Positions 1-64,000 of a DNA stretch of 64,000 nucleotides are shown here, one piece after another. Each line of letters begins with the position of its first letter. Position 1 is the first letter of the stretch. The position numbers were made by a program, and so were the translations under genes. This stretch comes from Clostridia bacterium. Its GTDB lineage: Bacteria > Bacillota > Clostridia > Oscillospirales > CAG-272. Under the pieces are notes generated by a model. The model did not search any database. It saw only the letters and a list, made by a program, of their open reading frames with translations, and was not told where the DNA came from. The DNA is taken from positions 33,710 to 97,709 of the forward strand of contig JAFQDK010000021.1 in the NCBI GenBank assembly GCA_017399305.1, in the 5' to 3' direction.

Positions 1-305
1 TGCTTGTTGCAGGTTCAGACCACTCTATTGCGAGTGATACTATCGGTGGCAGAGGCTTTACCGCTATCATGGTATCATGGCTTGCAAAGTTCAATCCTAT
101 CACAATGATTCTCACATCGTTTATTATCGTGTTTATGGAAAACGGTGCCGGACAGGTTGCGACCGATCTCGGACTTAACCATGCTTTTTCGGACATTATC
201 GCCGGTATCATCATATTCTTCATCATTGGCAGTGAGTTCTTTATCAACTATGCGATAAAGTTCCGTAGCTCCGATAAAAAAGCAGATAAGGGGGGTAAGG
301 CATAA
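1..305 (+). CDS. ABC transporter permease, nucleoside/simple-sugar type (C-terminal part)
   Basis: This is the end of a gene cut by the window edge; the reading frame is open from base 3 to the TAA at 303-305. The visible part carries the GGRGF-x-A-I-M motif followed by hydrophobic segments, typical of the inner-membrane permeases of BmpA-type nucleoside importers (YufP/NupP family) and related BPD_transp_2 permeases. The stop overlaps the ATG of the next permease (TAATG), so the two are translationally coupled and probably form the heterodimeric channel. The binding protein and ATPase would lie upstream, outside the window. The family is clear; the substrate (nucleoside rather than ribose or galactose) is inferred from resemblance only. 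Confidence 0.85.
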   Translation, partial: LVAGSDHSIASDTIGGRGFTAIMVSWLAKFNPITMILTSFIIVFMENGAGQVATDLGLNHAFSDIIAGIIIFFIIGSEFFINYAIKFRSSDKKADKGGKA

Positions 306-1294
306 TGGGTGCAATTATATCTTCAATTCTTGCATTTTTACCTCGTGCTATCATGCAGGGAACACCTCTGCTTTACGGTGCAACAGGTGAGATTATCACC
401 GAGAAATCGGGACATCTTAACCTCGGTATCCCCGGTATCATGTATGTCGGCGGTATTAGCGGCGCGGCAGGTGCGTTCCTCTATGAACATTCGGCAGATA
501 AGATAAATCCTGCGCTCGCCATTATTATTCCGTTTTTTGCGGCTCTTATCGGCTCGCTTCTTATGGGACTTATCTATTGTTTCCTCACAGTCACACTTCG
601 TGCAAATCAGAATGTAACCGGTCTTGCACTTACCACTTTCGGTATTGGTATCGGTAATTTCTTCGGCGGAACACTTGCAAAACTTTCAAGCACCGGCGAA
701 ACTTCGCTTTCTTTCCCGCAAACAAAGATATTGTTCAAGACTACATTGCCTTTTGCTGATAGCCTTGGCGTGTTTGGCGATATCTTTCTTTCATATGGTT
801 TTCTTGTATATCTTGCTGTAATCGTTTCGTTAGTAGCAGCTTTTGTGCTCAAGCGCACCCGTATCGGACTCCATCTTCGTGCAGTTGGTGAGAATCCGGC
901 AACTGCAGATGCAGCGGGTATCAACGTAAACCGTTATAAGTATCTTGCTACCTGTATCGGCAGCATGATTGCCGGACTTGGCGGTCTTTACTATGTGGTT
1001 GACTACATGGGTATCTGGGCAAACGACGGCTTCGGTGACCGAGGATGGCTTGCTATCGCGCTTGTAATATTTGCGGTATGGCGTCCTAATGTCGGCGTAT
1101 TGGGCTCGTATCTCTTCGGCGGCTTGTATATTCTTTACACCTTTGTAAATATCAGCGTCGCAGAGCAGGAGCTTTTCAAGATGCTTCCTTATGTTGTAAC
1201 CATCGTGGTACTTGTTATTACAAGTATTCGTGAAAAACGCGAAAGCCAGCCTCCTCAGAGCCTTGGTCTTTCGTATTTCAGAGAAGAACGATAA
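305..1294 (+). CDS. ABC transporter permease, nucleoside/simple-sugar type
   Basis: A 329-residue polytopic membrane protein of the BPD_transp_2 family, resembling YufQ/NupQ, the second permease of BmpA-type nucleoside importers. The N-terminal stretch TPLLYGATGEIITEKSG and the central VGENPATADAAGI motif are characteristic; the latter is the cytoplasmic loop that contacts the ATPase in this family. Start at 305 overlaps the upstream permease stop by one base, so this is the last gene of an importer operon. A strong hairpin terminator follows within 10 bases. The expected role is uptake of nucleosides or a related small sugar, feeding the purine and pyrimidine pool; the exact substrate cannot be read from the sequence. 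Confidence 0.9.
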   Translation: MGAIISSILAFLPRAIMQGTPLLYGATGEIITEKSGHLNLGIPGIMYVGGISGAAGAFLYEHSADKINPALAIIIPFFAALIGSLLMGLIYCFLTVTLRANQNVTGLALTTFGIGIGNFFGGTLAKLSSTGETSLSFPQTKILFKTTLPFADSLGVFGDIFLSYGFLVYLAVIVSLVAAFVLKRTRIGLHLRAVGENPATADAAGINVNRYKYLATCIGSMIAGLGGLYYVVDYMGIWANDGFGDRGWLAIALVIFAVWRPNVGVLGSYLFGGLYILYTFVNISVAEQELFKMLPYVVTIVVLVITSIREKRESQPPQSLGLSYFREER

Positions 1295-1302
1295 ATGGTC
1301 AA

Positions 1303-1332
1303 AAAAATCCCACCCGAAAGGGTGGGATTTTT
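1303..1332. terminator. Bidirectional intrinsic terminator
   Basis: A 13-bp stem (AAAAATCCCACCC with its complement) and a GAAA tetraloop, with A-run and T-run flanks, sits between the rightward permease operon and the leftward gdhA gene. It can stop transcription from both sides. Confidence 0.92.
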
Positions 1333-1341
1333 TAATTGTTC

Positions 1342-2694
1342 TTAGTACGCAACGCCCTGAGCGATCATTGCTTCAGCAACCTTAAGGAAGCCTGCAATGT
1401 TAGCACCGGCAATGAGGTCACCCTTCATGCCGTACTTTTCAGCTGCGTCGTAGGAGTTCTTATAGATGTTAGCCATGATCTGCTTAAGCTTTGCATCAAC
1501 CTCTTCAGCAGTCCAAGAGTAACGCATGGAGTTCTGGCTCATTTCGAGACCGGAAACAGCAACGCCACCTGCGTTAACTGCCTTGGAGGGCGCGATGACT
1601 ACGCCGTTTGCCTTGAGGTACTCAACAGCCTCAGCAGTTGTAGGCATGTTTGCAACTTCAACATAGTACTTAATGCCGTTTGCAACGAGGTTCTTTGCAT
1701 CCTCGATGCCGACCTCGTTCTGAGTTGCGCAAGGCATTGCAATGTCAACCTTTTCACCCCAAGGACGCTTACCTGCAAAGAAGGGAACGCCGAACTTGTC
1801 AGCATAGTCCTGCACCTTGTCACGGCCGGAAGCACGCATTTCAAGCATGAAGTTGATCTTCTCTTCGGTGCAAATACCGTCCTTATCGTATACATAGCCG
1901 TCGGGACCGGAAATGGTAACAACCTTACCGCCGAGCTCATGAACCTTCTTAACAGTACCCCATGCAACGTTACCGAAACCGGATACAGCAAAGGTCTTGC
2001 CCTTAACAGTTTCGCCGAAGGATTCAAGCATATTTACAGTGTAGTAAACCGCACCAAAGCCTGTAGCCTCAGGACGGATGAGAGAACCGCCATATGTAAT
2101 ACCCTTGCCGGTGAGAACACCAACAAACTCGTTGCGGAGTCTCTTGTACTGACCGAAGAGGTAGCCTACCTCTCTTGCGCCTACACCGATGTCTCCTGCG
2201 GGGACGTCGGTATCAGCACCGATGTGTTTAGCAAGCTCGGTCATAAAGCTTTGGCAGAAACGCATGATTTCTCCGTCGCTTCTACCTCTAGGGTCGAAGT
2301 CGGAGCCGCCCTTACCGCCGCCCATAGGAAGGCTTGTAAGGCTGTTTTTGAACGTCTGCTCAAAACCGAGGAATTTCATAATGGAAGCGTTAACAGAGGG
2401 ATGGAAACGGAGGCCGCCCTTGTAAGGACCGATTGCAGAGTTGAACTGAACTCTGAAACCGCGGTTTACCTGGACATTGCCGTTGTCATCTACCCACGAA
2501 ACGCGGAAAGAGATCATTCTTTCTGGTTCGACAATTCTTTCCATGATGCCGTGCTTTTCAAAGCGAGGGTCGGCATCAATAACAGGCTCGAGGGACTCAA
2601 ACACTTCAGTTACTGCCTGAAGGAACTCAGGTTCGCCTGCGTTACGCTTCTCAACGTCAGCGTAAACTTTCTTTAAATACTCATTCTTAAGCAT
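1342..2694 (-). CDS. gdhA: NADP-specific glutamate dehydrogenase
   Basis: This 450-residue enzyme interconverts 2-oxoglutarate plus ammonia and glutamate in the cytoplasm. The sequence matches the hexameric bacterial type of about 450 residues: MGGGKGGSDFDPRGRSDGE carries the substrate-binding lysine region, and SGFGNVAWG is the Rossmann nucleotide loop. An in-frame ATG lies seven codons upstream, but an AGGAG box at 2703-2707 sits about 8 bases before the ATG at 2694, so 2694 is taken as the start. The gene stands alone behind its own promoter and shares a terminator with the convergent permease operon. The role as an anabolic ammonia-assimilating enzyme is inferred from the family. Confidence 0.97.
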   Translation of the reverse strand: MLKNEYLKKVYADVEKRNAGEPEFLQAVTEVFESLEPVIDADPRFEKHGIMERIVEPERMISFRVSWVDDNGNVQVNRGFRVQFNSAIGPYKGGLRFHPSVNASIMKFLGFEQTFKNSLTSLPMGGGKGGSDFDPRGRSDGEIMRFCQSFMTELAKHIGADTDVPAGDIGVGAREVGYLFGQYKRLRNEFVGVLTGKGITYGGSLIRPEATGFGAVYYTVNMLESFGETVKGKTFAVSGFGNVAWGTVKKVHELGGKVVTISGPDGYVYDKDGICTEEKINFMLEMRASGRDKVQDYADKFGVPFFAGKRPWGEKVDIAMPCATQNEVGIEDAKNLVANGIKYYVEVANMPTTAEAVEYLKANGVVIAPSKAVNAGGVAVSGLEMSQNSMRYSWTAEEVDAKLKQIMANIYKNSYDAAEKYGMKGDLIAGANIAGFLKVAEAMIAQGVAY

Positions 2695-2736
2695 AGATTT
2701 ATCTCCTAAGTGCAATTTTTCAAAAATGATAATTTC

Positions 2737-2765
2737 ATTATAACAGGGTTTTTTTATGATTTCAA
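2737..2765 (-). promoter_or_regulatory. Promoter of gdhA
   Basis: On the minus strand TTGAAA (2760-2765) and TATAAT (2737-2742) are separated by 17 bases, a good SigA-type promoter about 45 bases before the gdhA start. Confidence 0.75.
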
Positions 2766-2819
2766 CCCTTTTTCTGCAATTTTTGCAATTTTTTCTTGCA
2801 AATCATGCAAAAATACGAC

Positions 2820-2848
2820 TTGCTAAACCGTCCTGTTCATGCTATTAT
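2820..2848 (+). promoter_or_regulatory. Promoter of nrdG
   Basis: TTGCTA (2820-2825) and TATTAT (2843-2848) are 17 bases apart. The nrdG ATG follows about 30 bases after the -10 element. Confidence 0.6.
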
Positions 2849-2877
2849 AAATATATATGAAGGAAAAGGAGTTTCAC

Positions 2878-3576
2878 ATGCATATTGAAGCCTATCAGAA
2901 ACTTACATTATTAGATTATCCCGGCAGAACTGCCGCAACTATTTTTACTCACGGATGCAATTTTCGCTGTCCTTTTTGCCATAACGCAGGGCTTGTAGTG
3001 CGTCCAAGCGAATCGATGATTCCAGAAAGTGAGATACTCGACTATCTTGAAAAGCGCAAGAAGCTGCTTGACGGTGTATGTATCACAGGTGGCGAACCGC
3101 TACTGCAGAAGGATATAGGAGATTTTATACGCCGCGTTCGCGATATAGGTTATCAGATAAAGCTTGATACAAACGGCTCGTTCCCGGAAAAGCTCGAAGA
3201 TCTTATCAAAGAGGGAATTATTGACTATGTTGCTATGGATATTAAGAATTCTCTTGATAAATATGCAATTACCGCCGGTATACCACAAGATATTGTGCCC
3301 AAGATAGAGAAATCGGTCAATATACTGATGAGTAGCGGTATAGACTATGAGTTTCGCACCACTGTGTGCGGTAACTTACACACGGTGGATGATATGCGTT
3401 CTATCGGTGAGTGGCTGAAAGGCGCGAAGGCCTACTATTTACAGCCTTTCAAGGACTCTGGAGACATTGTTGCCGGCAGTGAAAATGCCTGCGATTTTAC
3501 CTGTGAAAAGGCACATTATGAGGCACTTTTGGAGGCTGTAAAGCCATTTATTCCCAACACGCAAATACGCGGCTGA
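2878..3576 (+). CDS. nrdG: Anaerobic ribonucleotide reductase activating protein (radical SAM)
   Basis: A 232-residue radical SAM enzyme that installs the glycyl radical on NrdD. The iron-sulfur cluster motif CNFRCPFC (CxxxCxxC) is near residues 25-32, preceded by TLLDYPGRTAATIFTHG, which is typical of the NrdG2-like subgroup; GGEP follows. This form is longer than the roughly 155-residue E. coli NrdG. An ATG at 2857 would also be in frame, but AAAAGGAG at 2864-2871 is placed correctly for the ATG at 2878. The gene lies just upstream of nrdD, with two NrdR-like boxes beginning right after its stop codon, so the activase is transcribed separately from its own promoter and may also read through into nrdD. 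Confidence 0.93.
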   Translation: MHIEAYQKLTLLDYPGRTAATIFTHGCNFRCPFCHNAGLVVRPSESMIPESEILDYLEKRKKLLDGVCITGGEPLLQKDIGDFIRRVRDIGYQIKLDTNGSFPEKLEDLIKEGIIDYVAMDIKNSLDKYAITAGIPQDIVPKIEKSVNILMSSGIDYEFRTTVCGNLHTVDDMRSIGEWLKGAKAYYLQPFKDSGDIVAGSENACDFTCEKAHYEALLEAVKPFIPNTQIRG

Positions 3577-3624
3577 CCACAACATATTGTGTTTGAATAA
3601 AAATTCAATTGCAAAATATTGTGT
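3577..3624 (+). promoter_or_regulatory. Two NrdR-like boxes upstream of nrdD
   Basis: Two related 16-bp sites occur at 3577-3592 (CCACAACATATTGTGT) and 3609-3624 (TTGCAAAATATTGTGT). Against the known NrdR consensus ACACWATATATWGTGT they match at 14 and 12 positions by eye. Their centres are 32 bp apart, three helical turns, the usual spacing of paired NrdR boxes. They lie directly upstream of the nrdD -35 element, which fits repression by NrdR when dATP is plentiful. Confidence 0.72.
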
Positions 3625-3631
3625 TTTCCTA

Positions 3632-3660
3632 TTGACAAGTCGTCCTATATATGGTATTGT
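3632..3660 (+). promoter_or_regulatory. Promoter of nrdD-trxB
   Basis: A consensus TTGACA (3632-3637) is followed after 17 bases by TATTGT (3655-3660). The paired NrdR-like boxes end 7 bases upstream. Confidence 0.65.
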
Positions 3661-3716
3661 ATGATTACTGACGAAAAACAAATTTATCATACAACACTAT
3701 ATGGAGGACGGCTTTT

Positions 3717-6110
3717 ATGTATCATGTAAGAAAACGTGACAACAAAATTGTTGATTTTGACATAGCTAAGATTACAAAAGCTATTGAAATGGCTTTTGAG
3801 GCATGCGAAGTTAACTATCATCCAAACATTATCGATTTTCTCGCACTTAAGGTAACTGCAAACTTTGAAGCTAAGATTAAGGACGATCTTATCGCGGTTG
3901 AGGATATCCAGGACAGCGTAGAAGAAGTGCTTGTTCAGGGCGGATATGCAGATGTTGCTAAGGCATACATCCTTTATCGCCGTCAGCGTGAAAAGCTTCG
4001 TAGCCTTAAGTCCACTATCCTTGACTACAAGGAGATTGTTGACTCTTATGTTAAGGTTACTGACTGGAGAGTTAAAGAGAACTCCACCGTTACATATTCT
4101 GTAGGTGGTCTCATTCTTTCAAACTCCGGCGCTATCACCGCGAACTACTGGCTCTCTGAGGTTTATGACAATGAGATCTCTCAGGCTCACAGAAGCGCTG
4201 ATATCCACATCCATGACCTCTCTATGCTCACAGGTTACTGTGCAGGTTGGTCACTCAAGCAGCTTATCAAAGAAGGTCTTGGCGGTATCCCCGGTAAGAT
4301 GACTTCTGCTCCTGCAAAGCACCTTTCCGTACTCTGCAACCAGATGGTAAACTTCCTCGGTATCATGCAGAACGAGTGGGCAGGTGCGCAGGCATTCTCT
4401 TCATTTGACACCTATCTTGCTCCTTTTGTAAAGGCTGATAACCTTACATATGAGCAGACAAAGAAGGCACTTGAAGCCTTCATTTATGGCGTAAACACCC
4501 CTTCACGTTGGGGTACACAGGCTCCTTTCTCCAACATCACCCTTGACTGGACAGTTCCGAAGGATATGGAGAATATGCCTGCTATCGTTGGCGGCAAGGA
4601 TATGGACTTTACTTACGGCGATTGTAAGAAAGAAATGGATATGGTCAACAAGGCATTCCTCGAGATCATGATCGAAGGCGATGCTCACGGCCGTGGATTC
4701 CAGTATCCTATTCCCACCTATTCTATCACCAGCGAATTTGACTGGTCTGATAACGAGAATAACAAGCTTCTCTTTGAGATGACCAGCAAGTACGGTACTC
4801 CTTATTTCTCCAACTACATCAACAGCGATATGGAGCCTTCTGATGTTCGTTCTATGTGCTGCAGACTTCGTCTTGACCTTCGTGAGCTTCGCAAGAAGTC
4901 CGGCGGCTTCTTCGGCAGTGGCGAGTCCACCGGTTCTGTAGGTGTTGTTACCATTAACATGCCTCGTCTTGCATACCTTTCCGAGAATGAAGAGGACTTC
5001 TACAAGCGTCTTGACCACATGATGGATATTTCTGCACGTTCACTTTCCATCAAGCGTAAGATTATTACAAAGCTTATGGATGAGGGACTTTATCCTTATA
5101 CCAAACGTTACCTCGGCACATTTGAGAATCACTTCTCCACCATTGGTCTTGTTGGTATGAACGAGGCTTGCATGAACGCGCGTTGGCTCCGTGAGGACCT
5201 CACAAAGAAGGGCGCGCAGAAGTTCACAAAGGATGTGCTCAATCATATGCGTGAGCGTCTTTCTGACTATCAGGAAGAGTACGGCGACCTCTACAACCTT
5301 GAGGCTACTCCCGCAGAGTCCACCGCTTACCGTTTTGCTAAGCATGACCTTCGCCGTTATCCCAACATCATTACTGCCGGCGGCGGTGAGGACGGTTCAC
5401 CTTACTACACTAACTCATCCCACCTTCCTGTTAGCTATACTGATGATGTATTCTCTGCACTCGATATTCAGGATGAGCTCCAGACTCTCTACACCTCCGG
5501 AACCGTATTCCATGCATTCCTCGGTGAGCGTCTCCCTGACTGGAAGGCAGCAGCATCCATCGTTCGCAAGGTAGCAGAAAACTATAAGCTTCCTTATTAT
5601 ACACTTTCTCCTACTTACTCCATTTGCCGTGAGCACGGTTATCTCGCAGGCGAGCATTACACTTGTCCTCACTGCGGTGAAAAGGCTGAGGTTTACAGCC
5701 GTATCACCGGCTACTATCGTCCTGTTCAGAACTGGAACGACGGTAAGAGCCAGGAGTTCAAGGAAAGAAAGACCTACAATATCGAAACCAGCGTACTTAA
5801 GCATGCAGGTCCTGCAGAGGAGTGTGCTTGTGAAGCTGACGAGAATGTAGAAGTATCTGCAAACTCCCGCATTATTCTCTTCACAACAAAGACTTGTCCT
5901 AACTGCAAGATTGCTGCAAAGCTTCTTGAGGATGCAGGCATTGAGTTTGAAAAACTCTATGTTGAGGAGAACAAGGAAATGGCAACCGAGCTTGGTCTTA
6001 AGCAGGTTCCTGCACTTATCGTGGCAAACGGTGACAGAGTTCAGAAGTATATGAACGTTGTCGGCGTACGCGAGTTTATCGCTCAAAGAGGAGCAAAAGT
6101 CAATGCATGA
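3717..6110 (+). CDS. nrdD: Anaerobic ribonucleoside-triphosphate reductase with C-terminal glutaredoxin-like domain
   Basis: This 797-residue class III enzyme reduces ribonucleoside triphosphates to deoxyribonucleotides without oxygen. Residues 1-90 look like an ATP-cone regulatory domain (MYHVRKRDNKIVDFD). The glycyl radical site is Gly665 in RITGYYRPVQNW, and the zinc-binding end includes C650-x-x-C653. After about residue 715 comes an extra domain, RIILFTTKTCPNCKI, with C727-P-N-C730, resembling glutaredoxin/NrdH. Such a tail suggests a redoxin-dependent rather than formate-dependent reductase, comparable to the NrdD2 group. The GGAGG at 3703-3707 sets the start. The stop overlaps trxB by 8 bases, placing the likely redoxin reductase in the same message. 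Regulation by NrdR is suggested by the upstream boxes. Confidence 0.95.
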   Translation: MYHVRKRDNKIVDFDIAKITKAIEMAFEACEVNYHPNIIDFLALKVTANFEAKIKDDLIAVEDIQDSVEEVLVQGGYADVAKAYILYRRQREKLRSLKSTILDYKEIVDSYVKVTDWRVKENSTVTYSVGGLILSNSGAITANYWLSEVYDNEISQAHRSADIHIHDLSMLTGYCAGWSLKQLIKEGLGGIPGKMTSAPAKHLSVLCNQMVNFLGIMQNEWAGAQAFSSFDTYLAPFVKADNLTYEQTKKALEAFIYGVNTPSRWGTQAPFSNITLDWTVPKDMENMPAIVGGKDMDFTYGDCKKEMDMVNKAFLEIMIEGDAHGRGFQYPIPTYSITSEFDWSDNENNKLLFEMTSKYGTPYFSNYINSDMEPSDVRSMCCRLRLDLRELRKKSGGFFGSGESTGSVGVVTINMPRLAYLSENEEDFYKRLDHMMDISARSLSIKRKIITKLMDEGLYPYTKRYLGTFENHFSTIGLVGMNEACMNARWLREDLTKKGAQKFTKDVLNHMRERLSDYQEEYGDLYNLEATPAESTAYRFAKHDLRRYPNIITAGGGEDGSPYYTNSSHLPVSYTDDVFSALDIQDELQTLYTSGTVFHAFLGERLPDWKAAASIVRKVAENYKLPYYTLSPTYSICREHGYLAGEHYTCPHCGEKAEVYSRITGYYRPVQNWNDGKSQEFKERKTYNIETSVLKHAGPAEECACEADENVEVSANSRIILFTTKTCPNCKIAAKLLEDAGIEFEKLYVEENKEMATELGLKQVPALIVANGDRVQKYMNVVGVREFIAQRGAKVNA

Positions 6111-7008
6111 CATTATAGTTGTCGGCGGTGGTCCTGCGGGGCTCACCGCCGCACTGTACGCGCTCCGCGCAGGTAAGCGCGTGCTTGTGATAGAAAAGAA
6201 CGGCTTTGGCGGTCAGATGACATTTTCACCCAAGATTGAGAATTATCCCGGTTATAATTCAATAAGCGGCAGCGAGCTTGCCGATAAGATGGTTGACCAG
6301 GTGCTTGAACAGGGGGCAGATGTCGCCGTTGAAGAAGTAAAGTACATCAATCTCAATCCCATTGGCACAAAGACCGTAATTACTGATGCAACTCATTATG
6401 AGTGCGAGGCAGTGATTTTAGCAACAGGTGCAAAGCACCGTTTGCTCGGAGTGCCTGGTGAAACCAAGTTTGTCGGTGACGGTATTTCTTTCTGTGCTGT
6501 TTGCGACGGCGCGTTCTACGAGGGTAAAAACGTTATCGTAGTCGGCGGCGGAAATTCCGCTTTGCAGGAGGCACTCTTGCTTGCCGAAACTTCAAAAAGC
6601 GTTACCGTTGTGCAGAATCTTGAAACCTTCACAGGCGAAAAGAGACTTGCTGATTTGCTCACTTCAAAAGCCAATGTAACAGTACGCTTTGGTTGTACTG
6701 TAAAGGAATTTGTCGGTGAAGACACTCTCTGTGGCATGGTTATCAACAACGAAAATGGTGAAGAGGAAACACTTATAACCGACGGTGTTTTTGTTGCGAT
6801 AGGACTTGCACCTGAGAATGAAGCTTTTTCAGAGATAGTAACGCTTGACCGCGGTTATATCTCTGCCGAAAATGATATGAGCACTCGAACCGAGGGCATC
6901 TTTACCGCAGGCGATTGCCGCGTAAAGACCGTTCGTCAGATTGCAACAGCCGTCAGTGACGGTGCAGTTGCGGCGCTCAGCGCATGCGAATATATTGACA
7001 GAAAATAA
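6103..7008 (+). CDS. trxB: Thioredoxin reductase-like flavoprotein
   Basis: A 301-residue FAD-dependent disulfide reductase. The FAD site is VVGGGPAGLTAALYA at the N-terminus, the redox pair is CAVC in ISFCAVCDGAFYEG, and the second dinucleotide fold shows VVGGGNSALQEA. The usual HRRDxxR motif that contacts the NADPH phosphate is missing: at that place the sequence reads VVQNLETFTGEKR. The electron donor may therefore be NADH or something other than NADPH; this is inference. The ATG at 6103 lies inside the nrdD end and has AGAGGAG at 6087-6093; in-frame upstream codons belong to the nrdD overlap. The likely job is to recharge the redoxin domain fused to NrdD. Confidence 0.93.
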   Translation: MHDIIVVGGGPAGLTAALYALRAGKRVLVIEKNGFGGQMTFSPKIENYPGYNSISGSELADKMVDQVLEQGADVAVEEVKYINLNPIGTKTVITDATHYECEAVILATGAKHRLLGVPGETKFVGDGISFCAVCDGAFYEGKNVIVVGGGNSALQEALLLAETSKSVTVVQNLETFTGEKRLADLLTSKANVTVRFGCTVKEFVGEDTLCGMVINNENGEEETLITDGVFVAIGLAPENEAFSEIVTLDRGYISAENDMSTRTEGIFTAGDCRVKTVRQIATAVSDGAVAALSACEYIDRK

Positions 7009-7011
7009 TAG

Positions 7012-7041
7012 AAAAAGACTTGCCACGTGCAAGTCTTTTTT
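7012..7041 (+). terminator. Intrinsic terminator after trxB
   Basis: A 12-bp stem (AAAAAGACTTGC paired with GCAAGTCTTTTT), a CACGT loop and a T-run end the nrdD-trxB unit. Confidence 0.9.
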
Positions 7042-7043
7042 GA

Positions 7044-7072
7044 TTGAATTTATAGTCGCAATATGTTATACT
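7044..7072 (+). promoter_or_regulatory. Promoter of the DMT transporter gene
   Basis: TTGAAT (7044-7049) and TATACT (7067-7072) are 17 bases apart, starting right after the preceding terminator. Confidence 0.68.
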
Positions 7073-7100
7073 TATTAAAAATCTTGTTTTGGAGAGAATA

Positions 7101-7937
7101 ATGCTTTTTTTAATTCTTGCGATAATGTCAAGTTCGCTTGTGTCAATAGTTATGCGTATCGGTTCGGCAAAGGTGAAAAACAATATCGGTATGCTTGCGG
7201 CAAACTATATGACCTGCTTTTTGCTTGCGCTTTTCTATAATTTAGGTCAGCCTCTGCTTCCAAGTGGCTCAGATCTTGCGCCAACGCTTTCACTTGGCAT
7301 GATAAACGGTGTACTTTACCTTGCTTCGTTTGTTATTTTTCAGTTCAATGTTCAGAAAAACGGTGTGGTACTCTCCTCGGTGTTTATGAAGCTTGGGCTG
7401 ATTGTACCGCTTGTGATTTCTATTGCATTTTTCGATGAAGGGCTTGGGCTTATACAGGCGATAGGGCTTGTGCTTGCAATTGCCGCTATTATAATGATAA
7501 ATGTTTCTCCGGAGAAAAGCGGCAAGAAAAACGGGTTTTTCCTTATATTGCTGTTGCTTCTCAGCGGCATGGCAGAAGCGATGAGCAAGGTTTTTGACGA
7601 GAAGGGCAACAGCGCATTTTCCACGCAGTTTTTGCTATACACATTTGTAATGGCGCTTGTTTTATGCCTTGCGTTGCTTTTGGTGAAGAAACAACGCATC
7701 GGTGCAAAAGAGCTTTTGTTCGGTACGCTTATCGGTGTTCCTAATTTCTTTTCGGCAAAGTTTATACTCAGTGCGCTTGCGGATATTCCGGCGGTTATCG
7801 CTTATCCTACAAGTAGCGTTGCAACCATACTCGTTGTCAGCATTGTTGGAGTTTTTGCTTTTCGTGAGCGACTTCGCAAATTGCAATGGGTTGCCGTTTG
7901 CTTTATAGTGACAGCACTTGCGCTTCTAAATATGTAA
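7101..7937 (+). CDS. DMT (EamA-like) family transporter
   Basis: A 278-residue integral membrane protein with about ten hydrophobic segments arranged as two halves, as in drug/metabolite transporters of the EamA superfamily. A conserved feature is the repeated pattern near IAFFDEGLGLIQAIGLVLAI and VGVFAFRERLRKLQWVAV, which correspond to the end of each half (E-x-L-x-x-x-Q-x-x-G/A-x-x-x-I). A TTG four codons upstream is in frame but GGAGAGA at 7091-7097 serves the ATG at 7101. The gene is monocistronic, between two strong terminators. It probably exports or imports a small metabolite; nothing in the neighbourhood fixes the substrate. Confidence 0.8.
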   Translation: MLFLILAIMSSSLVSIVMRIGSAKVKNNIGMLAANYMTCFLLALFYNLGQPLLPSGSDLAPTLSLGMINGVLYLASFVIFQFNVQKNGVVLSSVFMKLGLIVPLVISIAFFDEGLGLIQAIGLVLAIAAIIMINVSPEKSGKKNGFFLILLLLLSGMAEAMSKVFDEKGNSAFSTQFLLYTFVMALVLCLALLLVKKQRIGAKELLFGTLIGVPNFFSAKFILSALADIPAVIAYPTSSVATILVVSIVGVFAFRERLRKLQWVAVCFIVTALALLNM

Positions 7938-7942
7938 CACAT

Positions 7943-7972
7943 AAAAAGGCTTGCATTTGCAAGCCTTTTTTT
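7943..7972. terminator. Bidirectional intrinsic terminator
   Basis: AAAAAGGCTTGC and its complement form a 12-bp stem around ATTT, flanked by A- and T-runs. It lies between the convergent DMT and SDR genes and overlaps the SDR stop by two bases. Confidence 0.9.
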
Positions 7973-8741
7973 AACTATGTTTTTGTTGTTTCATCCATAT
8001 TTTCATTATGAGCTTGTGAGGGAGGAGTTTTACTCCGAGGACCTGAAGCTTTACGGGCAAACCGTGGATAGAAACATCCTTGTTCTTCTTATACATGTCT
8101 TTCATGGCAGTGGCAACAACATCTTTAGCCTCGTACATCACGTTGTAATATGTCACTGCATCTTTGCAATCGGTCTTGGATTGCTCAAAGAACTCTGTCT
8201 TTACCCAGCCGGGGCAGATTGCCATGACCTTGATGCCGCGCGGCTTCAGTTCGACATTGAGTGCTCGGCTGTAGCTCAGTACAAATGCTTTTGTCGCACC
8301 GTAAACACCGATATACGGAACGGGCTGGAAAGACGAAAGCGAATCGAGCTGCATTACATATGACCCCTCTTTCATGTAGGGCAGTGTATATTCCGTCATA
8401 CACATAAGCGCCTTGCAGTTGAGGTCAATCATATTACAGGAAACTGCAGGGTCAATGTCTTTGTATGTGCCGAATTTACCAAATCCCGATGCGTTTACAA
8501 GCACTTTGACATCCGGGTTCTTGTCTTGCAGAATACAGCGGTAGGTGTCAAAGCTTTCTGTAACAGAAAGATCAAGCGGAATCGGAATGATGGGTGTATT
8601 GCATTCGTCTTTCAAAGAAGCAAGTCTGTCTTCTCTGCGAGCGATAACCCATATTTCATCGTATTTTTTCTCTTTGTCCAGCGCATATACAAACTCGCGG
8701 CCCATGCCGCTTGATGCGCCGGTAACGATTGCTATGCCCAT
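7971..8741 (-). CDS. SDR family NAD(P)-dependent oxidoreductase
   Basis: A 256-residue classical short-chain dehydrogenase. The cofactor loop is TGASSGMG at residues 7-14, and the catalytic pair is in VYGATKAF (Tyr-x-x-x-Lys), preceded by the serine in QLDSLSSF. The RR in VIARREDRL after the second strand would favour NADP(H). The start at 8741 is supported by AAGGAG on the minus strand. It is the last gene of the coaE operon, 9 bases after the topoisomerase-like gene. The C-terminus (HKLIMKIWMKQQKHS) is hydrophobic and basic, as in short-chain dehydrogenases that sit on membranes. The substrate is unknown; these proteins are often annotated only as SDR oxidoreductases. Confidence 0.88.
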   Translation of the reverse strand: MGIAIVTGASSGMGREFVYALDKEKKYDEIWVIARREDRLASLKDECNTPIIPIPLDLSVTESFDTYRCILQDKNPDVKVLVNASGFGKFGTYKDIDPAVSCNMIDLNCKALMCMTEYTLPYMKEGSYVMQLDSLSSFQPVPYIGVYGATKAFVLSYSRALNVELKPRGIKVMAICPGWVKTEFFEQSKTDCKDAVTYYNVMYEAKDVVATAMKDMYKKNKDVSIHGLPVKLQVLGVKLLPHKLIMKIWMKQQKHS

Positions 8742-8750
8742 AAATACTCC

Positions 8751-10946
8751 TTATAAAGCCGAACCTGTTGCAGGAATTTTGATCTTTCTGTAATTCTGCG
8801 GTTCGGGGTAGATGGATTTTTCTGTTTCATCTGCATATGCAATGATTGCTTTGCCCTTAAGAGTGAACAGCGTCACGCCGCTTGCAGTACGTGTGGTTTT
8901 TTCGGGAATGAGTGCACTCTTTATGGTGATAGCCTTGTTGTTGTCGGATACTATTATTATATCCTTGGGCTTGTCCTCAAGGATTGCCGCAACTATAGGC
9001 GAAGAACCTGAATATATGCCGGACAGCTTTTTACGGCTGCTGCGGAATTGATAGTTCGCGAGGTTTATTCGTACCCCCTTGCCGTTTTCGAAAATATAAA
9101 TCATATTATACTTTTCAAGATCTGGCGTGATTACTTTCATAAATATCGGCTTTTCGCCGTCTGACATATTGAGCTTGGCAGGCAGGTATTCACCGAGCGC
9201 CGATGCCTTGACCGGCTCAAAGTCGCGCACACGTGCGCGATAGAGTTGGCGTTGGTCGGTGATTACTATTATCTCTGCAGCGTTGTCGCAGTCTTCAACA
9301 AATGCTACGCGGTCGCCCTCTTTAAGCTTTTGCTCGTCACTTCCGCGCAGAGAAACAAGTGTGATTTTCTTAAAGTATCCCTCTTTTGTGAGAAGTATAC
9401 GTGCGTTGTAGTTTTCGAAAAAGTCTTCTGCGGTTGCAACCTGAATATCTTCTTCGGAGATAAGCTGGGTTTTACGCGGTTTTGCGTATTTCTTTTTGAT
9501 TTCCTGCAGCTGTTTTGCAATTTCTGCCTTGAGCTTGAGTTCGTCTCCGAGGATGTCTTCAAGACGCGTAATATCTTCCTGCAGCGACTTGATTTCTTCC
9601 ATACGGTGCAGGATGTATTCTTTGTTGAGATGGCGGAGCTTTATTTCAGCAACGTATTCCGCCTGAACCTCATCAAGGTTGAATGCTTCCATAAGGTTTG
9701 GCACAACGTCTGCGTCTTTCGCAGTGCCGCGTACAATTGCGATAGCACGGTCAATGTCGAGAAGGATCTTTCCCAGACCGCGCAAAAGGTGAAGCTTGTC
9801 GCGCTTTTTGTTGAGGTCAAAAGTAAATTCACGCTTGACACATCCCATGCGGAAGCGTATCCACTCGGTGAGGATACCCTTGACACCAAGCTGTCTTGGC
9901 GCGCCGTCGATAAGTACGTTGAAGTTGCAGTCAAACGAATCTTCAAGCGGTGTGAGCTTGTAGAGCTTTGCCATGAGCTTGTCGGGGTCTGTTCCGCGGC
10001 GGAGGTCGATTGTGAGCTTAAAGCCCGAAATATCAATCTCGTCACGCACATCGGTGATGTCCTTGATCTTTCCGGACTTCATAGCATCGCCTATTTTTGC
10101 CATGATTGCTTCAATAGAAGTAGAATATGGAATCTGTGTTACGTCAATACAGTTTGCGGCTTTGTCGTATGAATAGCGTGCACGAAGTTTGATAGGACCG
10201 CGTCCGGTTTCAAACACATTCTTCATGCTCTCGCGATTGTATATGATATATGCACCGCCGGGGAAGTCAGGACCTTTGATAATGTCAAGAAGAGTGTCCA
10301 TTGTAGTGTTGGGATGACGAAGCAGAGCGATAGTAGCGTCGCATATTTCACCAAGGTTGAAAGAACAGATTGATGATGCCATACCAACGGCGATACCCAT
10401 GTTCGGTGAAACCAGAATGTTTGGGAAAGAGGTTGGCAACAGAGCAGGCTCGGTAAGCGTATTATCGTAGTTGGGAATCATGTCGACAGCATCTTTGTCA
10501 ACGCCACCGAAGATTTCAGCACAGAACGGATCAAGCTTCGCCTCTGTATAACGTGCAGCGGCAAAAGCCATGTCTCGGCTGTACTGCTTGCCAAAGCTTC
10601 CCTTTGAGTCTACAAACGGATGAAGCAATGCCTCGTTGCCGCGAGTAAGACGAACCATAGTTTCGTATATAGCCGCATCGCCGTGAGGATGCAGACGCAT
10701 GGTTGTACCCACGATGTTTGTACTCTTGGTTCGTGTGCCTGTCATAAGACCCATGGTGTACATGGTATACAGCAGTTTTCGGTGAACGGGTTTAAAGCCG
10801 TCGATCTCTGGGATCGCGCGCGAAATGATAACGCTCATCGCATATGGCATATAGTTGGTTTCTATGACATCTGTGATGAGTTCTTTTCTCGCCTCTGCCT
10901 CGGGGATATTCTCAATAATGGGTGACTGCTTTTTTGTTCTTGCCAT
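8751..10946 (-). CDS. Type IIA DNA topoisomerase subunit A (ParC/GyrA-like)
   Basis: A 731-residue breakage-reunion subunit. The N-terminal core shows GFKPVHRKLLYTM, the quinolone-determining segment HPHGDAAIYETMV, and the catalytic tyrosine in AAARYTEAKL. The C-terminal part has the pinwheel repeats but no clear GyrA box (QRRGGKG), which is needed for gyrase wrapping, so a topoisomerase IV-like role is more likely. The length is below that of typical GyrA (about 820). No subunit B gene lies next to it; the partner must be elsewhere. The start has AAGGAA nearby on the minus strand. The upstream unknown gene ends 5 bases before this start, so they are co-transcribed. Gyrase A versus topoisomerase IV A cannot be settled by eye. 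Confidence 0.88.
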   Translation of the reverse strand: MARTKKQSPIIENIPEAEARKELITDVIETNYMPYAMSVIISRAIPEIDGFKPVHRKLLYTMYTMGLMTGTRTKSTNIVGTTMRLHPHGDAAIYETMVRLTRGNEALLHPFVDSKGSFGKQYSRDMAFAAARYTEAKLDPFCAEIFGGVDKDAVDMIPNYDNTLTEPALLPTSFPNILVSPNMGIAVGMASSICSFNLGEICDATIALLRHPNTTMDTLLDIIKGPDFPGGAYIIYNRESMKNVFETGRGPIKLRARYSYDKAANCIDVTQIPYSTSIEAIMAKIGDAMKSGKIKDITDVRDEIDISGFKLTIDLRRGTDPDKLMAKLYKLTPLEDSFDCNFNVLIDGAPRQLGVKGILTEWIRFRMGCVKREFTFDLNKKRDKLHLLRGLGKILLDIDRAIAIVRGTAKDADVVPNLMEAFNLDEVQAEYVAEIKLRHLNKEYILHRMEEIKSLQEDITRLEDILGDELKLKAEIAKQLQEIKKKYAKPRKTQLISEEDIQVATAEDFFENYNARILLTKEGYFKKITLVSLRGSDEQKLKEGDRVAFVEDCDNAAEIIVITDQRQLYRARVRDFEPVKASALGEYLPAKLNMSDGEKPIFMKVITPDLEKYNMIYIFENGKGVRINLANYQFRSSRKKLSGIYSGSSPIVAAILEDKPKDIIIVSDNNKAITIKSALIPEKTTRTASGVTLFTLKGKAIIAYADETEKSIYPEPQNYRKIKIPATGSAL

Positions 10947-10951
10947 TACAC

Positions 10952-11689
10952 TTATTCCTTATCTATAGTTTCGTATAAATAACTTTTGCTTTCTTTGCCC
11001 ACACGCGCGACAGCGCCGACATGCTCAAGTATGTTAAGCACCGTTTGCGCCACATAGCGCGGACGTTTTATTGCTTTTGCAAAATCCTTGCTTGTAAACT
11101 TTACCGGAAGATTGTTTGGCACAAGTTTTTTGAAGTCTTCTTTGCCGTCAATGTATATTTCTTCTTCGATAAAATTTGGTATTCGCTCGACAAGTTCAAT
11201 GCCCTTGCGATTGCGATAGCTTTTTTTAACCGTGCGGCGGTATTCAGTGATATCCAATAACACAAAGTGAAAATAGAGGTTATCGCTTTCAAGCAACATC
11301 TTTATTTTATAAAGCTCCTTGAAAGCGTCATAGATGTTTCCGTGACGCGGACTTTTTTTCTTTGGCGATAATTCACCTGTGTCTGAGTCCGTGATGTAGT
11401 ACCACTTGGTTTTTGCGATGGGAAAAACCACTGTTACAGAGTAGTTTTTTAAAAACTCGGTCAGTTTTGCCCTTAGTCGGTCAAAACTGCGAGTTTGTAT
11501 CTCGGTGATGCATCCGTCGCGCATTATGTCAGCGACATATTTACCGATTGATACCTCGTGAAAATCGTCACACGGTTCAAGATAATACTTTAGTACCGAA
11601 TGGAGAGTTTTTTCACTCAGAGTGCCGATACTGCCCTCAAAAGCCATATTGCTCTTGGCAAGCGCAAGCGCATTTTCAAATCGGTTCAT
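10952..11689 (-). CDS. Conserved protein of unknown function, possible PD-(D/E)XK fold
   Basis: A 245-residue cytoplasmic protein of a type found in many Clostridia but without a settled function. The N-terminal half has LSEKTLHSVLKYYLEP, then HEVSIGKYVADI and CITEIQTRSFDRLRAKL. The order D (in ADI), then E-x-Q after a turn, with an upstream acidic helix, resembles the active-site arrangement of PD-(D/E)XK nucleases with a Q in place of K. The C-terminal 70 residues look like a winged-helix (FTSKDFAKAIKRPRYVAQTVLNILEHVGAVARVG). The ATG overlaps the sua5 stop (ATGA), and parC-like follows 5 bases later. The nuclease suggestion is inference from the motif pattern only. Confidence 0.75.
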   Translation of the reverse strand: MNRFENALALAKSNMAFEGSIGTLSEKTLHSVLKYYLEPCDDFHEVSIGKYVADIMRDGCITEIQTRSFDRLRAKLTEFLKNYSVTVVFPIAKTKWYYITDSDTGELSPKKKSPRHGNIYDAFKELYKIKMLLESDNLYFHFVLLDITEYRRTVKKSYRNRKGIELVERIPNFIEEEIYIDGKEDFKKLVPNNLPVKFTSKDFAKAIKRPRYVAQTVLNILEHVGAVARVGKESKSYLYETIDKE

Positions 11690-12708
11690 AAATCTATGAT
11701 ATTATGCGCTGCGGCGCGTATCATGCGGTTGTACAGTGCAAGAGCAATGCCGCTTTTCCTCGGCATTGGCGCGAGTATTTTTTTACAATTTGTTGCATCG
11801 GCTTCACGCAGAGCGGCAAAAAGTCTTTTTGCCTGCGATTTTTCATCGCCGCGCTTGCCGATAGTTATGATGCTATGCCCACTGAAAAGTTCGGCTTCTT
11901 CATCAAAAACAAGCAGTAAAGTGTCTTCTCCTGCCGCCGAGCAGTATGCGATACGTTTTTCATCGCTTCCGTTTAAAAGATACAACGGCGCAGATGGCGC
12001 ATAATGTCGATATTTCATACCCGGGGAGAGGGGACGCGCATCCTCGCTTAGCTTGTTGGTTACGGCATCAGCAACCTCGACGTTGTCAAACAGAGCGTTT
12101 AGCATATCGAGAGTTATTGCTCCGGGGCGGAGCAGTGTTATCTTGCCGTTTTCAATTTTGACTATGGTAGATTCAAGCCCGAATGTGCACTCACCACCGT
12201 CAATGATGGCATCGACCTTGCCGTCAAGGTCAACTTTTACATGTTCTGCACTTGTGGGAGAGGGCTTGCCCGAAATATTTGCGCTTGGCGCGGCTATTGG
12301 AACTCCAGCCGCCTTGATAAGGTCGCGTGCGATTTTGTTTTCAGGGCAGCGTATACCCACGCTGTCAAGACCGCCCGTGACGGTACTTGGTATGCAGTTG
12401 CGCTTAGGCATGATAACGGTGAGCGGTCCCGGCATAAACGCCTTTGAAAGGCGTTTATATTCCTCGCCTATATGGGCATATTTTTCTGCATCATCGGGAG
12501 ATGCGATATGTACGATAAGCGGATTGTCACTGGGTCTGCCTTTGGCGGCATATATCTTCTCTGCGGCAGTGGAGTCAAGCGCGTTTGCGCCAAGACCGTA
12601 AACTGTTTCTGTGGGAAACACGACAAGCCCACCGCAACGCAGAATTTCTCCTGCGTGGGTGAGCGTTGAAAGGTTTATTTCATTTTGTGATATAAACTCA
12701 GTCTTCAT
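11686..12708 (-). CDS. sua5: L-threonylcarbamoyladenylate synthase (Sua5/TsaC2 type)
   Basis: This enzyme makes threonylcarbamoyl-AMP from threonine, bicarbonate and ATP, the first step of t6A37 modification of ANN-decoding tRNAs. The YrdC domain is clear: [24 protein letters not shown], and [16 protein letters not shown]. The C-terminal extension of about 110 residues ([15 protein letters not shown]) marks the two-domain Sua5 form, usual in Firmicutes; the 340-residue length fits (B. subtilis YwlC is about 346). The frame extends 14 codons upstream to 12750, but family alignment and the AAAGGA next to it favour the ATG at 12708, which overlaps prfA by 11 bases. It is co-transcribed with prfA, another translation gene. 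Confidence 0.93.
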
Positions 12709-13771
12709 TTCCTTTAAGTTTCTCAGCTGTATCGGCGGTGATAAGTGCATCTATCATTTCGCCTATGTTACCGTTCAAGAAGTTTTCGAGTGAATACAAT
12801 GTCAGACCGATACGGTGGTCGGTGATTCTTCCTTGCGGATAGTTATATGTGCGGATACGCTCACTGCGGTCACCTGTGCCTACCTGACTCTTACGCGCAG
12901 AGGCAATGGCCTCGGTCTGCTTTGAAAGCTCAATGTCGTAAAGCTTTGTGCGCAACATCTTCATTGCTTTATCGCGATTCTTGAACTGGCTACGCTCTTC
13001 CTGACATTCAACAATTATGCCTGTAGGGATATGGATGATACGTATAGCGGATTCGGTCTTGTTGACGTGCTGTCCGCCGGCGCCGCTGGATTTACATGTT
13101 TCAATCTTGAGGTCTGCGGGATTGATTTCGATTTCAACGTCTTCAACTTCTGGCAGAACTGCAACAGTTGCAGTGGATGTCTGTATACGTCCCTGCGCTT
13201 CTGTTTCAGGGACACGCTGAACGCGGTGAACACCGCTTTCAAATTTCAGGCGTGAATACGCGCCTTCGCCCTCGACCATAAAGCTGATTTCCTTATATCC
13301 GCCAAGCTCGGTTTCATTGGCATTCATTATTTCGGTTTTGAAGCCCGCTGAAGCCGCATACATCGTATACATACGATAGAGTACAGCCGCAAACAGTGCC
13401 GCTTCTTCGCCGCCGGCGCCCTGACGGATTTCAACGATAACGTTCTTATCATCGTTGGGGTCTTTAGGAAGCAAGAGGATTTTAAGTTCTTCAAGGAGCT
13501 TTTCGCAGTGTTCACTCTCTGCATTGAATTCTTCTGCGGCCATTTCGCGCAGTTCTGCTTCTACAGATGAGTCATCGCGAAGCTCTTTAGCGCCGTCACG
13601 TGCACTTTCGGCTTCCTTGTATTCGCGGAATTTTTCAATTACGGGCGCAAGGTTTTTGCGCTCTTTCATAAGTGCTGTAAACTCGTCCTGCTTAGAGAAA
13701 ATTTCAGGATCTGCCAGCGCTTCTTCGACTTTTTCGAATCTTTCTTCAGCTTTTTTGAGTTTTTCTATCAT
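12698..13771 (-). CDS. prfA: Peptide chain release factor 1
   Basis: A 357-residue class I release factor that recognises UAA and UAG stop codons. The catalytic GGQ is in [18 protein letters not shown], and [11 protein letters not shown] lies in the N-terminal domain. There is no programmed frameshift and the length fits RF1 rather than RF2. AAAGGA on the minus strand 7 bases before the ATG supports the start. In many Firmicutes prfA is followed by a prmC methyltransferase and then sua5; here prmC is absent and sua5 follows directly with overlapping ends. The prmC gene must be elsewhere or missing. Confidence 0.96.
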
Positions 13772-13807
13772 TGTTAGTCCTTTATGACAAGTTGGTTTTG
13801 TGTTTTC

Positions 13808-15169
13808 TTATTTGCAAAAAGCAGAAAAGGCTTCGTATGCGGCGTAAACATCAACCTTTGATACAACTTCATAGGGGGCGTGCATTGAGATAACCGGAAC
13901 GCCGATGTCAAGGGTATCAATGTTGCGGTTCGCGATATATGCGGCAACAGTTCCTCCACCGCCCTCGTCGACCTTTCCAAGCTCTGCCGATTGCCATACG
14001 ACACCGGCGGCGTCAAGCATATTTCTGATTGTGCCTACAAACTCTGCATTTGCATCGGATGTGCCGCTCTTGCCGCGTGCGCCTGTGTATTTGGAAATAG
14101 AAACGCCGCTGCCGATGATAGCGCTGTTGCGTTTCTCGTATACTTCAGCAAAGTTAGGGTCATAGCCTGCGGTAACGTCTGCAGAAAGGCAGGTTGAGTT
14201 GCCGCGTACTATTCTCGGGTTGGCGCCAAGGTTAATTGCGATTTCCTCCATAAGGTCGGTGAAGATCTGGCTTTGCATACCTGTAACGCCGATTGAGCCG
14301 GTTTCTTCTTTGTCAGCAAGCACACACATTACGGTGTGAGTGTCGTCTTCGCAGTTGAGAAGTGCTTCAAGTGCAGGGTAGGAGCAAACGCGGTCATCAT
14401 GACCGTATGCTCCGATGAGAGCGCGGTCAAGACCTATATCGCGCGCTTTTGCCGCAGGGACCAAAGAGATTTCTGCGCTGATAAAGTCACTTTCTGTGAT
14501 ACCGTATTTTTCGTTAAGAAGTTTAATGACATTTTTCTTAATTCCGTCACTTTCTTCGCCCTCAAGCGGAAGAGAGCCGCAGAGAATGTTGAGAGTTTCG
14601 CCCTTGATTGCTGTAGCAAGTGGTTCTTTTGACTGATTCTGCGCAAGGTGGGGAAGCAGGTCGTTGATGTAGAAAACAGGATCGCTGTCGTCCTCGCCGA
14701 TAGTTACGTTAACAGAGCTTCCGTCAGCCTTTACAACTACACCGTGCATGGCAAGAGGAGTAGCTGTCCACTGATATTTGCGGATGCCGCCGTAGTAATG
14801 AGTCTTGAGAAATGCCATACCGTCAGCTTCATAGAGCGGAACTTGCTTTAAATCAATGCGTGGCGCATCAATGTGTGCCGCCATGATGCGGATACCGTTT
14901 TCGATTGTCTCTGTACCTACTTTTACAAAGTAAATGCTTTTGCCGCGATTGTTGAGGTATATTTTATCTCCTACAGAGATTTTGTCGCCGATTTTATATT
15001 CTCTGTAGCCTTTTTGGGTAGCAAGCTTGATAGATGCATCAACCGCTTCGCGCTCGGTCTTGGCATCGTCAAGAAACTGCATATATCCCTTTGCAAATTC
15101 AAATGCAGCGGCTGTCTTTTCGGGAGCTTTTTCATAAGAGCTCTGCTTTTTGTAAATGAGTTCTTCCAT
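13808..15169 (-). CDS. M18 family zinc aminopeptidase
   Basis: A 453-residue cytoplasmic metallopeptidase of the aspartyl-aminopeptidase family (M18). Metal ligands are visible in the expected order: MAAHIDAPRID, a Gly-His-Asp-Asp segment (AYGHDDRVCSYPA), DKEETGS with the catalytic glutamate, and a C-terminal SMHAPYE. This family removes N-terminal acidic or neutral residues from peptides. The start has AAGGAG 7 bases upstream. It lies 15 bases after the transglycosylase gene in the coaE operon. The length is close to the usual 430-470 residues; specificity for aspartate versus other residues cannot be told. Confidence 0.92.
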   Translation of the reverse strand: MEELIYKKQSSYEKAPEKTAAAFEFAKGYMQFLDDAKTEREAVDASIKLATQKGYREYKIGDKISVGDKIYLNNRGKSIYFVKVGTETIENGIRIMAAHIDAPRIDLKQVPLYEADGMAFLKTHYYGGIRKYQWTATPLAMHGVVVKADGSSVNVTIGEDDSDPVFYINDLLPHLAQNQSKEPLATAIKGETLNILCGSLPLEGEESDGIKKNVIKLLNEKYGITESDFISAEISLVPAAKARDIGLDRALIGAYGHDDRVCSYPALEALLNCEDDTHTVMCVLADKEETGSIGVTGMQSQIFTDLMEEIAINLGANPRIVRGNSTCLSADVTAGYDPNFAEVYEKRNSAIIGSGVSISKYTGARGKSGTSDANAEFVGTIRNMLDAAGVVWQSAELGKVDEGGGGTVAAYIANRNIDTLDIGVPVISMHAPYEVVSKVDVYAAYEAFSAFCK

Positions 15170-15184
15170 TGTGATTCTCCTTAT

Positions 15185-15748
15185 TTATTGATAATATAAT
15201 TCTTCATATTTTTCTATTGCTTTGGTGACGCGCTTTACATATGTAGCGGTTTCTGATATCGGTATGTCTGTGAGTATGCCGTTTTCGTCAACCATGCCGC
15301 TTTCTATCCATCCGGCAACACGCCCCTGACCGCAGTTGTATGCGGCAATGGCGTTTTCCCAAACGCCAAAGCGCTTGTAAAGTCCTGAAAGATAGTATAC
15401 TCCGTATTTAATGCTTGTTTCCGGGTCAAAAAGCATGCTTGTGTCATGTTCTTCATCAAGGCGGGAGCATAAATCCTCAAAGGTGGCCGGCATCATTTGC
15501 ATCAGCCCCATTGCGCCTGCCGAAGATTTTGCGGCAAAATCAAAACCGCTTTCGCATTTTATCACCGCGTAACATATTTTTTCCGGTACGCCGTATTCTT
15601 TTGCATATTTTGTCACAAATTCGCTATACTGCCTTGGGTGGTTTGTAAAATCGTAATTAATCTTGATGTGCTTTGACAGCGGGAAAATTATCACAGAAGC
15701 GACAGAAAGAATCAAGATTATAAGTATAGTGCGTAAAATTCTATTCAT
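15185..15748 (-). CDS. Membrane-anchored lytic transglycosylase (SLT domain)
   Basis: A 187-residue protein with one N-terminal membrane segment (residues 3-22, rich in I and L) and an extracellular goose-type lysozyme-like SLT domain. The catalytic glutamate is in VIKCESGFD, followed by AGAMGLMQMMPATF and AAYNCGQGRVAGW, all hallmarks of family 1 lytic transglycosylases that cut peptidoglycan. The reading frame runs 15 codons upstream, but GGAG 6 bases before the ATG at 15748 and the immediate membrane anchor favour this start. It overlaps the end of coaE by 8 bases. It probably acts in cell-wall remodelling at the outer face of the membrane. Confidence 0.92.
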   Translation of the reverse strand: MNRILRTILIILILSVASVIIFPLSKHIKINYDFTNHPRQYSEFVTKYAKEYGVPEKICYAVIKCESGFDFAAKSSAGAMGLMQMMPATFEDLCSRLDEEHDTSMLFDPETSIKYGVYYLSGLYKRFGVWENAIAAYNCGQGRVAGWIESGMVDENGILTDIPISETATYVKRVTKAIEKYEELYYQ

Positions 15749-16346
15749 TGCTTTCTCCGTGAAGTAAATTGTCAATGCTTTTTGCATAGTCATCTAAGGG
15801 AAGGATACCGTTGTTTGGAATTGCTGTGTCACACTGTGTTGCATAAAATGACCAAGGCTTTTGAGAACGGATGCGTAGTAGTGCCGCCTCGCGGCTGATG
15901 CTGTCGCGCTTCATAATGCGTTCAATGCGTACCTCTTCGTCACAGTATACATAGATATTGAAATCACAGAGCTTATGGAGGCGCGCTTCTATAAGTAGCG
16001 GAGCATCAATTATAATTCCTTTTGAGTCTTGCTCTTTCAGTGCTACGATAAGTTTTATATATTCGCGGCAGACATATTTGTGTGTTATCTTATTGAGTTT
16101 TGCCAGCTTGCGTGCATTATTTGCACCAAATACTTTTTTGCCAAGTATTTTTCGGTCTATTTCGCCGTTTGTCAGTATATCGGCGCCGAAAGTGCGGACA
16201 AGCTCATCTTTTAATGAAGTGCAGTTTTTCAGCAGATCATGGTATATCTTATCAGCATCAGCGTGGATATATCCAAGCTTTGCAAATTCGGTAGAAAGGT
16301 ATCCTTTCCCGGAACCGCTTTGACCGGTTATACCGATAATCTTCAT
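15741..16346 (-). CDS. coaE: Dephospho-CoA kinase
   Basis: This 201-residue kinase phosphorylates dephospho-CoA in the last step of coenzyme A synthesis. It begins MKIIGITGQSGSGKGYLS, a P-loop in which the usual Ser/Thr after GK is a Gly, a deviation worth noting. HADADKIYHDLL is the typical substrate region (canonical D-A-D), and IDAPLLIEARLHKLCD matches the family. The upstream GTG at 16355 is in frame, but AGAGGAG sits 8 bases before the ATG at 16346. It heads the leftward operon of eight genes ending with the SDR gene, behind a good promoter at 16379-16407. Confidence 0.94.
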   Translation of the reverse strand: MKIIGITGQSGSGKGYLSTEFAKLGYIHADADKIYHDLLKNCTSLKDELVRTFGADILTNGEIDRKILGKKVFGANNARKLAKLNKITHKYVCREYIKLIVALKEQDSKGIIIDAPLLIEARLHKLCDFNIYVYCDEEVRIERIMKRDSISREAALLRIRSQKPWSFYATQCDTAIPNNGILPLDDYAKSIDNLLHGESNE

Positions 16347-16378
16347 CAGATGCACTCCTCTCAGCTTTCTAACAATAT

Positions 16379-16407
16379 ATTATAACATATAATTATAATT
16401 TTAGCAA
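16379..16407 (-). promoter_or_regulatory. Promoter of the coaE operon
   Basis: On the minus strand TTGCTA (16402-16407) and a consensus TATAAT (16379-16384) are 17 bases apart, about 35 bases before the coaE ATG. Confidence 0.75.
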
Positions 16408-16485
16408 GAGAAAAGGAAATCCAACACTTTGCTAACAATATCTAATATTTATATAGAAAAAAACTTCAGTTTTTTTATGAAAAAC

Positions 16486-16514
16486 TTGCTAAGTACTGTT
16501 TTGTATGATATGAT
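16486..16514 (+). promoter_or_regulatory. Promoter of the first SGNH esterase gene
   Basis: TTGCTA (16486-16491) and TATGAT (16509-16514) are 17 bases apart, with an AAAGG ribosome site 5' of the ATG at 16552. Confidence 0.65.
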
Positions 16515-16551
16515 TAATATGTCATAGTATTTTAAGAAAGGAATATACATT

Positions 16552-19332
16552 ATGAACAAGAAAATTCTATCAGTTTTAGTTGTTGCATTGGCTATGGTTT
16601 GCCTTTTGGCGTTCAGCGTAAGCGCAAAGGACGTTTATGTAAAGAACGGAGCAACAGGCACCGGTGAAAGTGCAAGTAACCCTATCGGTACTATCACTGC
16701 CGGCGTTAACGCAGTCGGTGATGAGGGCGGTACAGTTTACGTTATCGGAGTGTATCCGATATCTGCAAACTTTACTGTTCCGGAGATTTCTGGTGATATC
16801 ACCTTTAAGGGTTATAGTGGAGGCTCTCTTGCGCTCTCCTATAACGTTTACGGTACAATAAACAAAAACGATAACGTTATTACTTTTGACCTTCCCGTTT
16901 CTATTGCTACTGAGGGAGACCGTTATATCATCGGCAGATACAACAGCATCACATTCGGTGATAACTTCGCTGTTACTTCTACCGGCGGCGGTAAGCTCAA
17001 CTTCTTTGGCGGATTGTCTACCGCGGCGGCTGCAGAGGGAGAAAACGAGGGTGTTACCACACTTCCTTACGATATTGTTGTAAATGCAGGTACGTTCGGT
17101 ACGTTTGCAGGCGGTAACTTCCGTGGTACTATCAGCGCAATGTACGGTTCTATTGCAGCTCCTATCTCTATCACCGTAAATGGCGGTACATTTGGCGAAG
17201 CAGGCGATTATCCTACCGACTCCAATAACAAGAACTATAACACATTCTCTGTTTCCGGCATGAGTATTCTTGCAGACGATGCTACCCTTACTATCAATGG
17301 CGGTACATTCAATTGCCCCATTTATGTTCAGGGCAGAACAGGTTCGGTTCCTGCAACTCCTGCTGAATTCTCTCTCCAGAAGAATTCTTCTGCTGAATTC
17401 TATGCAATGGACGGTGACATTACCGTTAATATTACAGGCGGTACATTCAATGGCGGTGCTGTAGGCGCATATTACACTCATGCGGCTTACACTCAGCTTC
17501 TCCGCGGTAACTACACTGTAAATGTTACAGGCGGTAATTTTGCAAGCGGCACAGTATTTGATGCAACTCAGGTTAAGGCTTATGAGGGCAGCAATGCAAA
17601 GGCTACTCTTACATACTCAAACGTTACAAATATCAATCCTGTTCGCTTTGACGTTGTAAACGGAGAGACCAAGACTTATGACGAGCCTATCCGCGTAGTG
17701 TTCATCGGCGACTCTATTACTGAGGGCTATGCGCCCACAGCGGCAGGGGTTGACCGCCTTACCGAGTCTTATCCCGCAGCATTCCTTAACTACTGCGAAG
17801 CTAACGGCAAGGAAGTTGTTTTGGGTAACTTCGGTGTTTCCGCTTCAGGCTTCCTCCCCTCTAACGGACGCTTCTACGGCGATCTTGTAACATGGGATAT
17901 CGTAAGTAAGGAAACCGACCCCGACTACGTATTCTTTGCAATGGGTACTAACGACGCAGCCGGAGCAGGCGGTACCAACGGTGCACTCGAAAAGTTTGCA
18001 GAAAACTTTGAGTATTTCATCACTACAATGGGTGAGATATCTACAGTTGATAACGTATTTATCACTAACGCAATTTTCCGTAAGACAAGCAATGCGCTTG
18101 CTGACCACCGTGCATCTGCGGTAATGCGTCCCACTCAGGAAAGAATCGCTAAGGAACTTGCGGCTACCGATTCCAAGTATGTATTCGTTGACCTCTTCGG
18201 TCTTACTCTTGATAAGGCAATCAGCGATGAGCTTTGGAAAGACGATAACGGAAATGTAAACGAGAGACTCCACCCTGCACGCGCAGGTCTTGACTTCATG
18301 GGACTTTGCTGCTACAACGCTGCATTCAATGGCGTTTACGCTCCCACAACCGACTATCATCTCACCGACATCTACGTATCCGACAGCGGCAGCACATACG
18401 GTAAGGGTACTGCGGCTGATCCTATCGCTAATATCGGCTATGCATTTGACCTTATGAAGCGCGATGCTGATGTTACACTTCACATTGTAGGCACATCTAC
18501 ATGGGTAGGTGAGAGCGGCGGCGGTAATGCTTACACTTCGCTTGCTCCTTCTAAACTCACAATAGTAGGTGAGGGAACAAATGCTGTAATTGTAACTCCT
18601 CTTGCAAATACGTTTAAGATCGGTTCTGACATCAAGATTGACAATGTAACTCTTACTACAGGTACTTCTGCGGTATCAATTATGGGTTGCTATAACAATG
18701 TTGAATTCACCAATACTGTAAAAACAAGCGGCACATGGCACTTCTACGCAGGTTACAATGTATTTGCAGCGGCAGATCCTTCTACCACTGCAACCTTTGA
18801 CAGTGTTGCTTCCGCATCATCTGATGCAGATTGTACTGTTACAATCAATGGTGGTACTTACGACAACTTTGTATTCGGTAACGGACGTTTTGCCGGCAAT
18901 GCTCCTTTTGGAATATATAGCGGCACTATGAACGCAACCGTTGGCGCAGATGTTGTTGTTGGCAGTGTTGATGCTAGGTATGTAGCTATCAACGGTCTTA
19001 ACTATAATGCAGGTACTATTAATGCTACTCTTAATGCATGGAACGGCGCAGTTAAGGAATACTCCGCGCACGGTTCTGTAAGCGGCGGCATCGTTTATGA
19101 CGGCGCAAAGAACAAGGGCGATGTAAACATCACTCTTGCAAGTGGCATGACAAATGATATTATCCTTGCGTGCGACTTTGACGCAAACGGCACATTAGAT
19201 ATTGCTGACCTTATGCAGGGTATCAAGTACGCACTTGACGGTTTTGATACCGAAAAGGCCGATTATTATTACAGCGATTCACTTGACACTCTCCTTGAGG
19301 TTCTTGTACTCGCTAAGAAGATTGTAGGCTAA
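16552..19332 (+). CDS. Giant secreted SGNH/GDSL hydrolase with beta-solenoid-like repeats and dockerin-like end
   Basis: A 926-residue exported protein. A signal peptide (MNKKILSVLVVALAMVCLLA, cleavage near SVSA-KD) leads to about 340 residues rich in INGGTF/NGGTFG motifs, suggesting a right-handed beta-helix. Residues 380-590 are an SGNH esterase: nucleophile Ser388 in GDSITEG, Asn467 in GTNDA, and His574 in ERLHP. The Asp normally three residues before the histidine is Glu571 here. A second solenoid-like part follows, and residues 874-926 resemble a dockerin (DFDANGTLDIADL, a calcium loop) with a weak second repeat. The likely role is deacylation of a plant or host polysaccharide at or outside the cell surface. 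A close paralogue follows. Confidence 0.85.
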   Translation: MNKKILSVLVVALAMVCLLAFSVSAKDVYVKNGATGTGESASNPIGTITAGVNAVGDEGGTVYVIGVYPISANFTVPEISGDITFKGYSGGSLALSYNVYGTINKNDNVITFDLPVSIATEGDRYIIGRYNSITFGDNFAVTSTGGGKLNFFGGLSTAAAAEGENEGVTTLPYDIVVNAGTFGTFAGGNFRGTISAMYGSIAAPISITVNGGTFGEAGDYPTDSNNKNYNTFSVSGMSILADDATLTINGGTFNCPIYVQGRTGSVPATPAEFSLQKNSSAEFYAMDGDITVNITGGTFNGGAVGAYYTHAAYTQLLRGNYTVNVTGGNFASGTVFDATQVKAYEGSNAKATLTYSNVTNINPVRFDVVNGETKTYDEPIRVVFIGDSITEGYAPTAAGVDRLTESYPAAFLNYCEANGKEVVLGNFGVSASGFLPSNGRFYGDLVTWDIVSKETDPDYVFFAMGTNDAAGAGGTNGALEKFAENFEYFITTMGEISTVDNVFITNAIFRKTSNALADHRASAVMRPTQERIAKELAATDSKYVFVDLFGLTLDKAISDELWKDDNGNVNERLHPARAGLDFMGLCCYNAAFNGVYAPTTDYHLTDIYVSDSGSTYGKGTAADPIANIGYAFDLMKRDADVTLHIVGTSTWVGESGGGNAYTSLAPSKLTIVGEGTNAVIVTPLANTFKIGSDIKIDNVTLTTGTSAVSIMGCYNNVEFTNTVKTSGTWHFYAGYNVFAAADPSTTATFDSVASASSDADCTVTINGGTYDNFVFGNGRFAGNAPFGIYSGTMNATVGADVVVGSVDARYVAINGLNYNAGTINATLNAWNGAVKEYSAHGSVSGGIVYDGAKNKGDVNITLASGMTNDIILACDFDANGTLDIADLMQGIKYALDGFDTEKADYYYSDSLDTLLEVLVLAKKIVG

Positions 19333-19340
19333 AACAAATG

Positions 19341-19370
19341 AAAAAGCGGCTCGGAAGAGCCGCTTTTTTT
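19341..19370 (+). terminator. Intrinsic terminator
   Basis: AAAAAGCGGCTC, loop GGAA, GAGCCGCTTTTT plus extra Ts, 8 bases after the stop of the first esterase gene. Confidence 0.93.
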
Positions 19371-19407
19371 GGTGCAAAATAATTAATATATTTGCGTATT
19401 TTTTGTA

Positions 19408-19436
19408 TTGAAAAAAATGCCATTTCCTGTTATTAT
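19408..19436 (+). promoter_or_regulatory. Promoter of the second SGNH esterase gene
   Basis: TTGAAA (19408-19413) and TATTAT (19431-19436) are 17 bases apart. The paralogues therefore have separate promoters and terminators. Confidence 0.65.
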
Positions 19437-19484
19437 ATAAATTAGAAGTATTATGGCTGTAAAAAGCCGGAAAGGTTGTATAAA

Positions 19485-22196
19485 ATGAACAAAAAACTAT
19501 TATCAGTTTTGGTCGCATTGATGATCGCTGCAGTTATGGCAGTAAGCGTATGTGCGGCAGACGATCTTCTCGCTGCTGTTGAGGCGCTTAACGGTGCAGG
19601 CGGTACAGTTACAATTACAAGTAACGTAACCGTTCCGGACGGCACTGTTATCCCCGAGCAGTCGGGCGACCTTACTATCGTTGCTACCGGCAGCGGTAAA
19701 CTCACACTTGCAGGCACTCTTCAGTTCGAGAAGAATACAAACAACAATGTAATTACTCTCGATCTTCCTGTTGTTGCAAATGAGTCTGTTATTTACGGTG
19801 GATTTAACTCTGTAACATTCGGTTCAAACTTTGCAGTTACAGGCACACTTGACTTCTACGGCGGTTTTTACAACGTAGAGAGCACCAACGGTGCTACCAA
19901 CGATAAGGCTGAGTACTATCTTGCACAGAACAAGATACTCACTGCTGAACTCCCCTATGACATCGTTGTAAACGCAGGTACATTCCGTCACTTCATGGGC
20001 GGTAACTACCGTCTTGGCTTTAGTTCACTTCTCGGTTCTATTGCTGCTCCTATCACCATTACAATCAATGGTGGTACATTTGGCAATACAGTTTCCTATG
20101 ATGCTGATACAGCGCTCAAGATTGACAAGGCATTCAGCATTTCCGGTGAGTCTATCCTCGCTGATGATGCAATCCTTACAATTAACGGCGGTACATTCAA
20201 TACCCCCATTTATGCTCAGGGCTACATCGGTCAGACCTCTACACGTACCAGCGGTTGTTCCCAGTACACAAACTCTGATGACAAGTTCTATGCTATCGAC
20301 GGTGATATTGTTATCAATATCAATGGCGGTAAACTCAACGGCTTTGAAGTTGGCGCTACTCAGATTACCGCTACATACAGCCAGCTCGTAAGAGGTAACT
20401 ACACCGTTAATGTAGGTGCAGGCGCAACTCTTGCAAGCGGCATTATCTTTGATGCAACTCAGGTTAAGGGATATGCCGGCAGCACTGCAAAGGCTACTCT
20501 TACATCCGAAAAGACTGTAGAAGCAGTTCGTTTTGATGTAGTAAACGGCGCGACAAATACCTATGAAGAGCCTCTCCGTATCGCTTGTATCGGTGACTCT
20601 ATCACTCAGGGCTCAAGAGCTGTAATTGACGGCGTTGAAAACTTTGAACTTGGTTCATATCCCGCACAGCTTTACAAGAAGATGTTTGACCTTGGCGAGG
20701 ACATAATCGTTGCTAACTATGGTTGCGGCGCTACCAAGGTTATGGAATACAGCGGTCTCGGTTACACCGAAGGACTTGCATATACTCTTTCTATGGAAGA
20801 GACTGATCCCGATTATGTAATTATCGGTCTTGGTACAAACGACGCTGCCTCTACCACATACACATACGGTATGCAGGATCGTTTCTATGAAGAATACAAG
20901 GCGTTCGTAAGTGGTTACGAAGCGCTTGATTCTACCGATATGGTATACGGCACAAGTGCAATTTACCGTGTATCTACCGACGTTCCTGCAGTTGCAAACG
21001 TTCGTGGACTTCAGGAAATGGCATTTGCTGAACTCAAGGGCGACGGCAAGGATGTAACCTACATTGACCTTTATGCACTCACTCTCGATGAAGCACTTGC
21101 AGGAAAGCTTCTTTCCGGTGATAACCTCCATCCTCACGTAGCGGGCTATGCTATTTATGCCGATAACATTTATGATGCTATCCGAGGCGGCAAGTGCCTT
21201 GTTGACGGCTTTGAGAAGAAGGACATCTATGTAAGTGCAAGCGGTACAAATAATATGGAAGCTACCGCATCCAACCCCACAAACAATCTTTCTATTGCAA
21301 TGGCACTTGCAGGTGACAACTCCACCATTCACATCATCGGCAGAGTTGACTACACCAAGGCAGGCAACACCGGTTGGGGTATGCCTACTCCCGTAAATGT
21401 TGAAAAGATTACATTCAAGGGCGAGGGCGACAATGCTGCTCTCTACCTCAACGGTAAGCATCTCCACATCAAGACAGATGCAGAGTTTGATAACCTCGGC
21501 GTTTATACCACAGCAGGCGGTGCACTCCATATCGCATGCGGCTACAATAACGTAACATTTACCGAGACGTTCAAGTGCTCCGGTGCCCTCTTTGCTGCAG
21601 GTATGATAGCTCTTGGCGAGGATAAGACCAGCGGTTGGTACAACAGCCGTGAGTCCATCAGTTCAAATGACGACTGTGTAATCACCGTAAACGGCGGTCA
21701 GTTTGACTACTTCGTTGGCGGCAACTATCTCTATGGCAGCTATGCTCCTTCTATTTATGGTACCTATGGCGGTAACATGACCATCAACATCGGTCCCAAT
21801 GTTGTTATCAACCCTCAGATCCGTAACGGTGCATGCGGCCAGAACTACCTCACAGGTAACATCACTCTCAACGTTGCATCATGGCCCGAGGGCTATGTTG
21901 TACGTGAGTTTGGTTGGCTCGGTAATGCTACCGAATCTGCTTCATACAATATCATGAACAATACCGGTAACATTACTATTAATTTCCTTAACGGTCTTAC
22001 CAACGGTATTGCAAAGGCAGAGGATATCAATGGTGACGGAGTTGTTAACGTTGTCGATGCGCTTGAGATGATTGACTATGTTCTCAACGGTGTTCCTGCA
22101 AATATCAAGAACTCTTACTCTCCTTACTACTACGGTATTCTCGATTTCGATCTCCTCGAAGTTGTCCGTTTGGTAAAGAAGATTACACTTCAATAA
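19485..22196 (+). CDS. Second giant secreted SGNH/GDSL hydrolase, paralogue of the preceding gene
   Basis: A 903-residue secreted protein with the same plan as its neighbour: signal peptide (MNKKLLSVLVALMIAAVMAV), NGGTF-rich N-terminal part, SGNH domain and a second repeat-rich part. Catalytic residues are Ser372 (GDSITQG), the GTNDA block, and the canonical pair Asp546 and His549 in DNLHP, in contrast to the Glu in the first paralogue. The C-terminus has one good dockerin-type calcium loop, DINGDGVVNVVDALEM, and a degenerate second one. A TTG three codons upstream is in frame; GGAAAGG at 19469-19475 fits the ATG at 19485. The two genes arose by duplication and diverged; they may act on different acyl groups. 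Confidence 0.85.
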   Translation: MNKKLLSVLVALMIAAVMAVSVCAADDLLAAVEALNGAGGTVTITSNVTVPDGTVIPEQSGDLTIVATGSGKLTLAGTLQFEKNTNNNVITLDLPVVANESVIYGGFNSVTFGSNFAVTGTLDFYGGFYNVESTNGATNDKAEYYLAQNKILTAELPYDIVVNAGTFRHFMGGNYRLGFSSLLGSIAAPITITINGGTFGNTVSYDADTALKIDKAFSISGESILADDAILTINGGTFNTPIYAQGYIGQTSTRTSGCSQYTNSDDKFYAIDGDIVININGGKLNGFEVGATQITATYSQLVRGNYTVNVGAGATLASGIIFDATQVKGYAGSTAKATLTSEKTVEAVRFDVVNGATNTYEEPLRIACIGDSITQGSRAVIDGVENFELGSYPAQLYKKMFDLGEDIIVANYGCGATKVMEYSGLGYTEGLAYTLSMEETDPDYVIIGLGTNDAASTTYTYGMQDRFYEEYKAFVSGYEALDSTDMVYGTSAIYRVSTDVPAVANVRGLQEMAFAELKGDGKDVTYIDLYALTLDEALAGKLLSGDNLHPHVAGYAIYADNIYDAIRGGKCLVDGFEKKDIYVSASGTNNMEATASNPTNNLSIAMALAGDNSTIHIIGRVDYTKAGNTGWGMPTPVNVEKITFKGEGDNAALYLNGKHLHIKTDAEFDNLGVYTTAGGALHIACGYNNVTFTETFKCSGALFAAGMIALGEDKTSGWYNSRESISSNDDCVITVNGGQFDYFVGGNYLYGSYAPSIYGTYGGNMTINIGPNVVINPQIRNGACGQNYLTGNITLNVASWPEGYVVREFGWLGNATESASYNIMNNTGNITINFLNGLTNGIAKAEDINGDGVVNVVDALEMIDYVLNGVPANIKNSYSPYYYGILDFDLLEVVRLVKKITLQ

Positions 22197-22226
22197 AAGA
22201 ATCCACCCGAGAGGGTGGATTCTTTT
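22195..22226. terminator. Bidirectional intrinsic terminator
   Basis: AAAAGAATCCACCC pairs perfectly with GGGTGGATTCTTTT around GAGA. It overlaps the stop codons of both convergent neighbours. Confidence 0.93.
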
Positions 22227-22938
22227 ATTTCTTATTCTTCATTGTGTGAAGATCACTGCGTAAGAACTTTATTGCGCGTTCAACAGCATCTTTGGAGTTT
22301 TTCCAAGGCTCGTCTTCAAAGCGATAGTCAAACTTTTTGCAAAACCAAGACACATCCTCATTTAGTTCGGTGTAATAGCTTTCTTCTATGCTTTTTGCGA
22401 CCTTCTCAAAATCGGTATAAACTTTTTTGGGCATTTTGACTTTGGCATATTCCATCATACGGGAATAATGCGGCAGGCAAAAATATGGTTGCGCTTCAAA
22501 CTTTTTACGAAAATCCATGAATTCCACATAGAGCAGAACCATAGTGTCTATCATGCGTGAGAAATGGTATTCTATTTTATCGCATACATAGCAGCTTTTT
22601 GTCATTTCTGATAGCTTTTTGTTGCCATCCTTGCCCATAAGAGAGGATAGCCCGTGTGGGAACGCGGCAGCGTGATTTTCGCCGAGGTGACTTTCCAGTA
22701 TAAGACCGAGACCAAGGCGGTTTTTATATCCAAACATTATGTCAAAGTGATCTTTGCAAAAACCTTTTTTATTTGTTTCAATTCGTATGTCAGGCTCCAT
22801 CATTGCGGCGCCGAGGATGGCGTCTATTTCGTTGAATTCAAGTTTGTTGTATAGCGTGCAGAAAGGGCATCCGCAAGCCTTGTCTTCGGCAGACGCCTCA
22901 AATGCCTCGTTGACGGGTATAGTATAAATCTTTTCCAT
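22225..22938 (-). CDS. Cys-rich cytoplasmic protein, DUF6062-like
   Basis: A 237-residue soluble protein recognised as resembling the DUF6062 family of Clostridia. Cysteines come in clusters: CGCPFC near residue 22, GFCKDH, SCYVCDKIEYHF and YFCLPHY, a pattern that suggests metal binding, although no metal or activity is known. There is no signal peptide. The gene is alone, divergent from the glycosylase gene and convergent with the second esterase gene. The ribosome site is weak: a GGGGG run lies too far upstream and only AAGAA is adjacent to the ATG, so low expression or a different start is possible. Confidence 0.7.
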   Translation of the reverse strand: MEKIYTIPVNEAFEASAEDKACGCPFCTLYNKLEFNEIDAILGAAMMEPDIRIETNKKGFCKDHFDIMFGYKNRLGLGLILESHLGENHAAAFPHGLSSLMGKDGNKKLSEMTKSCYVCDKIEYHFSRMIDTMVLLYVEFMDFRKKFEAQPYFCLPHYSRMMEYAKVKMPKKVYTDFEKVAKSIEESYYTELNEDVSWFCKKFDYRFEDEPWKNSKDAVERAIKFLRSDLHTMKNKK

Positions 22939-23026
22939 TTCTTAAATTTTCCCCCGTGGTTGATTTTAAGAGTGATTTGTGATAATATTATTATAAATTA
23001 TTTTTACGCTTATGGGAAGACTTTTT

Positions 23027-23890
23027 ATGCAAATAAATGAAAACGGAGCAGGCGGATTTTTTGTTTATGCGCCGGACTATGACATTGAACGCACTTTTAC
23101 TTGCGGTCAGTGCTTCAGGTTTAAAAGAAATGAAAACAGCCCATATGCCTGTGAGTATCACGGTATTGCACATGGGCGATATATGCGTTTTGCAAGCGAT
23201 GCAAATGGCAATGTACATATCATTGGTGCGCCTTTTGAAGAGGTGGAAAGCCTTTGGCTTCACTATCTTGGGCTTGACCGTGACTATGATGAGATAAAGC
23301 GTCAGGTGCTTGCTGATTTCGGTGGGCACAAGTTTATGTCTGCGGCGATTAAACAGACTGGCGGTCTTCGCATCCTTGCGCAGGAACGCTTTGAAACGTT
23401 GTGTTCGTTTATTATTTCGCAGAATAACAACATTCCGCGAATTTCAAAAATAATTGAGTCTCTTTCTGAGAGATTCGGTGAACCGATAGAAACACCTTTC
23501 GGTATTAAGTACGCTTTTCCGACAGCAGAACGCCTTTCTGAGGTGGATGTGGAAGAGTTCACTGCACTAAAAATGGGGTACCGTGCTAAGTATATCTCTG
23601 ATGCGGCAAAGCGTGTTGCAAGCGGCACGCTTGCGCTTGATAGCCTTAGCGCCGATAACGCAAGAGAAGAGCTTCTTTCGGTGCTTGGCGTCGGCGAAAA
23701 GGTTGCATCGTGTATCCGACTTTTTGCCATTGAAGATCTTTCGGCATTCCCGGTAGATGTTTGGATCAAGCGTGTTGCCGAGACTCGCTTTGGCGGTCAG
23801 CTTGACGTTTCAAAAACAGGTATTTACGGAGGAGTTGCGCAGCAGTACCTTTTCTGCTATGAGAGGGAACTTGCAACTGAGAACAAATAA
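23027..23890 (+). CDS. 8-oxoguanine DNA glycosylase (Ogg1-like, HhH-GPD)
   Basis: A 287-residue base-excision repair enzyme that removes oxidised guanine and nicks the strand. The HhH-GPD core is clear: LLSVLGVGEKVASCIRLF with the catalytic lysine Lys225, and AFPVDVWIKR with the catalytic Asp244. The N-terminal domain starts with FTCGQCFRF, typical of bacterial Ogg1-like proteins rather than MutY or AlkA. Two ATGs are possible; a -10-like TATAAA at 22992 would place the first ATG (23012) only a few bases from the transcript start, and GGGAAGA precedes the second at 23027, which is chosen. The stop overlaps the next gene by one base. Confidence 0.9.
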   Translation: MQINENGAGGFFVYAPDYDIERTFTCGQCFRFKRNENSPYACEYHGIAHGRYMRFASDANGNVHIIGAPFEEVESLWLHYLGLDRDYDEIKRQVLADFGGHKFMSAAIKQTGGLRILAQERFETLCSFIISQNNNIPRISKIIESLSERFGEPIETPFGIKYAFPTAERLSEVDVEEFTALKMGYRAKYISDAAKRVASGTLALDSLSADNAREELLSVLGVGEKVASCIRLFAIEDLSAFPVDVWIKRVAETRFGGQLDVSKTGIYGGVAQQYLFCYERELATENK

Positions 23891-25008
23891 TGAAAGTTTT
23901 GATTTTATCAATTACCGCCGGAGAGGGGCACAATTCCACCGCCGCGGCAATAAAGCAGAGCTTTGAGTCACATGGTGATACAGCAGAGGTGTATGATGCT
24001 TATCGTCATGTCAGTAAAGCACTTTATGAGATAATAAAGCAGGGATATCTGCTTGTTACAAAGGATTTTAAAACTTTATTTGAGAAATCATATGCACTTG
24101 CCGAAAACCGCAAGATTTCCGAAAACAGCATTTATCGAATGGCGAATACCACGCTGGTAAAGAAGCTTGAAAAGCTTATGAAAGATTTTGCGCCTGATGC
24201 GGTTATATATACGCACCCTTTCCTCGGTGTTGTCACCGACCTTATCAAGACCAGAAGAAACATAGATGTTCCGATGATTGGCATAGTTACTGATTATACC
24301 GTGCATCCGTTCTGGGAGGAGGCACGAAGCACCGATAAGTTTGTAGTGGCAAGTGAGTTGCTCAATTCTCAGTTTCACCGTAAAGGAATCAGCGATGACC
24401 GCATAGCACCTATTGGTATTCCGGTGAGAAGTCAGTTTTACGATAGTATTCCTAAATCCCGCGCCAAGGTTCAACTCGGTCTTGCGGACAAATTCACGGT
24501 GCTGCTTATGGGTGGCAGTATGGGATACGGTGATATTGCAAACGTAGTCAAAGAGATAGATGATATAGATGGCGATTTTCAGATAATCTCGGTTTGTGGC
24601 AACAATGTCGAGGCGAAAGAGAACATTGATGCGCTCAATACAAAAAAGCGCCTGTTAAACTATGGGTATACTACCGAGATAAGCTTGCTTATGGATGCCG
24701 CCGATGTAATAGTGACAAAACCTGGCGGACTTACAGTTTCGGAGGCGCTTGTCAAGAGATTGCCTATGATACTGTGCAATTCTATACCGGGGCATGAGCA
24801 GCGCAATGCAATGTTTTTATTAAACGCCGGTGCTGCTATGGAAGTTGACAAGCACACGCATTTTGCGGATGTCATATATCAGTTGCTTGCAAGCAAGACA
24901 AGGCTTGATGGTATGAGAGCCGCGATAGACACTCTTGCTAAGGCAAATTCTACAGATGCACTTTATGACCTGACCAAAGAACTTGTTGCACATTATGAAA
25001 ATGAGTAA
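23890..25008 (+). CDS. Glycosyltransferase, MGDG synthase/UgtP-like
   Basis: A 372-residue GT28-fold enzyme. The N-terminal domain MKVLILSITAGEGHNSTAAA matches the MGDG_synth family, with the GEGH motif that contacts the diacylglycerol acceptor side. The C-terminal nucleotide-sugar domain shows LLMGGSMGYGD and VIVTKPGGLTVSEAL, typical of UgtP/MurG-like transferases. It likely adds one or more hexoses to diacylglycerol at the cytoplasmic membrane face, making glycolipids or a lipoteichoic acid anchor. TAATG coupling to the glycosylase gene means they share a transcript without an obvious functional tie. A strong terminator follows. Confidence 0.88.
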   Translation: MKVLILSITAGEGHNSTAAAIKQSFESHGDTAEVYDAYRHVSKALYEIIKQGYLLVTKDFKTLFEKSYALAENRKISENSIYRMANTTLVKKLEKLMKDFAPDAVIYTHPFLGVVTDLIKTRRNIDVPMIGIVTDYTVHPFWEEARSTDKFVVASELLNSQFHRKGISDDRIAPIGIPVRSQFYDSIPKSRAKVQLGLADKFTVLLMGGSMGYGDIANVVKEIDDIDGDFQIISVCGNNVEAKENIDALNTKKRLLNYGYTTEISLLMDAADVIVTKPGGLTVSEALVKRLPMILCNSIPGHEQRNAMFLLNAGAAMEVDKHTHFADVIYQLLASKTRLDGMRAAIDTLAKANSTDALYDLTKELVAHYENE

Positions 25009-25045
25009 AATAAACATCCTCCATAAAGCGAGGATGTTTATTTTT
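25007..25045 (+). terminator. Intrinsic terminator
   Basis: A 15-bp stem (AAAATAAACATCCTC and complement) with an 8-base loop and T-run; it begins in the stop codon of the glycosyltransferase gene. Confidence 0.9.
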
Positions 25046-25083
25046 ATCATACAAATGAAATGAAGGAAATCTTGCATTTTTGA

Positions 25084-25120
25084 GGTATTTTTTGCCATAT
25101 TTGTCAAATTAAAATACCAT
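25084..25120 (+). promoter_or_regulatory. Promoter with overlapping inverted repeat before the ABC exporter gene
   Basis: GGTATTTT (25084-25091) and AAAATACC (25111-25118) form an 8-bp inverted repeat that brackets TTGCCA (25092-25097) and overlaps TACCAT (25115-25120), a weak promoter pair with 17-base spacing. The repeat could be an operator. No regulator gene is adjacent. Confidence 0.4.
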
Positions 25121-25148
25121 ATTTTGTGTACCTTTCCGAAAAGATTGG

Positions 25149-27626
25149 ATGATTGCCCAAAAAGGTGAAAAAAAGGTTCCAATTTTTGAAAACACATGGT
25201 ATTATCATGGTGACAGGGATACCTGCCAAGTTCGCCCAGCTGACAACATTTTAGAAAGTCCGTTTCTGTTGCAGCGCTCATTCGCGCTCACGGTTCGGGC
25301 CGGAGGACCAGATTTGAATATTAACGGAATCCTTATCAACAAGGAAATACCGGAGGAGCTTTTTGAAAAGCTCCTTAAAGTGCGCGCCGAGGTTTGCGAG
25401 AGTGAGGAAAAAATACTCTTTGCAATCGTCGGCGATTTGACTTTAGAAGCAAATTACGGTACAACCGTTTTTGCTGTAACTGACAAGCGCAGCTTTACCA
25501 TAGATGAAGAAGGAAAGCTTCTCTGCAGTATGCTACATGAGCATGTTGACAAAGCTAAAGTTAAGCGTATGTACGGTAATGCTCGCCTTATTGTAACAGA
25601 TAAAGAGGGAAAGGATATTGTACTTTTCCGCTTTACATACTCTGTTGCAACGCTTTGCGATATGGCGGCAGATTATCTCGAAGATATGTCACACGGTGAG
25701 GATGCCGCGCATGCCTACGATGCAGTTGCTGCCGGTTATGAAAAGGCAATGCTTTATTGCCCTAAATGTGGCAGACGTCTCCTGCATGCCGGTGCAGAAT
25801 GTATTGCGTGTCAGTCAAAGCGGCGCATATGGGGCAAGCTTTTGAGATTTGCCAAGCCCGAATTGCCGAATCTCATTCTTTGTATGCTGCTTTCGCTTGT
25901 GACAACAGGTATATCAATGCTTCTGCCTACAATGACGGCAAACTTGGTTGATGAAGTTATCCCCAGCAAGGATATGCAGATGCTTTTGAAAGTAGTTAGC
26001 GTGCTTCTTAGTGCATATCTTTTGCAGCTTGCGCTTGGTATTATCCGTAGCTACCGTTTGCGTATCAGCGCGACTAATATCGTTACATTTCTCCGCAACA
26101 GCCTATTTGCCAAAACGCAAAAGCTCAGCATGCGGTTTTATGATAAAACTACAACAGGTTCTGTGATCAACCGTGTCAATGGCGACTCAAATACTATCGA
26201 GCAATTCATGATACGACTTTCACAGGAAGTTGTTGTGCAGATATTTACCCTTGTCGGAATTGCCGTTATAATGACGGCGAAAAATGTTCAGCTTGCGCTT
26301 ATCACATTGCTTCCGATACCGTTTATAGTTATCGGTACTCGTGTTTTCGGCAAGAAGATTTTGCCATATCATCGCAAAGTGTGGCGTCGTTGGGCAGCTG
26401 TTGTTTCCAATCTTACAGACACTTTACCCGGTGTCCGTGTGGTAAAATCGTTTTCGGCCGAGCTCCGCAGTAGTGGTATTTTCAGCAGTTACACAAGTGA
26501 GTGGCAGCAGGTAGACCGTAAAAGCGCTCGAATTTCTACTGCGTTCCCGAACTTTGTATCATTCTTTGTACATCTCGGACAGCTTCTTATCTGGGGAATT
26601 GGCGGTGCATGGGTAATCATATCCAATCTTACAGGAACCGCTGCGGCAAGTGATGCTATAGCTTTTGCAGGCGGCACGGTAACCCTTGGTACACTGGTTT
26701 CATTTATTTCATATGCATCAATGTTTTACGGCCCTGTAAACTTTTTTGCAAACTTTAATGACTCATATCAGAACGCGCTTGCTTCTGCAGAGCGTGTGCT
26801 TGATATACTCGATGCTGAGGATGAAGCCGACCGCGGAAAGGGTAACTGTCCCGAAATGCGCGGTAAAATTGAGTTTAAAAATGTCAATTTCTCTTATGAT
26901 AGAACCAAAATGACTCTTTCTGACATTAATCTCACGATAGAAGAAGGTGACATTGTCGGCATCGTTGGAACAACGGGTTCGGGCAAATCAACGCTTGTCA
27001 ATCTGCTTATGCGTTTCTATGATGACTATGAGGGAAAGATACTAGTAGACGGAATCAATATCCGCGATATTGATCTCTCGTATTTCCGCCGACAAATAGG
27101 CTTTGTTCAGCAGGAGTCGATGATGTTCCGCGATACGGTGTTCAATAACATTGCATTCAGCAATCCCGATGCTACTATTGAAGAGGTTTTCAGCGCGGCG
27201 GATATCGCAAACGCACATGAGTTTATCGCGCGTCTTCCTGACGGATATGACACCTTGCTTGGCGAGCGCGGTGTCGGACTTTCTGGCGGTGAGCGTCAGC
27301 GAGTATCAATCGCACGAACTGTGCTTATGAACCCGCGCATGCTTATCTTTGATGAGGCAACAGCGTCCGTTGACTCTGAGACAGAGAGCCTTATCCAAGG
27401 CGCAATTGAAGGTCTTATCAAGGGGCGTACAACAATCATGATAGCGCATCGCCTTTCAACGCTTCGTAAAGCAAACAAGATAGTCGTGCTTGATAAGGGA
27501 AAGATACTTGAAATGGGCACTCCCGAAGAGCTTATCGCAAAGAAAGGTAAGTATTATAAGCTTATCCAGATACAGACAATGGCTGAGAAAGCCGAAGCAG
27601 AAAAGAAGGAAGAGAGGTTTGAGTAA
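25149..27626 (+). CDS. ABC exporter (fused permease-ATPase) with N-terminal sensor-like domain and zinc ribbon
   Basis: An 825-residue half-transporter. Residues 1-195 are an unusual soluble part in which VFAVTDKRSFTI and a following VKRMYG stretch look like a bacterial PH-like domain. Residues about 200-222 hold a zinc ribbon (CPKCGRRL ... CIAC). Six membrane helices follow, then an ATPase domain with GTTGSGKST (Walker A, near residue 606), LSGGERQR, MLIFDEATASVD and IAHRLSTL. The stop overlaps the DUF1854 gene (TAATG), and such pairs are recurrent, some linked to cyanophycin metabolism. The start at 25149 has no good ribosome site, so the exact N-terminus is uncertain. The substrate is unknown. 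Confidence 0.87.
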   Translation: MIAQKGEKKVPIFENTWYYHGDRDTCQVRPADNILESPFLLQRSFALTVRAGGPDLNINGILINKEIPEELFEKLLKVRAEVCESEEKILFAIVGDLTLEANYGTTVFAVTDKRSFTIDEEGKLLCSMLHEHVDKAKVKRMYGNARLIVTDKEGKDIVLFRFTYSVATLCDMAADYLEDMSHGEDAAHAYDAVAAGYEKAMLYCPKCGRRLLHAGAECIACQSKRRIWGKLLRFAKPELPNLILCMLLSLVTTGISMLLPTMTANLVDEVIPSKDMQMLLKVVSVLLSAYLLQLALGIIRSYRLRISATNIVTFLRNSLFAKTQKLSMRFYDKTTTGSVINRVNGDSNTIEQFMIRLSQEVVVQIFTLVGIAVIMTAKNVQLALITLLPIPFIVIGTRVFGKKILPYHRKVWRRWAAVVSNLTDTLPGVRVVKSFSAELRSSGIFSSYTSEWQQVDRKSARISTAFPNFVSFFVHLGQLLIWGIGGAWVIISNLTGTAAASDAIAFAGGTVTLGTLVSFISYASMFYGPVNFFANFNDSYQNALASAERVLDILDAEDEADRGKGNCPEMRGKIEFKNVNFSYDRTKMTLSDINLTIEEGDIVGIVGTTGSGKSTLVNLLMRFYDDYEGKILVDGINIRDIDLSYFRRQIGFVQQESMMFRDTVFNNIAFSNPDATIEEVFSAADIANAHEFIARLPDGYDTLLGERGVGLSGGERQRVSIARTVLMNPRMLIFDEATASVDSETESLIQGAIEGLIKGRTTIMIAHRLSTLRKANKIVVLDKGKILEMGTPEELIAKKGKYYKLIQIQTMAEKAEAEKKEERFE

Positions 27627-28111
27627 TGGCAAGAAACTATATTGACAACGATACTGAGTTTGTTGCAAGAGGCTCTGTCAGCGTTGACATGATACTTTCC
27701 GATGGCAGTCGTGTTGAAAATCTCGAACCACGCCGTCTTTTCCCTGTAAATTACAGTGAAAAGTACATTTCTCTCCTTGATGCCGATGGAAAAGAACAGG
27801 CGATAATCCGTGATATTGCGGCTCTTTCCGAGCAAAGTGCCGCCGTTATCCGCAACTCGCTTTCAGAGTATTATATTATCCCAAAGATAACTAAAGTGAT
27901 ACAGGTTTATGAAAAGGGAAGCATCAATCGCTGGACAGTAATGACAGACCGCGGTAAGTGTTCTTTTTTGATCAAAACACGGTATTCGGATATAAAGCCT
28001 TTCCCCGATGGGCGGGTACTTATACGTGATTCAAACGACAATCGCTATGAGATTCCCGATGTGTCAAAGCTTGATAAGCACAGTATGCGTGAGCTTAACT
28101 CGCAGATTTAG
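27626..28111 (+). CDS. DUF1854 family protein, ABC exporter partner
   Basis: A 161-residue soluble protein of the DUF1854 type, whose members are often encoded directly after an ABC exporter with an extended N-terminus. Motifs such as LEPRRLFPV, YYIIPKITKV and the final DVSKLDKHSMRELN are recognisable. It has no signal peptide or membrane segment, so it should act in the cytoplasm, perhaps as a regulatory or accessory subunit of the exporter. The coupling TAATG with the exporter gene supports a shared complex. Its biochemical role is unknown. Confidence 0.8.
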   Translation: MARNYIDNDTEFVARGSVSVDMILSDGSRVENLEPRRLFPVNYSEKYISLLDADGKEQAIIRDIAALSEQSAAVIRNSLSEYYIIPKITKVIQVYEKGSINRWTVMTDRGKCSFLIKTRYSDIKPFPDGRVLIRDSNDNRYEIPDVSKLDKHSMRELNSQI

Positions 28112-28130
28112 TTTATAGGAGATAATGATT

Positions 28131-29174
28131 ATGAGAACCGTAGAGTTTAAAAACCCTGTGTGCAGAGGCGCAGATCCATGGCTGTTTGTTCATGATGAGT
28201 ACTATTATCTTTGCTGTACAGCCGGCTCATGTATAAGGCTTTACCGCTCAAAGAATCCTGCCACAATACATACCGAGGGGGAATGTGAATCTGTTGAGGC
28301 TTTTCGTCCGCGCGAAGGTGAGATGTGGTCAAAGAATCTCTGGTCTCCTGAAATACATTATTTTTCACCTGAGGATTTTGGTGAAGAACATGCAGGCTGG
28401 TATATGTTTGTTGCCTGTGATGACGGCTTTAACGTAAATCACCGTATGTATGTTCTCAAATGTGAGGATAAATCCTCGCCGTTTGCACCGTACGGCAATC
28501 CTGTTACCGGTGAGAGATATGTTCCCGAAAAGGTTGTTTCTCCAACCGACCCCGAACTCAATGAGGGGTGGCGTTGCGGACAGACTTTGCTTCGTCATGA
28601 CGGTAAGGTCTATTCCATGTGGGTAGACGAGGTTGGCAGACAGACTATGGACTTTCATCAGCGCATACGCATTGCAAGAATGATAAATCCGTATACTGCA
28701 GGTGACGCAAAGGTGTTGTGCAGACCTACCGAGGAGTGGGAGATGCATGGCTTTGGTATGTATGCCGATGGCAAGATACGTCCCAAGGTAGTTGAGGGTG
28801 GCACTGCTATTTACGGCGATGACGGCAAGGTATATGTAATTTATTCGGGCAGCGGATACTGGACAAAGTATTATGCGCTTGGACACATGGTACTCAAGGG
28901 CGAAAATGCCGATTGCGAAAGTGATTGGGAAAAAGACAAGGAGCCAATCTTTTCTATGTCGGATGAGGTGTTCGGATGCGGACATGCTTCATATTTCAAG
29001 GATGCAGCAGGACAGAGATACATATGCTATCATGCATATCTTTCGCCGGACCGCACTGGTGGCAGATATGTGTTTATAGAACCGTATCGTATCGAAAACG
29101 GCAGAGTTATTATAGGCGACGGTTCGCTTAAGCCTGCACCGCTTTCCACCGTTCAGACGATAACAGCTTTTTAA
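28131..29174 (+). CDS. Glycoside hydrolase family 43-like protein
   Basis: A 347-residue five-bladed beta-propeller glycosidase. The first catalytic aspartate is probably in CRGADPWLF, and the acid glutamate in KVVEGGTAIYGDDGK. Members of GH43 release arabinose or xylose from plant polysaccharides or related oligosaccharides. There is no signal peptide, so it should act in the cytoplasm on imported oligosaccharides. Two ATGs are six bases apart; AGGAG at 28117-28121 has proper spacing to the second (28131). Only 19 bases separate it from the DUF1854 gene, so it shares the exporter operon, an odd pairing. A hairpin at 29191-29219 follows. Confidence 0.83.
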   Translation: MRTVEFKNPVCRGADPWLFVHDEYYYLCCTAGSCIRLYRSKNPATIHTEGECESVEAFRPREGEMWSKNLWSPEIHYFSPEDFGEEHAGWYMFVACDDGFNVNHRMYVLKCEDKSSPFAPYGNPVTGERYVPEKVVSPTDPELNEGWRCGQTLLRHDGKVYSMWVDEVGRQTMDFHQRIRIARMINPYTAGDAKVLCRPTEEWEMHGFGMYADGKIRPKVVEGGTAIYGDDGKVYVIYSGSGYWTKYYALGHMVLKGENADCESDWEKDKEPIFSMSDEVFGCGHASYFKDAAGQRYICYHAYLSPDRTGGRYVFIEPYRIENGRVIIGDGSLKPAPLSTVQTITAF

Positions 29175-29190
29175 GAGTTGTCTAAAATAA

Positions 29191-29219
29191 TAAACAGCAC
29201 CGCTTAGCGGTGCTGTTTA
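29191..29219 (+). terminator. Intrinsic terminator-like hairpin
   Basis: TAAACAGCACCGC and its complement form a 13-bp stem with a TTA loop. Only a short T-rich tract follows, so termination may be partial. Similar GCACCGC hairpins end two other units in this window. Confidence 0.75.
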
Positions 29220-29222
29220 TAT

Positions 29223-29251
29223 TTGACTTATATTATAATCTGTGATATACT
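29223..29251 (+). promoter_or_regulatory. Promoter of the repeat-protein gene
   Basis: TTGACT (29223-29228) and TATACT (29246-29251) are 17 bases apart, right after the hairpin. Confidence 0.72.
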
Positions 29252-29279
29252 TGTTCAAATATCTTTCAGGAGGATAATT

Positions 29280-30941
29280 ATGTCAAAGAAATTGAAAATC
29301 ATTATCCCGATTGTTGCATGCATAATCCTTCTTGTGGTAGCTGCAACAGTATTTATGATGGTTATTCCCGAAAGTAAGTATAATGATGCTGTAGCACTTA
29401 TGACTGTAGGTGACTATGAGGGGGCAATGACTGCACTCAGAGAACTTGGTGATTACAAGGATTCAAGCAGGCTCGTTCAGAATTGCGAGTACAATCAGGC
29501 AATCGAAAAGAAGGAGCTTGGAGAGTATGACGCCGCGTATGATATATTTAAGTCACTTGGAGATTATAACAATGCCGCGGAGATGGCGCAGGATTGCAGA
29601 TATCTTCAGGCACTTTCGCTTATTGATAAAAGCGAAACGGATGCTGCATATGATATATTCAGTGAGCTTGGTGACTATAAGGATTCATCTGTAATGATGC
29701 AGGAATGCCGCTATCTCAAAGCACTTTCAATGATTGAAATTGGCGAAACCGACACTGCGTATGATATACTGGCAGAACTCGGGACATATAAAGATGCAGC
29801 GGAGATGATACAGGAGCATCTGTATGTTGAGGCGTTTGCACTTATCGAGGGCGGTGAATATGATGCCGCATATGCCGCTTTTGAAGCACTCGGAGCATAT
29901 AAAGATGCTGCAATGATGATGCAGGAAAGCCGTTATTTAAAGGCACGATATCTTATTGAGAGCGGTGACTATGACGGCGGAATGGAAATGCTTAACGAGC
30001 TTGGAGATTACGGCGACGCGGCAGAAGTGATTCTGAGTTCCAAGTACACTCGCGCCATTGATTATTATAACGAGGGCGAGTATAAAAAGGCGTACGACCT
30101 CATGATAGAGCTTGCAGATTACAGTGATGCTGTACAGTGGCTTGTTCCAATTGAATATGAGCTTGCGGTTGAGTGTTTCAACAATGCCGAGTATAAAGAA
30201 TCATATGAATACCTTGAATCTGTAGGTAACTTTAAAGATGCCGCTGAATACAGAAAGAAATGTGATTACTATATCGCAATTGAGTATATGGATGCGGGAG
30301 ATTATTATACAGCCGGTGTTAAGTTTAACAATGCCGACGGGTATGCAGATAGCTCGAAGTTTCTTTTGAAGTGCTTGGCAAACGAGCCGGCACTACTGTC
30401 ATTGCGTCCGCTTAGTGTGCAGCTTGGACATTACAGCGACTATATTACTTCACAAAGACCTATAGAATGGTGGGTGCTTGATTCCGGCAATGGAAAGATT
30501 CTGCTGATTTGTAAAAATGCGCTTGCAAGCAATACAAAATATCAGGAGGGTAGCAGTTGGAGCACCTGCTCGTGGGAAAACTGCGATATCAGATATTGGC
30601 TTAACGGTGATTTTTATAATAACTGCTTCTCAGAAGAAGAGAGAAATATGATATTGACCTCTTCAATATGGAGCGATGACAAATCCGTTGTGACGAAGGA
30701 TAAGATATTCATACTCAGTAGAAACGGACTTGACAATTATCTGGATGCAGAGTATTACAGAAAGGTAAGCTATATCGGAACGAGTTATTCATCATATAAT
30801 TCGCAATCCTATTGGGTGCGAAATTATACAGATGAAAATTGCGTTGTGTATCGGTATAATAACATAATATCAGGATATACAAGCAAAGATCCGTGGCAGA
30901 CCGCGGCAGTACGTCCTGTTATGTGGATAAGTGTAAATTGA
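29280..30941 (+). CDS. Membrane-anchored protein with nine 37-residue repeats and DUF6273-like C-terminus
   Basis: A 553-residue protein with one N-terminal membrane helix (residues 7-30) and no cleavage site, so it is anchored with most of it outside. Residues 34-366 are nine repeats, each exactly 37 residues, of the form Y-x-x-A-x-x-x(4)-G-E/D-Y-D-x-A-Y-x-x-F-x-x-L-G-D-Y-K-D-A-A; they resemble TPR or Sel1-like helical pairs. Residues about 390-553 look like the DUF6273 domain (IEWWVLDSGNGKILLICKN, DIRYWLNGDFYNNCFS). AGGAGG at 29268-29273 sets the ATG at 29280 rather than the upstream in-frame one. It is probably a surface scaffold; partners are unknown. Confidence 0.85.
   Translation: MSKKLKIIIPIVACIILLVVAATVFMMVIPESKYNDAVALMTVGDYEGAMTALRELGDYKDSSRLVQNCEYNQAIEKKELGEYDAAYDIFKSLGDYNNAAEMAQDCRYLQALSLIDKSETDAAYDIFSELGDYKDSSVMMQECRYLKALSMIEIGETDTAYDILAELGTYKDAAEMIQEHLYVEAFALIEGGEYDAAYAAFEALGAYKDAAMMMQESRYLKARYLIESGDYDGGMEMLNELGDYGDAAEVILSSKYTRAIDYYNEGEYKKAYDLMIELADYSDAVQWLVPIEYELAVECFNNAEYKESYEYLESVGNFKDAAEYRKKCDYYIAIEYMDAGDYYTAGVKFNNADGYADSSKFLLKCLANEPALLSLRPLSVQLGHYSDYITSQRPIEWWVLDSGNGKILLICKNALASNTKYQEGSSWSTCSWENCDIRYWLNGDFYNNCFSEEERNMILTSSIWSDDKSVVTKDKIFILSRNGLDNYLDAEYYRKVSYIGTSYSSYNSQSYWVRNYTDENCVVYRYNNIISGYTSKDPWQTAAVRPVMWISVN
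29379..30377 (+). repeat. Nine tandem 111-bp coding repeats
   Basis: The nine 37-codon units are contiguous and without indels. The first six keep the LGDYKDAA-type end well; units 7 to 9 are more diverged. The repeat is visible at protein level, less so in the DNA, so it is old rather than recently expanded. Confidence 0.9.
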
Positions 30942-30944
30942 TAA

Positions 30945-30971
30945 AAACAGCACCGCAAAGCGGTGCTGTTT
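30945..30971. terminator. Hairpin terminator between convergent genes
   Basis: AAACAGCACCGC, loop AAA, GCGGTGCTGTTT. It ends the repeat-protein gene and may serve the rubredoxin fusion gene on the other strand, whose run of A upstream gives a U-run there. Confidence 0.85.
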
Positions 30972-30974
30972 CGC

Positions 30975-31622
30975 TTATTTGATGGGTTCAAAATCTTCTG
31001 CGCCGTGCTTGCACAAGGGGCATATGAAGTCTGCAGGCAGTTCATCCCCTTCGTATACATATCCGCAGATTTTGCACACATAACCTTTCTTTTCAGGCTT
31101 TGCTTCAGGCTTTGGCTTGATGTGGTCAAAGTAATACTGATATGTTACTGATGGCTTGTCGGACAGTATCTTTGTTTCGGTTACATCGGCGATGAACATT
31201 GTGTGAGTGCCGCAATCGACAGATGCAACAACCGAGCATGAGATGACGGCGTTTGTGAATTTAGGCACATACAAAACACCGTTGCCGGTACGGTTTTCAC
31301 TTTCACATTCGGCAAATTTGTTTACGTTTTTTCCACTTTGAAATCCGAAATGCTCAAATACCTTGAAAGGCACTTCTTCGGTCAGCACAGAGAGATTAAA
31401 TGTATCTGTGCGCTGTATCATGTCATGTGTGTAGTTCTGCTTGTTAACGGTTATTGAAATGCGACAAGGGGAAGATGTAAGCTGTACAGCGGTATTTATA
31501 ATGCATCCGTTGTCCTTGCCTGCATCACGTGCGGTAAGCACAAAAAGTCCGTACGAGAGTTTGAACAGTGCGCTTGCGTCAATATCTTTTGAAATTGAAT
31601 TAGTATTTATTGTGAAAGGCAT
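30975..31622 (-). CDS. Flavin reductase-rubredoxin fusion (high-molecular-weight rubredoxin type)
   Basis: A 215-residue cytoplasmic redox protein. Residues 1-160 are a flavin-reductase-like FMN-binding domain (ALFKLSYGLFVLTARD, TFNLSVLTEEVPFKVFEHFG). Residues 172-215 are a shortened rubredoxin with two cysteine pairs, CKICGYVYEG and CPLCKHGAEDF. The same arrangement is known from the high-molecular-weight rubredoxin of acetogens, which passes electrons to a diiron flavoprotein for oxygen or nitric oxide removal. Here no flavodiiron gene is adjacent. AAGGAG 8 bases before the ATG supports the start. An oxidative-stress role in an anaerobe is likely by analogy. Confidence 0.9.
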   Translation of the reverse strand: MPFTINTNSISKDIDASALFKLSYGLFVLTARDAGKDNGCIINTAVQLTSSPCRISITVNKQNYTHDMIQRTDTFNLSVLTEEVPFKVFEHFGFQSGKNVNKFAECESENRTGNGVLYVPKFTNAVISCSVVASVDCGTHTMFIADVTETKILSDKPSVTYQYYFDHIKPKPEAKPEKKGYVCKICGYVYEGDELPADFICPLCKHGAEDFEPIK

Positions 31623-31637
31623 TTTTTAAGCTCCTTA

Positions 31638-31666
31638 TTGCTTTTTTTATAATTATAGCATAAAAT
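31638..31666. promoter_or_regulatory. Divergent promoter region, rubredoxin fusion and channel genes
   Basis: On the plus strand TTGCTT (31638-31643) and TAAAAT (31661-31666) have a 17-base spacer. On the minus strand TATGCTATAAT is an extended -10 element (TATAAT at 31652-31657). The two overlap within the 74-bp gap. Confidence 0.5.
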
Positions 31667-31696
31667 ATAGAAAAAAGATACTCTTCGGAGGAAAAA

Positions 31697-32323
31697 ATGC
31701 AAACTTTTGTTTTTATTCTTGAAATAATTGGTACTGTCGCATTTGCAATATCCGGTGCAATGACAGCACTTAAAAAGCACATGGATATTCTGGGCGTTGT
31801 TATTTTAGGAATAACCACTGCGGTTGGCGGCGGCGCACTTCGCGACATTATTCTCGGCAAAACTCCGCCTGCAATGTTTACAAAGCCTGTGTATGCTTTC
31901 GTTGCATGCCTTGTTTCGGTGATCATATTCATTCCTGCTATTCGGCGTATGCTTACTCATAATCATGCGGTATATGATGTTGTAATACGTATTATGGACT
32001 CACTTGGGCTTGGTATATTCACTGTTATGGGTATTGCAGCGGCAAAGAGTTATTCTGATGCACATAATTTGTTTTTGCTTGTGTTTGTCGGAGTTATCAC
32101 CGGCGTTGGCGGCGGTGTGATGCGTGATATTATGGCAGGGAACACACCTTACATATTTGTAAAGCATGTGTATGCCAGTGCATCAATCGTAGGTGCGCTT
32201 GTATGTGCGCTTTTATGGAATACACTTGGAATGGCTACTTCAATGTTTGTCGGTGCAGCGGTTGTTATTGTTATTCGTTTGCTTGCCGCGCATTTTAAAT
32301 GGAGTCTGCCAAAAGCAAATTAA
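31697..32323 (+). CDS. TRIC-like cation channel family membrane protein (YadS/UPF0126)
   Basis: A 208-residue membrane protein with about seven helices and two similar halves. Each half has the glycine-rich kinked motif with R-D-I: TTAVGGGALRDIILGKTPP and GVITGVGGGVMRDIMAGNTP. This pattern defines the bacterial homologues of trimeric intracellular cation channels. It should conduct monovalent cations across the cytoplasmic membrane, though physiological roles in bacteria are poorly known. CGGAGGA sets the start. It is monocistronic, divergent from the rubredoxin fusion and ended by a strong terminator. Confidence 0.9.
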   Translation: MQTFVFILEIIGTVAFAISGAMTALKKHMDILGVVILGITTAVGGGALRDIILGKTPPAMFTKPVYAFVACLVSVIIFIPAIRRMLTHNHAVYDVVIRIMDSLGLGIFTVMGIAAAKSYSDAHNLFLLVFVGVITGVGGGVMRDIMAGNTPYIFVKHVYASASIVGALVCALLWNTLGMATSMFVGAAVVIVIRLLAAHFKWSLPKAN

Positions 32324-32348
32324 AAACGACGGCTCAGCCGTCGTTTTT
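32322..32348. terminator. Bidirectional intrinsic terminator
   Basis: AAAAACGACGGC, loop TCA, GCCGTCGTTTTT and a long T-run lie between the channel gene and the convergent secreted amidase gene. Confidence 0.93.
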
Positions 32349-32349
32349 T

Positions 32350-33309
32350 TTATTTAGTGATTATTGAGCGCTGATAAGTGCTGTCCCATTCAACCGTAGC
32401 ACCGAGGGTTTCGGCAATGACTCTTACAGGGCCGTATATGCGATTGTCTTTAATAAACGGGGCACAGTGAAGTGTTACTGGCTGACGGTTTACATAGGCA
32501 GTAGTACTGCCGACATAGATTACGACTCTTGCATCGCCTTTGGTGATGATCTGCTTTTGTTCGGCCTGATCCCACTCAACCGTGGCGCCGAGGTTTTCAG
32601 CAATGAATCTTGTAGGAATCATAGCTGAGTTGTTTACGAGAAGTAGGGGAGCATCGGATGTTTTGGTAGTGCCGAATACAGTTGCATCGCACTCTCCCGC
32701 CTTCATAATAATATGATTGCAGTTGGTGCAGTTATGAACAGGCTCTGTGAGAATGTGCAACGAGTAGCAAGTAAATCTTACGGACGCTGTTCCGGATGCG
32801 TGTCTTGTGGCATATGACTTGTCATTTGCCGCTGCCCAGTACCAATAGGTAACTTTATTGCGGTTTACGCTCCATGCTGATGCGGTTGCTTCACCTCTTT
32901 CGTTTACACCGTCACAGATGTATACATGAGGGTAGTGCGTCCCAAGATATTTTCCGCTTGCAGAATAGTCATCGCACTGGATGTATATTACATCGCCTTT
33001 TTCAAGGACACCTTCGATATACATTTTACTGCTCAATTTATACTGCTTTGCAAATCCGCCGTCAATCAGTGCATTGTAAAGTGAGGCTGTGCTTGATTTT
33101 CTTCCGCCGAGAGGAAGCCCACCTGCCATAAGGCAGTCTGATACAAAGTTGCAGCACTGATAGGATGCGCGGTTGTCATTCCAGTGAGCATCGGCGTATG
33201 CCGCAGCCGCGTTGCGGTTAAAAGAGAACGCATCTGCGCTGACGGTAAATATAGCAGTGCATACAAGCATTGAAACAAGTAAAAATACAGAGAGTAGCTT
33301 ATTCTTCAT
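32350..33309 (-). CDS. Secreted amidase-like protein with copper-amine-oxidase-N domain
   Basis: A 319-residue exported protein. The signal peptide (MKNKLLSVFLLVSMLVC) is followed by an Amidase_6-like domain: YADAHWNDNRASYQCCNFVSDCL with the probable catalytic cysteine and a later THYPHVYI histidine, residues about 30-180. These domains are papain-like and are related to NlpC/P60 peptidoglycan hydrolases. The C-terminal 110 residues form a copper-amine-oxidase-N domain (PTRFIAENLGATVEWD), which is a structural or wall-related module, not an oxidase. The ATG at 33309 has AAGGA at correct spacing; the ATG at 33315 is too close to it. It has its own consensus promoter. Confidence 0.85.
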   Translation of the reverse strand: MKNKLLSVFLLVSMLVCTAIFTVSADAFSFNRNAAAAYADAHWNDNRASYQCCNFVSDCLMAGGLPLGGRKSSTASLYNALIDGGFAKQYKLSSKMYIEGVLEKGDVIYIQCDDYSASGKYLGTHYPHVYICDGVNERGEATASAWSVNRNKVTYWYWAAANDKSYATRHASGTASVRFTCYSLHILTEPVHNCTNCNHIIMKAGECDATVFGTTKTSDAPLLLVNNSAMIPTRFIAENLGATVEWDQAEQKQIITKGDARVVIYVGSTTAYVNRQPVTLHCAPFIKDNRIYGPVRVIAETLGATVEWDSTYQRSIITK

Positions 33310-33350
33310 TGTCATTTCCTTTTTCTGTTACTTAATTGTTTTCCTCGCAT

Positions 33351-33379
33351 ATTATAATTGAAAAGACAGAAATTGTCAA
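33351..33379 (-). promoter_or_regulatory. Consensus promoter of the secreted amidase gene
   Basis: The minus strand reads TTGACA (33374-33379), 17 bases, TATAAT (33351-33356), a perfect SigA consensus. Confidence 0.85.
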
Positions 33380-33396
33380 TGCTTTTTCAATAACGG

Positions 33397-34269
33397 CTAC
33401 CCACCAACTATTTCAAGCAGTTTTTCGGCAGTTACGCTGTCGTTTATCGTATATCTGCCGAGCAGATATAACGATTCCGGCGAGTTTTTGATTACTCTGT
33501 TAGAATGGCTTCTTGTTGTCAGAGTTACTTTGAATCCTTGTTCTTTAAGTATTCGTTCGCTTTGATCGCAGTATTTACCGCTGGGATAAGCAAAGGCAAA
33601 CGGCTCTTTGCCGAGTTCGATTTTTGACAGTAGTTTGAATGCTTTGATATCACCTTCTAAGGTTAATCGGTATTCTTCTTCGCTCTCTCCTTCAATGGGC
33701 ATGAAATCAGGGCGAATAACCCTGTCACCTATTTCAAAAGGTGGCCAGTGGTGCATATCGTATGTGTGGCATTGAATGTCTATTGTTCCCGATCTCAACA
33801 TTTCAAGCCCTTGTGCCCATGTGAATTTCGGAATATAAGGATGGTCGGTTTCTCTGTATCTGGTCCACCCAACTGCGGCACCCACTACAAAGATTGTAGC
33901 GTTCATATTGTATTTTTGCAGTATAGGATAGGCTATTTCGTAATTGCTGAGATATCCGTCGTCCATAGTTATGCAGACTACCTTTTCAGGCAGTTTTGCA
34001 TCTGTTTCAACATATGCAATAAGCTCATCAAAAGTAATAGCAGTATATCCGGCATCCTTCAGGGTTCTCATATGCATTTCAAATGTTTCTTCTTTTACTA
34101 TCATGTCACTTGAAACAGCATCATCAAAATGGTGATACATCAGTATCGGAACATTGATACCTTCTTCGACCACAGGTTGAACTGTAGTTTCAGGCGGAGC
34201 GTCGCTTGTCCCACATGAAGTTAATATCGCCATAAGGCATGTAAGCAGTAGCTTTAATAGGTTTTTCAT
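33397..34269 (-). CDS. Polysaccharide deacetylase lipoprotein (NodB domain)
   Basis: A 290-residue lipoprotein: the N-terminus MKNLLKLLLTCLMAILTSCG ends in a lipobox with the lipid-modified Cys. The NodB homology domain shows VPILMYHHFDD, the metal-binding MDDGYLSN (D-D), IQCHTYDMHHW (H-x-x-x-H) and FAYPSGKYCDQS. CE4 enzymes remove acetyl groups from peptidoglycan or other amino sugars outside the cell. It is the last gene of the operon started by the 693-residue surface protein. GGTGAT precedes the ATG. Changing wall acetylation next to wall peptidase-like proteins fits a cell-surface remodelling operon. Confidence 0.9.
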   Translation of the reverse strand: MKNLLKLLLTCLMAILTSCGTSDAPPETTVQPVVEEGINVPILMYHHFDDAVSSDMIVKEETFEMHMRTLKDAGYTAITFDELIAYVETDAKLPEKVVCITMDDGYLSNYEIAYPILQKYNMNATIFVVGAAVGWTRYRETDHPYIPKFTWAQGLEMLRSGTIDIQCHTYDMHHWPPFEIGDRVIRPDFMPIEGESEEEYRLTLEGDIKAFKLLSKIELGKEPFAFAYPSGKYCDQSERILKEQGFKVTLTTRSHSNRVIKNSPESLYLLGRYTINDSVTAEKLLEIVGG

Positions 34270-34281
34270 CGGTTATCACCA

Positions 34282-34977
34282 TCAGGTCCAAAGACCACAC
34301 TCACCGAGTGCAGCAGGGTATCCGTCTATATGTACGCTCAGCTTAAGAACGCCCCTAAGGTCTACCGAAAAGTCTATGGGCATTATTCCACTGCCTACTA
34401 CCGCTTCATAAAGAAGTACGTCATCACCATATATTTTTAACTTATAATCTGCATTATAAGATCTGTTTTTATAGTTTAGGAAAAAACATCCGGTCAACTT
34501 AGTATATTGGCCGTTTATAATATAGTGATAAGTGGCATCATCTCCGCCTAAAGTTGAAGAGTAGGTTGAGATACAGTTGTTGTGAGTATTACCAAGATTG
34601 TCTTGCAGTGTGTCAGAAAATCTAAATCCCGAGCCTGTTTCATAGAAATAATCTAGATCTTTAAGCCATACTGCGGGTTTATCACCTGTATGCTTGCCGA
34701 GGTATGCAGAGTTGTTTTTTCCTTCCCATTGAACAGTTTTTCCGACTGCTTCGCCTACTGCGCGGATTGGAAGATAGGTTGTTCCGTTATAGATGAAAGC
34801 TTCAACAGGGTTGCCATTTACATCTTTCGCATCAAGCAGTTTGTCGTCTATATAGATGTCGACGCCATAGAATACTTGAATCATTTTACTTACAAGCCCT
34901 GTGCTTGCGGCAGTAGCAAAAATCAGTATGGTAGCGATAATTCCTGCCAAAAAAGGAAGTATTATTTTACGTTTCAT
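34282..34977 (-). CDS. Surface protein with copper-amine-oxidase-N and NPCBM-like modules
   Basis: A 231-residue protein with an N-terminal hydrophobic segment (residues 6-28) that may be a signal anchor. Residues about 38-95 are half of a copper-amine-oxidase-N domain (GTTYLPIRAVGEAVGKTVQW). Residues 100-231 resemble the NPCBM/NEW2 carbohydrate-binding fold: YTKLTGCFFLNYKNRS, LKIYGDDVLLYEA, VDLRGVLKLSVHIDG and a closing ALGECGLW. No catalytic site is visible. AAGGAG supports the start. It lies 11 bases after the 693-residue gene and 12 bases before the deacetylase, in one operon. It probably binds a surface glycan. Confidence 0.78.
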   Translation of the reverse strand: MKRKIILPFLAGIIATILIFATAASTGLVSKMIQVFYGVDIYIDDKLLDAKDVNGNPVEAFIYNGTTYLPIRAVGEAVGKTVQWEGKNNSAYLGKHTGDKPAVWLKDLDYFYETGSGFRFSDTLQDNLGNTHNNCISTYSSTLGGDDATYHYIINGQYTKLTGCFFLNYKNRSYNADYKLKIYGDDVLLYEAVVGSGIMPIDFSVDLRGVLKLSVHIDGYPAALGECGLWT

Positions 34978-34988
34978 TTTAGTTCTCC

Positions 34989-37070
34989 TTATTTTTTAGT
35001 TATAATAGCTTGCTGATTTTCGCCGTTCCATTCAACTGAAGCGCCAAGGCTTTCGGCGATGAAGCGTACAGGGAGATATGTTCTGTTGCCTTTAATAAAT
35101 GGTGCACAATCGAGGGTTATTGCTTTGCCGTTGACATATGCGGATGTTTTGTCAATGTAAAGCTCGATTTTTACATCTGTGCCAATAATAGTTACCTTAC
35201 GTGTCGATGCGTCCCATTCAACAGCGGCACCGAGATTCTCAGCAACAAAGCGTGCAGGAAGCATTGTTCTGCTTTTTACTATTATTGGCGGTACATCTGT
35301 CTCTGCATCTTTACCGAATACAGTGGCATCTGTGCAACCTATGGTCATAATAATGCGCTTGTCATTGCTCTTTTTTGAGATAGCTGTGAGTGACTTTGTT
35401 TCTGTATGGTCGCAGATTAAACAAGTTCTTTCTTTACTGCCTTTCTTACCGGGTTTTGAAGGAGTGGTTATCTCCCATTCGCCGTAGGTGTGTTCTTCTT
35501 TAGGAATAGAAGTTGAACTGCCCATTTCTCCGCAGTTTATGCAGTGACGAGATTTGCTACCTTTTTCTGTGCAAGTGGGTTCTTTATCTATTTGCCATTC
35601 ATCAGAGTAGACATGTTTTGCTATGGAGATAGCTTTTCCTCCTCTGGTTGCACCACAATCAAGACATTCTTCAACAGCGGTCTTGCCTTTTTCTGTACAT
35701 GTAGATTCAATTTCTGCTTGTACTACTGTATAGTTGTGGCCGGATTTGTTTATGCTTTGTGTTTGGGTTTTGCCGCATACTGTGCATGTATAGGTTTCGG
35801 TGCCATTTTCTGTACAGGTGGGCTCTTTGGTAACAATTCTGTCGCCAAAGGAATGCGCACTGTCTGCGGAAATCTTCTCGGTTTTAGTGCCTCCGCATGT
35901 AGTACAGGTGTAGGTTTTGATACCGTTGCTACCGCAGGTGGCTTCTTGGGTGATTCTTCCGCTGTCATAGCTGTGTCCGAGTTTATTAACTGTTTCGGTT
36001 TTGGTAGCAGCACAAACAGTGCAGGTGTATGTTTTTGTACCTGTTGCAGTGCAGGTTGCCTTCTTTGTTATGGTGCCGGAATCATATGTATGTGTGTGTT
36101 GTGCTTCAGCAGTAACAGTGCGAGTTTCCTCGTGATACCATGGGATCCCACCTGAATTCTCGTATTTACCGCCTTCCCAAGAAGGGTCGGTGCATCCAGC
36201 ACTTTTGCATGTTGATGCTGATGTGTGTATATAGTTGTTTGCAACTTTTGTCAAAGGCGTATCAAGCCAGCCTGTATCTTCGCGGTACCATGTTCCACCA
36301 TACTTGTTCTTGCCATAGTATGCACAAACACTGTAGTGTCCTTTGCCATCTGTGTAGTGATAGTAGCGATATTGCGTTTTGGTGGTAACAGTCGATGTGG
36401 AATCAGGTTCATAGTTTTGCGCGCGAGTAATTGCCATTGTTCCTTTATATGAACGCGTTTTGCTACGAACTATGCAGTTGGGATCTGATAGCCACCCATT
36501 GCAATCTAAAACGCGATAATCGTTTTTATCACATGAAATGAAAATCATAGAGTGACCGCTTGATGTACGGATAGCATCACCGGGGCGAGCGTGTTTTTTC
36601 ATGTTATCGTAATTGCAAGTAATGTTCTGGGCTATTATTTCATGCTCAACGTCGTCGGTGATTTTATTTGAAAAAATGTACCATTGTGCAAACGTAGTGA
36701 AACCATAACATGATTTACCGCCACCGTGTACACCTTTGTTCCAAACGCCCCAGTTATAGTCGGCGTGGGTAGGAAATTGATATACGCTAAGCCCAGTACC
36801 AAATATGTCAGTAAACCATTTTTGCTGGATAATTAATGAATTTGAGCAGTTATCGCACCCATGTGGGTCAACTCTTGAAGAAGTACAAGTTTTTTGATTG
36901 ACCGTAAAATACTTGCCATCTAATAAATCTATGAGTTTGTTGATTTTAGCTAATGCTTGCGTTTCTGTTACGGTTGGTGGTGTTGTATACGCATTCGCGG
37001 TTAGCATGAGCGAGAATATGCTAAGTATTATTGTAATAGTGGTTATCGCTGCTAATAGTCTTTTTTTCAT
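34989..37070 (-). CDS. Secreted papain-like protein with six His/Cys repeats and copper-amine-oxidase-N domain
   Basis: A 693-residue exported protein. After the signal peptide (MKKRLLAAITTITIILSIFS), residues 28-220 form a papain/NlpC-like domain: FTVNQKTC and HGCDNC near the front, GGGKSCYGFTTFAQWYIF with the likely nucleophile, and SGHSMIFIS and VLDCNG for His and Asp/Asn. About residues 335-575 are six repeats of H-x(12-14)-C-x(9)-C-x(2)-C type, such as TYTCTVCAATKTE, which look like small zinc-ribbon beads. A full copper-amine-oxidase-N domain (LPARFVAENLGAAVEWD, LPVRFIAESLGASVEWN) closes the protein. AAGGAGG sets the start. The gene leads an operon controlled by an operator array next to the XRE gene. 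Confidence 0.82.
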   Translation of the reverse strand: MKKRLLAAITTITIILSIFSLMLTANAYTTPPTVTETQALAKINKLIDLLDGKYFTVNQKTCTSSRVDPHGCDNCSNSLIIQQKWFTDIFGTGLSVYQFPTHADYNWGVWNKGVHGGGKSCYGFTTFAQWYIFSNKITDDVEHEIIAQNITCNYDNMKKHARPGDAIRTSSGHSMIFISCDKNDYRVLDCNGWLSDPNCIVRSKTRSYKGTMAITRAQNYEPDSTSTVTTKTQYRYYHYTDGKGHYSVCAYYGKNKYGGTWYREDTGWLDTPLTKVANNYIHTSASTCKSAGCTDPSWEGGKYENSGGIPWYHEETRTVTAEAQHTHTYDSGTITKKATCTATGTKTYTCTVCAATKTETVNKLGHSYDSGRITQEATCGSNGIKTYTCTTCGGTKTEKISADSAHSFGDRIVTKEPTCTENGTETYTCTVCGKTQTQSINKSGHNYTVVQAEIESTCTEKGKTAVEECLDCGATRGGKAISIAKHVYSDEWQIDKEPTCTEKGSKSRHCINCGEMGSSTSIPKEEHTYGEWEITTPSKPGKKGSKERTCLICDHTETKSLTAISKKSNDKRIIMTIGCTDATVFGKDAETDVPPIIVKSRTMLPARFVAENLGAAVEWDASTRKVTIIGTDVKIELYIDKTSAYVNGKAITLDCAPFIKGNRTYLPVRFIAESLGASVEWNGENQQAIITKK

Positions 37071-37090
37071 ATTTTTCCTCCTTATTAACT

Positions 37091-37168
37091 ATATCCATAA
37101 ACCAAAATGGTTTATGGATATTATAAACCGATTTGGTTTATTTGTCAATACACCATTTTGGTTTATTG
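37091..37168. promoter_or_regulatory. Array of three palindromic operators
   Basis: Three related inverted repeats lie between the surface-protein operon and the XRE gene. O1 (37091-37121) is a perfect palindrome with 14-bp arms (ATATCCATAAACCA) around AAA. O2 (37123-37141) is ATAAACC-N5-GGTTTAT. O3 (37146-37168) is CAATACACCA-TTT-TGGTTTATTG with one mismatch. Centres are about 26 and 25 bp apart. The shared core is AAACC-N5-GGTTT or close to it. They cover the -35, spacer, -10 and start region of the leftward promoter and the rightward one, which suits repression by the adjacent XRE protein; that pairing is inferred. Confidence 0.75.
37120..37148 (-). promoter_or_regulatory. Consensus promoter of the surface-protein operon
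   Basis: The minus strand reads TTGACA (37143-37148), 17 bases, TATAAT (37120-37125), a perfect SigA promoter. O2 fills its spacer, and O1 covers the start region. Confidence 0.85.
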
Positions 37169-37169
37169 T
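37142..37169 (+). promoter_or_regulatory. Promoter of the XRE regulator gene
   Basis: TTGTCA (37142-37147) and TATTGT (37164-37169), 16 bases apart. Its -35 box overlaps that of the divergent surface operon, and O3 lies in it, so the two promoters exclude each other and could be co-regulated. Confidence 0.6.
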
Positions 37170-37202
37170 ACAATGGCAATACTATAGTAAAGAGGTGAAT
37201 GT

Positions 37203-37421
37203 ATGTATAAGCGTATTCGTGAATTGCGTGAGGACAAAGATCTTTTGCAAAAAGACCTTGCGGAATATCTGCATTGCAGTCAGGTTGCATATTCCCGATA
37301 TGAGCTCGGATTGCGTGATATTCCTACAGATGTTCTTATTGCTTTGGCAAAGTTTCACAATACCAGTACAGACTATATTCTAGGGCTGACAGATAGTACT
37401 GCACCATATCCGAATAAATAA
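37203..37421 (+). CDS. Small XRE-family transcriptional regulator
   Basis: A 72-residue protein that is almost only a Cro/CI-type helix-turn-helix: RIRELREDKDLLQKDLAEYL followed by SQVAYSRYELGLRDIPTDVLIALAKFHNTSTDYILGLTD. AGAGGTGA sits just before the ATG. It is transcribed away from the papain-like surface gene, and three palindromes cover the shared promoter region, so autoregulation and repression of the surface operon are likely. With no ligand-binding domain the signal must come from elsewhere, for instance proteolysis or a partner protein. The regulatory link is inferred from position and operator layout. Confidence 0.9.
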   Translation: MYKRIRELREDKDLLQKDLAEYLHCSQVAYSRYELGLRDIPTDVLIALAKFHNTSTDYILGLTDSTAPYPNK

Positions 37422-37452
37422 AAAGAAGCGACGGAATTTCCGTCGCTTCTTT
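37422..37452. terminator. Bidirectional intrinsic terminator
   Basis: AAAGAAGCGACGG, loop AATTT, CCGTCGCTTCTTT between the XRE gene and the convergent 688-residue surface-protein gene. Confidence 0.88.
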
Positions 37453-37463
37453 GCTCTGTTTGG

Positions 37464-39530
37464 TTAACCTTTTGTGATGATTGCGTGCTTATATTCTCCG
37501 TCCCATTCAACAGAAGCTCCAAGACTTTCTGCGATGAAACGCACAGGGAGAAATGTGCGGTCATTCATGATGAACGGCGCACTGTCAAGAGTTGTTTCTA
37601 CATCATTGACAAACGCTTTCACATTGTCAATGTATAGCTCTAGTTTTGCATCAGTACCGGTGATTGTAACCTTGCGCGTAGCGGCATCCCATTCGACCGT
37701 TGCACCGAGATTCTCGGCAACAAATCGTGCAGGGAGCATGGTTCTGTTGCTGACAATCATTGGGGCTACATCAATTTTTTCAGCTTTGCCGAAAACGGTT
37801 GCATCGGTACAGCCAACCGTCATAATGATTCGGTTGTCGTTAGTCTTTTTTGGGAGCGCAGCCAAAGATTTTGTGCTTACATAGTTGCAAATCAGGCATG
37901 TGCGCTCTTTGCTGCCTTTTTTGCCGGGTTGAGCGGGTGTAACGATTTCCCAATCACCGTATGTGTGCTCGATTTTAGCGATAGAAGTTGAACTGCCTTT
38001 AGCATTGCATATTGAGCATCGGCGCGATTTTGTTCCGCGTTCTGTGCAGGTGGGCTCAACATCAACAACCCATTCGGAAAAGTCGTGACCTGTTTTGCTA
38101 ATACTTTTGCCGCCCCTTGTTTCGCCGCAGTGTATACATTCCTCAACTGCGGTTTTGCCGCCGGCGGTGCAGGTTGGTGCAATCTCCTCGGTAGTTATGG
38201 AGAATTCGTGCTCGGTTTTATCTACGGCTTCGTATTTTGTTTCGCCGCAGAGTAGACATGTATATTCTATACTACCGCTTGCTTTACAGGTTGCTTCTTT
38301 TACGGTTTTGCCCTCGTCGAAAATGTGGGCGCGTGCACTTGGAATTTCTTCGGTTTTGGTTTCACCGCATCCCTTGCAAGTATAAGTTTTTAAACCGTCG
38401 GTATTGCATGTGGCTTCTTTGGTTATCACACCGTCGTCGTAGCTGTGCTTGCCTGTTTTAACGGTTTCTGTTTTAGTGTCGCCGCAATTACTGCAGGTGT
38501 ATAGAATTTCGCCTTCTTCTTTACAAGTAGCTTCTTTGGTTACTTTGCCTTCATCGTACGTATGCTCGCTGCAGTCTACACGTTTTGCGTAATCAAGACA
38601 TATCCAGCCCGATACGCCGCTGTATGTTGTATAACCCCAGTTGTCCTGTATTTTTGTTACGGTTACCGTATCTCCCGAGGTAATAAGACCTACTTGACTG
38701 TATGATGTGGACGGACCACTGCGAATGCGAAGATTTGCGGTGGTCTGCCAATGCTCGTTTACTTCGGTAACAGGGGTCTCAACGGTCGGCTTGTCATTTC
38801 TGTCCGGAGCTATTGCGGTACCATAAGCGCTGGTAATGGCTATCGGATAAGGGCGCGAAGTGTATTTGATCTTGTGGTATTTTACTCTTGAAACATCACG
38901 TCTTACGCCATTTACGTTCAGAGAGTAGTTGCTGTCGATTATCCACACGCCCTCACTGTCATGTGAGATGTATATGTATGAGTGTGTTGTGTCGCGGATG
39001 ATATCGCCGGGGCGTGCATACTTGTCAAGAACGGCTTCGCATAACTTGATACCATTTTTATAATCCTCGGCAGAGCCGACTATTCTTTCATTTGTGACCT
39101 TGGTATTGTTGTCTTTTGCAAATATTGCCCACTGAGCAAAGCTTGCAAAGCCTGAGCATGTCCAGCCTTTGGGGTGGCAACTGCCGCCGTTTGGATAATA
39201 ATGTCCTGATATGTTGCGTATGCTTACTTCGCCGAATATGTTTTTAAACCATTGTGTTTCAAACACAGAAGTATTGAGGCAATTGCTGCAGCTTGAATGC
39301 ATTGAGGTGAGCGAACACGGCTCCTGATTGACAGTAAAATACTTTCCTGCATAGCTGGTTTTGCCGTCAAGTTCAGGGATGCCAAGCTTGTTTGCAAAAT
39401 CAAGTATTCTTTCCATAACTTCTTCTTCGGTATATGCATCTTCAGCCGCATTTATCGGGACTAAAAATGAGAACATACTGACAAAAAGGGCTATAGTTAA
39501 TATAAAAGCTTGAAAACGCAATTTTAACAT
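37464..39530 (-). CDS. Secreted papain-like protein with SH3 domain, six His/Cys repeats and copper-amine-oxidase-N domain
   Basis: A 688-residue paralogue of the 693-residue protein. The signal peptide (MLKLRFQAFILTIALFVSM) leads to a papain/NlpC-like head: FTVNQEPC and HSSCSNC, then GWTCSGFASFAQWAIF with the likely nucleophile, and THSYIYIS with the histidine. Unlike its paralogue it has an SH3b domain near residues 265-335 (TTANLRIRSGPSTSYSQVG, GVSGWICLDYA), a wall-binding module. Six His/Cys repeats and a complete copper-amine-oxidase-N domain follow. GAGGT precedes the ATG at 39530; the frame opens four codons earlier at an ATG that overlaps that ribosome site. Its own consensus promoter and a leader hairpin suggest separate control. 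Confidence 0.82.
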   Translation of the reverse strand: MLKLRFQAFILTIALFVSMFSFLVPINAAEDAYTEEEVMERILDFANKLGIPELDGKTSYAGKYFTVNQEPCSLTSMHSSCSNCLNTSVFETQWFKNIFGEVSIRNISGHYYPNGGSCHPKGWTCSGFASFAQWAIFAKDNNTKVTNERIVGSAEDYKNGIKLCEAVLDKYARPGDIIRDTTHSYIYISHDSEGVWIIDSNYSLNVNGVRRDVSRVKYHKIKYTSRPYPIAITSAYGTAIAPDRNDKPTVETPVTEVNEHWQTTANLRIRSGPSTSYSQVGLITSGDTVTVTKIQDNWGYTTYSGVSGWICLDYAKRVDCSEHTYDEGKVTKEATCKEEGEILYTCSNCGDTKTETVKTGKHSYDDGVITKEATCNTDGLKTYTCKGCGETKTEEIPSARAHIFDEGKTVKEATCKASGSIEYTCLLCGETKYEAVDKTEHEFSITTEEIAPTCTAGGKTAVEECIHCGETRGGKSISKTGHDFSEWVVDVEPTCTERGTKSRRCSICNAKGSSTSIAKIEHTYGDWEIVTPAQPGKKGSKERTCLICNYVSTKSLAALPKKTNDNRIIMTVGCTDATVFGKAEKIDVAPMIVSNRTMLPARFVAENLGATVEWDAATRKVTITGTDAKLELYIDNVKAFVNDVETTLDSAPFIMNDRTFLPVRFIAESLGASVEWDGEYKHAIITKG

Positions 39531-39553
39531 AAAATACCTCATTTTTTTGGATT

Positions 39554-39580
39554 AAAAAACGGCCGCAAAAACGCAGCCGT
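39554..39580 (-). promoter_or_regulatory. Terminator-like hairpin in the leader of the 688-residue gene
   Basis: On the minus strand ACGGCTGCG, a GTTTTT-type loop and GC-G-GCCGT are followed by six Ts, ending about 24 bases before the ATG. Further upstream the leader has CGCAGC (plus-strand 39606-39611), which could pair with GCTGCG of the hairpin's left arm and open it. This makes an attenuator possible. Confidence 0.45.
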
Positions 39581-39635
39581 ATGAATATATAGCATAAAAA
39601 GTCGTGCTGCGGTGAAATATATCGCATACACTTAA

Positions 39636-39664
39636 ATTATAATAGAATTGTCGAAAAATGTCAA
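39636..39664 (-). promoter_or_regulatory. Consensus promoter of the 688-residue surface-protein gene
   Basis: Minus strand TTGACA (39659-39664), 17 bases, TATAAT (39636-39641), a perfect consensus, giving a leader of about 100 bases. Confidence 0.85.
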
Positions 39665-39670
39665 CATATA

Positions 39671-39700
39671 AAAACAGCAACGGTTCCCCGTTGCTGTTTT
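39671..39700 (-). terminator. Intrinsic terminator after the aldose epimerase gene
   Basis: AAAACAGCAACGG, loop TTCC, CCGTTGCTGTTTT; the stem can be lengthened by flanking TATA on both sides. It ends the leftward ROK-membrane protein-epimerase operon. Confidence 0.92.
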
Positions 39701-39719
39701 TATATATCTTGATGAAAGA

Positions 39720-40658
39720 TTATTTTTCTATGTGCAAAGTTGTTACAAATTCGCGCGTTTCTCCGGCTTCAATGCCGATGATATTCACATCACCCATCTT
39801 CGCGGGAGCCTGCGGGGCGCTGTTGATCCATGTCTGAGGCTCAACACAGAGGAAATCTTCATTTCCACCGTTATATACCATCCAGTACTTAAATGAGTCG
39901 TCTGCATCATAAACCACGCTGTATCCGCTGGCTGTGTCAGTAAGGCGAAGTGCCGCACCGACAGGGCGTGAGAAGTGACGGCTGATAAACTGTTCTGCAG
40001 GAACTACATCTCCGTTTGCGAGTCTTTGATGAAAGTCCTTGTCGTCAACAGTTTCCCATGTCATTGAAAAGTCGCTCATGTCACGGTCATATTCTTCGCC
40101 AACGGGAAGCGTCATTTTGATGTTTTTGACATCGCCGCCCTCGATAAACGGCATCTGGAAAGTGGTGTGGAATGCAAGACCAACAGGCATTTTTTTGTCT
40201 GAGTTGTTTGTGATTGAAACGGTTTGCTTAAGGCCTTTTTCGCAGAGATCATATTTTACAGTCAGAGTAAAAGCGTGAGGATAGGTGAGATATGGGGAGT
40301 TGTCGGTCGCGGTATAGCGGCAAAGAATTGTGCTTTCTGTGACTTCTACCACCTCAAAGGGGGTTTCGTGCAATGTTCCGTGAAGAAAACAGCCGGTGCT
40401 TTCTTCATTGATAGGAAGGCTGTATTCTCTGCCTTCATATGTAAACTTGCCGCCTTTGATACGATTTGGCGGAAAGAGCAGAGGAGTGCCGTAAAGAAAT
40501 GGATTGTCAAGCTCTATTGTCTTGTCGGGATCGTATGTGCGAAGTGCGGAAATCTTGCTTGGGTGATGATAAAAAGCAAGGCAGTTTGCACCGCGCGAGG
40601 GTTGTATCTTGGCTTCGTATGCGCCATCGCTTGAGTGTAGTGTGATAAGTGAAGACAT
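39720..40658 (-). CDS. Aldose 1-epimerase family protein
   Basis: A 312-residue galactose-mutarotase-fold protein. Recognisable parts are GTPLLFPPNRIKGGKF (the substrate-binding N-P-x-R-x-x-x-G region), GCFLHGTLHETPFEVV with the catalytic-type His, PVGLAFHTTFQMPF with the second His, and FLCVEPQTWINSAP with the catalytic Glu. It interconverts alpha and beta anomers of a hexose or a related sugar in the cytoplasm. AAGGAG lies 11 bases upstream of the ATG, a long spacing. It is the last gene after a ROK kinase and a small membrane protein, so it probably prepares sugar for phosphorylation. Confidence 0.9.
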   Translation of the reverse strand: MSSLITLHSSDGAYEAKIQPSRGANCLAFYHHPSKISALRTYDPDKTIELDNPFLYGTPLLFPPNRIKGGKFTYEGREYSLPINEESTGCFLHGTLHETPFEVVEVTESTILCRYTATDNSPYLTYPHAFTLTVKYDLCEKGLKQTVSITNNSDKKMPVGLAFHTTFQMPFIEGGDVKNIKMTLPVGEEYDRDMSDFSMTWETVDDKDFHQRLANGDVVPAEQFISRHFSRPVGAALRLTDTASGYSVVYDADDSFKYWMVYNGGNEDFLCVEPQTWINSAPQAPAKMGDVNIIGIEAGETREFVTTLHIEK

Positions 40659-40664
40659 TTCAAA

Positions 40665-40928
40665 TTACTCCTTGTCTGTTTTGATTTTTTCTTTGAGCTT
40701 GCGTACTTCTTCCTCAAGCCAGAAAGCTCGCTTTTCAAGTTCATCTATCTTGCCGATGAGCTCACCTGTGATAAGACAAGCTCCGCTGAAAGCAAGCACG
40801 GTTCCGAAGGCGACAGGAAAGAGTATTTCCATGATGTCAACTTTAGGATTTTGTGAGAGTAAGAATAACACAAGGGCCACCATGAACAGAGAAAGCCCAA
40901 GAAGTTTAAAAACGTTTTTGAGTTTCAT
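40665..40928 (-). CDS. Small membrane protein with coiled-coil tail
   Basis: An 87-residue protein with two hydrophobic helices (residues about 8-24 and 35-55) and a charged C-terminal heptad-like helix (IDELEKRAFWLEEEVRKLKEKI). Family unknown. It sits between the sugar kinase and the aldose epimerase genes with gaps of 9 and 6 bases, so it is surely co-transcribed. It could be a small scaffold or simply a membrane-tethered partner; no function can be given. Confidence 0.75.
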   Translation of the reverse strand: MKLKNVFKLLGLSLFMVALVLFLLSQNPKVDIMEILFPVAFGTVLAFSGACLITGELIGKIDELEKRAFWLEEEVRKLKEKIKTDKE

Positions 40929-40937
40929 TTTTTCTCC

Positions 40938-41882
40938 TTATACTGCGAAAGCAGCGCCGATAATTCCGGCGTCATTCCCGCATACCGCGGTGCAAAGACG
41001 TGTGCGTTTGTTTGCCTTTCGTGCAAAGTCTTCTTCATCTACTTTAGGCTGAAGCAGGTCGATGAGGAATTGTTTTTCACCTGAAACACCTCCGCCGATG
41101 ATAAAGACATCAGGCTGGAAAATATTTATAAGTGATGAAATTCCGTTTGCAAGATAAGTGATGTATTTATCGATAACTCTTGCTGCTGCAGCATCTCCTT
41201 GCTTGTACGCATCAAACGCAGTGCGCGCGCTGATTTTTGAACTTTCAGCCATCAGCGTAGGTTCTCCGCTCATAAAGCAGGTATTAAGCTCGTCCTTCGT
41301 CATGCGTATGAGAGCTGTTGCAGAGCCGTATGCTTCAAAGCAACCGCGTCTGCCGCATCCGCATTTTTCGCCGCCGACCTGAATGACAAAGTGACCGATT
41401 TCTGCAGCAAGCCCATTTGAGCCGCTGTATATCTTTTTGTCAATGACGATGCCACCGCCTACACCTGTTCCGAGGGTGATCATTACCGCATTGTCGGCAC
41501 CTTTTGCCGCACCGCAGAAAACTTCGGCAAGGGTTGCCGCATTTGCATCGTTGGCGATGCCAACACGCTTGCCATTGAGTTTTTCTGAAAGTATTTTACA
41601 GATGTTGATACCCGAAAATGGAATATTGGGAGTAAAAAGTATCTCTCCGCTTTTTTCATCGACACCACCCGGAACTGCAATTCCTACTGATTCGATGTCG
41701 GAAAAAGGAATGTTAGCTTCGCTTGTAAGTTCGCGACAAAGTGTTGCGATGTCATCTATTATTTGTTCTTTCGGGCGTGATGCGCCGGTTGGAACGGATT
41801 TCTTGAAAATGATGGTTCCGTTTTCATCAACGATTCCTGCGGCAATATTTGTGCCGCCAAGGTCGATTCCGATTTTTCGCAT
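40938..41882 (-). CDS. ROK family sugar kinase (glucokinase-like)
   Basis: A 314-residue cytoplasmic kinase. It starts MRKIGIDLGGTNIAAG, the ATP phosphate loop, has ITLGTGVGGGIV, EIGHFVIQVGG with the substrate-binding Glu and His, and the zinc motif CGCGRRGCFEAYGS (C-x-C-G-x-x-G-C-x-E). This is the layout of glucose or N-acetylhexosamine kinases. There is no DNA-binding domain, so it is an enzyme and not a ROK repressor. The frame is open 38 codons upstream, but GGAGG 7 bases before the ATG at 41882 decides the start. It leads the leftward operon with the epimerase. Confidence 0.93.
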   Translation of the reverse strand: MRKIGIDLGGTNIAAGIVDENGTIIFKKSVPTGASRPKEQIIDDIATLCRELTSEANIPFSDIESVGIAVPGGVDEKSGEILFTPNIPFSGINICKILSEKLNGKRVGIANDANAATLAEVFCGAAKGADNAVMITLGTGVGGGIVIDKKIYSGSNGLAAEIGHFVIQVGGEKCGCGRRGCFEAYGSATALIRMTKDELNTCFMSGEPTLMAESSKISARTAFDAYKQGDAAAARVIDKYITYLANGISSLINIFQPDVFIIGGGVSGEKQFLIDLLQPKVDEEDFARKANKRTRLCTAVCGNDAGIIGAAFAV

Positions 41883-41915
41883 TGAATTGCCTCCGAATGG
41901 AAATATTACTATAAT

Positions 41916-41944
41916 AGTATAAATTATTAACAAAGAAAAGTCAA
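41916..41944 (-). promoter_or_regulatory. Promoter of the ROK kinase operon
   Basis: On the minus strand TTGACT (41939-41944) and TATACT (41916-41921) have a 17-base spacer. A short palindrome ACTATAATAGT (41909-41919) overlaps the -10 element and might be an operator. Confidence 0.7.
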
Positions 41945-41990
41945 TAAAAGCACAAAAAACTATAAAAACATGAAAATGTTGAAATTTCGC

Positions 41991-42092
41991 TTGCATTTCA
42001 GATAAATACAGTATAAAATAATATGATGGAATGGTAGCACAGACTAACTCTATTCCATGATAATTTTACTGTTTGCTCCGCTTTTTTGCGGA
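41991..42092 (+). promoter_or_regulatory. Promoter and leader of the nifS-nifU pair
   Basis: TTGCAT (41991-41996) and TATAAA (42012-42017) are a weak promoter pair (15-base spacer). The transcript start region has an inverted repeat ATGGAAT ... ATTCCAT (42026-42032 and 42052-42058), and TCCGC-T6-GCGGA (42077-42092) lies 18 bases before the start codon. Either could fold as RNA or bind a regulator. No IscR gene is next to it. Confidence 0.4.
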
Positions 42093-42110
42093 TAGAATGG
42101 AGATATATTA

Positions 42111-43295
42111 ATGAAAAGATATGTTTATGCTGACAATGCGGCGACTACCCCCGTTTCCCGCGAGGTTGTAGACGCTATGATGCCTTATCTCACTGAAAAG
42201 TGGGGTAATCCGTCAAGCTTGCATGCAAAAGGCCGTGAGGCTGCTATTGCGCTTGAAGATGCAAGATCGAGAATTGCAGCTTGCCTCGGTGCTGACGCAA
42301 AGGAGATGTTCTTCACTTCTTGCGGTAGCGAGGCGGATAACTGGGCGATAAAAGGCGCCGCTTATGCAGGGAAAAAGAAAGGCAAGACACACATAATTAC
42401 AAGTGCTATTGAGCATCATGCCGCGCTTCATGCGTGTGCCGCACTTGAAAAAGACGGTTTCACTGTGACATACCTCGGCGTTGATGACAAAGGCATTGTT
42501 TCTATTGATGAACTCAAGGCGGCCATCACTGATAAGACCGCGCTTGTATCTGTAATGCTTGCGAATAATGAGATCGGTACTATCGAGCCTATAGCAGAGA
42601 TAGCAAAGATCGCACATGAGCATGGCGCACTTATGTTTACAGATGCTGTTCAGGCCATTGGCAACATTCCGGTAAATGTCAAGGAACTTGGTGTTGATAT
42701 GCTTGCACTTTCGGGTCATAAGATACATGCGCCTAAGGGTATCGGTGCTCTCTATATAAAGAAGGGTGTCCGTATTGATAACCTTATAGATGGCGGCGGA
42801 CAGGAGCGTTCTAAACGCGGCGGTACCGAGAATATGCCTTACATTGTCGGACTTGCTACGGCAATGGAGAGCGCAATTGCAAGACTGCCTGAAATGGCTA
42901 AAGTAGCAGAACTTCGTGATTATCTTATGGATTCTTTGCTTGCAAAGGTTCCATACAGCACACTTAACGGTCCGAGAGGAGATGCAAGACTCCCTGGTAA
43001 TGTTAATATAGGTTTTGAGTTTATTGAGGGGGAGAGCATGTTGCTTCTCCTTGATTATGAAGGAATTGCATGTTCTACCGGATCAGCGTGCTCGTCTGCA
43101 TCACTTGACCCGTCGCACGTGTTGCTTGCGATAGGCGTTCCGCACGAGAGAGCACACGGTTCACTCAGATTGTCTATTTCAAATGAAACTACTAAAGATG
43201 ACGCGGATTATATCCTCGAGAAACTGCCTCCAATCATTCAGAGGCTGCGTGATATGAGTCCGCTTTATGAAGAAGTGTCAAAGGAGGAAAAGTAA
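42111..43295 (+). CDS. nifS: Cysteine desulfurase, NifS/IscS family
   Basis: A 394-residue PLP enzyme that takes sulfur from cysteine for iron-sulfur clusters. It begins VYADNAATTPVSREVVDAM; the PLP lysine is in LSGHKIHAPKGIGALYI and the catalytic cysteine in GIACSTGSACSSASLDPSHVL, on a long mobile loop as in group I (NifS/IscS) enzymes. TGGAGA is about 8 bases before the ATG. The next gene, nifU-like, starts one base after the stop, so the pair forms the usual anaerobe assembly module. Cytoplasmic; no regulator is in the operon. Confidence 0.94.
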   Translation: MKRYVYADNAATTPVSREVVDAMMPYLTEKWGNPSSLHAKGREAAIALEDARSRIAACLGADAKEMFFTSCGSEADNWAIKGAAYAGKKKGKTHIITSAIEHHAALHACAALEKDGFTVTYLGVDDKGIVSIDELKAAITDKTALVSVMLANNEIGTIEPIAEIAKIAHEHGALMFTDAVQAIGNIPVNVKELGVDMLALSGHKIHAPKGIGALYIKKGVRIDNLIDGGGQERSKRGGTENMPYIVGLATAMESAIARLPEMAKVAELRDYLMDSLLAKVPYSTLNGPRGDARLPGNVNIGFEFIEGESMLLLLDYEGIACSTGSACSSASLDPSHVLLAIGVPHERAHGSLRLSISNETTKDDADYILEKLPPIIQRLRDMSPLYEEVSKEEK

Positions 43296-43296
43296 A

Positions 43297-43752
43297 ATGA
43301 GTATGCTTTATAGCGAACAGGTTATGGATCACTTTGCGCACCCGCGCAATGTTGGTGTTATAGAGAATGCTGATGGTATCGGCGAGATCGGTAATGCTAA
43401 ATGCGGCGATATCATGAAGATGTATCTCAAAATAGAGAACAATATTATTGTTGATGTAAAGTTCAAGACCTTTGGTTGCGGCGCTGCTGTTGCCACATCG
43501 TCAATGGCTACCGAGATGATAAAGGGTAAGAGCGTTGATGATGCTCTCGCACTTACCAACAAGGCGGTTATTGAAGCGCTTGGCGGTCTGCCGGCAGTGA
43601 AAGTTCACTGTTCTGTACTTGCTGAAGAGGCAGTAAAATGCGCTTTGGCTGATTACTACAAGAAGCAGGGAATTGACCATCCCGTTATCAAAGAGGCGGA
43701 AGAAATCATGGGGCATGACGATGATCATGAACATGAGATTCCCGAAGAATAA
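43297..43752 (+). CDS. nifU: Iron-sulfur cluster scaffold, NifU/IscU N-terminal type
   Basis: A 151-residue scaffold on which iron-sulfur clusters are built. The three cluster ligand cysteines are in NAKCGD, FGCGAAVA and VHCSVLAEEA. The C-terminus is extended by an acidic, histidine-rich tail (GHDDDHEHEIPEE), which may bind metal. It lacks the ferredoxin-like and C-terminal NifU domains, like the single-domain forms of Clostridia. The frame is open ten codons upstream, but GGAGG just before 43297 and the family N-terminus (MLYSEQVMDHFAHPRNVG) set the start. A terminator follows. Confidence 0.94.
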   Translation: MSMLYSEQVMDHFAHPRNVGVIENADGIGEIGNAKCGDIMKMYLKIENNIIVDVKFKTFGCGAAVATSSMATEMIKGKSVDDALALTNKAVIEALGGLPAVKVHCSVLAEEAVKCALADYYKKQGIDHPVIKEAEEIMGHDDDHEHEIPEE

Positions 43753-43769
43753 TACTTGATTTGTAGGCT

Positions 43770-43807
43770 AACCTGTATCTCGAAAATGTTCGGGATACAG
43801 GTTTTTT
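43770..43807 (+). terminator. Intrinsic terminator after nifU
   Basis: AACCTGTATCTCGAA and TTCGGGATACAGGTT, a stem of 15 pairs with one wobble around AATG, then a T-run. Confidence 0.9.
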
Positions 43808-44248
43808 GTTACTCATTTTTTCTAATTTATATTGCTAAAATTAGAAAAAATGATAAAAAATGCGAAAGCAAGGCTAGCGCCGGGCGATGGCTTTTGTATA
43901 TATTGTGCAACATGTATATTTGTAGAAAACAAAGCTCGTTTTTTGGAGATGTTGCACAAAAAATCCATTGTGCGCCTTATGCTGATTATCTTCACCAATA
44001 TCGGGTGGTTAAGTTTAATTAAATTAACTTTATTGGCAATCGATGCTTTTAAACGCGCCAAAAATGCGAGTAAAACTGCGCAAATAAGCCTTTTTGGTTA
44101 ATATAATTAACATTTTCGCAAAAGAACACTGGTGGAAGTGAATCGTTAATTCGATCGTTTTTTTGGAAAAAGTTTTTTATAATAAAATATAGTAACCCAA
44201 AAAGTTCGTTCCGCAGAAATGGTTGTAAATTCCTTTCTTTTGTCACTC
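43808..44248. other. AT-rich gap with two long inverted repeats
   Basis: No credible gene is seen here. At 43814-43852 a perfect 15-bp inverted repeat (CATTTTTTCTAATTT) brackets 9 bases. At 43903-43959 an 11-bp repeat (TTGTGCAACAT / ATGTTGCACAA) brackets 35 bases. GTTAAT-ATA-ATTAAC is at 44097-44111. Short ORFs crossing this stretch have no ribosome site or recognisable product. It may be a decayed mobile fragment or a regulatory region for the glycan cluster. Confidence 0.55.
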
Positions 44249-44277
44249 TTGACAATAAGGGGTAATCGTGGTAGAAT
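44249..44277 (+). promoter_or_regulatory. Promoter of the glycan import cluster
   Basis: TTGACA (44249-44254), 17 bases, TAGAAT (44272-44277). It gives a leader of about 170 bases before the binding-protein gene. Confidence 0.75.
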
Positions 44278-44369
44278 TAACAGTACAAATATGGGTAATA
44301 TTGCACATACTGCGCGCGGCATTTGTCGAAATGACCGAGAGCATATAGCTTTATGTGCATTTTGCTTTG

Positions 44370-44392
44370 GGAATTGCCGTTTCGGCAATTCC
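44370..44392 (+). other. Leader hairpin before the binding-protein gene
   Basis: GGAATTGCCG-TTT-CGGCAATTCC, a perfect 10-bp stem with no T-run, about 65 bases before the ATG. Directly downstream, 44402-44423 alternates pyrimidine and purine for 22 bases (CGTGCGCGCG...). It may stabilise the message or affect translation. Confidence 0.6.
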
Positions 44393-44456
44393 GCATTCTT
44401 TCGTGCGCGCGTGCGCGTGCGTAAACGCGAATCTAATCTTTGGGAGGACAAGATTT

Positions 44457-47400
44457 ATGAGAACAAAGCTGTCAAAAGCGCTGGCTCTCTTCCTTGCTCT
44501 GCTCATGGTTTGCGGCAACTTCTCGTTTGCGGTTTTAGCAGATGAGACGACCGAAACAGTTTCGGACCGCCGTACTATGGCACAGTGGAATGAGATCCTC
44601 AACACCGGTGAATACGAAGAGTTCCTTGCTGATAATGCGGATACTCCTCGCGGAACCGAGACCATTGTCATTGATGCTACCAAGTTTGATGCTGCTTTAT
44701 CCAGCAAGGACAACGAGGTGCTCTTCAATGTAGGCGGAGACGGTGAACCTTCGCTGTATACGTCTGACAGAGGTAAGGCTACATGGAAGGTAAATGTTCC
44801 GGCAGAAGGACTTTACACTATCACTCTTAACTGCTATCCGGGCGACGGAAAGCTTGCAGAGGGCGATCGCGAGAAGTCTACTGACGTTGAGCGTATCCTC
44901 TATGTCAATGGCAAGGTGCCTTTCTCGGAAGCTCGTTCTGTTACTGTCTCCAAACGCTGGGCTGCTCAGTATGAGATGCTCGCGGACGGTAAGACGCACG
45001 GCTTCGATGACACCTATGGTTTTCTTAAGGACGTTGCAGGAAACGATATTCGCCCTGACAACATCAGTGCGGTTACATGGACAAACTACACTGTAAAGGA
45101 TTCTACCGGTTACTATGCTGAGCCGCTTGAGTTCTTGTTCAAAGCAGGTGAAAATACTATTACTCTTGAAGCTACACGTGAGCCGATGAACATCAAGTCC
45201 ATCACTCTCACCCCTAAAAAAGAGCTTCCTACATATGAGGAATATGTTGCACAGCATCCCGCAACAAATGGACAGGATGTGATTTATCTCGAGGCTGAGA
45301 TTCCTACATATCAGTCTGACGAATCCATCTATCCTCTTGTTGACAGAACCAGTGCGGTATCCTCTCCTCAGGATCCTCAGCTTCAGATTCTTAACTACAT
45401 GGGCGGTACTGAAAACTTCAAGACTGTAGGCCAGTGGGTTGAGTATGAGTTTGAAGTAAAGACTGAGGGCTTCTACGGAATTGCTCTTCGTTTTAAGCAG
45501 AACGACCTTTCTGGTATGTTCGCTTCAAGAACTATTTACATAGACGGCGAGATTCCTTTTGCAGAGTGCACCAATCTCCGCTTTGACTATTCAAAGGACT
45601 GGAAGTGCGCGAATGTTACAGACGGAACTGCAGACTTTTCTTTCTATCTTACTCCCGGCAAGCATACACTTCGCCTTGAAGTAAGCCTTGGACAGTTTGC
45701 AGACATTATCCGTCAGGTTGAATCCTCCCTGAACAATATTAACAGCTGCTATCTTGATATCATGAAGCTGACGGGTGCAGATCCTGATGAATACCGTGAC
45801 TACGGTTTCTCAAGACTGATGCCAAATACTATCAGCACAATGCTTATCGAGTCCAGAAACCTTTATAATGTGTCCAAGTATATCACCGAACTTTGCGGTG
45901 AGAAGGGTTCTCAGACCGCTACTCTTGATAAAGTAGCGTTCCTGCTTGAGAAGATGGGTAGAAGCGAGGATGAGATCGCTCCTAACCTTGATAACCTCAA
46001 GACCTACATCGGTACTCTTGGTACATGGCTTAACGGTGTTAGAAGCCAGCCTGTACGTATGGACTACATTGTAATCCAGCCTACTGCAAACGAACTTCCT
46101 AAGGACAACGCTTCCTTCGGCCAGGCTATCGCGTTTGAGTTCAAGGCGTTCATCGCAAGCTTCTTTACCGACTACAGCACCATGGGCGCTGTTTCCGAAG
46201 AAGCTACAGAGAAGAACATTGAAGTATGGACTACTGAAGGACGCGACCAGGCAAAGATTCTCAAGAATCTTGTATCGAGTGACTTTACCACCGAATCCAA
46301 CATCGGTGTAAACGTAAAACTCGTTGCAGCAGGTACGCTTCTTCCTTCGGTACTTTCCGGACAGGGACCTGATGCGTTCCTTGGCGCAGCGGGTGTTGAT
46401 GTTATCAACTATGCTATTCGTAATGCGGTAATTCCGCTTAACGATTTTGAAGGATTCGACGACATTATCTCTGAGTTCAATGATGACTCTGTTACTCCTG
46501 TTACTCTTTACGGCACCACATACGGTCTGCCTGAGCGTGCAGGTTTCTATATGATGTTTGTCCGTATTGACATTCTTGCAGACCTCGGCCTTGAGATCCC
46601 CAAGACCTGGGACGACCTGCTTGCGATGCTTCCTGTACTTCAAGCAAACAACATGTCTATTGGTCTTAATAAGGAATATGATATCTTCCTTTATCAGATG
46701 GGCGGCGACAGATTTGCAGATGACGGCCTCCGTTGCGGACTTGATTCAAATGTCGCACTTGAAGCATTTGAGAAGTACACCAGATTCTTTACTGACTACT
46801 CCTTCCCATTCACCTTTGACGGTCCTAACCGTTTCAGAACAGGTGAGATGCCGATTCTTATTGCAGACTATTCAACCACCTACAACCAGTTGACCGTATT
46901 CGCAACCGAAATTGACGGTCTTTGGGAGATGGCTCCTCTGCCCGGTACATACAGAGAGGACGGCACATTTAATAATGATGCGTTCAATACTGTTGCGGCA
47001 ACAATTATGCTCCACGGTACATCCGACCAGGCGAGCACATGGGAATTTATGAAGTGGTATTGCGGTCATGAGGCACAGGCTGCTTACGGTAGCGACCTTG
47101 TTACTACCATCGGTCAGGCGGCTAAGTATAACACGGCTAACCGTCTTGCTATTGCAGAGATGCCTTGGACCACCAGCGAGTATGAAGCACTGAGCACTCA
47201 GTTCGAAAACCTCTCCGCTGTTACAAACTACCCCGGCGCTTATATCTTTGCACGTTATCTCAACTTCGCACTTCTCTCTGTGGTTAACGAGGGACAGGAT
47301 CCCGTTGTTGAACTTCAGGGATATGTAGCGACTATTAATAAAGAGATTACAAGAAAGCGTGAAGAGTTTGATCTTCCCATTCTCGAAGCAGGTAAGACCT

Positions 47401-47465
47401 ACGAGACTTCTCCTGAAGTTAAGGCAGAGATGGAAGCATGGCTCGCAGCAAACGCAGCAAAGTAA
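44457..47465 (+). CDS. Oversized extracellular solute-binding protein with carbohydrate-binding-like modules
   Basis: A 1002-residue secreted protein, more than twice the usual length of an ABC binding protein. After a signal peptide (MRTKLSKALALFLALLMVCG, no lipobox), two beta-sandwich regions (about 80-245 and 275-430) with patterns such as GLYTITLNCYPGDGK and GFYGIALRFKQND resemble CBM6/35-like sugar-binding modules. Residues 430-580 look helical. From about 580 comes a family 1-type solute-binding domain: IEVWTTEGRDQAKIL, LLPSVLSGQGPDAFLG, TYGLPERAGFYMMFVR. GGGAGGA sets the ATG at 44457. With no lipobox it may stay tethered by protein contacts. It feeds the permeases that follow. Confidence 0.87.
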   Translation: MRTKLSKALALFLALLMVCGNFSFAVLADETTETVSDRRTMAQWNEILNTGEYEEFLADNADTPRGTETIVIDATKFDAALSSKDNEVLFNVGGDGEPSLYTSDRGKATWKVNVPAEGLYTITLNCYPGDGKLAEGDREKSTDVERILYVNGKVPFSEARSVTVSKRWAAQYEMLADGKTHGFDDTYGFLKDVAGNDIRPDNISAVTWTNYTVKDSTGYYAEPLEFLFKAGENTITLEATREPMNIKSITLTPKKELPTYEEYVAQHPATNGQDVIYLEAEIPTYQSDESIYPLVDRTSAVSSPQDPQLQILNYMGGTENFKTVGQWVEYEFEVKTEGFYGIALRFKQNDLSGMFASRTIYIDGEIPFAECTNLRFDYSKDWKCANVTDGTADFSFYLTPGKHTLRLEVSLGQFADIIRQVESSLNNINSCYLDIMKLTGADPDEYRDYGFSRLMPNTISTMLIESRNLYNVSKYITELCGEKGSQTATLDKVAFLLEKMGRSEDEIAPNLDNLKTYIGTLGTWLNGVRSQPVRMDYIVIQPTANELPKDNASFGQAIAFEFKAFIASFFTDYSTMGAVSEEATEKNIEVWTTEGRDQAKILKNLVSSDFTTESNIGVNVKLVAAGTLLPSVLSGQGPDAFLGAAGVDVINYAIRNAVIPLNDFEGFDDIISEFNDDSVTPVTLYGTTYGLPERAGFYMMFVRIDILADLGLEIPKTWDDLLAMLPVLQANNMSIGLNKEYDIFLYQMGGDRFADDGLRCGLDSNVALEAFEKYTRFFTDYSFPFTFDGPNRFRTGEMPILIADYSTTYNQLTVFATEIDGLWEMAPLPGTYREDGTFNNDAFNTVAATIMLHGTSDQASTWEFMKWYCGHEAQAAYGSDLVTTIGQAAKYNTANRLAIAEMPWTTSEYEALSTQFENLSAVTNYPGAYIFARYLNFALLSVVNEGQDPVVELQGYVATINKEITRKREEFDLPILEAGKTYETSPEVKAEMEAWLAANAAK

Positions 47466-47513
47466 GCGGATAATTGTAAATATCACTATATATTAAATAA
47501 GGAGAGAAATTTC

Positions 47514-48461
47514 ATGTCAAACAAAACGGCAGCAAAGAGCTCGACATCTAAAAAAGAGATGAGCAAGCTGCAGTGGACTTGGAAGGAAATGAAGAAGAAT
47601 AAGACCGCGTACTTCATGCTCGCGCCTTTCATGATTCTTTTCTTCACCTTCACTGTATGGCCTGTAATTCTGTCGATCGTGCTCAGCTTTACAGACTTCA
47701 ATATGCTGGAAATGCCGAATTTCCTGTTCCTCGATAACTATATCAGACTCTTCCTCGATGATGATATATTTATGCTCGCAGCGCAGAACACACTTATTTT
47801 CGCGTGCATTACAGGTCCTGTTTCTTACATCCTGTCATTGCTTATCGCGTGGTTCATCAATGAGCTTGGTCCCAAGCTTCGTTCGGTTGTAACACTTGTA
47901 TTCTACGCACCTTCTATTTCAGGTTCTGTTTACCTCGTATGGCAGACACTGTTCAGCTCTGACTCCTACGGCTGGGTAAACGGTACACTTCTCAACCTCG
48001 GACTTATTGATGATGCAGTACTTTGGTTCCAGGATGCAGATTATGTTATGGGTCTCTGTATCGTAGTTGCTCTTTGGACTTCACTTGGTACCGCGTTCCT
48101 GTCATTTATTGCAGGTCTTCAGAACGTACCGCGTCATCTTTATGAGGCAGGCGCTGTTGACGGTGTTAAAAACCGTTGGCAGGAGTTCTGGTACATCACA
48201 CTTCCGTACATGCGTCCTCAGCTCATGTTCGGTGCAGTTCTTTCGATTACCCAGTCGTTCGGCTTTGGTGCAATCGTTACTGCGCTTTGCGGATTCCCCT
48301 CTGTTGACTATGCTGCTCACACCATCATGCATCACCTCGATGACTACGGTGGACAGCGTTACGAGATGGGTTACGCATCGGCGATCGCCGTTATCCTGTT
48401 TGTGGTAATGATCGGCGCCAACACATTAATAAAGAAAGGATTATCGAAGATAGGACAGTAA
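47514..48461 (+). CDS. Sugar ABC transporter permease (MalF-like)
   Basis: A 315-residue inner-membrane protein with six helices after a charged cytoplasmic N-terminus. The ATPase-contacting EAA loop is EAGAVDGVKNRWQEFWYITLP. It belongs to the CUT1 (oligosaccharide) class. AAGGAGAG precedes the ATG. It pairs with the next gene, one base downstream of its stop. No ATPase gene is in the cluster; in Firmicutes a shared MsmX/UgpC-type ATPase encoded elsewhere often drives several such permeases. Confidence 0.93.
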   Translation: MSNKTAAKSSTSKKEMSKLQWTWKEMKKNKTAYFMLAPFMILFFTFTVWPVILSIVLSFTDFNMLEMPNFLFLDNYIRLFLDDDIFMLAAQNTLIFACITGPVSYILSLLIAWFINELGPKLRSVVTLVFYAPSISGSVYLVWQTLFSSDSYGWVNGTLLNLGLIDDAVLWFQDADYVMGLCIVVALWTSLGTAFLSFIAGLQNVPRHLYEAGAVDGVKNRWQEFWYITLPYMRPQLMFGAVLSITQSFGFGAIVTALCGFPSVDYAAHTIMHHLDDYGGQRYEMGYASAIAVILFVVMIGANTLIKKGLSKIGQ

Positions 48462-48462
48462 T

Positions 48463-49335
48463 ATGGCTAAATTAAGAACTCGTAAACATAAAGTTGTCCT
48501 CAGCCGTGGCGCCGGCGGAGACTTCGGCATTAATCTTTTCCTCGTTCTTATGGGAACATTTATGTTCCTCCCGATGTATTATGTAATTGCCCAGTCTCTC
48601 AAGCCTCTTGACGAGCTTTGGATGTTCCCTCCGAGATTCTATGTTGAAAGTCCCACACTTTCAAACTTCGGAGACCTCTTCACTCTCATGAGTGAGAACT
48701 ATGTACCTTTCTCAAGATACATTTTCAACACTGTATTCATTTCAGTAACCGGTACTTTTGGTAACCTTTTGCTTTCATCTATGGCGGCATATTCGCTTGC
48801 AAAGCTTGTATTCCCCGGAAGAAAGTTCTTCTTTGAACTTGTTGTAAAGTCTCTTATGTTCCACCAGACTGTTACAGCGATTGCAAACTTCCTTACCATG
48901 AGTAACCTCCGTTGGTTGGATACATATTACTCGATCATCATTCCTGCTTTCTGTACTTCCATGGGTCTTTACCTTATGAAGCAGTTTATGGAGACCGGCG
49001 TTTCCAACGAGGTTCTTGAAAGCGCACGTCTTGATGGCGCAAGCGAGTTTAAGACCTTCTGGGTAATCGCAATGCCTATGGTTAAGCCTGCTTGGCTTAC
49101 CCTTATGATCGAGTCTTTCAAAGGACTTTGGAATGCCGGAAGCTCAATTTACATTTATTCCGAGCAGCTTAAGACCTTTAACTACGCTATCAACCAGATC
49201 GTTACCGGCGGTATCGCGCGTGCGGGCGTAGGTGCTGCAGCAACCGTTATTATGATGATCGTTCCGATCACTGTATTTATCATCTGCCAGAGTAACGTCA
49301 TCGAGACCATGGGCTCGAGTGGTATGAAGGATTAA
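48463..49335 (+). CDS. Carbohydrate ABC transporter permease (MalG-like)
   Basis: A 290-residue inner-membrane permease of the CUT1 class, partner of the preceding gene. The EAA loop reads ESARLDGASEFKTFWVIAMP. Typical MalG-type start of the channel region is MFLPMYYVIAQSLKPLDELWMFP. One base separates it from the upstream gene, and the ATG follows an AGGACAG ribosome site that lies in the preceding gene. Together the pair forms one channel; a second pair occurs 5 kb downstream. Confidence 0.93.
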   Translation: MAKLRTRKHKVVLSRGAGGDFGINLFLVLMGTFMFLPMYYVIAQSLKPLDELWMFPPRFYVESPTLSNFGDLFTLMSENYVPFSRYIFNTVFISVTGTFGNLLLSSMAAYSLAKLVFPGRKFFFELVVKSLMFHQTVTAIANFLTMSNLRWLDTYYSIIIPAFCTSMGLYLMKQFMETGVSNEVLESARLDGASEFKTFWVIAMPMVKPAWLTLMIESFKGLWNAGSSIYIYSEQLKTFNYAINQIVTGGIARAGVGAAATVIMMIVPITVFIICQSNVIETMGSSGMKD

Positions 49336-49349
49336 GGAGGAGATATTAA

Positions 49350-51476
49350 ATGAAGAGATTTACAAGAATACTCCTTCTTTCGCTTGCACTCATCATGGCT
49401 CTTGCACCTATCGTTGGTGCGGTTGAACCGTATAAGACTTATACTTATGCGAAAGACGGAACCCCGCGTATTTCCCCTACAGCATATACTCCTGTAACAA
49501 ATGTTGACTCTGAGTATATGGGCCTGCTTGATCTTGCAGAGCCTCATAATGTTCCGATTGACGACCCTCGCGATCTCTTTGTTGATCCTGACGGAAATGT
49601 TTATATTGTTGACGCAGGCAACAACCGCGTAATCGTTCTTGACGAAAACTATAAGGTGTCCTTTATCATCTCTGATTTTATTAACGATCAGGGTGTTCCG
49701 GATGGCTTTACTAATCCTTCCGGTGTATTTGCAAACGATAAGCAGATTTTTGTTTGCGATACCGATGCAAACCGTCTTGTTGTATTTGACAGACAGGGTA
49801 ACTTTGAGAAGATTCTTGGCAGACCTACTAGTGCGCTTTTCGGCGAGAGCTCTATCTATAAGCCGGTTGCAGTTGCAGTAGACCAGTATGACCGAATCTT
49901 CGTTATCTCCTCCACTAACTATCAGGGTGTTATCGTTCTGACAAGTGAAGGTGAGTTTACCGGATTTATCGGTGCTCAGGCGGTTGTATACAGCGCATGG
50001 GATGTTATCTGGAGAAGCTTCCAGACAGCAGAGCAGAGAAAGGCTACTGCACAGTATATTCCTACAGAATATAACAACATCACTGTAGACGCTGACGGAT
50101 TTATCTATGTAACATCCGACTCTATCGAGGCGCCTCAGCAGTTTGCACAGCTTAAGAGCAAGTCTGATAAGTATTCACCTGTAAGAAAGCTCAATGCAGC
50201 AGGTGACGAGATTATGAAGCGTCTTGGTTATTTCTCCCCTGCCGGTGAAGTTAACGTAGAGCGCGACAACGTTTCGAGAATCATCGACGTTGCTGTAGGT
50301 CCTGAGAAGACATGGTCCATCATTGATGAAAAGCGTCAGAAGGTTTATACCTATGATGATAACGGCAACCTTCTCTTTGCTTTTGGTGACAGCGGCGGAC
50401 AGCTTGGTAACCTTACCAGCATCGAGGCTGTAGCTTACCAGGGCAACACAATGCTTATCCTTGATAAGAGTGATGACCTCTTTACCGTATATAAGCGTAC
50501 CGAATATGGCGATATCCTCATTTCTGCTCTTGAAAACGAGAATGACCGTCAGTTTGATAAAGCTATTACTTATTGGGAAGAGATTCTCAAGAGAAACTCC
50601 AACTTTGACCTTGCATACATCGGTATCGGTCGTTCATATTACAACGCCGGCGATTATGAAGAAGCAATGGAGTATTATAAGGCAGCATACGACACTGCAA
50701 ACTATTCCGCAGCGTTTAAGGAAGTTCGTAAGCAGTGGATGGAAAAGTGGTTCCTCCTCATTCCTGTTGCTGTAATCGCATTTGTTCTTCTTTGGGGTAA
50801 ATTCTCCAAGTATTACAAGAAGAAGAACAAAGATACCGCACTTAAGGTTGGCAGAAAGACATATTGGGAAGAGCTTCTCTATGTGTTCCACCTTATCTTC
50901 CACCCATTTGACGGTTTCTGGGATTTGAAGCATGAAAAGCGCGGCTCGGTTCGCGGTGCTATTACAATCCTTGCACTCACTATTGTAGCGTTCTATTACA
51001 ACTCTATCGGTCGCGGTTATATCATGAACCCCACCGACGAGTATTCAACAATCTTTGCGCAGGCGGGCTCTGTACTGCTTCCGCTGGCACTTTGGGTAGT
51101 TGCAAACTGGTGTCTCACCACCCTGTTTGAGGGCGAAGGCAGCCTTAAGGATGTATTTGTTGCAACCTGCTATGCACTCTTCCCGATGGTGCTCACACTC
51201 GTTCCCGCAACTCTCTTCTCCAACATTGTTCTTGCAGAAGAGACAGGTATCCTTACATTGCTTATCAACATTGGATATATCTGGACATTCATGCTCATCT
51301 TCTTCGGCGCACAGACAACTCATGACTATACGCTCGGCAAGAACCTGATCATGACAATCGCAACCATCGTTGGTATGGCAATCGTAATGTTTATCGGTAT
51401 CCTGTTTACCAGCCTTATCAGCAACATGGTATCATTTGTAACCAACATTATTGTTGAGTTGCAATACAGAATGTAA
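49350..51476 (+). CDS. NHL/TPR membrane protein with C-terminal Yip1 domain
   Basis: A 708-residue multidomain protein. A signal peptide (MKRFTRILLLSLALIMALA) precedes about 340 residues of NHL-type beta-propeller repeats: DLFVDPDGNVYIVDAGNNRV, IFVCDTDANRLVVFD, GFIYVTSD, and TYDDNGNLLFAFGD. A TPR stretch follows near 400-450 (YIGIGRSYYNAGDYEEAMEYY). A membrane helix at about 468 and then a Yip1-like bundle of helices (510-700) fill the rest. Such genes are recurrent neighbours of sugar ABC operons with DUF5696 proteins. It may sense or organise transport outside the membrane; its mechanism is unknown. AGGAGG sets the start. Confidence 0.85.
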   Translation: MKRFTRILLLSLALIMALAPIVGAVEPYKTYTYAKDGTPRISPTAYTPVTNVDSEYMGLLDLAEPHNVPIDDPRDLFVDPDGNVYIVDAGNNRVIVLDENYKVSFIISDFINDQGVPDGFTNPSGVFANDKQIFVCDTDANRLVVFDRQGNFEKILGRPTSALFGESSIYKPVAVAVDQYDRIFVISSTNYQGVIVLTSEGEFTGFIGAQAVVYSAWDVIWRSFQTAEQRKATAQYIPTEYNNITVDADGFIYVTSDSIEAPQQFAQLKSKSDKYSPVRKLNAAGDEIMKRLGYFSPAGEVNVERDNVSRIIDVAVGPEKTWSIIDEKRQKVYTYDDNGNLLFAFGDSGGQLGNLTSIEAVAYQGNTMLILDKSDDLFTVYKRTEYGDILISALENENDRQFDKAITYWEEILKRNSNFDLAYIGIGRSYYNAGDYEEAMEYYKAAYDTANYSAAFKEVRKQWMEKWFLLIPVAVIAFVLLWGKFSKYYKKKNKDTALKVGRKTYWEELLYVFHLIFHPFDGFWDLKHEKRGSVRGAITILALTIVAFYYNSIGRGYIMNPTDEYSTIFAQAGSVLLPLALWVVANWCLTTLFEGEGSLKDVFVATCYALFPMVLTLVPATLFSNIVLAEETGILTLLINIGYIWTFMLIFFGAQTTHDYTLGKNLIMTIATIVGMAIVMFIGILFTSLISNMVSFVTNIIVELQYRM

Positions 51477-51496
51477 GAAAGGAGTGTTAGAATAAA

Positions 51497-54427
51497 ATGA
51501 AAAGAATATTATCTTTGTTCCTCGCACTCCTGCTTATAGCTGCGACTATGTTTGCTTTTACAGCTGTAGCATATGCAGACGAGACTGCCGAGGAGACCGA
51601 AGACGGCGAACTTGAGTTCCCGAACTACACAACGATCCCCTTCACTTATCAGGAGCAGAAGATCGAGACCATGGAAAAGAAGCTCGACATGCACGGCTAT
51701 GAGCTGTATATCGAGCCTAAGACCGCAGAAGTTGCAGTTATTCACAAGGCAACCGGTCAGGTTCTTCTCACCAACCCCTATGATGTAGCTACATCCAAGG
51801 GTACAGAAGCTACTAAGAATAAGCTTCTTTCTCAGATCATTGTAAACTACAAGGACAATGGCGTTGCTAAAGAGTACAATTCATATTCTGATTCTGCAGC
51901 GCTCGGTCAGATAATCATCAAGGACATCAAAAACGGTGTTCGTGTTGAGTATACTATCGGTCGTGCAAACGCTAACTACCTTGTACCGCGTATGATTTCC
52001 AAGGATAGACTTCACAGCGAGATCCTTGATCTCATTGATTCGAACTTCTATTATCAGAAGATCTATTCATATTACGATCTTAAGGATCCCAGCGACGAAA
52101 CTCTTCCTCAGTCTGTAAAAGACGAGATGCTCAAGGCTTATCCCGTATCAAAGGATATGCCTATCTACGTACTTAGCTCGGACATCCGTAACCGTGAGCT
52201 TGCTTTGATGGAAGATATCATCAAAACTCATGCTCCCGACTATACATACGAGGAGATGGAGTATGACCATCAGATGACTCAGTATGAGTCCACCACACTC
52301 AGCACTCCTGTATTTAGAATGTCCCTTGAGTACACTCTCACTGAGGACGGCCTTGAAGTAACTCTTCCTGCAAACGGTATTCGTTTTGATGAAACTCTCT
52401 ACACACTTGAGAGCATCACATTCCTGCCTTACATGGGCGCAGGTACCTATACAAATGAAGGCTATACCTTCATTCCTGACGGTAGCGGCGCACTGATGGA
52501 CTTCGCTAAGTTTTCTGAGAAGAACACATCTATTGCAGGTACTGTTTACGGCACCGACTTTGCATATCAGACACTTGAAGGTTCTGCAAACCAGGATATT
52601 ATGCGTATGCCTATTTACGGTTTGCGCGAAACTATCCCTGCAAACAAGACCAGCGCAAATGAAGCATATGATCGCGGCTTCTTCGCAATCATCACCGAGG
52701 GTGACGCGCTTTCCAGAATCACTGCAAAGCATGAAAACCAGCTTCACAATTACAACACCGTACAGCTTTCGTTTAATCCCAGACCTAAGGACTCATATGT
52801 TCTTGCAGATACTCTTTCTGTTGGCTCCAGCAGCGCAATCGAAGTAGTTTCCGACCGTAAGTATGTTGGTAGCTACACCGTTAAGTATATGATGCTTCTT
52901 GATGACAACAAGGCAGAGGCTGCAGGCGTTGATAATTACTATGAAACTTCATGGATGGGCATGGCAAAAGCTTACCGTGATTATCTCACCGAGAACGGAG
53001 TTCTCTCGCGTCTTGAAAATGTAGATGCAAACATTCCGCTTTATATTGAGACTTTCGGTTCAACAAAGACCGTGGAAAAGGTTCTCTCTGTTCCTACTAC
53101 TGTAAGCAAGCCTCTTACTTCTTTTGAGGATATTGCTACCATAGCTGATGAACTTGCTGCTGAGGGCATCACCAATGTAGACTTTAAGCTTACCGGTTAT
53201 GCAAATGGTGGTATGTACCCCACCATCCCATACAAACTTAAGTGGGAAAAGGCAGTTGGCGGCGCAAGCGGTTATGAAGATCTCGTTGAATATGCAGCTA
53301 CAAAGGGCTTCGGTATTTATCCCGACTTTGACTTTGCATATGTAAACAATCATAAGAACTTTGATGGTCTCAGCTTTGATAAGCACATCGTTAAGACTAT
53401 CGACAACCGTTACTCCAGCCTTCGTGAGTATGATGCATCTCTTCAGGAGTATGTTTCTTACTTTACACTTTGCGTATCTCCTTCGGTTTATGCTGACTTC
53501 TATGAGAAGTTCTCCGACCGTTATGCAAAGTATGATAACACAAACATTTCGCTTTCAACCATCGGTTATACCCTCAACTCTGACTTTGACGAGGATGAGC
53601 CTTATAACCGTAACGACTCCAAGGACTTCACCGCTGATTTCCTTGCACAGGTTGATGAGAATATGGAAAGCGTAATGAGCCAGAGCGGCAATGTTTATAC
53701 ATGGCAGTATGTTGACAAGATGCTCGGCGTATCTCTCCAGAGCAGCCGTTCACTTTATGCAAGCGCTTCTGTACCTTTCATGGGCGTAGTGCTTCACGGT
53801 TCTGTTGAGTTTGCAGGCAACGCAATCAACATGGCCGGCGATGTCGATTACGAGATTCTCAAGGCTATTGAAAACGGCGCAGGCATTTACTTCATCCTTT
53901 CTTATGACAATACAGAGCTTCTTAAGGAAGATTATTCTCTCTCAAAGTATTACTCTGTACGTTATGACATTTGGAAAGAAGAACTTGTAGAGCGTTACAA
54001 TGAGCTTAACGGACTTCTCAAGGATGTTCAGACATCTCTTATCGTTGATCATGAGTTCCTCATTGGTGAGCGCGTTCCTACCGAGGCAGAGCTTGCAGAT
54101 GATGAAGCTCAGGCTGTAATTGACAAGGCTGACGCTGATGCAGCTGCAGAGGCAGCAGCAAAGAAACAGGCAATGTCCGCAATGCGTGAGCAGTATCTCG
54201 CAGGCGAAATTGCTGCAGGTCAGGAAATCGTTCCTGTCATTGAAGAAACTCCCGCAGTTGAAACCGAGGGTTACCAGTACACTAAGTACACCTCCGATGA
54301 TAATTCTATCGTACGTGTTACTTATGAGAACGGTACATCCTTTATCCTCAACTACAACAACTTTGCAGTTACCGTAGAAGGTGTGGCAGAAACTATTCCT
54401 GCATACGGTTATGTAGTAATTAAGTAA
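51497..54427 (+). CDS. Secreted DUF5696 family protein
   Basis: A 976-residue exported protein. The signal peptide (MKRILSLFLALLLIAATMFA) is followed by a DUF5696-type protein rich in beta strands, then a TIM-barrel-like middle part (ADELAAEGITNVDFKLTGYA, FGIYPDFDFAYVNN). This resembles a glycosidase fold, but I cannot assign catalytic residues or a GH family. The last 100 residues are acidic and alanine-rich (DKADADAAAEAAAKK) before a final beta domain. Proteins of this family sit beside sugar permeases in Clostridia and Paenibacillus. It probably acts on the imported glycan outside the cell. Confidence 0.82.
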   Translation: MKRILSLFLALLLIAATMFAFTAVAYADETAEETEDGELEFPNYTTIPFTYQEQKIETMEKKLDMHGYELYIEPKTAEVAVIHKATGQVLLTNPYDVATSKGTEATKNKLLSQIIVNYKDNGVAKEYNSYSDSAALGQIIIKDIKNGVRVEYTIGRANANYLVPRMISKDRLHSEILDLIDSNFYYQKIYSYYDLKDPSDETLPQSVKDEMLKAYPVSKDMPIYVLSSDIRNRELALMEDIIKTHAPDYTYEEMEYDHQMTQYESTTLSTPVFRMSLEYTLTEDGLEVTLPANGIRFDETLYTLESITFLPYMGAGTYTNEGYTFIPDGSGALMDFAKFSEKNTSIAGTVYGTDFAYQTLEGSANQDIMRMPIYGLRETIPANKTSANEAYDRGFFAIITEGDALSRITAKHENQLHNYNTVQLSFNPRPKDSYVLADTLSVGSSSAIEVVSDRKYVGSYTVKYMMLLDDNKAEAAGVDNYYETSWMGMAKAYRDYLTENGVLSRLENVDANIPLYIETFGSTKTVEKVLSVPTTVSKPLTSFEDIATIADELAAEGITNVDFKLTGYANGGMYPTIPYKLKWEKAVGGASGYEDLVEYAATKGFGIYPDFDFAYVNNHKNFDGLSFDKHIVKTIDNRYSSLREYDASLQEYVSYFTLCVSPSVYADFYEKFSDRYAKYDNTNISLSTIGYTLNSDFDEDEPYNRNDSKDFTADFLAQVDENMESVMSQSGNVYTWQYVDKMLGVSLQSSRSLYASASVPFMGVVLHGSVEFAGNAINMAGDVDYEILKAIENGAGIYFILSYDNTELLKEDYSLSKYYSVRYDIWKEELVERYNELNGLLKDVQTSLIVDHEFLIGERVPTEAELADDEAQAVIDKADADAAAEAAAKKQAMSAMREQYLAGEIAAGQEIVPVIEETPAVETEGYQYTKYTSDDNSIVRVTYENGTSFILNYNNFAVTVEGVAETIPAYGYVVIK

Positions 54428-54441
54428 GGAGGGAAGAACAG

Positions 54442-55416
54442 ATGGATAATACAAAAGTAAATAGCGTCTCTTCTCCCGCTCCTAAGAGAAGAAAGAAAGC
54501 CGCTTCGCTTGATAAGCGTAAGGCGCATGCAGGTTGGGTGTTTGTTGCCCCCTTCCTCATCGGTTTCGTCTTGATCTATCTTCCGATTATTTTCGACTCG
54601 ATCAAGTTCAGCTTCCATGAGATCGACCCTGTAAGAACCGGTGGATACACTCTTACCTGGGTAGGACTCAATAACTATCAGGAGGCACTCTTTGTAAATC
54701 CTGACTACGTTAAAACACTTATTTCCGGTATTCAGCAGCTTATCTTAGAGGTTCCTTCAATCGTTATTTTCTCGCTGTTTATTGCGGTTCTGCTCAATGA
54801 CAAAATCGCAGGTCGTGCAGCGTTCCGTGCGATTCTGTTCGTACCTGTTATTCTTTCAACAGGTCTTATCGAGTCCATTGATGCATCGAACAACCTCAGT
54901 GAGTTTATGGATGCTGAAGCAGGTATCGAAGATGGTACCGGCGCAAGCGCTGCGGCACAGCTTTCCGCCGCTATCGACCTTGAAGCACTGTTTGCTAACA
55001 TGAAGGTCGGTACAGGACTTGTTGAATATGTTGCAAATGCAGTTGACGGTATCTCCGATATTGTAAACCGTTCCGGCGTACAGATCCTCATCTTCCTTGC
55101 AGGTCTTCAGTCTATCTCTCCTGCAATTTATGAGTCTTGCCGTATGGACGGTGCAACCACATGGGAAACTTTCTGGAAGATAACCTTCCCGATGATTTCT
55201 CCTATGATTCTTGTAAATGCATTTTATACGATTATCGACGCATTCACTTCCGAGTCAAACGCTGTTATGAAGCTTATCGACAGCGTATACTCACAGCCTG
55301 ACGGTAACGTACTCAGCTCTGCAATGGCATGGATGTACTTCCTCATTGTTATCCTGATACTTTGCGCAGTAGGCGGCATCATGTCTGCGTTCGTATTCTA
55401 CCAGAGAAGAGATTAA
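54442..55416 (+). CDS. Sugar ABC transporter permease with extracellular insertion
   Basis: A 324-residue CUT1 permease of the MalF side. The EAA loop is ESCRMDGATTWETFWKITFP. Between membrane segments, residues about 151-211 form an insertion (ending near GISDIVNRSG) that is polar and alanine-rich and should lie outside the membrane; most permeases of this class lack it. GGAGGG precedes the ATG. It follows the DUF5696 gene by 14 bases and pairs with the next gene. The insertion may contact the DUF5696 protein or the large binding protein. Confidence 0.9.
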   Translation: MDNTKVNSVSSPAPKRRKKAASLDKRKAHAGWVFVAPFLIGFVLIYLPIIFDSIKFSFHEIDPVRTGGYTLTWVGLNNYQEALFVNPDYVKTLISGIQQLILEVPSIVIFSLFIAVLLNDKIAGRAAFRAILFVPVILSTGLIESIDASNNLSEFMDAEAGIEDGTGASAAAQLSAAIDLEALFANMKVGTGLVEYVANAVDGISDIVNRSGVQILIFLAGLQSISPAIYESCRMDGATTWETFWKITFPMISPMILVNAFYTIIDAFTSESNAVMKLIDSVYSQPDGNVLSSAMAWMYFLIVILILCAVGGIMSAFVFYQRRD

Positions 55417-55432
55417 GAAAGGAGGAGTAAAG

Positions 55433-56461
55433 ATGAATTCACAACCCGTAGTTAAAAAAGACACAAAAAATAAGATTCGCGTTGAATTTGACCGCACTCC
55501 TCTTAAGGATCGCCTTAAGGCGAAGTTCGGTAACATGGCGTTTTATTCAAACGTAGTTTGGTACCTCTTCCGCTTCATCATTCTTCTTGGCGTTTCTTAT
55601 ATCGTGCTTTATCCCTTCTTCACAAAGATCGCTGCTTCTTTCATGAGCCCCGATGACTTTATCGATGTAACGGTAATGCTTATTCCTAAGTATCCGTCTC
55701 TCGATCAGTATAAGGAGATCTTTATTGAGAACGAGTATATGTCTGCGTTCTTCAACACACTTGCACTTTCGCTGATCTCGGCAGTGCTTCAGACCTTTGT
55801 TTCCTGCCTTGTCGGTTACGGTCTTGCAAAGTTCAAGTTCAAGGGAAATGCGCTTATCATGGGCGCGGTTATCCTCACTATGGTAGTACCTCACGGTACA
55901 GTATACCTTTCGATGTTTATGCAGTTCCGCTATTTTGATATTTTCAAGATTGGCGAAGTTGGTATTATCCAGCTGCTTACAGGCAATTCACTTCAGCTTA
56001 CCGGTTCGTTCTGGCCCATGGTTATCCTTTCGATAACAGGTCTTGCGTTCAAGAACGGTCTTTACATCTTTATGATGCGTCAGTTCTTCCGCGGCGTTCC
56101 CGATGAGCTTGAAGAAAGTGCTTACATCGACGGTTCAGGTACATTCCGTACCTTCCTTCAGATCATCATTCCTCTTTCGATTCCTATGATGATCACAATC
56201 TTCCTGTTTGCATTCTCATGGCAGTGGACAGATAATTTCTATACCGAAATGTTTATGTCAAGCAACAGAAAACTCATTCTTATGCCTGACATCGTTGGTG
56301 TACCTAAGACTCTGGAAACTACATATGCAGGTCAGGAACTCTACTATTCTGCGATTAACAACACATGCGGTATTATGATTATTCTTCCGCTTGTTGTACT
56401 CTACCTGTTCTGCCAGAAGTACCTTGTTCAGGGTATCGAGCGTTCCGGTATCGTAGGCTAA
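55433..56461 (+). CDS. Carbohydrate ABC transporter permease (MalG-like)
   Basis: A 342-residue permease, the second of the pair. The EAA loop is ESAYIDGSGTFRTFLQIIIP. The N-terminal 50 residues are basic and cytoplasmic, longer than in the other MalG-like gene. AAGGAGG is correctly placed. It is the last transporter gene; a terminator follows 10 bases after the stop. Having two permease pairs but a single binding protein gene in one operon suggests either two importers sharing parts or different substrates. Confidence 0.92.
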   Translation: MNSQPVVKKDTKNKIRVEFDRTPLKDRLKAKFGNMAFYSNVVWYLFRFIILLGVSYIVLYPFFTKIAASFMSPDDFIDVTVMLIPKYPSLDQYKEIFIENEYMSAFFNTLALSLISAVLQTFVSCLVGYGLAKFKFKGNALIMGAVILTMVVPHGTVYLSMFMQFRYFDIFKIGEVGIIQLLTGNSLQLTGSFWPMVILSITGLAFKNGLYIFMMRQFFRGVPDELEESAYIDGSGTFRTFLQIIIPLSIPMMITIFLFAFSWQWTDNFYTEMFMSSNRKLILMPDIVGVPKTLETTYAGQELYYSAINNTCGIMIILPLVVLYLFCQKYLVQGIERSGIVG

Positions 56462-56470
56462 AACAAATAC

Positions 56471-56497
56471 AAAAAGCACCGCTTTGCGGTGCTTTTT
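56471..56497 (+). terminator. Intrinsic terminator of the glycan import cluster
   Basis: AAAAAGCACCGC, loop TTT, GCGGTGCTTTTT plus one T. Confidence 0.93.
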
Positions 56498-56597
56498 TAC
56501 TGCAATAATTGTTAAACCAAGACAGCAAGAATTGCTATTGTTAACAGTTATATTTACGTGTAAAATATAATCAGAATAACAAATGGAGCGTGCAGAT

Positions 56598-59003
56598 ATG
56601 AAAAAACTTTTAAAAACAGCAATTCTTTTTATAATTTCGGCGACTCTTTTAATAAGTATATTTGCGGCAGATAAAACGCATGATGTGAATGACAGTGGCC
56701 AGGTCGATTTGCTTGATGTTCTTGCGATCATGAGAGAGCTGCCAAAAGAAACTCCCGACACCTCCATGGATATGAATGGTGATGGAACTGTTAGTGTGCT
56801 TGATGTATTGTTATTGCTTCAGGCTATAGTCAACGGCGGTAGCGGCAAAGTAGATGTTTATTATTCTTACACCGACATTGTTTCGCGTATGACTGACACC
56901 CCTTATTTAAGTATGAATAACACCGACGAGGAGAGCGAGATGTTCACCTCGTATGACCGAAAGTCGCAGTATGTTGACGGTAAATATACAAACTGGCGTG
57001 CTAATGGAGACGGAAGCAATGTTATTGGCACTACCGAAGACGGCGGACATCTTATTGCCGATATTACTGGCGCGGGCTTTATTTCGCGTATCTGGTCTGC
57101 AACAAGCGGTCCCGGCCACGTTAAAATATTTATCGATGGCGAAGAAGAGGCCACTATTGATCTTGCATTTGCGGATTTTTTTAATTGTACTTCAGAGCCT
57201 TTTGTATATTCAAATCTTGTGTATGAGGACAGTGCACGCGGCAAGAATAACTTTGTTCCGATAACGTTTAACGAGTCTTGCCGTGTTGTAGCATACGGTG
57301 GTTTTGGTGATGACGGTTGGGGCAAATACTATCACATAAACTATACTTTGTTCCCGGAAAATGTTACTGTAGAGTCTATGCCCGATGCATTTTCCAATGA
57401 GCAGAAAGCGGCACTTGAAGAGATAAATACCTTCTTCGGTGAGGGTATTGGTACAAATCCCGAAGGTTGTCAGGATGCGGCCTTTGAGACATTTACTGTT
57501 TCAAAGGATGCTCCCGCTGTTAAGACTATCACTGGCAAGGGCGCAATAAGCGGTCTGCTTGTAAAGATTGATTCGCTTGGCGACGTTTATGCAAACTCAA
57601 AGAGAGCAGTAGATGCACTTAAGAATCTCCGCATTAGGATTTATTGGGACGGTGAGACCGTGCCTTCGGTAAATTCACCTCTCGGTGACTTTTTCGCAAG
57701 CAGCTACGGCTTTACCTATGTACGCACGCTTTTGCTCGGAGTGCGTGATGACCGCACATTCTATAACTACTATTACATGCCATATCTCAAGGAGGCAAAG
57801 ATTGAGATTTACACAGTAGGTGACTCTGCCGAAACAGTTTCACTCTCTGTAAACGTTGTGGAAAATACCGTTCACGAAGATGATATGATGTACTTCGGTG
57901 CACTCTTCAACCTCGGAGGCTATCATTCCGACGCGCTTATTGACGGTGAGTATAACACCGCCGCAGAGCGCAACCCCGACTATCACTTCATCACCGTAAA
58001 CGGCGCGGGCAGACTTGTGGGACTTACACTTCACCACAACAAGACTATTGACGGCGTTGATCCCCTCAGTCACCCCGGCAACCCGTGGTGGGGCGAGGGT
58101 GATGAGAAGTTCTTTATCGATGGCGAAAAATTCCCTTCATGGTTTGGCACAGGCACCGAGGACTTCTTCGGATATGCTTGGTGTTCACCTCTCCTCTTTA
58201 CAAAGGCTTATCACGCACAGTCCTACTGTGAGGGCTCGTCAAACAGCATCGGCAACCGCGTTGTTACGCGCATTATGATGGGCGACAGCATTCCTTTTGA
58301 TGAGCGCTTTGAGGGCTATATCGAAAAGTATTATACTGATGAATACACAAAGTATAGCTTTACATCCTACTTCTACCGTGCCAAGGGCGGTACTGTAGAG
58401 GGCATCAACTACGACGATAGCGCAGTTCTTGACTATTATCAGCCGGATGACTCAGGCAACGGCCTTGTCGAGGGCGAAAACCTCTATGTTGAGGCGATCA
58501 ACTCTGCAAATGGCTATATCGATCATCAGCCAATGGTATCTTACAGCCCTGCTTGGAGCCGTGATACTCAGATGTATTGCGGAGGCTTTACGGTAGGCGA
58601 TTCTATCGACTTTACACTTCCCGCACCTTCGGACGGTGAGTATATGCTGCTTGCCTCCTTTGCAAATGCTGTGGACTTCGGTATTTTGCAGGCTTCGGTC
58701 AACGGTACTTCGGTAGGCACTCCCGTTGACACCTACGGTAAGATTGTTGCGGCGGATTACCTCACCGAGCTTGGCAAGGTAACTTTGACAGAGGGATATA
58801 CAAACACGCTAACCTTTGAAGTTACCGGTAAGAACGCGAGTGCGACCAACTATCGCTTTGGCATCGACTTCGTGCTTCTTGTTCCCGTAAGTGAGTATAA
58901 GAGTCTTGCAGAGCTTGACCTTACCGCTTATACTGATGTAGTACGTTTTAATACCAAGCGTGACATAAACACCACAGGCACGTACACCTTTGAAGCAGTA
59001 TAA
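56598..59003 (+). CDS. GH172 (DUF2961) enzyme with N-terminal dockerin-like module
   Basis: An 801-residue secreted enzyme. After a signal-like segment (MKKLLKTAILFIISATLLIS) come two good calcium loops of a dockerin, DVNDSGQVDLLDVL and DMNGDGTVSVLDVLLLL, at residues about 30-80, an N-terminal place for a module usually found at the C-terminus. Residues about 90-480 match the DUF2961 family, now GH172: GAGFISRIWSATSGPGHVKI, GGFGDDGWGKYYHINY and FGTGTEDFFGYAW. GH172 enzymes act on fructose- or arabinofuranose-containing glycans. The C-terminal 200 residues look like a jelly-roll domain. GGAG sets the ATG at 56598. A mobile element begins shortly after the stop. Confidence 0.86.
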   Translation: MKKLLKTAILFIISATLLISIFAADKTHDVNDSGQVDLLDVLAIMRELPKETPDTSMDMNGDGTVSVLDVLLLLQAIVNGGSGKVDVYYSYTDIVSRMTDTPYLSMNNTDEESEMFTSYDRKSQYVDGKYTNWRANGDGSNVIGTTEDGGHLIADITGAGFISRIWSATSGPGHVKIFIDGEEEATIDLAFADFFNCTSEPFVYSNLVYEDSARGKNNFVPITFNESCRVVAYGGFGDDGWGKYYHINYTLFPENVTVESMPDAFSNEQKAALEEINTFFGEGIGTNPEGCQDAAFETFTVSKDAPAVKTITGKGAISGLLVKIDSLGDVYANSKRAVDALKNLRIRIYWDGETVPSVNSPLGDFFASSYGFTYVRTLLLGVRDDRTFYNYYYMPYLKEAKIEIYTVGDSAETVSLSVNVVENTVHEDDMMYFGALFNLGGYHSDALIDGEYNTAAERNPDYHFITVNGAGRLVGLTLHHNKTIDGVDPLSHPGNPWWGEGDEKFFIDGEKFPSWFGTGTEDFFGYAWCSPLLFTKAYHAQSYCEGSSNSIGNRVVTRIMMGDSIPFDERFEGYIEKYYTDEYTKYSFTSYFYRAKGGTVEGINYDDSAVLDYYQPDDSGNGLVEGENLYVEAINSANGYIDHQPMVSYSPAWSRDTQMYCGGFTVGDSIDFTLPAPSDGEYMLLASFANAVDFGILQASVNGTSVGTPVDTYGKIVAADYLTELGKVTLTEGYTNTLTFEVTGKNASATNYRFGIDFVLLVPVSEYKSLAELDLTAYTDVVRFNTKRDINTTGTYTFEAV

Positions 59004-59004
59004 T

Positions 59005-59035
59005 GTAAAGGGCATTGAACAGATGTGTTCTTTAC
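59005..59035 (+). other. Hairpin after the GH172 gene
   Basis: GAACA-GATG-TGTTC, extended by GTAAA and TTTAC across a one-sided bulge. There is no U-run. It may be a weak terminator or part of the mobile-element junction. Confidence 0.4.
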
Positions 59036-59081
59036 CTAATACATTATATATGGCTGCGGCTCATTTGCGATAATTTGAAAA

Positions 59082-59150
59082 GTGGTTATATATAAACAAG
59101 GCGGTGATAATCCAAAACTTGAAACCATAACCACAAAGCAATTTTATCAC
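59082..59150 (+). other. Interleaved inverted repeats before tnpV
   Basis: GTGGTTAT (59082-59089) pairs with ATAACCAC (59127-59134). GTGATAA (59104-59110), inside that loop, pairs with TTATCAC (59144-59150), beyond it. As RNA this would be an H-type pseudoknot ending 4 bases before the tnpV ribosome site. However a promoter-like pair TTGCGA and TATATA (59065-59092) overlaps the first arm, so the repeats could instead be DNA-binding sites. Confidence 0.5.
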
Positions 59151-59170
59151 GAATGGAGGTCGAAAACAAG

Positions 59171-59557
59171 ATGAAAGAGAAATTTGTTAAAAACGGCATT
59201 GAGTATGTAAGACAAGGAGATTACTACATACCAAATCTAACCGTACCCGATGAAGCTACATATAATATCGGCAAGTACGGAAACCTACGCAAAAGATTTT
59301 TGAAAGAACATCACAGGGCATTATATACCGTAATGTTTATGAATGGCTCATTATTCAAGCACCTTGCGGAGATAGACGAAGCCTGTCATAACTACTTAAA
59401 AGATGTGATACCAAAAATGGCAGAGCAAGAAGGTGTTACAGAACAGTTAAAAGCAACAGACCAAATGGCTTGGGTACAGAAAATGAACTCAATTAAGCAC
59501 AGAGCCGAAGAATTTATATTCTCGGAATATGTGTATGCGGTGGAGGGTGCAGAATGA
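59171..59557 (+). CDS. tnpV: Transposon-encoded protein TnpV
   Basis: A 128-residue protein of the TnpV family found in Tn4451-like elements. It carries the typical YGNLRKRFLKEHHRALYTVM, and the SLFKHLAEIDE stretch. Its function is unknown; it is a marker of clostridial mobilizable elements. The frame opens at 59153, but GGAGG at 59155-59159 is itself the ribosome site, so the ATG at 59171 is chosen. Its stop overlaps the DUF6809 gene (ATGA), so the two are coupled. Confidence 0.92.
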   Translation: MKEKFVKNGIEYVRQGDYYIPNLTVPDEATYNIGKYGNLRKRFLKEHHRALYTVMFMNGSLFKHLAEIDEACHNYLKDVIPKMAEQEGVTEQLKATDQMAWVQKMNSIKHRAEEFIFSEYVYAVEGAE

Positions 59558-59859
59558 ATTTTATTGAAGAATTATATTATGGGAATATAAATCCCAATGA
59601 AAAACGCTATAAAAAAGCGACACCATACGACAAGGCATTAAGCACATTTACCGCTAACGAGGACAAGCTGAAAGAAGCACTATCCGGCGAACAGTTGAAA
59701 TTATTTAATGAGCTTGTAAATGCAAGTGATGAAATAAGTGCTACAAGCGGAGTTGAAAATTTCAAAATCGGTTTTAGACTTGGTGTTAAGATGATGTGCG
59801 ACAGTTTGTTATTTGAGGAAAATAAAGTATTCAAAGATGTTTTGAAAGAGAGGTTTTGA
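59554..59859 (+). CDS. DUF6809 family protein
   Basis: A 101-residue soluble protein resembling DUF6809, common in clostridial mobile elements: NFIEELYYGNINPNE at the start and VENFKIGFRLGVKMM near the end. The function is unknown. The ATG overlaps the tnpV stop by 4 bases. It is followed 3 bases later by a secreted protein gene, so all three share a message. Confidence 0.82.
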   Translation: MNFIEELYYGNINPNEKRYKKATPYDKALSTFTANEDKLKEALSGEQLKLFNELVNASDEISATSGVENFKIGFRLGVKMMCDSLLFEENKVFKDVLKERF

Positions 59860-59862
59860 CGA

Positions 59863-60426
59863 ATGAAAAAGTTATCAATAATTTTAATAACAATATCAAT
59901 ATTGGCAAGTGCAGTTACAGTAAATGCTGCTCCCGTTCCGAGAGAATCAGCACCCTGTAATGCAACAGAACACAAAATCATAGTTGCAGAAAGTTTTATC
60001 AGCGGAATTTTGGACGAGGTTAAAAATGGTATGGGATATGCCGATGCAAGAGCTAAATCAAACCGCATATTCTTCAATGCTTGGCTTAACGGACAGACAA
60101 GCGGTTACAGCTACGGAGAACTTACGGCTATTGCAAATAACGCAATATTCCAATACAGAGATATGTATTTAAGACCTAATTTCTACATAGAAAACGAAGA
60201 AAAGGTCAGAGCCATAATTGCAGATGTTATTACACAGTATGCAAACGGCGAGATTGACTATACCAAAGCGGAATTTAATGCAAGAGTAAAAATTTATCAA
60301 TCTGTCAATCCTGCATTTAACCCCGATGAAGAATTTGCAAAAGACACTTGCTACCGTGATATTCCATCAGTTGACAATAGCTTATTTACCATAGCAAGAA
60401 AACTGATTTTAGAAGCTAAAAAGTAA
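59863..60426 (+). CDS. Secreted protein of unknown function in the mobile element
   Basis: A 187-residue protein with a clear signal peptide (MKKLSIILITISILASAVTV, cleavage near VNA-AP). The mature part is helical, with two cysteines (SAPCNATE and KDTCYRD) that might form a disulfide. I do not recognise the family. It follows the DUF6809 gene by 3 bases, with GAGAGG before the ATG. A cargo or surface role is possible; nothing in the sequence says which. A strong terminator follows. Confidence 0.78.
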   Translation: MKKLSIILITISILASAVTVNAAPVPRESAPCNATEHKIIVAESFISGILDEVKNGMGYADARAKSNRIFFNAWLNGQTSGYSYGELTAIANNAIFQYRDMYLRPNFYIENEEKVRAIIADVITQYANGEIDYTKAEFNARVKIYQSVNPAFNPDEEFAKDTCYRDIPSVDNSLFTIARKLILEAKK

Positions 60427-60457
60427 ATCATATCTTATCCTATCCAAAATAATCTAA

Positions 60458-60500
60458 CAGTAAAAGGTGTAGCCGTCAAAGCTACACCTTTTACTGTTTT
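60458..60500. terminator. Long bidirectional terminator
   Basis: CAGTAAAAGGTGTAGC pairs without mismatch with GCTACACCTTTTACTG around a 7-base loop, then TTTT. It lies between the tnpV operon and the convergent RHH gene, overlapping the RHH stop. Confidence 0.88.
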
Positions 60501-60694
60501 CGGGTTGGTTTAACATTTACATCGGGATTTATATTTCCCTCAATTACTCCGTTTGCTTCTTCAAATGCCTTGATGTTTTCTCTGATTAAAACGAGAACAT
60601 GACTGTTTACACTCCGCCCCTCATAATCAGCAACATAGGCGATTTTGTCAAGCATTTCTTGCTCTATTCTTATTGATACACTCTTGATAGCCAT
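60491..60694 (-). CDS. Ribbon-helix-helix DNA-binding protein
   Basis: A 67-residue protein with an Arc/MetJ/CopG-type start (KSVSIRIEQEMLDKIAYVADYEGRS... as beta strand, helix, NSHV turn, helix). It should bind DNA as a dimer. TGGAG 7 bases before the ATG sets the start. It is divergent from the SLOG gene, with palindromes between them, so it probably represses its own gene and perhaps SLOG. RHH genes beside an unrelated gene can be antitoxins, but the SLOG gene is transcribed the other way, so this is not a classic toxin-antitoxin pair. Confidence 0.85.
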   Translation of the reverse strand: MAIKSVSIRIEQEMLDKIAYVADYEGRSVNSHVLVLIRENIKAFEEANGVIEGNINPDVNVKPTRKQ

Positions 60695-60705
60695 AAAATC
60701 ACTCC

Positions 60706-60781
60706 AAAATAAATATATTATGTATTTATTTTATCGGAATTATGTGTTATAATGTTATAAATAGATATATAGTATATCTAT
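60706..60781. promoter_or_regulatory. Two palindromes between the RHH and SLOG genes
   Basis: AAAATAAATA-N7-TATTTATTTT (60706-60732) overlaps the RHH ribosome site region. ATAGATATA-TAG-TATATCTAT (60761-60781) follows an extended -10 element TGTTATAAT (TATAAT at 60748-60753) for the SLOG gene. They are likely operators for the RHH protein, by position. Confidence 0.55.
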
Positions 60782-60801
60782 AATATTTTGGTGGTGATTG
60801 T

Positions 60802-61317
60802 GTGGAAAATAATAAAATGTGTACTTGCTGCTTCTTCGGGCATAGAAAAATCAACGAAACGCCTGAACTGACGGAAAGGTTGACAAAAGCGATAGAGAAT
60901 TTGATTTTAGCAAAAGATGTTAATACTTTTCTTTTTGGTAGTAAAAGTGAATTTGACAGGCTATGCCATAAAGTCGTTACAACCTTAAAAGAAAAGCATC
61001 CTCATATAAAAAGGATTTATGTTCGTGCAGCTTACGCTGACATAGATGATAGCTATACAAAATATTTGTTAGAGAGCTACGAAGAAACCTATTATCCCGA
61101 AAAAATGAGAGGTGCCGGAAAAGCATCTTATGTGGAGCGTAACCAAGAAATGATAAATCAATCGAATTTCTGCATAATTTACTATGACAAAAATTATCTT
61201 CCGCCGAGAAGAAAAAACAGCAGACGGGATTTAACAGACTATCAACCTAAAAGCGGTTCAAAGGTAGCCTATGATTATGCCGTGAAGAAAGGCAATGAAA
61301 TTATCAATGTAATGTGA
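60802..61317 (+). CDS. SLOG family (DUF1273/YpsA-like) protein
   Basis: A 171-residue protein with a Rossmann-like SLOG domain: CTCCFFGHRKINETPELTER at the start, FLFGSKSEFDRLCHKVV, and NFCIIYYDKNYLPP. SLOG domains bind nucleotides or their derivatives, and members occur in conflict and mobile systems. It starts with GTG at 60802, preceded by GGTGGTGAT, a ribosome site that also precedes the GTG of the sigma-like gene in this element. An internal ATG is five codons later. A GC-rich hairpin without U-run follows. The ligand is unknown. Confidence 0.85.
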   Translation: MENNKMCTCCFFGHRKINETPELTERLTKAIENLILAKDVNTFLFGSKSEFDRLCHKVVTTLKEKHPHIKRIYVRAAYADIDDSYTKYLLESYEETYYPEKMRGAGKASYVERNQEMINQSNFCIIYYDKNYLPPRRKNSRRDLTDYQPKSGSKVAYDYAVKKGNEIINVM

Positions 61318-61321
61318 AAAA

Positions 61322-61352
61322 CCCCTTGCAGACTTTTATGATCTGCAAGGGG
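61322..61352 (+). other. GC-rich hairpin after the SLOG gene
   Basis: CCCCTTGCAGA, 9-base loop, TCTGCAAGGGG; a perfect 11-bp stem but no U-run follows, so it may slow or process transcription more than terminate it. Confidence 0.65.
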
Positions 61353-61408
61353 CATTATAGCATTATAGACAAATTTATTTGTATCTGATGCAAATGTTGG
61401 AAAATATC

Positions 61409-61437
61409 TTGAAAATTATCGAATTATAGTGTATAAT
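61409..61437 (+). promoter_or_regulatory. Promoter of the free-standing RNA unit
   Basis: TTGAAA (61409-61414), 17 bases, consensus TATAAT (61432-61437). No gene other than the 41-codon ORF lies downstream on this strand before the terminator. Confidence 0.78.
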
Positions 61438-61443
61438 ATACCT

Positions 61444-61727
61444 TGTCGGAGTAATCCGATAAGGCAAGATTTCTTAACGGTGTTATTCACCGGCGGTTAT
61501 GCCCACCTTTACATATACAGGCAGTAATGCTGAGTCTATGAAAGGAGGGATGCTTATGAAAAGTAAGCATATTGCTAATGGTAAAGAAGTTGCTATTTGC
61601 GATTTTAGAGGTTATCATACTTCTGATAATCTTCTCCATAAAAGCAGAATGACCGCCCTCGCCAAAGTTCGGTCATTCTAATATGATTTCGTTCTAAGGC
61701 ATAACCGTTTGAGGTCTTGCCTTTTTT
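61444..61727 (+). ncRNA. Candidate structured RNA closed by long-range helices
   Basis: The expected transcript of about 285 bases can fold into a closed form. AAGGCAAGA (61461-61469) pairs with TCTTGCCTT (61715-61723), and CGGTTATGCC (61494-61503) pairs with GGCATAACCG (61698-61707). Between the two left arms is a hairpin CGGTG-TTATT-CACCG (61478-61492). A 5' hairpin (TCGGA-GTAA-TCCGA, with a longer wobble extension at 61441-61464) competes for the AAGG of the outer helix. Inside the loop are ATGCTTA-N7-TAAGCAT around the ORF start and AGAATGACCG ... CGGTCATTCT (61646-61679). The U-run 61722-61727 ends the transcript at the closing helix. I do not recognise a known RNA class. Confidence 0.55.
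61556..61681 (+). CDS. 41-codon ORF inside the structured RNA
   Basis: AAAGGAGG at 61541-61548 precedes an ATG at 61556 by 7 bases, an excellent ribosome site. The product is a 41-residue basic peptide starting MKSKHIANGKEVAICDFRGY and ending in ALAKVRSF, with one cysteine and no membrane segment or signal. A second ATG (61550) is too close to the ribosome site. The start codon lies at the loop edge of a 7-bp hairpin, and the last codons form one arm of the hairpin at 61646-61679, so translation and folding must interfere. It could be a regulatory leader-type peptide or the product of the unit. Confidence 0.5.
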   Translation: MKSKHIANGKEVAICDFRGYHTSDNLLHKSRMTALAKVRSF

Positions 61728-61829
61728 CTATAATCATTATACACCTAATAGGTGCGTTTGTCAACAGAAATAGCGAAAGTTTTACGATTTGCACAAAACT
61801 ATGAGATTTTCAATAGCTTTGTGCTTTTT

Positions 61830-62729
61830 TTATTTCTGTTCCTCTTTCGACCTGCTCTTATACACATTATATTGATTTTTGCACTTTGAACTGCAAAACA
61901 GAGCATTGGGACGAGTTGGGATAAATGCCTTTGTACAATGCTTACACAGACGGATGGGTGTTTTATCATCTGTCATTGACAAGCTCAATAACATTTGTGC
62001 TGCTATTGCAAGTGAGCCGAAATTCCATACAAGAGTTGGTTTGTCGAGCAGCTTTATGTGATATGTGGGGGAATTGGTGCTAAATACTGTCATCATTTGC
62101 TGATACAGTTCCTTGTCCTTATCTTCAAAGCTATTTTCATAATATAAAGATGCAGTTGTAAATAATAATGCCCAATCGAGAAATTGAGTTTTAACCCACT
62201 CATAGGATTCTGCATAGTTTCGCTGAAAGCTCATATTTACCGCCGTTTCTCTGTCGGTAAAGGTCATAGCAAGTGCCATCATAGTATTATCGCCGGAAAT
62301 CTCCCATTTCATAGCAAGACCGTCTTTTTCGACTTGTGGCATTTCAAAAGGATAAAAATATGATATATATTCTATCGTATCCATTGTTTCAGCTTTAATA
62401 TATCTGTTCTTAATAAAATGTACTATCTCATAATCCATAAATGACGGAGTGGTTGTAATTGTAGTCATAAGACCGAGCAGACCATAACGGGAAACAAATC
62501 CCATTATGGCTTCTTTCTGCTCGGCTTCTTTTTCTTTATCCCTATTCATACAGAGAAGTCCGATATTTAATGCTTCTACCACAATATCCTCTTTATGTTT
62601 TAGAATATTGTATATATCGGGCATAGCATCATCTGTCGGCTTAATGTATAAAATCCCGTCTTTTTCTTTTAATTCGTATTCGCTGTATCTAACCCAATTA
62701 GATTTTGCGTGTTCAAAAATATCTTTCAT
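61830..62729 (-). CDS. Mobile-element protein with C-terminal zinc ribbon
   Basis: A 299-residue cytoplasmic protein. Most of it is of unknown fold, largely helical. The last 50 residues hold a four-cysteine motif, LCKHCTKAFIPTRPNALFC then SSKCKNQYNVYKSRSK, of a type seen in CGNR-like zinc ribbons, and the end is basic, suggesting nucleic acid binding. GAGGT before the ATG sets the start. It is transcribed leftwards toward the structured RNA. Its job is unknown; the domain resembles those in clostridial element-borne proteins. Confidence 0.75.
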   Translation of the reverse strand: MKDIFEHAKSNWVRYSEYELKEKDGILYIKPTDDAMPDIYNILKHKEDIVVEALNIGLLCMNRDKEKEAEQKEAIMGFVSRYGLLGLMTTITTTPSFMDYEIVHFIKNRYIKAETMDTIEYISYFYPFEMPQVEKDGLAMKWEISGDNTMMALAMTFTDRETAVNMSFQRNYAESYEWVKTQFLDWALLFTTASLYYENSFEDKDKELYQQMMTVFSTNSPTYHIKLLDKPTLVWNFGSLAIAAQMLLSLSMTDDKTPIRLCKHCTKAFIPTRPNALFCSSKCKNQYNVYKSRSKEEQK

Positions 62730-62779
62730 ATAGTTTACCTCAACATTCTATATATAATTACCTCTATTAGCTTTTATCT

Positions 62780-62819
62780 AAAAATGAGCATACCAAATAG
62801 ACATCTATTTTTCGCTCAT
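62780..62819 (-). terminator. Intrinsic terminator of the sigma-like gene
   Basis: On the minus strand ATGAGC, an inner hairpin AAATAGA-TG-TCTATTT, GCTCAT and a U-run, directly between the two leftward genes. Confidence 0.7.
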
Positions 62820-62855
62820 ATTATTCTCAAAATCATTTTTAGTCTTTTTTCAAAA

Positions 62856-63557
62856 TTATTCATTCTTTTTATAGTTTTCGACAAATTTCTTTTCGGCAAG
62901 TGTCATATCGTGCTTCTTGCCTTGTTCTGATGTAAGGAACTCATACATTTTTTTGCGTATGTTCTTCAGGAATGTTTCTCTGTTGTATCGTACTGCTCTG
63001 TCGCTCTTACCGAGTATTTTTTCTACTTCTTTTGTGCTGTAACCTTTTACTGCTAACAAATATAAGATTTCTTTATGCTCGTCTTTTAATCCTTTTAATA
63101 TTTTACTCAAATATTCTTCCGTTACAAGCTCGTGTATCTCATAGGGATTGTCAAAGATAACATCTATGAAATCTCCCTTGCGTATCTGCTTTGCGTTATA
63201 GGTATTAAGATTTTTCGGGAACACAGTTCCCCAAGAGGCTTCGCACCATTCAAGAGGAAAATCCTCATCATTACGGCATATCTCCCAATATCGTTCTTTT
63301 CGTTCTCTGTTTTCGTCAAGGCTGTCCCACCGTTTTATAATCGCTTTGAAATCTTCGGGAGTTTTTGCAGCTTGTTCAAGTCTTTCTAAAGCTGCTGCTT
63401 TAATATCCCGTTGCAGTTGTTTCTTCTTCGGTGTTACAACCTCTGATACAATATCGGCTTTAATATTCGGCGGAGCGTTGGCATCTTCACGGGCGAGTGC
63501 TTCCTGCATCAGTTCAGCTTCCTGCTGTTCTGTCATGTCATAGTCAAATTCATTATA
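62856..63557 (-). CDS. Sigma-70 region 4-like protein in the mobile element
   Basis: A 233-residue protein. The C-terminal third holds a sigma region 4-like helix-turn-helix: EHKEILYLLAVKGYSTKEVE then ILGKSDRAVRYNRETFLKNI. The N-terminal part is charged, and there is no clear region 2, so it may be an anti-sigma-like or sigma-related regulator rather than a full sigma factor. The frame is open to a TTG at 63602, but GGTGGTGAT seven bases before the GTG at 63557 indicates that start. A consensus promoter and a leader with a possible 14-codon peptide lie upstream. Its targets are probably in the element. Confidence 0.78.
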   Translation of the reverse strand, partial: YNEFDYDMTEQQEAELMQEALAREDANAPPNIKADIVSEVVTPKKKQLQRDIKAAALERLEQAAKTPEDFKAIIKRWDSLDENRERKERYWEICRNDEDFPLEWCEASWGTVFPKNLNTYNAKQIRKGDFIDVIFDNPYEIHELVTEEYLSKILKGLKDEHKEILYLLAVKGYSTKEVEKILGKSDRAVRYNRETFLKNIRKKMYEFLTSEQGKKHDMTLAEKKFVENYKKNE

Positions 63558-63591
63558 CACCGTAGTATCACCACCTGTCTGTATTGAATTT

Positions 63592-63636
63592 TCAAGGTGC
63601 AAAATAAATTTTCAAAAACCCTTCCGATTTTATCAC
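63592..63636 (-). CDS. Possible 14-codon leader peptide of the sigma-like gene
   Basis: On the minus strand AGGAG, 7 bases, then GTG opens a 14-residue frame, MIKSEGFLKIYFAP, ending at 63592, 35 bases before the GTG of the sigma-like gene. It lies in a leader of about 130 bases. It may be a control peptide or chance; its size and ribosome site fit translational attenuation. Confidence 0.35.
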   Translation of the reverse strand: MIKSEGFLKIYFAP

Positions 63637-63695
63637 GATTTTTCTCCTACTAATGAGGGGTGTAATCTGCAATAAAATAAAAGGATTACAAAAAC

Positions 63696-63724
63696 ATTAT
63701 ACACAAACCCCTTAAATCTGTCAA
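63696..63724 (-). promoter_or_regulatory. Consensus promoter of the sigma-like gene
   Basis: Minus strand TTGACA (63719-63724), 17 bases, TATAAT (63696-63701), perfect SigA consensus. TGTAATC and GATTACA (63661-63667, 63684-63690) form an inverted repeat just downstream of the start point. Confidence 0.85.
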
Positions 63725-63745
63725 TAGTTTAGGAGGAAATAATTT

Positions 63746-63928
63746 ATGAGTAATACAATTTTAACAAAAAGGATAGGAACTACTACCTACAAAGTAAATG
63801 TGCATTTTAACCAAAATGCAACGGAAACAATGGAAGAAAAATTTATGAGGGTAATTTCTAATTACCCATTGGCAAACGGCGAAAAGTGTGGTATAATAGA
63901 TGTATCGCAAATGAGCCGTTCAGCCTGA
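63746..63928 (+). CDS. tnpW: Transposon-encoded protein TnpW
   Basis: A 60-residue protein of the TnpW family of Tn4451-like elements: RIGTTTYKVNVHFNQNATET is typical. The function is not known. AGGAGG at 63732-63737 sets the start. The recombinase gene begins 14 bases after its stop, the usual order next to a large serine recombinase. Confidence 0.9.
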   Translation: MSNTILTKRIGTTTYKVNVHFNQNATETMEEKFMRVISNYPLANGEKCGIIDVSQMSRSA

Positions 63929-63942
63929 AAGGAGTTTTTTTA

Positions 63943-64000
63943 ATGAAAGTCAGGCAGACGGAAGAAAACAAAATAACAGCTTTATACGAGAGATTGTCAA
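63943..64000 (+). CDS. Large serine recombinase (TnpX-like), N-terminal start only
   Basis: The first 19 codons are in the window. KITALYERLS matches the beta-strand that opens the resolvase domain and carries the catalytic serine in related large recombinases (Y-x-R-x-S). AAAGGAG is 8 bases before the ATG. It would catalyse excision and integration of the element. The rest is beyond the window. Confidence 0.82.
   Translation, partial: MKVRQTEENKITALYERLS

Follow-up and report, generated by a model that had tools for sequence, protein, structure and literature searches.

A candidate type I toxin-antitoxin module in a Clostridia mobile element, with a conserved hairpin between ribosome site and toxin start

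A structured RNA and an opposing promoter in a mobile element

The window, the whole stretch of 64,000 nucleotides that we analyzed, closes within a mobile element, and the locus described here lies inside that element. Among nine neighboring proteins that were scanned, TnpV, DUF6809, an Arc-like protein and TnpW scored above their cut-offs, while a SLOG-like and a sigma-like protein scored slightly below theirs; we take this set to point to the Tn4451 group. From 58964 to the end of the window, the sequence aligns with the contig L213 at 96% identity over 5,049 aligned bases, and the flanking gene differs. The genome of L213 carries the label of the window's class and of another order. The element's left end falls within the 3′-terminal part of an 806-codon ORF (56583-59003), and in L213 the same element end adjoins an ORF that looks, by eye, like a tyrosine recombinase. 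Since the element ends within or against an ORF at both sites, it probably changed, on insertion, how each of the two proteins ends.

The locus carries the following features, numbered by window position.

58964..64000, no strand assigned: part of the Tn4451-like mobile element that carries the module; its right end lies past the contig end
61409..61437, + strand: predicted promoter of the toxin mRNA, TTGAAA-17-TATAAT, 11/12 consensus, with the start expected near 61444
61444..61728, + strand: predicted toxin mRNA of ~285 nt, folded, with inferred ends and a U-run at 61723-61728
61462..61473, + strand: 5′ arm of helix P1, 12 bp, paired with 61711-61722 in the predicted fold
61493..61503, + strand: 5′ arm of helix P2, 11 bp, paired with 61698-61708 in the predicted fold
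61506..61545, + strand: predicted hairpin masking the ribosome site, CCUUU 61506-61510 with AAAGG 61541-61545
61541..61548, + strand: Shine-Dalgarno sequence AAAGGAGG, proposed to serve both start codons
61550..61570, + strand: spacer hairpin AUGCUUA-UGAAAAG-UAAGCAU, between ribosome site and toxin start, −8.1 kcal/mol
61556..61681, + strand: 41-codon ORF, its AUG within the spacer hairpin; a proposed decoy start out of the toxin frame
61578..61652, + strand: predicted toxin ORF, 24 hydrophobic residues, TGA at 61650-61652; the conserved frame, +1 to the 41-codon ORF
61638..61729, − strand: predicted antisense RNA antitoxin of ~90 nt, from promoter and terminator-like hairpin, with inferred ends
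61646..61679, − strand: terminator-like hairpin of the antisense RNA, overlapping the toxin stop codon, with a U-run complementary to AAAAGCA 61640-61646
61698..61708, + strand: 3′ arm of helix P2, paired with 61493-61503
61711..61722, + strand: 3′ arm of helix P1, running into the U-run
61764-61736, − strand: antisense promoter TTGACA-17-TATAAT, 12/12, directly behind the U-run

A preliminary description made from the letters of the sequence had singled out the plus-strand promoter and a structured RNA whose ends are joined by two long-range helices of 9 and 10 bp. The promoter-like sequence is indeed there, and the predicted fold of 61444-61728 reaches −108.1 kcal/mol compared with −66.3 ± 4.9 for shuffled sequences (z of −8.47; 0 of 200 as good). 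Both helices are present and lead into the U-run as described, but at 12 and 11 bp they are longer than claimed. The RNA is also predicted to be a discrete transcript of the mobile element and not a leader, as had been proposed. A riboswitch or leader was rejected, the next named gene on the same strand, TnpW (63746), lying far past the U-run; a retron or intron RNA was rejected with no matching protein among the nine neighbors scanned. A tRNA or tmRNA identity was likewise considered and rejected.

The ribosome site that the preliminary description called near-ideal is present, but its AAAGG pairs with the upstream CCUUU in the predicted fold. Any competition for AAGG between the outer helix and the third hairpin proposed there would depend on where exactly transcription begins. 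Predicted folding leaves the site unpaired 28% in the full-length RNA and 15% in a 3′-truncated RNA, which counts against our reading. The toxin AUG is unpaired 6% in the full-length RNA, 5% in the truncated one and 61% in a nascent RNA that reaches 61600. Because both elements are mostly paired in these folds, folding alone does not account for the opening of the masked ribosome site or of the toxin AUG.

The antisense promoter is one of five exact TTGACA-17-TATAAT sites in the whole window, against 0.01 expected. Upstream of it on the plus strand, a 10-bp hairpin is predicted between 61646-61655 and 61670-61679, and read on the minus strand this hairpin is followed by TGCTTTT, in the manner of a terminator. 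From the perfect promoter and the terminator-like hairpin we predict an antisense RNA of ~90 nt, with a fold at z of −4.5 (1 of 200 shuffles as good). The preliminary description had missed both signals, and together they make the locus a candidate type I toxin-antitoxin module. What had been taken for a free-standing RNA that encloses no normal gene is best read as a type I toxin mRNA.

Relatives and the conserved reading frame

We searched for relatives with a covariance model of the 3′ part of the RNA (model R1). At E ≤ 0.001, matches were obtained in 94 of 394 genomes from the order to which the window belongs, in 77 of 391 from its class and in 14 of 398 from its phylum; these tallies count model matches, with rough E-values and a minority of the matches read. 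The window's own genome gave one DNA match and one R1 match, both of them the window copy, and four of its five further pattern matches (the other is L010) were read and lacked the architecture by eye. A search for similar DNA across 59 genomes returned the window's own copy and two short hits, L002 and L003, at the promoter end. There was no match in a DNA search of phages, and pattern searches of viral contigs gave 0 matches. A pattern scan of genome contigs yielded 23 loci. Six of the eight that were read are relatives, all from Clostridia MAGs by title; L012 and L020 lack the architecture by eye, and the 15 further loci, from Pseudomonas and other non-Clostridia by title, lie outside the eight.

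One relative sits in a plasmid record of Monoglobus pectinilyticus. It has a single start and shares its terminator region with the window. Its ribosome site is followed at once by the frame of a 24-residue hydrophobic peptide, and it retains the perfect promoter on the opposite strand. The long-range helix arms, GCGGUUAUGCC/GGCAUAACCGU in the window, read ACGGUUGUCAU/AUGACAACCGU in M. pectinilyticus, with letters that differ on both sides.

The preliminary description had seen the coding capacity of the RNA in the 41-codon ORF behind AAAGGAGG. Both the ORF and the site are present, but codon comparison does not single out this ORF as the conserved frame. Across all pairs of 16 distinct sequences with a 24-codon toxin, the window included, codons in the toxin frame show 581 synonymous and 1,350 other differences. 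The resulting value of 0.301 compares with 0.154 in a column-shuffled control, and 0 of 200 shuffles reached it. In the frame of the 41-codon ORF there are 129 synonymous and 1,690 other differences, or 0.071 compared with 0.153 in the control, below it in 200 of 200 shuffles. The pair of the window and L023 differs at six synonymous and four other codons in the toxin frame, and at zero synonymous and eight other codons in the 41-codon frame. The 41-codon ORF is thus not the conserved product, and the earlier suggestion of a dual-function RNA does not simply hold, as what is conserved is a hydrophobic peptide read in a different frame.

Homologues of 24 residues directly behind the ribosome site also occur in L018, L004, L032 and L033. 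We scanned a non-redundant set of 132 matches, assembled from 76 of 77 matches of one R1 list and 58 of 61 of another after removing duplicates. Of these, 120 have a strongly hydrophobic peptide that ends with a stop codon at the antisense hairpin's base. Among these, a script placed a ribosome-site start in the peptide's frame in 89 (21-32 residues), in the +1 relation only in nine and in the +2 relation only in none, and found no ribosome-site start in 22. On hydrophobicity and the conserved frame, the predicted product is a short membrane-type peptide of the kind expected in type I modules. The scan found no hydrophobic peptide in 12 of the 132, including L022 and L048:1368. The copies at L022:5420-5588 and L048:1368-1533 keep the antisense promoter and hairpin, and they are possible antitoxin-only relics.

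The preliminary description had staked part of its case on homologues with compensatory changes in the two long helices, and these were found. In an alignment of 19 full-length sequences from the window's two-start subgroup, 94.6% of cells pair over all helices, and 16 of 50 pairs have changed on both sides, compared with 4.8 in shuffles (0 of 500 as high). Helix P2 pairs in 100% of cells with both-side changes at 3 of 11 pairs. Helix P1 pairs in 78.9-88.6% with such changes at 3 of 12, and is less clean perhaps from misalignment. The hairpin that masks the ribosome site pairs in 89.5% of cells.

For single-start members, a test of arm-pairing energy stands in for the helix alignment. It covers 104 members, after removal of duplicates and of matches without a recognized ribosome site, promoter or enough flank, and with L125, L129 and L133 left out. 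The 5′ leader pairs with its cognate 3′ region at a mean of −40.2 kcal/mol compared with −22.7 for shuffled 3′ regions, and cognate arms are better than all 40 shuffles in 88 of the 104. With non-cognate 3′ regions the mean is −29.9, and the cognate arms beat all 40 in just 27 of 104, at least partly because the arm sequence is common to many members. Prediction and pair counts together are consistent with a toxin mRNA whose fold masks its ribosome site.

Conservation of the promoters was assessed with a second model, R2, which excludes the antisense promoter; some of its 32 loci are also R1 matches (L188 is L100, and L201 is L164). The antisense promoter is without mismatch in 20 of these 32 relatives and in 0 of 1,600 shuffled regions. 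Nine of the 32 carry at least two mismatches, which counts against the reading. An exact antisense promoter also stands in 105 of 131 R1-based matches, a count biased because R1 itself contains the promoter, so the R2 test is the fairer one. Among the 31 R2 relatives with enough upstream sequence, the sense promoter has at most one mismatch in 8 and at most two in 15, compared with 0.4% and 5.6% of shuffles. A duplex test at z of −3 was passed by 21 of the 32 and not by 11; for L188 the arm test was misplaced because the R2 match there starts in the leader. At the level of sequence, then, a putative antisense RNA gene with a conserved promoter and terminator-like hairpin overlaps the toxin mRNA. 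In a separate branch made up of L184, L205, L206 and L207, UUG replaces AUG as the toxin start codon and the 3′ end differs; three of the four (L184, L206 and L207) show 3-4 mismatches in the antisense promoter.

Taken together, sequence and comparison bear out the homologues, the toxin frame, the helices, the antisense promoter and the terminator-like hairpin, along with the spacer hairpin described below. We judge that the locus is very probably a type I toxin-antitoxin module, which is a kind already known.

Two start codons behind one ribosome site

In the window the toxin AUG (61578) lies 29 nt behind the ribosome site, and a nearer AUG (61556) is well spaced at 7 nt. The spacer hairpin stands between the ribosome site and the toxin start. 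All seven pairs of its stem are standard in 25 of 25 aligned sequences, with both-side changes at 3 of 7, as in the variants AUGCUUA/UAAGCAU, GCGCUUA/UGAGCGC and GUGUUUA/UAAACAC. The distance from the near AUG to the toxin start is 22, 25 or 31 nt and equals 1 mod 3 in all 25; in two of them the toxin start is a UUG that we assumed by homology. Looping out the hairpin shortens the spacing to 8-13 nt, down from 29-39, in the 23 sequences with an AUG toxin start, and from 29 to 8 nt in the window. The geometry of a split ribosome site, in which a conserved hairpin shortens a long spacing, is therefore found in 23 of 25 sequences by spacing and in 25 of 25 by stem. This alignment (A6) left out L021, L182, L202, L206 and L207, which are near duplicates or lack the antisense hairpin, and on reading they keep the 1 mod 3 relation as well.

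Model R2 was built from nine members with the +1 relation, so its further matches are not a fully independent test of that relation. At E ≤ 1e-4 it had matches in 46 of the 95 genomes from one other order; 70 of the 95 belong to a single family, with 42 genomes matching. Of 34 matches that were read, the window included and ten weaker loci (L189-L198, other than L188) left out of the tally, 30 have two starts and four have one (L187, L188, L200 and L201).

In every one of the 25 sequences, the ORF that opens at the near AUG continues past the toxin stop. Given the toxin residues, the chance of this is ~0.49 per sequence, and ~0 for the third frame. The excess of open frames is suggestive and not exact, because at 70% identity the 25 sequences collapse into nine clusters, and because codon usage was estimated from these very sequences. 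The ORF stops within the segment in 20 of the 25, after 40-51 codons and 11-53 nt behind the toxin stop, and in the other five it is still open at the segment end. What is kept in this ORF may be the transit of ribosomes rather than a peptide.

Our proposed mechanism starts from a plus-strand toxin mRNA whose ends would be joined by P1 and P2 and whose ribosome site would be masked, so that the full-length RNA should be poorly translated. The consensus promoter at the 3′ end would give rise to the ~90-nt antisense RNA, complementary to the final codons of the toxin and to the 3′ arms, and once paired with it the mRNA would be degraded or blocked. After loss of the element, the antisense RNA, as the shorter-lived of the two, would run out before the mRNA, allowing the 24-residue membrane peptide, the presumed toxin, to be produced. 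In the two-start subgroup, the ribosome site would face a pair of start codons. While the spacer hairpin is open, ribosomes would start at the near AUG (61556) and pass through the whole toxin gene in a meaningless or harmless 41-codon frame; with the hairpin closed, the AUG at 61578 would come to an effective distance of 8 nt and the toxin would be made.

We consider this whole reading, a type I toxin-antitoxin module with a choice of frame between two starts that probably stabilizes its mobile element, to be likely. For the frame switch by the spacer hairpin, taken on its own, the geometry tips our judgment slightly in favor. We see even chances for the broader proposal, in which a conserved frame switch would set toxin output by hairpin stability, and not by masking alone, within a large unlisted type I family of gut Clostridia.

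Known systems and competing explanations

The possibility of a hidden known class, raised in the preliminary description, was not borne out: Rfam 15 at gathering score gave no family for the window or for 20 further loci with family members, and the best relaxed hit, RAGATH-36 (RF03104), reached 23.6 bits of a required 70. None of nine toxins tested scored above a Pfam or NCBIfam cut-off. For Hol_Tox (PF16935, cut-off 23.3 bits) the best of the nine was 16.4 bits, from the L057 toxin, and for PepG1 (NF041589, cut-off 70 bits) one relative scored 16.8; the window toxin matched neither. Among the titles and abstracts of open-licence papers, we recognized none on this family or on a split ribosome site in a toxin mRNA.

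In its general plan the module resembles TxpA/RatA, BsrG/SR4 and the CD-RCd pairs of C. difficile, which the cited sections describe as short hydrophobic peptides with convergent, 3′-overlapping antisense RNAs on mobile elements (PMC6563280, PMC4147584). BsrG also has its ribosome site in a stem, as in the window RNA (PMC6563280, PMC4147584). However, the window toxin has 24 residues, and toxin lengths given in one cited section are 28-60 residues in B. subtilis and 34-59 in C. difficile (PMC6563280). Further differences from TxpA, BsrG and the CD-RCd pairs are the absence of a family match above cut-off, the overlap of the antisense hairpin with the toxin stop, and the spacer hairpin with its second start. 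In the aapA/IsoA system of Helicobacter the toxin mRNA likewise has a long-distance 5′-3′ interaction and a ribosome site that is masked, but the cited portion of that work describes no second start codon (PMC6733600).

The two-start arrangement has partial counterparts elsewhere. In T4 genes 25 and 38, according to the section cited, a hairpin brings ribosome site and AUG together, from 27 to 11 and from 22 to 5 nt, much as the window's spacing would shorten from 29 to 8 nt (PMC3014915). Beyond this likeness, the looped-out hairpin of the window holds a well-spaced AUG out of frame, and the gene it precedes is toxin-like and under predicted antisense control. Start-stop minigenes before txe and ycbK are similar in that a second start near the ribosome site alters downstream translation; as described in the part cited they are two-codon ORFs (PMC8708949), whereas the window-type ORF has 40-51 codons where its stop is seen (20 of 25) and spans the toxin.

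The hok/mok/Sok system is comparable in its folded mRNA and in a second ORF tied to the toxin ORF (PMC4147584, in the section cited), and it suggests the main alternative. Translation of mok is required for hok, according to the same section (PMC4147584). By analogy, translation of the overlapping 41-codon ORF would be needed for the toxin, with the ribosome unwinding the toxin-start region and the hairpin damping the leader ORF. Such coupling would fit a frame that runs uninterrupted across the toxin in all 25 sequences, against a chance of ~0.49 each, and a toxin AUG that is paired in the predicted fold. However, the sequence of the leader peptide is not conserved, and the leader ORF either stops behind the toxin stop (20 of 25) or is still open (5 of 25), so ribosomes could not stop and restart before the toxin. 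Additionally, 89 of 120 members place a ribosome-site start in the toxin frame itself. Unlike in hok/mok/Sok, the window's second start comes after the sole good ribosome site and before the toxin start, and the ORF it opens passes the toxin stop. We regard coupling of this kind as unlikely.

In a programmed +1 frameshift, ribosomes that initiate at 61556 would shift at the AAAA run and continue in the hydrophobic frame, giving a longer toxin. Relatives with stops in the toxin frame behind the near AUG (TAG in L185 and L186, TAA in L103) still keep the +1 relation, which makes a slip at the near AUG unlikely; one might still occur further downstream. L092 has no AAAA run, and in single-start relatives the ribosome site leads straight into an ORF for a 24-residue product. 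The idea draws on the lack of stop codons in the toxin frame as far upstream as the near AUG, seen in the window and in several relatives. It also draws on the toxin-frame codons upstream of 61578 (61563-61577, VSILL-like), where variation in the window and relatives is, by eye, mostly silent. The frame-switch model does not predict this upstream conservation, which counts against it. Weighing these points, we find a frameshift quite improbable.

We give still less credence to a decayed copy, in which a frame-broken toxin gene would be kept only as an antitoxin relic, as seemingly in L022 and L048:1368. No ribosome site stands at a normal linear distance from the window's toxin start, and relatives do include copies with the antisense half and no hydrophobic peptide, but the arrangement is kept in 25 distinct sequences (nine clusters at 70% identity) and the toxin frame is conserved in the 16 tested. 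Least probable of all is the original view of a regulatory or dual-function RNA with the 41-codon ORF as its product, since, for all its strong ribosome site and a frame open beyond the toxin stop more often than by chance (25 of 25), the residues of that ORF change freely (0.071 synonymous compared with 0.153 in the control), the +1 frame is the conserved one and so is the antisense promoter.

If our preferred reading of a type I module with a hairpin-dependent choice of start is true, it would add a widespread type I toxin-antitoxin family without a match in Rfam 15, and without a Pfam or NCBIfam match above cut-off in the members tested. Experimentally validated modules in Clostridia were limited to C. 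difficile according to the cited section of a 2019 review (PMC6563280). The spacer-hairpin subgroup would then be a natural, conserved case of an RNA hairpin that chooses the reading frame, and would offer a direct test of how ribosomes choose between two starts behind one ribosome site. The locus also serves as a warning that strong-looking small ORFs may be decoys.

Some loci carry tandem copies of the module whose sequences differ (L004:4609-5148, L044:798-2217 and L175:70-702). A ribosome-site start is not visible in all of them, and they look as if paralogues diversify their pairing. Within the window's element, a strong palindrome at 60458-60500, between the Arc-like gene and the ORF at 59863-60426, is probably a two-way terminator. 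A further perfect TTGACA-17-TATAAT promoter lies on the opposite strand at 63696-63724, before the sigma-like gene and adjoining the TnpW gene.
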